In this document: positions 1 through 16,045 of the stretch, one piece after another
Position numbering within the stretch: the first letter of the stretch is position 1
How the letters are laid out: every line of letters starts with the position of its first letter
Source: Acinetobacter sp. 10FS3-1
GTDB lineage: Bacteria > Pseudomonadota > Gammaproteobacteria > Pseudomonadales > Moraxellaceae
Length of the DNA stretch: 16,045 nt
NCBI RefSeq assembly: GCF_013343215.1
Contig: NZ_CP039148.1
Span: forward strand, 1 to 16,045
Reading direction: 5' to 3'
The notes under the pieces: model-generated
Databases searched by the model: none
What the model was told of the DNA's origin: nothing
Seen by the model: only the letters and a program-made list of their open reading frames with translations
Position numbers and translations under genes: made by a program

Positions 1-954
1 ATGAGAGATTTAGTTGTAAAAGATAATGCCTTAATAAATGCTAGCTATAACTTAGATTTAGTAGAACAACGTTTAATACTATTAGCCATTGTTGAAGCAC
101 GTGAAAGTGGTAGAGGTATTAATGCGAATGATCCATTAGAAGTTCATGCTGATAGTTATATCAATCAATTTGGCGTACACCGCAATACAGCCTATCAAGC
201 TCTAAAAGATGCTTGTAAAGATCTTTTTGCACGTCAGTTTAGTTATCAAGAAAAAAAGGCTAATGGGAATATCAGAAATGTTATGAGTCGCTGGGTTTCT
301 CAGATTGCTTATAACGACAATGAAGCGACTGTAGACCTAATATTTGCTCCAGCTGTCGTTCCATTCATCACCAGGTTAGAAGAGCAATTTACGAAATATG
401 AACTACAACAAGTCAGTAGCCTTAGTAGTGCTTATGCTATTCGTTTATATGAGCTTCTAATTCAATGGCGAAGTGCTGGTAAAACACCAATTATAGAGCT
501 ACAAGAGTTCAGAAAAAAATTAGGTGTTCTTGATAATGAATATTTACGGATGGCTCACTTAAAAGAACGTGTGCTAGAACTTTCAATTAAGCAGATAAAT
601 GAACATACAGATATTTGTGTAAAGTATGAGCAGCATAAACGGGGGCGCTCAATATCTGGTTTTTCGTTTAACTTTAAACAGAAAAAAAAGGACTCTCCAC
701 CTCTAGTAGATAGAGATCCTAATACTTTAGATTTCTTTACAAAGATGACTGATGCACAACGCCATATGTTTGCAAATAAACTTTCCGAACTTCCTGAAAT
801 GGGTCGTTATTCCCAGGGAACTGAAAGCTATCCGCAATTTGCTATTCGTATTGCTGAGATGCTGCAAGACCCTGACCGAATAAAAGAACTATACCCATAC
901 CTAAAAAAAGTGGGATATATGCCATCAAATAAAAAGGACACCGTAAATGGCTAA
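1..954 (+). CDS. repB: Rep_3 family replication initiator
   Basis: Plasmid replication initiation protein of 317 residues that would bind the iterons at the right end of the window and open the origin. The N-terminal stretch (DLVVKDNALINASYNLD, then VEQRLILLAIVEARESG) and the following winged-helix segment (SYINQFGVHRNTAYQALKDA) are typical of Rep_3 (RepB) initiators of Acinetobacter plasmids; a second winged-helix domain lies at about residues 130-235. The length is normal for the family. The start is the first base of the window; joining the window ends puts it after an AT-rich leader with only a weak Shine-Dalgarno (AGTGG). It overlaps the next gene by 8 nt, so the two are probably co-translated. 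Expression is probably autoregulated through the iterons (family knowledge). Confidence 0.96.
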   Translation: MRDLVVKDNALINASYNLDLVEQRLILLAIVEARESGRGINANDPLEVHADSYINQFGVHRNTAYQALKDACKDLFARQFSYQEKKANGNIRNVMSRWVSQIAYNDNEATVDLIFAPAVVPFITRLEEQFTKYELQQVSSLSSAYAIRLYELLIQWRSAGKTPIIELQEFRKKLGVLDNEYLRMAHLKERVLELSIKQINEHTDICVKYEQHKRGRSISGFSFNFKQKKKDSPPLVDRDPNTLDFFTKMTDAQRHMFANKLSELPEMGRYSQGTESYPQFAIRIAEMLQDPDRIKELYPYLKKVGYMPSNKKDTVNG

Positions 955-1522
955 GTTATCACTAAGTGAAGTATCTAAAAAATTTCATGTGGATAGATCA
1001 ACTATTTACAGAGCTGTACGTAATGGACGTTTATCACGCTCCAGTGATGGACAATTCGATCTAGCAGAGGTCATCCGATGCTTTGGAGAACCTGAGCAAA
1101 CATCTCAAAAAATTGAATCATCTAAGCAAGAAGGTGATGAATCTACAAAAAAACTTATTGCCCATTTAGAAAATGAAGTCAAAAAATACCAAGAACGTGA
1201 AGAACGGTTAATGCAACAAATTGACCGTATGCAAACACTCATTGAGCTGAAAAGTGTTGCACCTGCCACAGCAGCACCACAACAAGATGCTACGGCATGC
1301 GACACCGATCTACCACAGCATGCGACAACACAACAAGACAATGATAATAAAAAGAATAATGAATTAAATATTGCAGAAAATGTGGCAGTGCCACAGCAAG
1401 AAACTACGGCATACCACACCCAAACGCTACAGCATGCCACGTTGCAGAATGTGGCAGTGCCACAACACAAAAAACGTGGATTATTTGGCCGTGTGCTAAA
1501 TGCTGTTTTTGATCATGACTGA
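947..1522 (+). CDS. HTH replication-accessory protein with repetitive C-terminus
   Basis: A 191-residue protein of the type usually encoded next to Rep_3 initiators in Acinetobacter plasmids and often labelled RepA or DNA-binding protein. Residues 1-45 form a MerR/excisionase-like helix-turn-helix (LSEVSKKFHVDRSTIYRAV). Residues 65-100 are a predicted coiled coil (ENEVKKYQEREERLMQQIDRM). Residues 104-170 contain a degenerate repeated unit, seen as PQQDATACDTDLPQHATTQQ and again as PQQETTAYHTQTLQHATLQ. The protein ends in a basic tail (KKRGLFGRVLNAVFDHD). Two copies of a 15-bp palindrome lie inside the repeat DNA. It overlaps repB by 8 nt. Its exact role (copy control, partition-like function or helper of RepB) is not established. 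These plasmids often replicate without it, so it may be accessory. Confidence 0.85.
   Translation: MAKLSLSEVSKKFHVDRSTIYRAVRNGRLSRSSDGQFDLAEVIRCFGEPEQTSQKIESSKQEGDESTKKLIAHLENEVKKYQEREERLMQQIDRMQTLIELKSVAPATAAPQQDATACDTDLPQHATTQQDNDNKKNNELNIAENVAVPQQETTAYHTQTLQHATLQNVAVPQHKKRGLFGRVLNAVFDHD
1273..1464 (+). repeat. Internal repeats and twin 15-bp palindromes in the HTH gene
   Basis: Two imperfect copies of a roughly 55-60 bp unit begin near 1273 and 1388. Two exact copies of the palindrome TGTGGCAGTGCCACA lie at 1381-1395 and 1450-1464. Related GCATGC/GCATGCC words recur at about 1297, 1318 and 1434. The repeats are in frame and encode the duplicated PQQ...QHAT protein segment. Confidence 0.8.
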
Positions 1523-1542
1523 GCAATCTAGGGAGAGAAATC

Positions 1543-1686
1543 ATGCCGAAACTGAAAGACATTGCCCTGGGCATTATTGTGGCTCCGCTGCTGATCCCGA
1601 TTATGCTAATTGCATCGTACCAGGATAAAAAGGCACTGAAGAAAGAGCTGGATGAACGCCAAAAAGAAAAAGCCCAGGCTTCCTGA
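1543..1686 (+). CDS. Small membrane peptide, 47 residues
   Basis: A short gene 20 nt after the HTH gene, preceded by a strong Shine-Dalgarno (GGGAGAG, 1531-1537) that fixes the ATG at 1543. The product begins MPKLKDIALGIIVAPLLIP, has a single hydrophobic helix at about residues 7-25 (ALGIIVAPLLIPIMLIASY), then a strongly charged tail (DKKALKKELDERQKEKAQAS). The codon use is clearly richer in GC (GGC, CTG, CCG, GTG codons) than the neighbouring AT-rich genes, which suggests a different origin. The stop codon lies inside a hairpin (1670-1702). The function is unknown. It is placed as a third gene of the rep operon and could be a small inner-membrane protein. Confidence 0.75.
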   Translation: MPKLKDIALGIIVAPLLIPIMLIASYQDKKALKKELDERQKEKAQAS

Positions 1687-1702
1687 TTATTCACCTGGGC
1701 TT
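1670..1702 (+). terminator. Hairpin overlapping the end of the 47-residue gene
   Basis: AAGCCCAGG (1670-1678) pairs with CCTGGGCTT (1694-1702), and the TGA stop sits in the loop. There is no long T-run after it, so it may be an attenuating or mRNA-stabilising hairpin rather than a full terminator. Confidence 0.55.
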
Positions 1703-1756
1703 ATTAAAGCCGTGGAACATTGCTCAATAAGTAGGCGTGGAACGTGACAAATCATT

Positions 1757-1790
1757 AAAAAAGCCCAATCAGGTCTGATTGGGCTTTTTT
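1757..1790 (+). terminator. Strong bidirectional terminator of the rep operon
   Basis: A perfect stem AAAAGCCCAATCAG / CTGATTGGGCTTTT with a 2-nt loop, followed by a T-run. It has a run of A before and T after, so it works in both directions and insulates the rep operon from the pdif cargo that starts 42 nt later. Confidence 0.9.
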
Positions 1791-1831
1791 ATGGATACTA
1801 AAGCTCTGATTTAAAAAGACAAATTAAAAGC

Positions 1832-1859
1832 ATTTCGTATAAGGTGTATTATGTTAATT
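1832..1859 (+). other. pdif site 1 (XerC-XerD orientation)
   Basis: XerC arm ATTTCGTATAA, spacer GGTGTA, XerD arm TTATGTTAATT. It marks the left border of the modular cargo region. Confidence 0.9.
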
Positions 1860-1881
1860 TTAGGGAAATTAAAGAGTAGAA

Positions 1882-2223
1882 ATGAACTTAAATCTAAATA
1901 ATAAAAAATTTGTAAATGCTAAAAATACATCTAATGGAGAAGTATCTCACGAGACTATTTTTAATTATTACCAAGTAGGTGAGCGTATAGAAGCTACCTA
2001 TTCTGGTGGCAGTATTACCAATGGACATTTACTAGGTTTCATGACTTCTGAAAAAACTTTCACTATGGCATACCACCACATCAATGAGATGAATGAATTA
2101 CGTATAGGTGAATGTAATACTGAGATTGAGATCCAAGCCAATGGAAAAATTAAGTTAATTGAAAACTGGCAATGGCGTAATGGAGACTGTTCTACAGGCG
2201 AATCAATACTTGTTGAAATGTAA
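1882..2223 (+). CDS. Conserved hypothetical protein (GEVSxxT...F.Y..GxRIxATYSGG family)
   Basis: A 113-residue soluble protein. Its pattern NTSNGEVSHETIFNYYQVG, then ATYSGGSITNGHLLG, and near the C-terminus ENWQWRNGDCSTG resembles a widespread family of small beta-rich proteins. These are often annotated, without biochemical support, as N-acetylglutamate synthase-like. The similarity is recalled from the motif pattern and not from a search. There is no signal peptide or membrane helix. The start at 1882 lies 22 nt after pdif site 1, with an AAAGAG-type Shine-Dalgarno in the leader. A terminator-like hairpin follows directly. The biological role is unknown. Confidence 0.8.
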   Translation: MNLNLNNKKFVNAKNTSNGEVSHETIFNYYQVGERIEATYSGGSITNGHLLGFMTSEKTFTMAYHHINEMNELRIGECNTEIEIQANGKIKLIENWQWRNGDCSTGESILVEM

Positions 2224-2280
2224 GGTAGAAATAAATAAAGCCCTGATCTTAGATCGGGGCTTCGTAATTAATTTTAGAGA
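2223..2280. other. Decayed pdif linker (two vestigial half-sites)
   Basis: GTAGAAATAAATAAAG after the stop of the first gene resembles the XerC end of an XerD-XerC site plus its flank (compare TATGAAATAAAAAACC at 9485-9500). CTTCGTAA joined directly to TTAATTTTAG (2260-2277) looks like an XerC-XerD site that lost its spacer and the inner half of the XerD arm. With the hairpin between them, this has the layout of the intact linkers elsewhere in the window. Confidence 0.6.
2238..2262 (+). terminator. Hairpin between the two genes of module 1
   Basis: AAGCCCTGATC pairs with GATCGGGGCTT around a TTA loop, with one G-T pair. It corresponds to the terminator hairpins found in the other pdif linkers. 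The downstream arm runs into a decayed pdif sequence. Confidence 0.7.
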
Positions 2281-2291
2281 AAGTTAAAAAC

Positions 2292-2525
2292 ATGAGAAAA
2301 GAGTTAAGAGAAATATTTATTCATGGATGTAATGAGAAAATTGAGAAGAAAGGAGATAGCGTAGGTTTATCTTTCTATGCCTTTTTCAAGAATAAAAATG
2401 ATAATCCTGAGCTTTTAATGGAAGCAGCTAATTGGTGGATCATGCAACATAAATTAGATCATTTCGAAAAAGCCGTAAAAATTAAAGCTCTTGTTTTAAG
2501 TGAATCTTCGCTTAACTTAACATAA
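2292..2525 (+). CDS. Small hypothetical protein, 77 residues
   Basis: An unrecognised soluble protein, probably helical, with an aromatic-rich middle (LSFYAFFKNKN, then EAANWWIMQHKLDHFEKAVKIKALV). It has no signal peptide or membrane helix. The ATG at 2292 is the first in frame after the vestigial pdif. The Shine-Dalgarno is poor (AGAAAG, about 10 nt upstream). The TAA stop at 2523-2525 is supplied by the XerD arm of pdif site 2, so the gene ends inside the recombination site. No function can be assigned. Confidence 0.65.
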   Translation: MRKELREIFIHGCNEKIEKKGDSVGLSFYAFFKNKNDNPELLMEAANWWIMQHKLDHFEKAVKIKALVLSESSLNLT

Positions 2526-2542
2526 TGGCTGTTATACGCAAT
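2515..2542 (-). other. pdif site 2 (XerD-XerC orientation)
   Basis: XerD arm ACTTAACATAA, spacer TGGCTG, XerC arm TTATACGCAAT. It overlaps the stop codon of the preceding gene. Confidence 0.88.
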
Positions 2543-2548
2543 AAAAAA

Positions 2549-2568
2549 ACCTGGGCACCAACCCAGGT
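2549..2568 (-). terminator. Linker terminator 1
   Basis: ACCTGGG (2549-2555) pairs with CCCAGGT (2562-2568). The A-run just to the left gives a T-run on the minus strand. It is related to the hairpins at 9498-9517 and 10769-10788. Confidence 0.75.
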
Positions 2569-2618
2569 CTAAAATTTAAAAAACAGATAAATATCAGTGC
2601 AATAAACTCATTTTTCTA

Positions 2619-2646
2619 ATTTCGCATAACGTGTATTATGTTAATT
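2619..2646 (+). other. pdif site 3 (XerC-XerD orientation)
   Basis: XerC arm ATTTCGCATAA, spacer CGTGTA, XerD arm TTATGTTAATT. It has the same spacer as the sites at 5930 and 9569. Confidence 0.92.
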
Positions 2647-2663
2647 TTAGAAAAATTTAAAAA

Positions 2664-3158
2664 ATGAAGAAACTACAAATCATCTTTTCAGTAATTTTAG
2701 TCATAGTAATTTTATGGGGTATACAATGGATGTTTCATGGTTTTCCAGTAAAACCTTCAAACATCAATAATGTAAAACCTACTGGAGATATAGAATCTAA
2801 CTTAAATGCATTCTTAACTGACACAGCTTTACCACGAATAATAGAGAGTTGTATTCCCTTCTATAATGAAGATTTTAGAAAACTAAATTCTCAGCTTAAA
2901 AACTCACCTGATTTAATTAAGGCTGATCACTTTAATAAAGCTCAATTAATAACAATTAATTCTGATACAAGAAAAAAAGAAGCCAACTTATCTACTGTAA
3001 ATATTATTAATGAATTTTTTACTGTTTTAGATAGTCCAATGACTAATCCAGAAATGCTACAAAGATGTTTCGGAAATTATGGTTATACACTTCAAGACAT
3101 GAGAAGGATTAAGAAAAAATTTAGCAATTTTGCAAGGCTTTGTTGCATAAAGGTTTGA
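2664..3158 (+). CDS. Membrane-anchored hypothetical protein, C-terminus altered by an IS
   Basis: A 164-residue product with an N-terminal membrane helix or uncleaved signal anchor (LQIIFSVILVIVILWGIQWMF, about residues 4-24) and a soluble remainder with two cysteines (C63 and C135 by rough count), probably periplasmic. The family is not recognised. The ATG at 2664 follows pdif site 3 by 17 nt. An IS5-family element is inserted after codon 157. The last seven residues, RLCCIKV, are encoded by the IS end. Removing the IS and one 9-bp duplication restores a 160-residue protein ending FANSN with a stop at 4192-4194. Only the last three residues have therefore been replaced, and the protein may still work. 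Confidence 0.7.
   Translation: MKKLQIIFSVILVIVILWGIQWMFHGFPVKPSNINNVKPTGDIESNLNAFLTDTALPRIIESCIPFYNEDFRKLNSQLKNSPDLIKADHFNKAQLITINSDTRKKEANLSTVNIINEFFTVLDSPMTNPEMLQRCFGNYGYTLQDMRRIKKKFSNFARLCCIKV
3127..3135 (+). repeat. Target-site duplication, left copy
   Basis: ATTTTGCAA, identical to 4175-4183 on the other side of the insertion sequence. Confidence 0.93.
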
Positions 3159-4174
3159 AAGGCTGAGTTCCCTTAAGCTACTCAAATTTAAGAGACAACT
3201 TGGGTATGAGGGCGACCTAATTCTGTGAATTTATTCAAGACTGCTATGCGTGCATGGATCTCATTCACCTGACTTGGAAAACTCCGCGCTGTTAATTTAT
3301 CGCCTAATAATTTGATGCAATGCATCTTGGTTTCAACCAAACTTCGACGGTGATAACCAGACCACTTTTTCCAAAGCGATCTGCCTAGCCGTTTGACTGT
3401 CTTTAATAATTCGTTCCGCTCTATAGACCTCGCTTGCTGATCCTTCCAAGGCTTTGCATTCTTTCTAGGTGGAATGATCGCATGTGCATCTCGATCTAAA
3501 ATGACTTGTCGGCAGTGCTTTGTGTCATAAGCACCATCTGTATAAACAGAATCAATTGGTTCATCCAAGGGAATTTGAGCAAGTAAATCTTCGAGTACTT
3601 GAGAATCACTGACATTATTTGTGGTGAGTTGTACTGCACGTATTTGCAGGGTTTTAGCATCTATAGCAATGTGAAGCTTACGCCATTGGCGACGATATTC
3701 AGCCCCATGTTTCTTGCGTTTCCATTCACCTTCACCAAGAAACTTCAAACCAGTAGAGTCTACGAGTAGATGCAGTCCATCACTACTTTTTTGATAGCTA
3801 ATCGCAATATCAATATGCTTTTGTCTACGACAAAGGGTGGAATAATCCGGAGCTGTCCAATCTAATCCAGAGAGTTTAATCAGACTTTGAACAAAACCTG
3901 TGACCATACGTAAAGAGAGTCGGAATAGTAATTTGATCATTAAGCAGCATTGAATCGCTGTATCGGAGTAGGTTTGATTTCGACCTTGCTTGCCTTGTGA
4001 TTGTGCATACCACTGAGTCTTTGGATCAAACCAAATGGAAATATTACCTCGGTTAATTAAGGCTCGGTTATAGGATGACCAATTGGTTGTACGGTAGATT
4101 TTAGAGGCAGGCTTATTCATTTTGAAATTATATTGCTGAATAAGCTTTTGATGCTAGGTTTGTGCAACAAAGCC
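3136..4174 (-). mobile_element. Complete IS5-family element (IS903-like group)
   Basis: A 1039-bp insertion sequence. Its ends GGCTTTGTTGCATAAA (3136-3151) and TTTGTGCAACAAAGCC (4159-4174) are inverted repeats with one mismatch. It carries one transposase gene on the minus strand. It is flanked by a perfect 9-bp direct repeat ATTTTGCAA at 3127-3135 and 4175-4183, which is the target-site duplication length of the IS903 group. IS17 of Acinetobacter is a plausible close relative, but this was not checked by alignment. The intact ends and duplication indicate a recent simple transposition. Confidence 0.93.
3188..4120 (-). CDS. IS5-family DDE transposase
   Basis: A 310-residue transposase that catalyses cut-and-paste movement of the surrounding element. 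It has an N-terminal DUF4372/DDE_Tnp_1-type region and the DDE catalytic triad: D121 in LLVDSTGLK, D195 in VYTDGAYD, and E263 in the signature YHRRSLVETKMHCIK, which fits Y-2-R-3-E-6-K. The reading frame is complete with no frameshift, so the element is probably active. The ATG at 4120 lies 54 nt inside the right end of the element. It is transcribed opposite to the gene it interrupts. Confidence 0.95.
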   Translation of the reverse strand: MNKPASKIYRTTNWSSYNRALINRGNISIWFDPKTQWYAQSQGKQGRNQTYSDTAIQCCLMIKLLFRLSLRMVTGFVQSLIKLSGLDWTAPDYSTLCRRQKHIDIAISYQKSSDGLHLLVDSTGLKFLGEGEWKRKKHGAEYRRQWRKLHIAIDAKTLQIRAVQLTTNNVSDSQVLEDLLAQIPLDEPIDSVYTDGAYDTKHCRQVILDRDAHAIIPPRKNAKPWKDQQARSIERNELLKTVKRLGRSLWKKWSGYHRRSLVETKMHCIKLLGDKLTARSFPSQVNEIHARIAVLNKFTELGRPHTQVVS

Positions 4175-4183
4175 ATTTTGCAA
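4175..4183 (+). repeat. Target-site duplication, right copy
   Basis: ATTTTGCAA, identical to 3127-3135. The displaced end of the interrupted gene (…AACTCAAATTAA) continues to 4194. Confidence 0.93.
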
Positions 4184-4207
4184 ACTCAAATTAATTAGAT
4201 ACCCTGC

Positions 4208-4235
4208 ATTTAACATAATGGTTGTTATGCGAAAT
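4208..4235 (-). other. pdif site 4 (XerD-XerC orientation)
   Basis: XerD arm ATTTAACATAA, spacer TGGTTG, XerC arm TTATGCGAAAT. Confidence 0.92.
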
Positions 4236-4348
4236 TCCTAGCATATTCACCTTTTGTCTTATATCTTTGTTTTTACCAATAGGTAAAATATATTCATAAC
4301 CTACATCGGAAAAGTAGGTAGTTAAGAAAAAAATTGCAGAGATTTATA

Positions 4349-4385
4349 AGCCTTATAGTAACGGGAGAGACTATAGGGCTTTTTA
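4349..4385 (+). terminator. Terminator-like hairpin before the recombinase module
   Basis: AGCCTTATAGT (4349-4359) pairs with ACTATAGGGCT (4370-4380), with one T-G pair, followed by TTTTATTT. It would stop plus-strand transcription. Two smaller inverted repeats precede it: TTTTACC/GGTAAAA (4271-4288) and CCTAC/GTAGG (4300-4318). Confidence 0.7.
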
Positions 4386-4406
4386 TTTATCTTAATATTC
4401 ATATAC

Positions 4407-4544
4407 CTAATGGATTTGCTTTTCAACTAGTTCCAATTTGTTTAATGCTTGCCGTTTTTTATGATCATTATTAATCTTTACAACTAGAGCTAAAATAAAA
4501 ACCATCACTATAAAAACAAGGAAAATCAAATGCTTTTTCATCAT
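4407..4544 (-). CDS. Small membrane peptide, 45 residues
   Basis: A short minus-strand gene downstream of the serine recombinase. It starts at one of two adjacent ATG codons (4544 or 4541), with GGA about 8 nt upstream as a modest ribosome site. The product begins MMKKHLIFLVFIVMVFILAL, a single hydrophobic helix at about residues 5-22, followed by a basic tail (KINNDHKKRQALNKLELVEK). The reading frame extends upstream to 4667 and would overlap the recombinase, but that extension lacks a better start. The function is unknown. It may be a real small membrane protein or a chance frame. Confidence 0.45.
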   Translation of the reverse strand: MMKKHLIFLVFIVMVFILALVVKINNDHKKRQALNKLELVEKQIH

Positions 4545-4626
4545 TAATTCCGTCTTTTGATCTTTAAAAATGCCTTGCTCCTTTGTAAATAGATATGACA
4601 TAAGGGAAGCACTGATACAAGCCTTT

Positions 4627-5238
4627 TTAAATGACTTTAGCAACTCGATAAACAGTTGCAACTCCACAATTCACTGCTTTGGCAATTTCTTCCTTAGTCA
4701 TATTGCCAGCTGCTAGTAATTCTTTTATTCGTTTGTGCTTAGCCTCATTGGCTTTCTTACCTGTTGGCTTGTAACCCGAACGTGCCAAGCCCTGCTTAAT
4801 ACGTTCTATACGTTTCTCATTGTCCAGGCGGGCCATTGTTGCCAGGAGATCAATCAACATATTGTTGATGAGATCCAGGATTGAATGAGTAATGCTGTCA
4901 CTGGTTTGAATCATTTGGTAGGTAGTAGGAAGATCTGCTACGACTAAACGAAGTCCCTTCTCCTGGATCCTGCGCTTCAGCTCTTGAAAATCCTGTTGGG
5001 TTAGGCGTGATAATCGGTCAATACTTTCAACCAACAAGGTGTCGCCTTGATTTGCTTCTGACAGTAGCTTATTCAATTCAGGTCGGTCTAACTTCGTACC
5101 ACTATAGTTTTCCACGTACACAATGGTTTCGCCCAAATTCAAGTTTTGGTTTAGATCCTGAAGAATCTGCAAAGCCCTTTCTGCATCTTGATCTTTAGTT
5201 GAAGCTCGTAGATAAATACGTGTATTCATTTCTATCAT
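4627..5238 (-). CDS. Serine recombinase (resolvase/invertase family)
   Basis: A 203-residue small serine recombinase. The N-terminal catalytic domain has the YLRAST motif with the nucleophilic serine at about residue 13, followed by ESIDRLSRLTQQDFQELK, the family's conserved DRLSR segment. A long helix (about 128-165) leads to a C-terminal helix-turn-helix (LLAAGNMTKEEIAKAVNCGVATVYRV), which binds the recombination site. Length and domain order fit Tn3-type resolvases and invertases. The start may be 5238 or the in-frame ATG at 5229, which would give MNTRIYLRAST. It sits alone with no transposase or invertible segment nearby, so resolution of plasmid multimers is the likely role. Inverted repeats directly upstream are candidate binding sites. 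Confidence 0.9.
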   Translation of the reverse strand: MIEMNTRIYLRASTKDQDAERALQILQDLNQNLNLGETIVYVENYSGTKLDRPELNKLLSEANQGDTLLVESIDRLSRLTQQDFQELKRRIQEKGLRLVVADLPTTYQMIQTSDSITHSILDLINNMLIDLLATMARLDNEKRIERIKQGLARSGYKPTGKKANEAKHKRIKELLAAGNMTKEEIAKAVNCGVATVYRVAKVI

Positions 5239-5330
5239 TTAATCTTAATTCTATTAGATTAATGATAACAATATCATTTAATTATTGCATTAAGTCTAAT
5301 GATAGATATTGTATGCGATTTGGCTCGCTA
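5234..5330. promoter_or_regulatory. Candidate resolvase site upstream of the serine recombinase
   Basis: An AT-rich stretch with related words. ATCATTTAATCT at about 5234-5245 faces AGATTAATGAT at 5256-5266 as an imperfect palindrome. ATTAAGTCTAATGATAGATA at about 5288-5307 repeats the AATGATA motif. Spaced dimer sites upstream of the gene are usual for resolvases. The assignment is inferred from position and symmetry only. Confidence 0.4.
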
Positions 5331-5350
5331 TCATTCAGCTATACTCTTTT

Positions 5351-5380
5351 GATAAAAAAAGCATGACTAAAAGCCATGCC
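5351..5380 (-). terminator. Minus-strand terminator after the tautomerase module
   Basis: GCATG (5361-5365) pairs with CATGC (5375-5379). The A-run at 5354-5360 becomes a T-run on the minus strand. It would stop transcripts coming leftward from the tautomerase-like gene through pdif site 5. Confidence 0.65.
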
Positions 5381-5385
5381 TTGGG

Positions 5386-5413
5386 AATTCGTATAACGCG
5401 TATTATGTTGATT
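5386..5413 (+). other. pdif site 5 (XerC-XerD orientation)
   Basis: XerC arm AATTCGTATAA, spacer CGCGTA, XerD arm TTATGTTGATT. The XerD arm has one change from the usual TTATGTTAATT. Confidence 0.85.
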
Positions 5414-5422
5414 TTAGGAAAT

Positions 5423-5812
5423 TTAAATATTTACCTTATAATTTAACTGTAGTTCATCCGCATTTTCCCCTCTAATGCCCCAGTTTTCTTTAGGAGTTTC
5501 AAATATAGTTATCTCAACATCATTTGAATCAATACCGCATAGATTGTTTATATTTTCGAATAGAGTCTTAATAAATGCTTTTTTAGTCTCTTTTGTTCGT
5601 CCATCGAACATGGAAATTTCAATAATTATATAAGATGTACTGCGGTCTGCTGGATATATAAAATTTTTGGATTCTAGTGGAATAAAACGTTGAAACCTTT
5701 TTTCTTCAGGGTATTTTAATTCTTTAACTAAAGCCTGATGGATAGCTTTACTTAAATTATCACGATGTAATTCTATAGTTTCATCTAAAGCATAAATTTT
5801 TATCTGAGACAT
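5423..5812 (-). CDS. Tautomerase-superfamily protein without N-terminal proline
   Basis: A 129-residue protein of the 4-oxalocrotonate tautomerase/MIF-like superfamily, probably the Tautomerase_2 group. The segments supporting this are KRFQRFIPLESKNFIYPADR, IIIEISMFDGRTKETKKAF and VEITIFETPKENWGIRG. The catalytic residue of the superfamily is the proline exposed when Met1 is removed. Here codon 2 is TCT (Ser), in MSQIKIYALDE, so classical Pro1 catalysis is not expected. The start at 5812 has a GAGAAAG ribosome site just upstream and no earlier in-frame candidate that would give Met-Pro. Some relatives may also begin Met-Ser or Met-Ala (recollection, unverified). It is the only gene in its pdif module. 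The substrate is unknown. Confidence 0.85.
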   Translation of the reverse strand: MSQIKIYALDETIELHRDNLSKAIHQALVKELKYPEEKRFQRFIPLESKNFIYPADRSTSYIIIEISMFDGRTKETKKAFIKTLFENINNLCGIDSNDVEITIFETPKENWGIRGENADELQLNYKVNI

Positions 5813-5854
5813 TACTTTCTCTAAATTAAAACCCTAATTTTACCTTAATTTCTC

Positions 5855-5873
5855 CCCCTATTTAATATAGGGG
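5855..5873. terminator. Hairpin merged with pdif site 6
   Basis: CCCCTAT (5855-5861) pairs with ATAGGGG (5867-5873). Its right arm overwrites the end of the XerD arm and the start of the spacer of the pdif site at 5860, which explains that site's degenerate sequence. There is no clear T-run. Confidence 0.5.
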
Positions 5874-5887
5874 CTATTATACGAAAT
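5860..5887 (-). other. pdif site 6 (XerD-XerC orientation, degenerate XerD arm)
   Basis: XerD arm ATTTAATATAG (usual ATTTAACATAA), spacer GGGCTA, XerC arm TTATACGAAAT. The XerC arm is canonical and the XerD arm has two changes. Confidence 0.75.
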
Positions 5888-5929
5888 TAAATAAATATTT
5901 AATTATCAATCAGATAGTATTTTTTTAAA

Positions 5930-5957
5930 ATTTCGTATAACGTGTATTATGTTAATT
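5930..5957 (+). other. pdif site 7 (XerC-XerD orientation)
   Basis: XerC arm ATTTCGTATAA, spacer CGTGTA, XerD arm TTATGTTAATT. The linker to the previous site is only 42 bp, AT-rich, with no hairpin. Confidence 0.92.
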
Positions 5958-5972
5958 TTAGAATTTCTTAAT

Positions 5973-7385
5973 CTAAACTTGAGATTTAATCCAGTCTCTC
6001 AAAATAATTAAAGCCTGCCGTATATATTTGTTTAAAGGATATCCCGCACTTATTCTTATAAAATTAGAATACTTTTGATCTTCTCCAAAAACTTCACCTG
6101 GCACAATATTGATCCCTTGCTCCTTAGCAAACCTATACATATTTAGACTATTAATACCTTTAGGCATTTGAATCCATAAGGCATAACCACCTTGAGGTTG
6201 TGTAATTTTTATCTCTAAATCTGCAAAATTCTGACTAATAAAGGATCTATATTCTTCAACTTGATTCAGCAATGTATATCTCAATGTATTGAGATGGTTT
6301 CTATATGCTCGGCAATTAATAAAATCCGCTAAACCCAGTTGTAATGGGGTATTTACAAGACTTAGTAACGAAAGGAGATTGCTTCTACGATATTCTTGTT
6401 GGGATGGCAAACACAGCCAGCCTATCCGATATGCAGGAGATAAAGATTTTGAAATAGAGCTACAAAGGAATACGTACCCATCTTTATCCCAGTACTGAAT
6501 AGGCAATGGTTTTAATGTGGAATGACCACATTCAGAATAGATATCATCTTCGATAATAAAACATTGATATTTGGCAGCAAGCTGAGCAATTTTTTCTTTA
6601 TCAGCATTGCTAAGGCAAAAGCCTAGAGGGTTGTGATAGTTGACGGTAAGGAGACAAACTTTAGCTCCAGATTCAGCCATGATTTCTTCAAGACGTTGCA
6701 GATCGATCCCCGTGTTAAAGGCTGGTATTTCTACAATTTTACGACCTAAATTAGCAAGTAATAATTGTTGCCCATTATAATTTGGTGTCGGAACAATAAT
6801 ACTATCTCCCACCTTAGTTAAAAGTTGGATAACTATAGATATTGCGGGCATACAGCCATGAGTTATAAAAATCGAATCTTCTTGAATATAAATTCCATCT
6901 TCAGCCCAATGATTAGATAAAGCTTGACGTAGTTTAAGATGTCCTTGTTTATCACTATAAAGAAAATCTTCTGGAGCACTGTGCTTTAGGGCACGTTGTA
7001 CAGACCTTCTTAATGTTTCTGTGGGGATCAGTTTAGGAGAGAGCTGTATAGCGCCCAAGTGTATTCTTGATTGATTAATAGAAGCTTCTTGTATTTCATT
7101 TTGTAGTTCTAAATTCGTGATGCTACGTGGGTGTGAACTAAATTCTGGGTAAGTTGGTAAATCTATAAGTTTGGGGAGATTTTTTACAAAGTATCCACTT
7201 TTGGGTTTAGAAAAAATAAAACCTCTTGATTCTAATAATTCATAGCAAGATTTGGCTGTTGTTATGCTGACGTTATGATGCTGTGCAAAAGATCGTAGAG
7301 AACTCAATTTATGATTAGGTTGTATTTCACCTGAAGTAATTTTTTCAGCAATTTGATTTGCTAAGTTCTGATAATAAAAAGTCAA
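5973..7385 (-). CDS. MocR/PdxR-type regulator (GntR HTH plus aminotransferase domain)
   Basis: A 470-residue transcription factor. Residues 1-70 form a GntR winged helix (LANQIAEKITSGEIQPNHKL, then LRSFAQHHNVSITTAKSCYEL and ESRGFIFSKPKSGYFV). Residues about 105-465 form a fold-type I PLP-dependent aminotransferase domain. It has the cofactor asparagine in NYHNPLG (about 252), the aspartate in EDDIYSE (280-281), the Schiff-base lysine K313 in SSSISKSLSPAYRIGW, and a conserved RISAGYP near the end. Length and order match MocR regulators such as GabR, PdxR and TauR, which normally control a neighbouring metabolic or transport operon. Here the only divergent neighbour is a short exported protein, and no PLP or amino-acid metabolism gene is present. 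The target may be chromosomal, or it may have been lost during module exchange. Confidence 0.93.
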   Translation of the reverse strand: MTFYYQNLANQIAEKITSGEIQPNHKLSSLRSFAQHHNVSITTAKSCYELLESRGFIFSKPKSGYFVKNLPKLIDLPTYPEFSSHPRSITNLELQNEIQEASINQSRIHLGAIQLSPKLIPTETLRRSVQRALKHSAPEDFLYSDKQGHLKLRQALSNHWAEDGIYIQEDSIFITHGCMPAISIVIQLLTKVGDSIIVPTPNYNGQQLLLANLGRKIVEIPAFNTGIDLQRLEEIMAESGAKVCLLTVNYHNPLGFCLSNADKEKIAQLAAKYQCFIIEDDIYSECGHSTLKPLPIQYWDKDGYVFLCSSISKSLSPAYRIGWLCLPSQQEYRRSNLLSLLSLVNTPLQLGLADFINCRAYRNHLNTLRYTLLNQVEEYRSFISQNFADLEIKITQPQGGYALWIQMPKGINSLNMYRFAKEQGINIVPGEVFGEDQKYSNFIRISAGYPLNKYIRQALIILRDWIKSQV

Positions 7386-7478
7386 ATCTGTACTCTTTTT
7401 TAAAATAAAATTGTATCTGTATATCTTTATATCAAAAAATTAATATGCAGAAAATGTACTTAATTATCTTTACCCATT
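7386..7478. promoter_or_regulatory. Divergent intergenic region between the regulator and the exported protein
   Basis: 93 bp, very AT-rich, with repeated CTGTA/TGTAT words (for example TTGTATCTGTATATC at about 7410-7424). MocR-type regulators often bind direct repeats in the divergent region, so this is the likely operator and promoter region. No confident -35/-10 pair was picked. Confidence 0.4.
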
Positions 7479-7826
7479 ATGAATAAGTTTATCTACATCC
7501 TTTGTTTAGCCTCCTTATGTACAGCATGTATAACCCAAGAAGATCATGTTCAAACTAAAGAAATGAACTATGTCTGTTCATCACTAACAAAGAATTATTT
7601 AAGGATTAGCCAACTTGATGCTTATGAAGTGTGGAAGAAGGTACAAAGCACATCGGATAAAATTCAAATTTTATATGCTAAACATCAGGCTAATGGACAA
7701 ATAACATTTAACCAAACTACCAAGTTATTTGAATGTAAAAGAGAAAAAAACAAATATATTCTAAGTGAAATTGACCAACACTCACTAAAGATAAGTCCAC
7801 TTATAACATTAAGACTCTCTATTTAA
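7479..7826 (+). CDS. Short exported hypothetical protein, possible lipoprotein
   Basis: 115 residues. The N-terminus MNKFIYILCLASLCTACITQ is a signal peptide with a possible but non-canonical lipobox (LCTAC; the -3 position is Cys rather than Leu). The mature part has two further cysteines (C33 in NYVCSSL and one in LFECKRE) and no recognised domain. It is divergent from the MocR-type regulator with 93 bp between starts, so it may be its target. The TAA stop at 7824-7826 lies inside the XerD arm of pdif site 8. No good Shine-Dalgarno is seen before the ATG. Confidence 0.7.
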   Translation: MNKFIYILCLASLCTACITQEDHVQTKEMNYVCSSLTKNYLRISQLDAYEVWKKVQSTSDKIQILYAKHQANGQITFNQTTKLFECKREKNKYILSEIDQHSLKISPLITLRLSI

Positions 7827-7848
7827 CATAATGGCGGTTATACGAAAT
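7821..7848 (-). other. pdif site 8 (XerD-XerC orientation)
   Basis: XerD arm ATTTAACATAA, spacer TGGCGG, XerC arm TTATACGAAAT. It supplies the stop codon of the preceding gene. Confidence 0.92.
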
Positions 7849-7910
7849 GCTCTTTAAAAAATGCATGTATATCAATTAATTATGATATAAATATGCAGGG
7901 CGCAAAACCT

Positions 7911-7943
7911 AAAAAACCGACTTGGAAACAAGTCGGTTTTTTT
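7911..7943 (+). terminator. Bidirectional terminator upstream of brnT
   Basis: CCGACTTG (7917-7924) and CAAGTCGG (7929-7936) form a perfect 8-bp stem around GAAA. There is an A-run before and a T-run after, so it insulates the toxin-antitoxin operon from both sides. Confidence 0.9.
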
Positions 7944-8000
7944 ATGAGCGGTTTTGATAGTTCTTGCCAATAAATTTGACTAGAAATTACGCTTCTCAAC

Positions 8001-8040
8001 TTGAGTGATACAATTTTGTGATACATTATTGTATATACAA
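8001..8040 (+). promoter_or_regulatory. Candidate brnTA promoter and operator
   Basis: TTGAGT (8001-8006) and CATTAT (8024-8029) are spaced by 17 nt as a possible -35/-10 pair. A direct repeat GTGATACA occurs at 8005-8012 and 8018-8025. A perfect 12-bp palindrome TTGTATATACAA occupies 8029-8040, just before the brnT start. BrnA antitoxins repress their own operon, so the palindrome and repeats are plausible binding sites. Confidence 0.5.
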
Positions 8041-8046
8041 ATTTGA

Positions 8047-8343
8047 ATGTTTTTTATGGAACAGTATTTCGAATGGGATGAGGCAAAGAATCGAAAGAAT
8101 CAGAAAAAACACGATGTCTCTTTCGAAACGGCAAGCCTTGTTTTTGAAGATCCTCTGAGGATCTCAATTCAGGACAGACATACCGATGGTGAAGAACGTT
8201 GGCAAACCATTGGAAGAGTAAAAGGCGTACTAATGCTATTAGTAGCTCACACCATCTTCGATGAAGATGGCTTTGAAATCATACGAATCATTAGTGCAAG
8301 ACAAGTCACTAAGGCGGAGCGAGATAAATATGAGCACGGTTAG
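8047..8343 (+). CDS. brnT: BrnT family toxin
   Basis: A 98-residue type II toxin with an RNase-like fold, expected to cleave RNA and stop growth when free of BrnA. The family pattern is clear: YFEWDEAKNRKNQKKHDVSF near the N-terminus, FEDPLRISIQDRH in the middle, and IRIISARQVTKAERDKYE at the C-terminus. The start is ambiguous between 8047 and the ATG at 8056, which would give MEQYFEWD; neither has a clear Shine-Dalgarno. The gene overlaps brnA by 14 nt, the usual coupled layout with the toxin first. The pair sits alone in its pdif module between terminators, as addiction modules on Acinetobacter plasmids often do. Confidence 0.95.
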   Translation: MFFMEQYFEWDEAKNRKNQKKHDVSFETASLVFEDPLRISIQDRHTDGEERWQTIGRVKGVLMLLVAHTIFDEDGFEIIRIISARQVTKAERDKYEHG

Positions 8344-8644
8344 ATACTCACGCAAAGAACTAAATGAAAAATTTAGTGAGAAGCAAGATGCTGAAATTCA
8401 ACGCTTGCTTGCTAAAGGGACGGTTCCTGATGATCAGCTAGATCTATCAGATATTCCTGAAATTACAGACTGGAGTAATGCTGTACGCCATAATCAATTC
8501 TATCGCCCAGTGAAGCAACAGACTTCCATTCGTTTAGATGCTGATGTACTTGCATGGTTTAAAGCTCAAGGTAAAGGCTATCAAACACGAATGAATGAAA
8601 TTTTACGAGATGCTATGCTCAAAGAATTAAAAAATCATCAATAA
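8330..8644 (+). CDS. brnA: BrnA family antitoxin
   Basis: A 104-residue antitoxin that neutralises BrnT and represses the operon. The start is the ATG at 8330 (MSTVRYSRKELNEKF), inside the end of brnT, with GGAG about 14 nt upstream. An upstream in-frame ATG at 8261 would only read through brnT in another frame. The C-terminal half carries the ribbon-helix-helix DNA-binding segment (QTSIRLDADVLAWFKAQG, then YQTRMNEILRDAM) typical of BrnA. The N-terminal half (SDIPEITDWSNAVRHNQFYRP) is the toxin-wrapping part. A terminator follows immediately after the stop. Confidence 0.95.
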   Translation: MSTVRYSRKELNEKFSEKQDAEIQRLLAKGTVPDDQLDLSDIPEITDWSNAVRHNQFYRPVKQQTSIRLDADVLAWFKAQGKGYQTRMNEILRDAMLKELKNHQ

Positions 8645-8670
8645 AAATGGGAGTTTAAGCTCCCATTTTT
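8643..8670 (+). terminator. brnTA terminator
   Basis: AAAATGGGAG (8644-8653) pairs with CTCCCATTTT (8660-8669) and is followed by further T, directly after the brnA stop codon and just before pdif site 9. Confidence 0.88.
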
Positions 8671-8671
8671 G

Positions 8672-8702
8672 ACTTCGCATAACGTGTATTATTATGTTAA
8701 TT
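8672..8702 (+). other. pdif site 9 (XerC-XerD orientation, 9-bp spacer)
   Basis: XerC arm ACTTCGCATAA and XerD arm TTATGTTAATT are canonical, but the spacer is CGTGTATTA, three bases longer than the usual six. This looks like a duplicated TTA. The site is probably impaired for Xer strand exchange. Confidence 0.85.
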
Positions 8703-8703
8703 T

Positions 8704-8816
8704 GGCTTTTTTTGCATAAATATTCGTAACCATATGATTTGAAAGGGTTTATTTGATTCTTAATCCAGTTTTTAATTTAATAAAATCAATGACTTATATA
8801 TTTATACAACAAAGCC
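8704..8816. mobile_element. Possible 113-bp MITE or IS remnant
   Basis: The left end GGCTTTTTTTGCATAAATAT and the right end ATATTTATACAACAAAGCC are inverted repeats of about 19 bp with one indel and two mismatches. Both resemble the GGCTTTGTTGCATAAA ends of the IS5-family element at 3136-4174. It lies one base after the XerD arm of the abnormal pdif site 9, where other sites continue with TTAG. No coding capacity and no clear target duplication were seen. Confidence 0.45.
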
Positions 8817-8834
8817 GTTCTAAAGGGATAGTAG

Positions 8835-9395
8835 ATGGATGTTTGTAATTTGGATTGGTCAATTATTGCTACCTATCAAGGTGTGATGGGAACTTATTTA
8901 GGAGTAGCAGCAACAATAGCATCACCAATAATAGTTGCTATTTATATTTATAAAAAATGGCATGATCAGAAAGGAAAAGAAGTTATAGCTAATGAAGCAA
9001 AGGAAATTTTAAAAATAGTAGAAGAGTTAAAAAATGACTATATGTATAGATACGGAAATATGGATAGTTTAATTAATTATAAAGAACTTTTTAGCAAAGA
9101 AGATTTATCTACTAATAGAATTAATAGCTCTAGAAATGATAGGAAATATAGAGATAGGGTAAGATTGCTATTAGAAATAATTGAAGATAAAGATATAGAA
9201 GCAGTTCAATCTGATATAAAAAATTATGGATTTCAATATATCCACCAAGAAATGCGTGTTGATAATGAAGAAAAATTAAAAATTTTAGAGAAGAAATTAA
9301 ATCTTTTAGTAGATAGTCTGAATGATTTAAATCGAATCCTCATAGAGTATATGATGTATAAAAAGGAAATTGTTTTTCGATCTAAAAGCGCATAG
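8835..9395 (+). CDS. Membrane-anchored coiled-coil hypothetical protein
   Basis: A 186-residue protein. A hydrophobic helix at about residues 19-39 (GTYLGVAATIASPIIVAIYIY) is followed by KKWHDQKGKE, so the long C-terminal part is probably cytoplasmic. That part is highly charged and helical, with coiled-coil-like stretches at about 45-70 and 140-175 (LKILEKKLNLLVDSLNDLNRI). The family is not recognised. The ATG at 8835 has a good ribosome site (AAGGGA at about 8822). Codon use is extremely AT-rich, more so than the backbone genes, suggesting separate acquisition. An N-terminal helix plus a charged helical body is also seen in some small phage-defence or immunity proteins, but nothing specific supports that here. 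Confidence 0.75.
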   Translation: MDVCNLDWSIIATYQGVMGTYLGVAATIASPIIVAIYIYKKWHDQKGKEVIANEAKEILKIVEELKNDYMYRYGNMDSLINYKELFSKEDLSTNRINSSRNDRKYRDRVRLLLEIIEDKDIEAVQSDIKNYGFQYIHQEMRVDNEEKLKILEKKLNLLVDSLNDLNRILIEYMMYKKEIVFRSKSA

Positions 9396-9416
9396 GCGGA
9401 ATACACCTCACACGTT

Positions 9417-9438
9417 TGAATAGCCACCAATTTTCTAG
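9417..9438 (+). repeat. 22-bp inverted repeat, left arm
   Basis: TGAATAGCCACC followed by AATTTTCTAG. It matches the reverse complement of 9652-9673 with two mismatches. It lies 3' of the membrane-anchored gene, facing the linker between modules. Confidence 0.75.
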
Positions 9439-9464
9439 GCATTATTTAGTTAGTTAAAATGGCT

Positions 9465-9492
9465 ATTTAACATAAAAACTCTTATATGAAAT
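9465..9492 (-). other. pdif site 10 (XerD-XerC orientation)
   Basis: XerD arm ATTTAACATAA, spacer AAACTC, XerC arm TTATATGAAAT. It starts the first copy of the 136-bp linker repeat. Confidence 0.9.
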
Positions 9493-9497
9493 AAAAA

Positions 9498-9517
9498 ACC
9501 TAGGCACCGGCCTAGGT
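9498..9517 (-). terminator. Linker terminator 2
   Basis: ACCTAGGC (9498-9505) pairs with GCCTAGGT (9510-9517) around ACCG. The A-run on its left is a T-run on the minus strand, so it ends leftward transcripts from the lipoprotein module. Confidence 0.85.
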
Positions 9518-9568
9518 CTTAAATTTAAAAAAATACATAAAAATTAAGGTTATAGTCTTAATTTTTCA

Positions 9569-9596
9569 ACTTCGCATAACGTGTATTATGTTAATT
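9569..9596 (+). other. pdif site 11 (XerC-XerD orientation)
   Basis: XerC arm ACTTCGCATAA, spacer CGTGTA, XerD arm TTATGTTAATT. Confidence 0.92.
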
Positions 9597-9651
9597 TTAG
9601 AGACTGTAACTTAGATTATGAAAAGGCCCATCAAAAGATGGTTATGTGTGT

Positions 9652-9673
9652 CTAGAATTTTGGTGGCTATTCA
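9652..9673 (-). repeat. 22-bp inverted repeat, right arm
   Basis: CTAGAATTTT followed by GGTGGCTATTCA. It is the inverted partner of 9417-9438 and lies 3' of the minus-strand lipoprotein gene. A small hairpin GAGGT/ACCTC (9690-9705) separates it from the gene end. Confidence 0.75.
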
Positions 9674-9711
9674 TCTCCCTCATAATTGCGAGGTTGATTT
9701 ACCTCATAGAT

Positions 9712-10266
9712 TTAGAGTTTTTTAACGTTCTCATTAAATCCATTTGTCTTAAACTTAAACTGCTTTGAGCCATTTTTATAAAATGGTAGCTCTATAATTA
9801 TTTCGTTGAACTTTCCTATATTTTGCTTAAAAGCCTGTGTATTTCCACGAAATACCAACATAGTCCCATCACTGCCTGCATAATCATGGGGATGAAATGT
9901 AATATCTTGAACAGTAGTATTACCAAACTTTATTGAGCCATAACAACCATATTTGCCACAATCGTACTGCCCTCTATCAATTGTTAGAAAAATCTTAGTG
10001 TCGTCTGTATTAGCGTTCAAAATATCTAGAGTTAAATAATTAATACCATCATATGGAAAATCCAGTCCAGCACTATTTTCAGACCGTAATGAGAGCCATT
10101 TGGTCTCAGTGCCACGCATCTCATCCTTACTAGATAATAATTGCCAAGTATTTTCTTTGACTTGAGTATTCTGATTACTACTCGTAATTTTTTTATTGGA
10201 GTCAGAGGACTGATCACACCCTCCCAAAGCCACAGCAGTGATAAACGATAAGATTAACTTTTTCAC
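9712..10266 (-). CDS. Hypothetical lipoprotein
   Basis: A 184-residue exported protein with a classical lipoprotein signal: MKKLILSFITAVALGGC, lipobox ALGGC, lipidated cysteine at 17, followed by DQ. The Asp at +2 would favour inner-membrane retention by the E. coli rule. A low-complexity Ser/Asn/Lys linker (about 18-40) leads to a beta-rich domain with a CGKYGCYGSIKF segment, where two nearby cysteines could pair, and LPFYKNGSKQFKFKTNGF at the end. The family is not identified. The start is GTG at 10266 with GGGA about 8 nt upstream. A 2 x 23-bp tandem repeat lies in its promoter region. Confidence 0.82.
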   Translation of the reverse strand: MKKLILSFITAVALGGCDQSSDSNKKITSSNQNTQVKENTWQLLSSKDEMRGTETKWLSLRSENSAGLDFPYDGINYLTLDILNANTDDTKIFLTIDRGQYDCGKYGCYGSIKFGNTTVQDITFHPHDYAGSDGTMLVFRGNTQAFKQNIGKFNEIIIELPFYKNGSKQFKFKTNGFNENVKKL

Positions 10267-10284
10267 ACAATCATCCCAAATATT

Positions 10285-10330
10285 TATTAATCAAGATACT
10301 AATTCTTTATTAATCAAGATACTAATTCTT
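10285..10330 (+). repeat. Tandem 23-bp repeat upstream of the lipoprotein gene
   Basis: Two exact consecutive copies of a 23-bp unit beginning TATTAATCAAGATACTAATT (10285-10307 and 10308-10330), followed by a short partial third copy. On the minus strand each copy carries TTGATTAATA, so the repeat duplicates a possible promoter or binding element for the lipoprotein gene. Confidence 0.85.
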
Positions 10331-10367
10331 TATTTAAAAAGACTCCAGCACTTGTACAGTTATTCTA

Positions 10368-10480
10368 TTAGAAGTTGTATCGTAGTCCTGCCCTGTATGT
10401 TACCCCATCATGCCATGAGTAAGTTCCATCATTACACAGGTTTTTACCACCAGGTAATTCACTTACAGATAAGGTGTTCG
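10368..10480 (-). pseudogene. C-terminal gene fragment, unrecognised
   Basis: A minus-strand open stretch reading SVSELPGGKNLCNDGTYSW followed by HDGVTYRAGLRYNF and a stop at 10368-10370. It has natural protein-like composition but no start codon, ribosome site or coherent upstream part. It runs into the fragment at 10474 on the other strand, so it looks like the remaining tail of a deleted gene. The family is not identified. Confidence 0.4.
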
Positions 10481-10713
10481 ATAATGTAATCTGCCTAACC
10501 TTAGAAGTTAAAAAAATAAAAAAGTGGGGAATATATGATCATCAAGTCCTTTCCGCAGCAGAAGGTATTGATGAAAATGGAAATTTCATTTGGACTGATG
10601 GTACAGATTTTTCTTCTATTCCTATCTATAATTTTACAGAACATGAAATGAATAAATTAAAAGATATTAATAGTGCAGATCTATCTCACTTTAATAAGGC
10701 CTCCAGAAAGTAA
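10474..10713 (+). pseudogene. Partial hypothetical gene, probably 5'-truncated
   Basis: A 79-codon frame from a GTG at 10474. From about codon 18 on (WGIYDHQVLSAAEGIDENG, then IWTDGTDFSSIPIYNFTEHE) the composition looks like real protein, but there is no in-frame ATG before this part and no clear Shine-Dalgarno. The frame is closed by a stop at 10420-10422. It ends 23 bp before pdif site 12. It is either a short gene with a GTG start or, more likely, the 3' end of a gene whose beginning was lost where it meets the minus-strand fragment. Confidence 0.45.
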
Positions 10714-10735
10714 TTGTTCTTATCAAAATTTGTCT

Positions 10736-10763
10736 ATTTAACATAAAATCTCTTATATGAAAT
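10736..10763 (-). other. pdif site 12 (XerD-XerC orientation)
   Basis: XerD arm ATTTAACATAA, spacer AATCTC, XerC arm TTATATGAAAT. All 28 bases are identical to pdif site 14 at 12990. Confidence 0.92.
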
Positions 10764-10768
10764 AAAAA

Positions 10769-10788
10769 ACCTAGGCACCGGCCTAGGT
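10769..10788 (-). terminator. Linker terminator 3 (kinase-phosphatase operon)
   Basis: ACCTAGGC (10769-10776) pairs with GCCTAGGT (10781-10788). The T-run on the minus strand would end leftward transcripts from the phosphatase gene. Confidence 0.85.
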
Positions 10789-10839
10789 CTTAAATTTTAA
10801 AAAATACATAAAAATCAAGGCTATAGTCTTAATTTTTCA

Positions 10840-10867
10840 ACTTCGCATAATGTGCATTATGTTAATT
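10840..10867 (+). other. pdif site 13 (XerC-XerD orientation)
   Basis: XerC arm ACTTCGCATAA, spacer TGTGCA, XerD arm TTATGTTAATT. The spacer differs at two positions from the usual CGTGTA. Confidence 0.9.
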
Positions 10868-10877
10868 TTAGGAAAGC

Positions 10878-11594
10878 TTAAGATATTTGAACACCTACTA
10901 ATGTAAAATTATCTTTAGGTTCATTCTCTTTACATTTAGAGACTAATTGAAAAAAGTAATTAGAAAATTCCTTTTCTTGTAGCGCTAAATCTCGGAAAAA
11001 TTTTTTCGTAATAACCTGATAAAAACCATCTGAGAGAATTAAAACTCTATCATCAGGTTTAACAGTGAATATTTTTGATTGATAAGTAAATCCATCTTTT
11101 ATACCTAACGCATTCGTAAGTATATTTTTTCTTGGGTACACTAAAGCTTCTTCTTTAGAGAGAACCCCTTCAGACACAAGTTTATTTACTTCAGTATCAT
11201 CAATCGTAAGCTGTTTTAGCCCCATTCCTCGAATAACATAAAGTCTAGAATCTCCTGCATGCACTACATGCATTTGTTTGTTCTTGATAAAAGCAACTGT
11301 AAGAGTTGTTGCCATATTTTTTAATTCAGGAACACTACTTCCTTGCGTGATTAGAGCTTCATGCGCTGATTTCATACTGATTTCAAGTGATTCTTTAATA
11401 GAATTTTTTTCTACTGAATTAGAAAAAGACTTGTAGAATGTAGAAATTGCAAGTTTAGAAGCAATTTCTCCTCCATTATTTCCTCCAACCCCATCAGCAA
11501 CAGCAAGTAATAACCCCGCTCCACAAGAAGCACTCATGTAATAGTCTTGATTGGAAGACCGAGGTCCAATACCTGTATAGTAAAGAGGGAACAC
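10878..11594 (-). CDS. PP2C-family Ser/Thr protein phosphatase
   Basis: A 238-residue soluble metal-dependent phosphatase, expected to remove phosphate from serine/threonine residues, probably those set by the adjacent kinase. All family motifs are present: GPRSSNQD (10-17), VADGVGG (32-38, metal-binding D34), MATTLT (94-99), HAGDSRLY (112-119, D115), LSDGF (187-191, D189) and KDNFTLVGV (227-235, D228). Its length matches single-domain bacterial PP2C proteins such as PppA/PstP catalytic domains. There is no membrane helix. The start is GTG at 11594, directly abutting the kinase stop (zero gap) and without its own strong ribosome site, so translation is probably coupled. Codon use is AT-rich like the kinase. 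It ends 10 bp from pdif site 13. Confidence 0.95.
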   Translation of the reverse strand: MFPLYYTGIGPRSSNQDYYMSASCGAGLLLAVADGVGGNNGGEIASKLAISTFYKSFSNSVEKNSIKESLEISMKSAHEALITQGSSVPELKNMATTLTVAFIKNKQMHVVHAGDSRLYVIRGMGLKQLTIDDTEVNKLVSEGVLSKEEALVYPRKNILTNALGIKDGFTYQSKIFTVKPDDRVLILSDGFYQVITKKFFRDLALQEKEFSNYFFQLVSKCKENEPKDNFTLVGVQIS

Positions 11595-12902
11595 TTAAGA
11601 ATCACCAAAATAGTCGCGTAGTGTGATAGGAAGCTTATTTCTTGAAGTAGAAATAGATCTTTCAAGATGATTCAATCTAGCACAAACTTCTCTATGACCT
11701 ATCACTCGAGCCTCGAGTGTAAATCTCTTACAAACTCGATCATTTGCATCTATTGCATATTTCATGAATTTTTCTTCCACATACCATCTATTATGACTAG
11801 CTCCCATAATGAGCCATGCTAGTAAAATATGTGCTTTAAGACCTACATCATTTAAAGAAATATAGAATTTTTCCAATTTACTTGCTATCACATCACATTT
11901 CGTAAAATCGTGTGAAATTTTTCTTACCCAAGATGCGTAAACAGTAGCAAATCGGATGGCAATGTCAGGGAAGATTAAAATATTTTCTATCGTCTCATTA
12001 GATAATTCATTAAAAATATAATAGGAGTCATCATCATAGATATCATCCTCCAAATAATTAACTATTTTCTGAAGAGTGTATTCATCATATACAGGAGTAT
12101 TTAGTAAATATTCTCTGAAATTTAATGCTGACTGTGATACATCAAGATCATCGTCGCTATCAGATAAGCTTTCGACTAAAACCTCTCGCAAATCACTAAC
12201 ATTACTAAATCTCTGAGCTGGATTTTGTCTTGTGCAAATTTCAATGATATCAGCAACTCTTGAGTTAGGATCACTAATAGTCTGACAAGGTACTCTCGAT
12301 CTAGTACCAAAGAGATCATGTAAAATACACCCAAAAGAATAAATATCAGTGGCCTTAGTTGCATTACGTAACTCTTCAACAATCTCTGGAGCTGTATAAA
12401 AATCACTGCCCATTCGAAGTCCAGTTTGAGTTAATGCCGAAATTTGCGTGTCTTTTAGTGACACTAATCCAAAATCACTAATTACATAGTTATCACCTAA
12501 ACGTAAAATATTTTGAGGCTTTAAATCTCTATGTAAAATATCGAGTGAATGTAGCTCCTCTAAACCAGCAAGAATATCTAATAAAGCAACTAGAGCATCT
12601 TTAATATTTGCTTTTAAATAAGATATATCATCAGCTAATGAACTATCAGCTAATGGCATAATGTAAGACGGAGGATTTGTTTGTAAATCTGAATCCAAGA
12701 TAGGCATAATATTGGCGTGATTGATGCCTGATAAAATACTCACTTCTCGAATGAATCGCTTACGGACATTATCAATTAATGACATTTCCAAAGAAGTCTG
12801 AGGGCGGAAAGTTTTCTTTGCCGCTTGTGATCCATCTAGGTACTCAATTAAGTTAACTTGACCAAACCCACCACAACCAATTTCTTCTAAAACTCTATAC
12901 AT
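11595..12902 (-). CDS. Soluble Ser/Thr protein kinase with unknown C-terminal domain
   Basis: A 435-residue Hanks-type kinase. The catalytic domain (about 1-250) is complete: glycine loop GCGGFGQV (9-16), ATP-binding lysine K29 in AAKK, alpha-C glutamate E53 in FIREVSIL, HRDLKPQN (124-131, catalytic D126), DFG (143-145), APE (171-173) and DIYSFG (186-191). It is an RD kinase, so activation by phosphorylation of its Thr-rich activation loop (residues 150-170) is plausible. Residues about 255-435 form a helical, acidic then basic region (ESLSDSDDDLDVS at its start) that matches no family I know and contains no membrane helix, PASTA or FHA signature. Unlike most bacterial Hanks kinases it is therefore fully cytosolic. 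It is co-transcribed with the PP2C gene that follows. The ATG at 12902 has a weak ribosome site. Confidence 0.95.
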   Translation of the reverse strand: MYRVLEEIGCGGFGQVNLIEYLDGSQAAKKTFRPQTSLEMSLIDNVRKRFIREVSILSGINHANIMPILDSDLQTNPPSYIMPLADSSLADDISYLKANIKDALVALLDILAGLEELHSLDILHRDLKPQNILRLGDNYVISDFGLVSLKDTQISALTQTGLRMGSDFYTAPEIVEELRNATKATDIYSFGCILHDLFGTRSRVPCQTISDPNSRVADIIEICTRQNPAQRFSNVSDLREVLVESLSDSDDDLDVSQSALNFREYLLNTPVYDEYTLQKIVNYLEDDIYDDDSYYIFNELSNETIENILIFPDIAIRFATVYASWVRKISHDFTKCDVIASKLEKFYISLNDVGLKAHILLAWLIMGASHNRWYVEEKFMKYAIDANDRVCKRFTLEARVIGHREVCARLNHLERSISTSRNKLPITLRDYFGDS

Positions 12903-12934
12903 ATTATTAATTTATAAAGACTGATTTGCTAAAA

Positions 12935-12940
12935 ATTATA
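12935..12940 (-). promoter_or_regulatory. Candidate -10 element of the kinase operon
   Basis: TATAAT on the minus strand, 32 nt upstream of the kinase ATG. The sequence further upstream is very AT-rich and shows no good -35 (TATAAA at the right distance is the closest). Transcription would start near 12928. Confidence 0.55.
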
Positions 12941-12989
12941 GCTTAAATTATTTAAACTTTATAAAAATTTTTAGAACTGAAATATCGAT

Positions 12990-13017
12990 ATTTAACATAA
13001 AATCTCTTATATGAAAT
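12990..13017 (-). other. pdif site 14 (XerD-XerC orientation)
   Basis: XerD arm ATTTAACATAA, spacer AATCTC, XerC arm TTATATGAAAT, identical to the site at 10736. It is the right border of the modular cargo region, 7 bp from the end of the mobilization accessory gene. Confidence 0.92.
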
Positions 13018-13024
13018 TTAGAAC

Positions 13025-13399
13025 TTATCCCTTAAAAAGATCATTAAAAAGCTCTTTATCTTTCTGTCTATTTTCTTCTGTCTTACTTTCCGCACTTAAA
13101 AACTGCTCAAAATCAGCCCATTGATGTTTAAAAGATTCATCATTTTTAAATTTATTCAAAACCCAAGCGCCAAGCAAAATTTTCCGTCTAGTTTCATTTT
13201 TCCGTTCTTGAGCTTTTGCTTCGCTTAAAAGTTTTTGCTGTTTGAGTTTAAGCTCATTCTGTTTCTGTTTTGCCTGTTCTAAGATCTGCTCTTGTTCTTT
13301 TTTTAAATACTCAATTTGCTCTTGCAGGGATAATTTTTTCTGCTGTGCTTTGGTGAGTTTCTTTAAAACTGTATCTTTCTTTTCTTGAATATCTGACAT
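13025..13399 (-). CDS. Mobilization accessory protein (MobC/TraD-like)
   Basis: A 124-residue, very charged protein with a long predicted coiled coil (about 5-70, EKKDTVLKKLTKAQQKKLSL and EQAKQKQNELKLKQQKLL). This is followed by KNETRRKILLGAWVLNK (about 67-83), which resembles the conserved segment of the small TraD/MobC accessory proteins that accompany MOBQ relaxases. It is transcribed away from oriT and divergent from the relaxase gene, the normal layout of such mob regions. It probably helps the relaxase bind or melt oriT. The family assignment rests on this motif and on context. An inverted repeat TGATGAT/ATCATCA (13412-13437) just upstream of its start may be its operator. Confidence 0.75.
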   Translation of the reverse strand: MSDIQEKKDTVLKKLTKAQQKKLSLQEQIEYLKKEQEQILEQAKQKQNELKLKQQKLLSEAKAQERKNETRRKILLGAWVLNKFKNDESFKHQWADFEQFLSAESKTEENRQKDKELFNDLFKG

Positions 13400-13439
13400 A
13401 GTATTAAACCGTGATGATCAATAATCAAACATCATCATA

Positions 13440-13560
13440 GAGTCAAAAAACAAAGCAAGCAATATCAAACGTAGCGAAGCGAAGTTTTCCCGGAGTGAAA
13501 CGAAGGGCGCACTTACCCACTTTTATCATTTCATTTAAAAGTGGACGTTGCGACAGGGGA
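13440..13560 (-). other. oriT: oriT with MOBQ-like nic sequence
   Basis: On the minus strand GTAAGTGCGCCCTTC (13516-13502) matches the nic consensus of RSF1010/Ti-type MOBQ origins (TAAGTGCG/CCC), with the expected nick between 13508 and 13507. Immediately 5' of it on that strand is a perfect 9-bp inverted repeat CCACTTTTA (13517-13525 on plus) and TAAAAGTGG (13536-13544) with a 10-nt loop, the hairpin that MOBQ relaxases recognise. It lies between the divergent mobC-like and mobA/mobL genes. The rest of the intergenic stretch holds GCGAAGCGAAG-type repeats. Confidence 0.82.
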
Positions 13561-13657
13561 AACCCCTGTACCCCATGACCTCGCTTTAGCATGGTCAGCA
13601 ACTTTTTCAAAGTTGCGAAAATCAAAAACACGATATGCAGAAATTTAGGTTTTTAAA

Positions 13658-15412
13658 ATGGCAATTTTTCATTTGAATGAAAGCAACATCTCACGAAGTG
13701 ACGGACGTTCAGCCGTTGCTTGTGCTGCTTATCGTGCCTGTGAAAAATTAGAGGATCTGACTTTTGGAAAGACTCAGGACTACACTAAAAAAAAGGGACT
13801 TGCATACAAAAATATTTATGCACCAGAACATACCAATACAAAACTTTTAGACCGTCAAACACTTTGGAATACAGTAGAAAAAAAAGAATTCAATGCCAAT
13901 GGCTCAATGAAAGCCAATGCACGACTCGCCAAAGAATATATCTGTGCTTTACCACATGAATTAACAGATGCAGAACGCATAAAAATCGTTGATGACTTTT
14001 GCCGAGACTTTGTGAACAAGCACAATGTTATTGTCGATGCCTGCATCCATGCACCACATGAACATAACGATGAAACCAATAATAAAAACTATCACGTACA
14101 CATGATGTTCACTACCAGACTCATCAATGAAAAAGGCGAATTAGGAAAGAAACAAAGAATCTTCAACGACCATGGTCCCGAGATCCTGAAGGACAGCCGA
14201 GCAACTTTTGCCAATGTTGTAAACACAGTATTGGAAAATGCCGGACTAGACGAACGCATCGACCACCGGAGTTACAAGGATCAGGGCTTAGACTTTCTTG
14301 AACCCACTCATCATGAAGGGCATGAAGCTACAGCACTTCGCAGACAATATGACGAGGAACAAAAAAGACCGCTTGAAGAACGTAACACTGAAATTGTGCT
14401 ACCAAGAATTGCACTTGAAAATGATGCAATCAAAGCCAAAAATTTAGATGCTGCACGAGAATACCAACAGATCATCAAGGGCCTTGATCAAGAAATTATT
14501 GTTCCAAGTCGATTAGAAGATCAGATTCCCCAGCTGGAAAACGAACTTCAGTTAACCGAAGCAGAAGAAAAAGAGCTTTTAGCAGAATTAGTAAATCTCA
14601 ACCTAGAAGAAGAACGCCTGCAAGAACAACAGGTTCAACAGATCGACAACGCATATGATGACTTCATCCGGTGCCAGGATATTTATGCAGAATTTGCCAA
14701 TCAGTTTTACACCATTCAAAGCAATGCTGCTGATAATCAAAAGCAGATTGAATCAAATCTCACCAAGACAAAACGATGGTTAGCAGAAAACAAAAGCGAT
14801 TTTTACTTACATACCAATAATTTGTTTTATGACTCTTATCATCATACTTACAGAGATATAAAAAAACCTGATTTTTATGCGACTGAAAAATCAGTAGAAC
14901 AGGCAAAAAATGAGAACTGGAGAGAATACGCAACCGAGGTCGAACAACTTGCTAAAGAATACGATATTGAGAATGTTGTCCAACGCTTAGGCCAATGCTC
15001 AGAGATACTGGAAAATAATGGGATTGAACGACCAACGATAAAACCCTCGTTTTGGCAGAAGCTAAAACGAGAGTACGTTCATTCATTCGATACCCTACAT
15101 GATTTTAATGATGATATGAGTCCCCTCCTTAAAGCAAAACGGGCAGATGATCTCAAAATTGAACAAGAAAGAATGCAGCAAGTACGCCAAGCTGAAGTAG
15201 ATCGCCAACGAAGAATTGAAAATGATCGCAGAGAAAGTGAATTTAGAGAGCAATTACGTAAAGAACGAGAGCAAAAAGAACAACGCTATGAACAAGAAAG
15301 ACGCGAACGAGAACATTTGGCATTTTTAAAACGCCAAGAATTGGAAAAACAGCAGAAAAACGAGCCTAAAAAAACCGAAAATGAAAATAACAACGACTAC
15401 CGACCTTGGTGA
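13658..15412 (+). CDS. mobA: MobA/MobL family relaxase (MOBQ)
   Basis: A 584-residue relaxase that nicks oriT and pilots the strand during mobilization by a helper conjugation system. Motif I is SNISRSDGRSAVACAAYR with the catalytic tyrosine Y25, the same position as in RSF1010 MobA. The metal-binding histidine motif is HEHNDETNNKNYHVHMM (about 134-150). The catalytic domain ends near residue 220. Residues about 270-330 and 495-575 are long charged helical regions (many Glu, Arg, Gln), predicted coiled coils. There is no primase or helicase domain, so the protein is a short MOBQ relaxase. The ATG at 13658 follows TTAGG about 15 nt upstream, a weak ribosome site. No coupling protein or T4SS gene is present, so the plasmid is mobilizable only. 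Confidence 0.95.
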   Translation: MAIFHLNESNISRSDGRSAVACAAYRACEKLEDLTFGKTQDYTKKKGLAYKNIYAPEHTNTKLLDRQTLWNTVEKKEFNANGSMKANARLAKEYICALPHELTDAERIKIVDDFCRDFVNKHNVIVDACIHAPHEHNDETNNKNYHVHMMFTTRLINEKGELGKKQRIFNDHGPEILKDSRATFANVVNTVLENAGLDERIDHRSYKDQGLDFLEPTHHEGHEATALRRQYDEEQKRPLEERNTEIVLPRIALENDAIKAKNLDAAREYQQIIKGLDQEIIVPSRLEDQIPQLENELQLTEAEEKELLAELVNLNLEEERLQEQQVQQIDNAYDDFIRCQDIYAEFANQFYTIQSNAADNQKQIESNLTKTKRWLAENKSDFYLHTNNLFYDSYHHTYRDIKKPDFYATEKSVEQAKNENWREYATEVEQLAKEYDIENVVQRLGQCSEILENNGIERPTIKPSFWQKLKREYVHSFDTLHDFNDDMSPLLKAKRADDLKIEQERMQQVRQAEVDRQRRIENDRRESEFREQLRKEREQKEQRYEQERREREHLAFLKRQELEKQQKNEPKKTENENNNDYRPW

Positions 15413-15903
15413 ATCTTGTTTAAACGCAAAAAAATAGGGTTTTTAGCGATGTTTTGCTAAACCACAGTAGATTTATAGTTGAGTTAAGAAAAAACTCTTA
15501 AATCGCAAATGAGAGCATTTAGCGAGTGTCTACGAGCGAACTACAGGGATCTAAATTTTTTCACCTGTTTTTCCCTGATTACAGGCTCCCCTGTGTATCA
15601 AGAATTCAGAATCAGAGCATCCCGAATGGGTGCGAACTGATTACGGTGACTTTATGTCGAGCGAAGCGAGTGAAAAAGCTCTATGAGCGAAGCGAATTCC
15701 GAGTTGCTTTTCTTTTTTAAAAAGTCACGAAATTTTAAGCCAAAAATTGCCCCTACGAACTGAGCGAAAGCGAAGTTCAATAGAGTTTGAGCGTAGCGAA
15801 AACCGAGGGCAATTTTTCCTTGCCTGGGCTTTTAATTATTTTTAAAGTTTTTAAATGCTTTTAGACATGCTGAAAGCCTTTATTTACAACACTTTCAAAG
15901 GAT
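15413..15903. other. Noncoding region with dispersed repeats and nested inverted repeats
   Basis: About 490 bp without a convincing gene. GAGCGAAGCGA-type words occur at 15659-15670, 15685-15695, 15762-15775 and 15789-15800; similar words occur in oriT (13471-13484). Two longer inverted repeats enclose them: GTGACTTT/AAAGTCAC (15646-15653 and 15721-15728) and AAAAATTGCCC/GGGCAATTTTT (15742-15752 and 15807-15817). ACAGGG/CCCTGT (15543-15548 and 15589-15594) and hairpins at 15438-15463 and 15481-15497 are also present. It probably belongs to the origin and the mobA 3' region. Confidence 0.6.
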
Positions 15904-15991
15904 ATATGTCCACGTTTACCTTGCAATATGTCCACGTTTACCTTGCAATATGTCCACGTTTACCTTGCAATATAACTACGTTTACCTTGCA
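15904..15991 (+). repeat. oriV: Four 22-bp iterons (replication origin)
   Basis: Four consecutive 22-bp units ending CGTTTACCTTGCA: 15904-15925, 15926-15947, 15948-15969 (identical, starting ATATGTCCA) and 15970-15991 (starting ATATAACTA, three mismatches). A partial fifth, TAAGTCCAC, starts at 15992. These are the expected RepB binding sites. With the ends joined they lie about 54-140 bp upstream of repB. Confidence 0.95.
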
Positions 15992-16045
15992 TAAGTCCAC
16001 AAATAATATTAACGTGTACTTATACACAATAAAAAATTAGTGGCT
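15992..16045 (+). promoter_or_regulatory. repB leader with inverted repeat
   Basis: An AT-rich leader between the iterons and repB across the circular junction. It contains the inverted repeat GTGTA-CTTA-TACAC (16014-16027), which could be an autoregulatory RepB site or part of the promoter; TTATAC inside it could serve as a -10. It ends with a weak AGTGG ribosome site just before the ATG at base 1. Confidence 0.55.

Follow-up and report, generated by a model that had tools for sequence, protein, structure and literature searches.

A mobile kinase-then-phosphatase gene pair on an Acinetobacter plasmid, most likely an anti-phage switch

Kinase and phosphatase genes within a pdif module

The window, the whole stretch of DNA analysed here, comprises one complete contig (16,045 bp) from the 3.65-Mb genome of Acinetobacter sp. 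10FS3-1. Because it encodes a Rep_3 initiator and a MobA/MobL relaxase (Pfam matches), the replicon is most likely a small mobilisable plasmid. A kinase gene and a PP2C phosphatase gene were found where the first-pass annotation had placed them, among the following features:

10766..10791, minus strand: candidate terminator hairpin past the PP2C gene, consensus match only
10840..10867, no strand: pdif site C|D, downstream module border, 3 mismatches to a hand-typed consensus
10878..11594, minus strand: PP2C-type Ser/Thr phosphatase of 238 aa, its GTG start immediately following the stop codon of the kinase
11595..12902, minus strand: Ser/Thr (Hanks) kinase, 435 aa, kinase domain at about 2-248, predicted all-helical C-terminal domain at about 250-435
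11598..12155, minus strand: kinase C-terminal domain (tail), predicted helical and solenoid-like, CD...SHNRWYV, no Pfam family
12990..13017, no strand: pdif site D|C, upstream module border, 1 mismatch to a hand-typed consensus

The two genes abut with zero gap, the kinase TAA being followed directly by the GTG of the PP2C gene, and both lie on the minus strand within a single module (10840-13017) with oppositely oriented sites. The pair is thus bounded by opposed XerC/D sites, as a pdif (dif) module is, and its earlier description as a complete module was borne out. No further non-overlapping ORF of at least 60 aa lies between the two sites. In the window, 15 pdif matches with up to 3 mismatches were detected (1.8 expected from shuffles), 13 of which conform to the C|D or D|C consensus and divide the plasmid into modules. 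Terminator-like sites in the module region numbered 4 against 0.7 expected. Promoters were at chance level (12 found, 11.2 expected) and were left unused. The spacer at 10764-10839, between two adjacent pdif sites, contains a two-way terminator-like hairpin.

The plasmid records sharing DNA with the module region are all from Acinetobacter (17 of 17). The same pair is carried by the A. schindleri plasmid p4AsACE at 88% DNA identity; the common block runs from 10832 to 13010, i.e. up to the pdif sites, and other shared blocks (BrnTA, recombinase) are arranged in a different order. On p4AsACE only the downstream pdif site was found within 5 mismatches, the upstream one being degenerate. In A. 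tibetensis, a kinase of 43-44% identity is flanked, together with its PP2C, by two opposed pdif sites. Sequence comparison shows that the pair is exchanged as a pdif-bounded unit. Each of the three Acinetobacter plasmids that carry a tailed pair also has BrnT/BrnA genes near the module (window 8047-8644; L003:4946-5534; L004:6514-7102); they adjoin it in two of these plasmids and are 2.2 kb off in the window.

The kinase matches Pkinase (E 4e-31) and the phosphatase PP2C_2 (E 2e-16) in Pfam. Kinase residues K30, E53, HRD124-126, K128, N131 and D143 are identical in all 31 aligned pairs, as are D17, D34, G35, D115, D189 and D228 of the PP2C; E173 of the kinase APE motif is conserved in 30 of the 31. 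Judged by these residues, both catalytic sites are intact. The catalytic motifs were thus complete, as first annotated, and only the number given to the catalytic lysine had to be changed from K29 to K30 (A28 and K30 are invariant). Between the window and p4AsACE, dN/dS was 0.048 for the kinase (at dS 0.59), 0.080 for the PP2C (at dS 0.52) and 0.053 for the kinase tail alone, which indicates that all three are under purifying selection.

The pair has features in common with the signalling pairs Stp1/PrpC and PknB/PrkC, namely a single-domain Stp1-type PP2C and an adjacent kinase gene. However, it is mobile, lacks PASTA, carries an unnamed tail and falls below both NCBIfam cut-offs (PP2C, 192 bits to Stp1_PP2C_phos, cut-off 230; kinase, 99 bits to PknB_PASTA_kin, cut-off 450). 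These scores are what speaks for a housekeeping PrkC/Stp pair or a pair of the T6SS PpkA/PppA type, an explanation that we consider very improbable. Its occurrence is patchy and on mobile DNA, and the window PP2C is the sole PP2C_2 match in the host genome, which has two other Pkinase matches, one of them above cut-off. A link to T6SS genes, like a tail that matches a known housekeeping domain, had been set in advance as an observation that would count against the roles first suggested; the VipB and Pfam searches gave neither. The single T6SS marker searched for, VipB, gave no match in the host genome (its control was positive in E. coli only), and a PpkA/PppA role is unlikely on that marker.

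The C-terminal domain of the kinase

The kinase had been described as lacking a membrane helix and any PASTA or FHA part, and as having instead about 180 unrecognised C-terminal residues. Judged by Pfam, the AlphaFold2 model and reading of the sequence, a membrane helix is probably absent, and no FHA (PF00498), PASTA or CSD (PF00313) family was matched at E<=0.1. For the tail (residues ~250-435), no Pfam family reached a meaningful score (best E 0.013 over 8 members scanned), the best PDB sequence match had only E 0.32 and viral structures gave no match under E 0.001. On these values, identity with a known domain was dropped. AlphaFold2, run on six sequences, returned eleven helices (pLDDT 88, pTM 0.84), and the tail is confidently predicted to be an all-helical, solenoid-like domain. 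Among solved structures, HEAT/ARM-type solenoids come closest in fold, but with scores in the range that helical repeats reach through a common arrangement.

The tail is common to 12 kinases, the window kinase and 11 others from Acinetobacter plasmids (L003 and L004), viral contigs (L011-L014 and L056-L059) and one distant MAG, Candidatus Electryonea (L001). Viral contig L012 and E. coli KV7 (L015) represent one and the same DNA. Residues L266, D337, H370, N371, R372, W373, V375, R393 and E397 are invariant across the 12 tails, so that the motif H-N-R-W-x-V and D337 occur in all of them; C336 is kept in 11. With its conserved HNRW motif, the tail is a tangible candidate for a sensor or a substrate dock. 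A PP2C gene lies directly 3' of the kinase gene in 10 of the 12, and none lies beside L014 and L057.

A divergent tail is present in one Streptomyces kinase encoded on a plasmid (L005, E 5e-12) and on two 11-kb contigs of same-genus genomes (L009 and L010, E 7e-8); beside these kinases, too, PP2C is missing within the DNA examined. The Streptomyces kinase (L005:5755-7320, 521 aa) has HNRW in its divergent tail, and about 80 residues ahead of its kinase domain resemble a helix-turn-helix by eye, with no Pfam match there. The kinase of L009 (621-2628) and L010 has 445 aa, and in L009 BrnTA-like ORFs adjoin it (by reading).

Relatives of the pair and their neighbours

Viral contigs and plasmids also contain tail-less kinases of about 255 aa followed by a PP2C, examples being those of Cronobacter phage phiES15 and of L016-L036 without L019. 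They share with the window pair the order kinase then PP2C and differ from it in lacking the C-terminal domain. The two genes overlap by 4 bp in 18 of 24 aligned short pairs, and the short-pair kinases have a mean identity of 33% to the long clade. PP2C was found downstream of 56 of 65 distinct viral-contig kinases (>40 bits and >180 aa; 7 were solo and 2 at contig ends). This fraction is biased upward, because the contigs came from a kinase-profile retrieval in which 16 of the 17 profile sequences were themselves paired and only the 80 best of 222 were retained. After clustering at 70% identity, 34 of 42 viral-contig kinase clusters were paired. Kinase matches occurred in 481 plasmid records; ten were examined and seven chosen for host range, and in six of these seven PP2C lies directly downstream, the exception being Leclercia (L049). 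Distances among the kinases are correlated with those among their PP2C partners, both in 17 dereplicated short pairs (r 0.84, reached in 0 of 5000 permutations) and in 6 long pairs (r 0.74, 49 of 5000), showing that, at the level of sequence, the two proteins co-diverge within both groups.

This distribution bears on the idea that the pair serves maintenance of its plasmid or prophage only, with the kinase as toxin, the PP2C as antidote and no defence role. The genes are adjacent and probably translationally coupled, pdif modules of small plasmids often hold toxin-antitoxin pairs, as described in PMC13141974, and BrnTA accompanies the pair in each of the three plasmids noted above. On the other hand, those plasmids thereby already have BrnTA, many relatives reside in viral contigs, and tailed kinases occur without PP2C. 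Plasmid maintenance, one of the roles first suggested, is therefore less favoured, given the many relatives off plasmids and the two tailed kinases without an adjoining phosphatase, and we regard a purely maintenance role as unlikely.

The short pairs also suggest two other roles. In several prophages they sit between lysis genes and terminase (by reading), and an Arsenophonus short pair lies near an S24 repressor-type gene. Such positions would fit a role in governing mobile elements that share the cell (their lysogeny or plasmid copy number) through phosphorylated host DNA-binding proteins, for which the action of the KKP system through MvaU, introduced below, is a precedent (PMC11341870). 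However, no conserved partner gene was seen and the plasmid modules have no prophage genes, which makes this role improbable for the window pair. In two Acinetobacter genomes, short pairs adjoin an aconitase-like gene (named by reading), one on a 3.6-Mb contig (L007) and the other on a 137-kb contig (L008), as would be expected of accessory cargo that benefits the host through metabolic or stress regulation. Those two pairs are without a tail, though. A tail-profile search matched only the own genome among 369 Gammaproteobacteria and 398 Pseudomonadota genomes (overlapping samples), and within the genus a match to the full-length kinase at E 1e-20 was obtained in 6 of 175 genomes, of which two have a close tail. 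We therefore hold a metabolic or stress role to be quite unlikely.

Recurrence of the pair beside pdif sites or defence genes, a survey proposed at the outset, was seen in individual examples, which do not amount to an enrichment test, among them the modules of A. tibetensis, p4AsACE and A. baumannii plas3_LRT, and a P2 prophage. The tailed pair of E. coli KV7 belongs to a P2 prophage, in which the portal gene flanks it on one side and replication-endonuclease/DUF3850 genes on the other; the L013 pair adjoins the same portal gene (by reading). The P2 gpA–gpQ interval is described as an anti-phage hotspot that is also home to genes of other function (PMC9122126). We sampled 60 of 1686 E. coli records of this interval, in which some names are shortened and many span one flank only. 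Other tenants in this sample were the retron Ec48 effector, a SIR2 anti-phage protein and DUF4238, and a kinase/phosphatase was named only in KV7. A near-identical copy of the KV7 type was found by megablast, which would miss divergent copies, in 1 of 5426 E. coli genomes. The tail genes of the KV7 P2 prophage hold a second accessory pair, GmrSD_N (DUF262) with RiboL-PSP-HEPN (L015:22959-24573).

On A. baumannii plas3_LRT, a tail-less pair and Septu PtuAB share one pdif module, PtuA/PtuB and kinase-PP2C lying between one opposed set of sites (L047:3454-7558); this looks like a composite defence module. In V. tubiashii p251, PtuAB is found about 3 kb upstream of a tail-less pair, which also adjoins an annotated restriction endonuclease without a PADLOC match. 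An Old/AriA-like ATPase gene lies downstream of the pair in V. echinoideorum, and a RelE/ParE-type pair lies upstream of kinase-PP2C on A. johnsonii pAJ4132. Not every gene carried by prophages and plasmids serves defence, however, which weighs against the defence reading.

Known defence kinases and a proposed two-gene switch

The window PP2C matches the PADLOC candidate-defence model PDC-M21C (E 7e-12). Among the 25 of 34 PADLOC matches listed, those of the kinase are to kinase domains and only MkoA extends further, to residue 342, a point against the defence reading. The similarity to PD-T4-6 and Stk2 is one of kinase domains (best E 9e-35 and 6e-29), but their best matches end in or near the window kinase domain. 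With PADLOC used without a cut-off, the matches to the best PD-T4-6 models span 12-206 of 327 and 11-215 of 292 positions, and that to the Stk2 model 129-361 of 500. PD-T4-6 defence is not known to have a phosphatase partner. Stk2 defence has none (PMC11341870).

The closest tested analogue is KKP (PfkA-PfkB-PfpC; Guo et al. 2024), a prophage cassette of two kinases and a phosphatase that acts in phage defence and is found mostly in prophages, including P2 and P4 (PMC11341870). According to that description, the two KKP kinases are jointly toxic and arrest growth, a single kinase being not toxic; the PP2C is the antitoxin that neutralises kinase toxicity, the T4 protein Gp59 inhibits this PP2C, and KKP phosphorylates host DNA-binding proteins, acting through MvaU (PMC11341870). 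The window pair resembles KKP in combining a mobile Hanks kinase with a PP2C. In contrast, KKP as described has two kinases, the order PP2C-kinase-kinase and tails of the CSD (PfkA) and FHA (PfkB) type, whereas the window has one kinase, the order kinase-PP2C and a helical tail without CSD or FHA (PMC11341870). With a single kinase and no CSD or FHA, the pair is ruled out as a KKP member and set apart by what is described of that system. Besides KKP, no two-gene kinase-PP2C phage module was described among the matches listed from open-licence PMC literature.

The pair is real and mobile, and its conserved helical tail matches no curated family. We propose that it forms a two-gene kinase-then-phosphatase switch (KP), most likely acting in anti-phage abortive infection in the manner of KKP (probability roughly 0.55). 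The suggestion of a reversible switch in phage defence draws contextual support from the occurrence of relatives on viral contigs, within the P2 hotspot and near Septu, and from KKP as a tested analogue. By analogy, the pair is probably an abortive-infection or defence switch. We infer that the kinase is toxic, that the PP2C acts as its antidote, what triggers the pair, what the tail does and that the pair serves defence at all. As long as cells are undisturbed, the co-translated PP2C would keep the kinase and its substrates dephosphorylated. An invader that inhibits the PP2C or engages the helical C-terminal domain would set the kinase free, and the freed kinase would phosphorylate host proteins and cause growth arrest. 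The arrest might be reversed once the PP2C regains dominance.

The two tailed kinases without PP2C, together with the single KKP kinases described as not toxic, argue against a simple toxin–antitoxin pair (PMC11341870). Since a single kinase is insufficient in KKP as described, toxicity of the kinase alone is the chief point of doubt about the proposed switch (PMC11341870). Against the abortive-infection reading stand the missing PP2C beside L014, L057, L005 and L009/L010, promoter matches not above chance, a trigger that was not found and the rarity of the KV7-like copy.

A bolder and more tentative reading, which we would sooner doubt than accept, is that KP pairs make up an anti-phage family of two genes that is widespread and as yet undescribed. 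The HNRW tail would then be a phage-sensing, kinase-licensing helical domain, so that one kinase does the two-kinase job of KKP. The KP switch proposed above, if real, would in its turn take phosphorylation-based phage defence beyond the three genes of KKP to a minimal cassette of two, mobile through Xer recombination, and would offer a compact model of a defence kinase restrained by a phosphatase and then triggered.

Two observations concern further prophage and phage genes. In L030/L115, a prophage short kinase is split into ORFs of 92 and 160 aa, with the PP2C frame open. The PP2C of L011, L012 and L018 match only the C-terminal part of PHROG phrog_5650 (275-519 of 565 positions at most), and from this match longer phage PP2C with an additional N-terminal part seem to exist.
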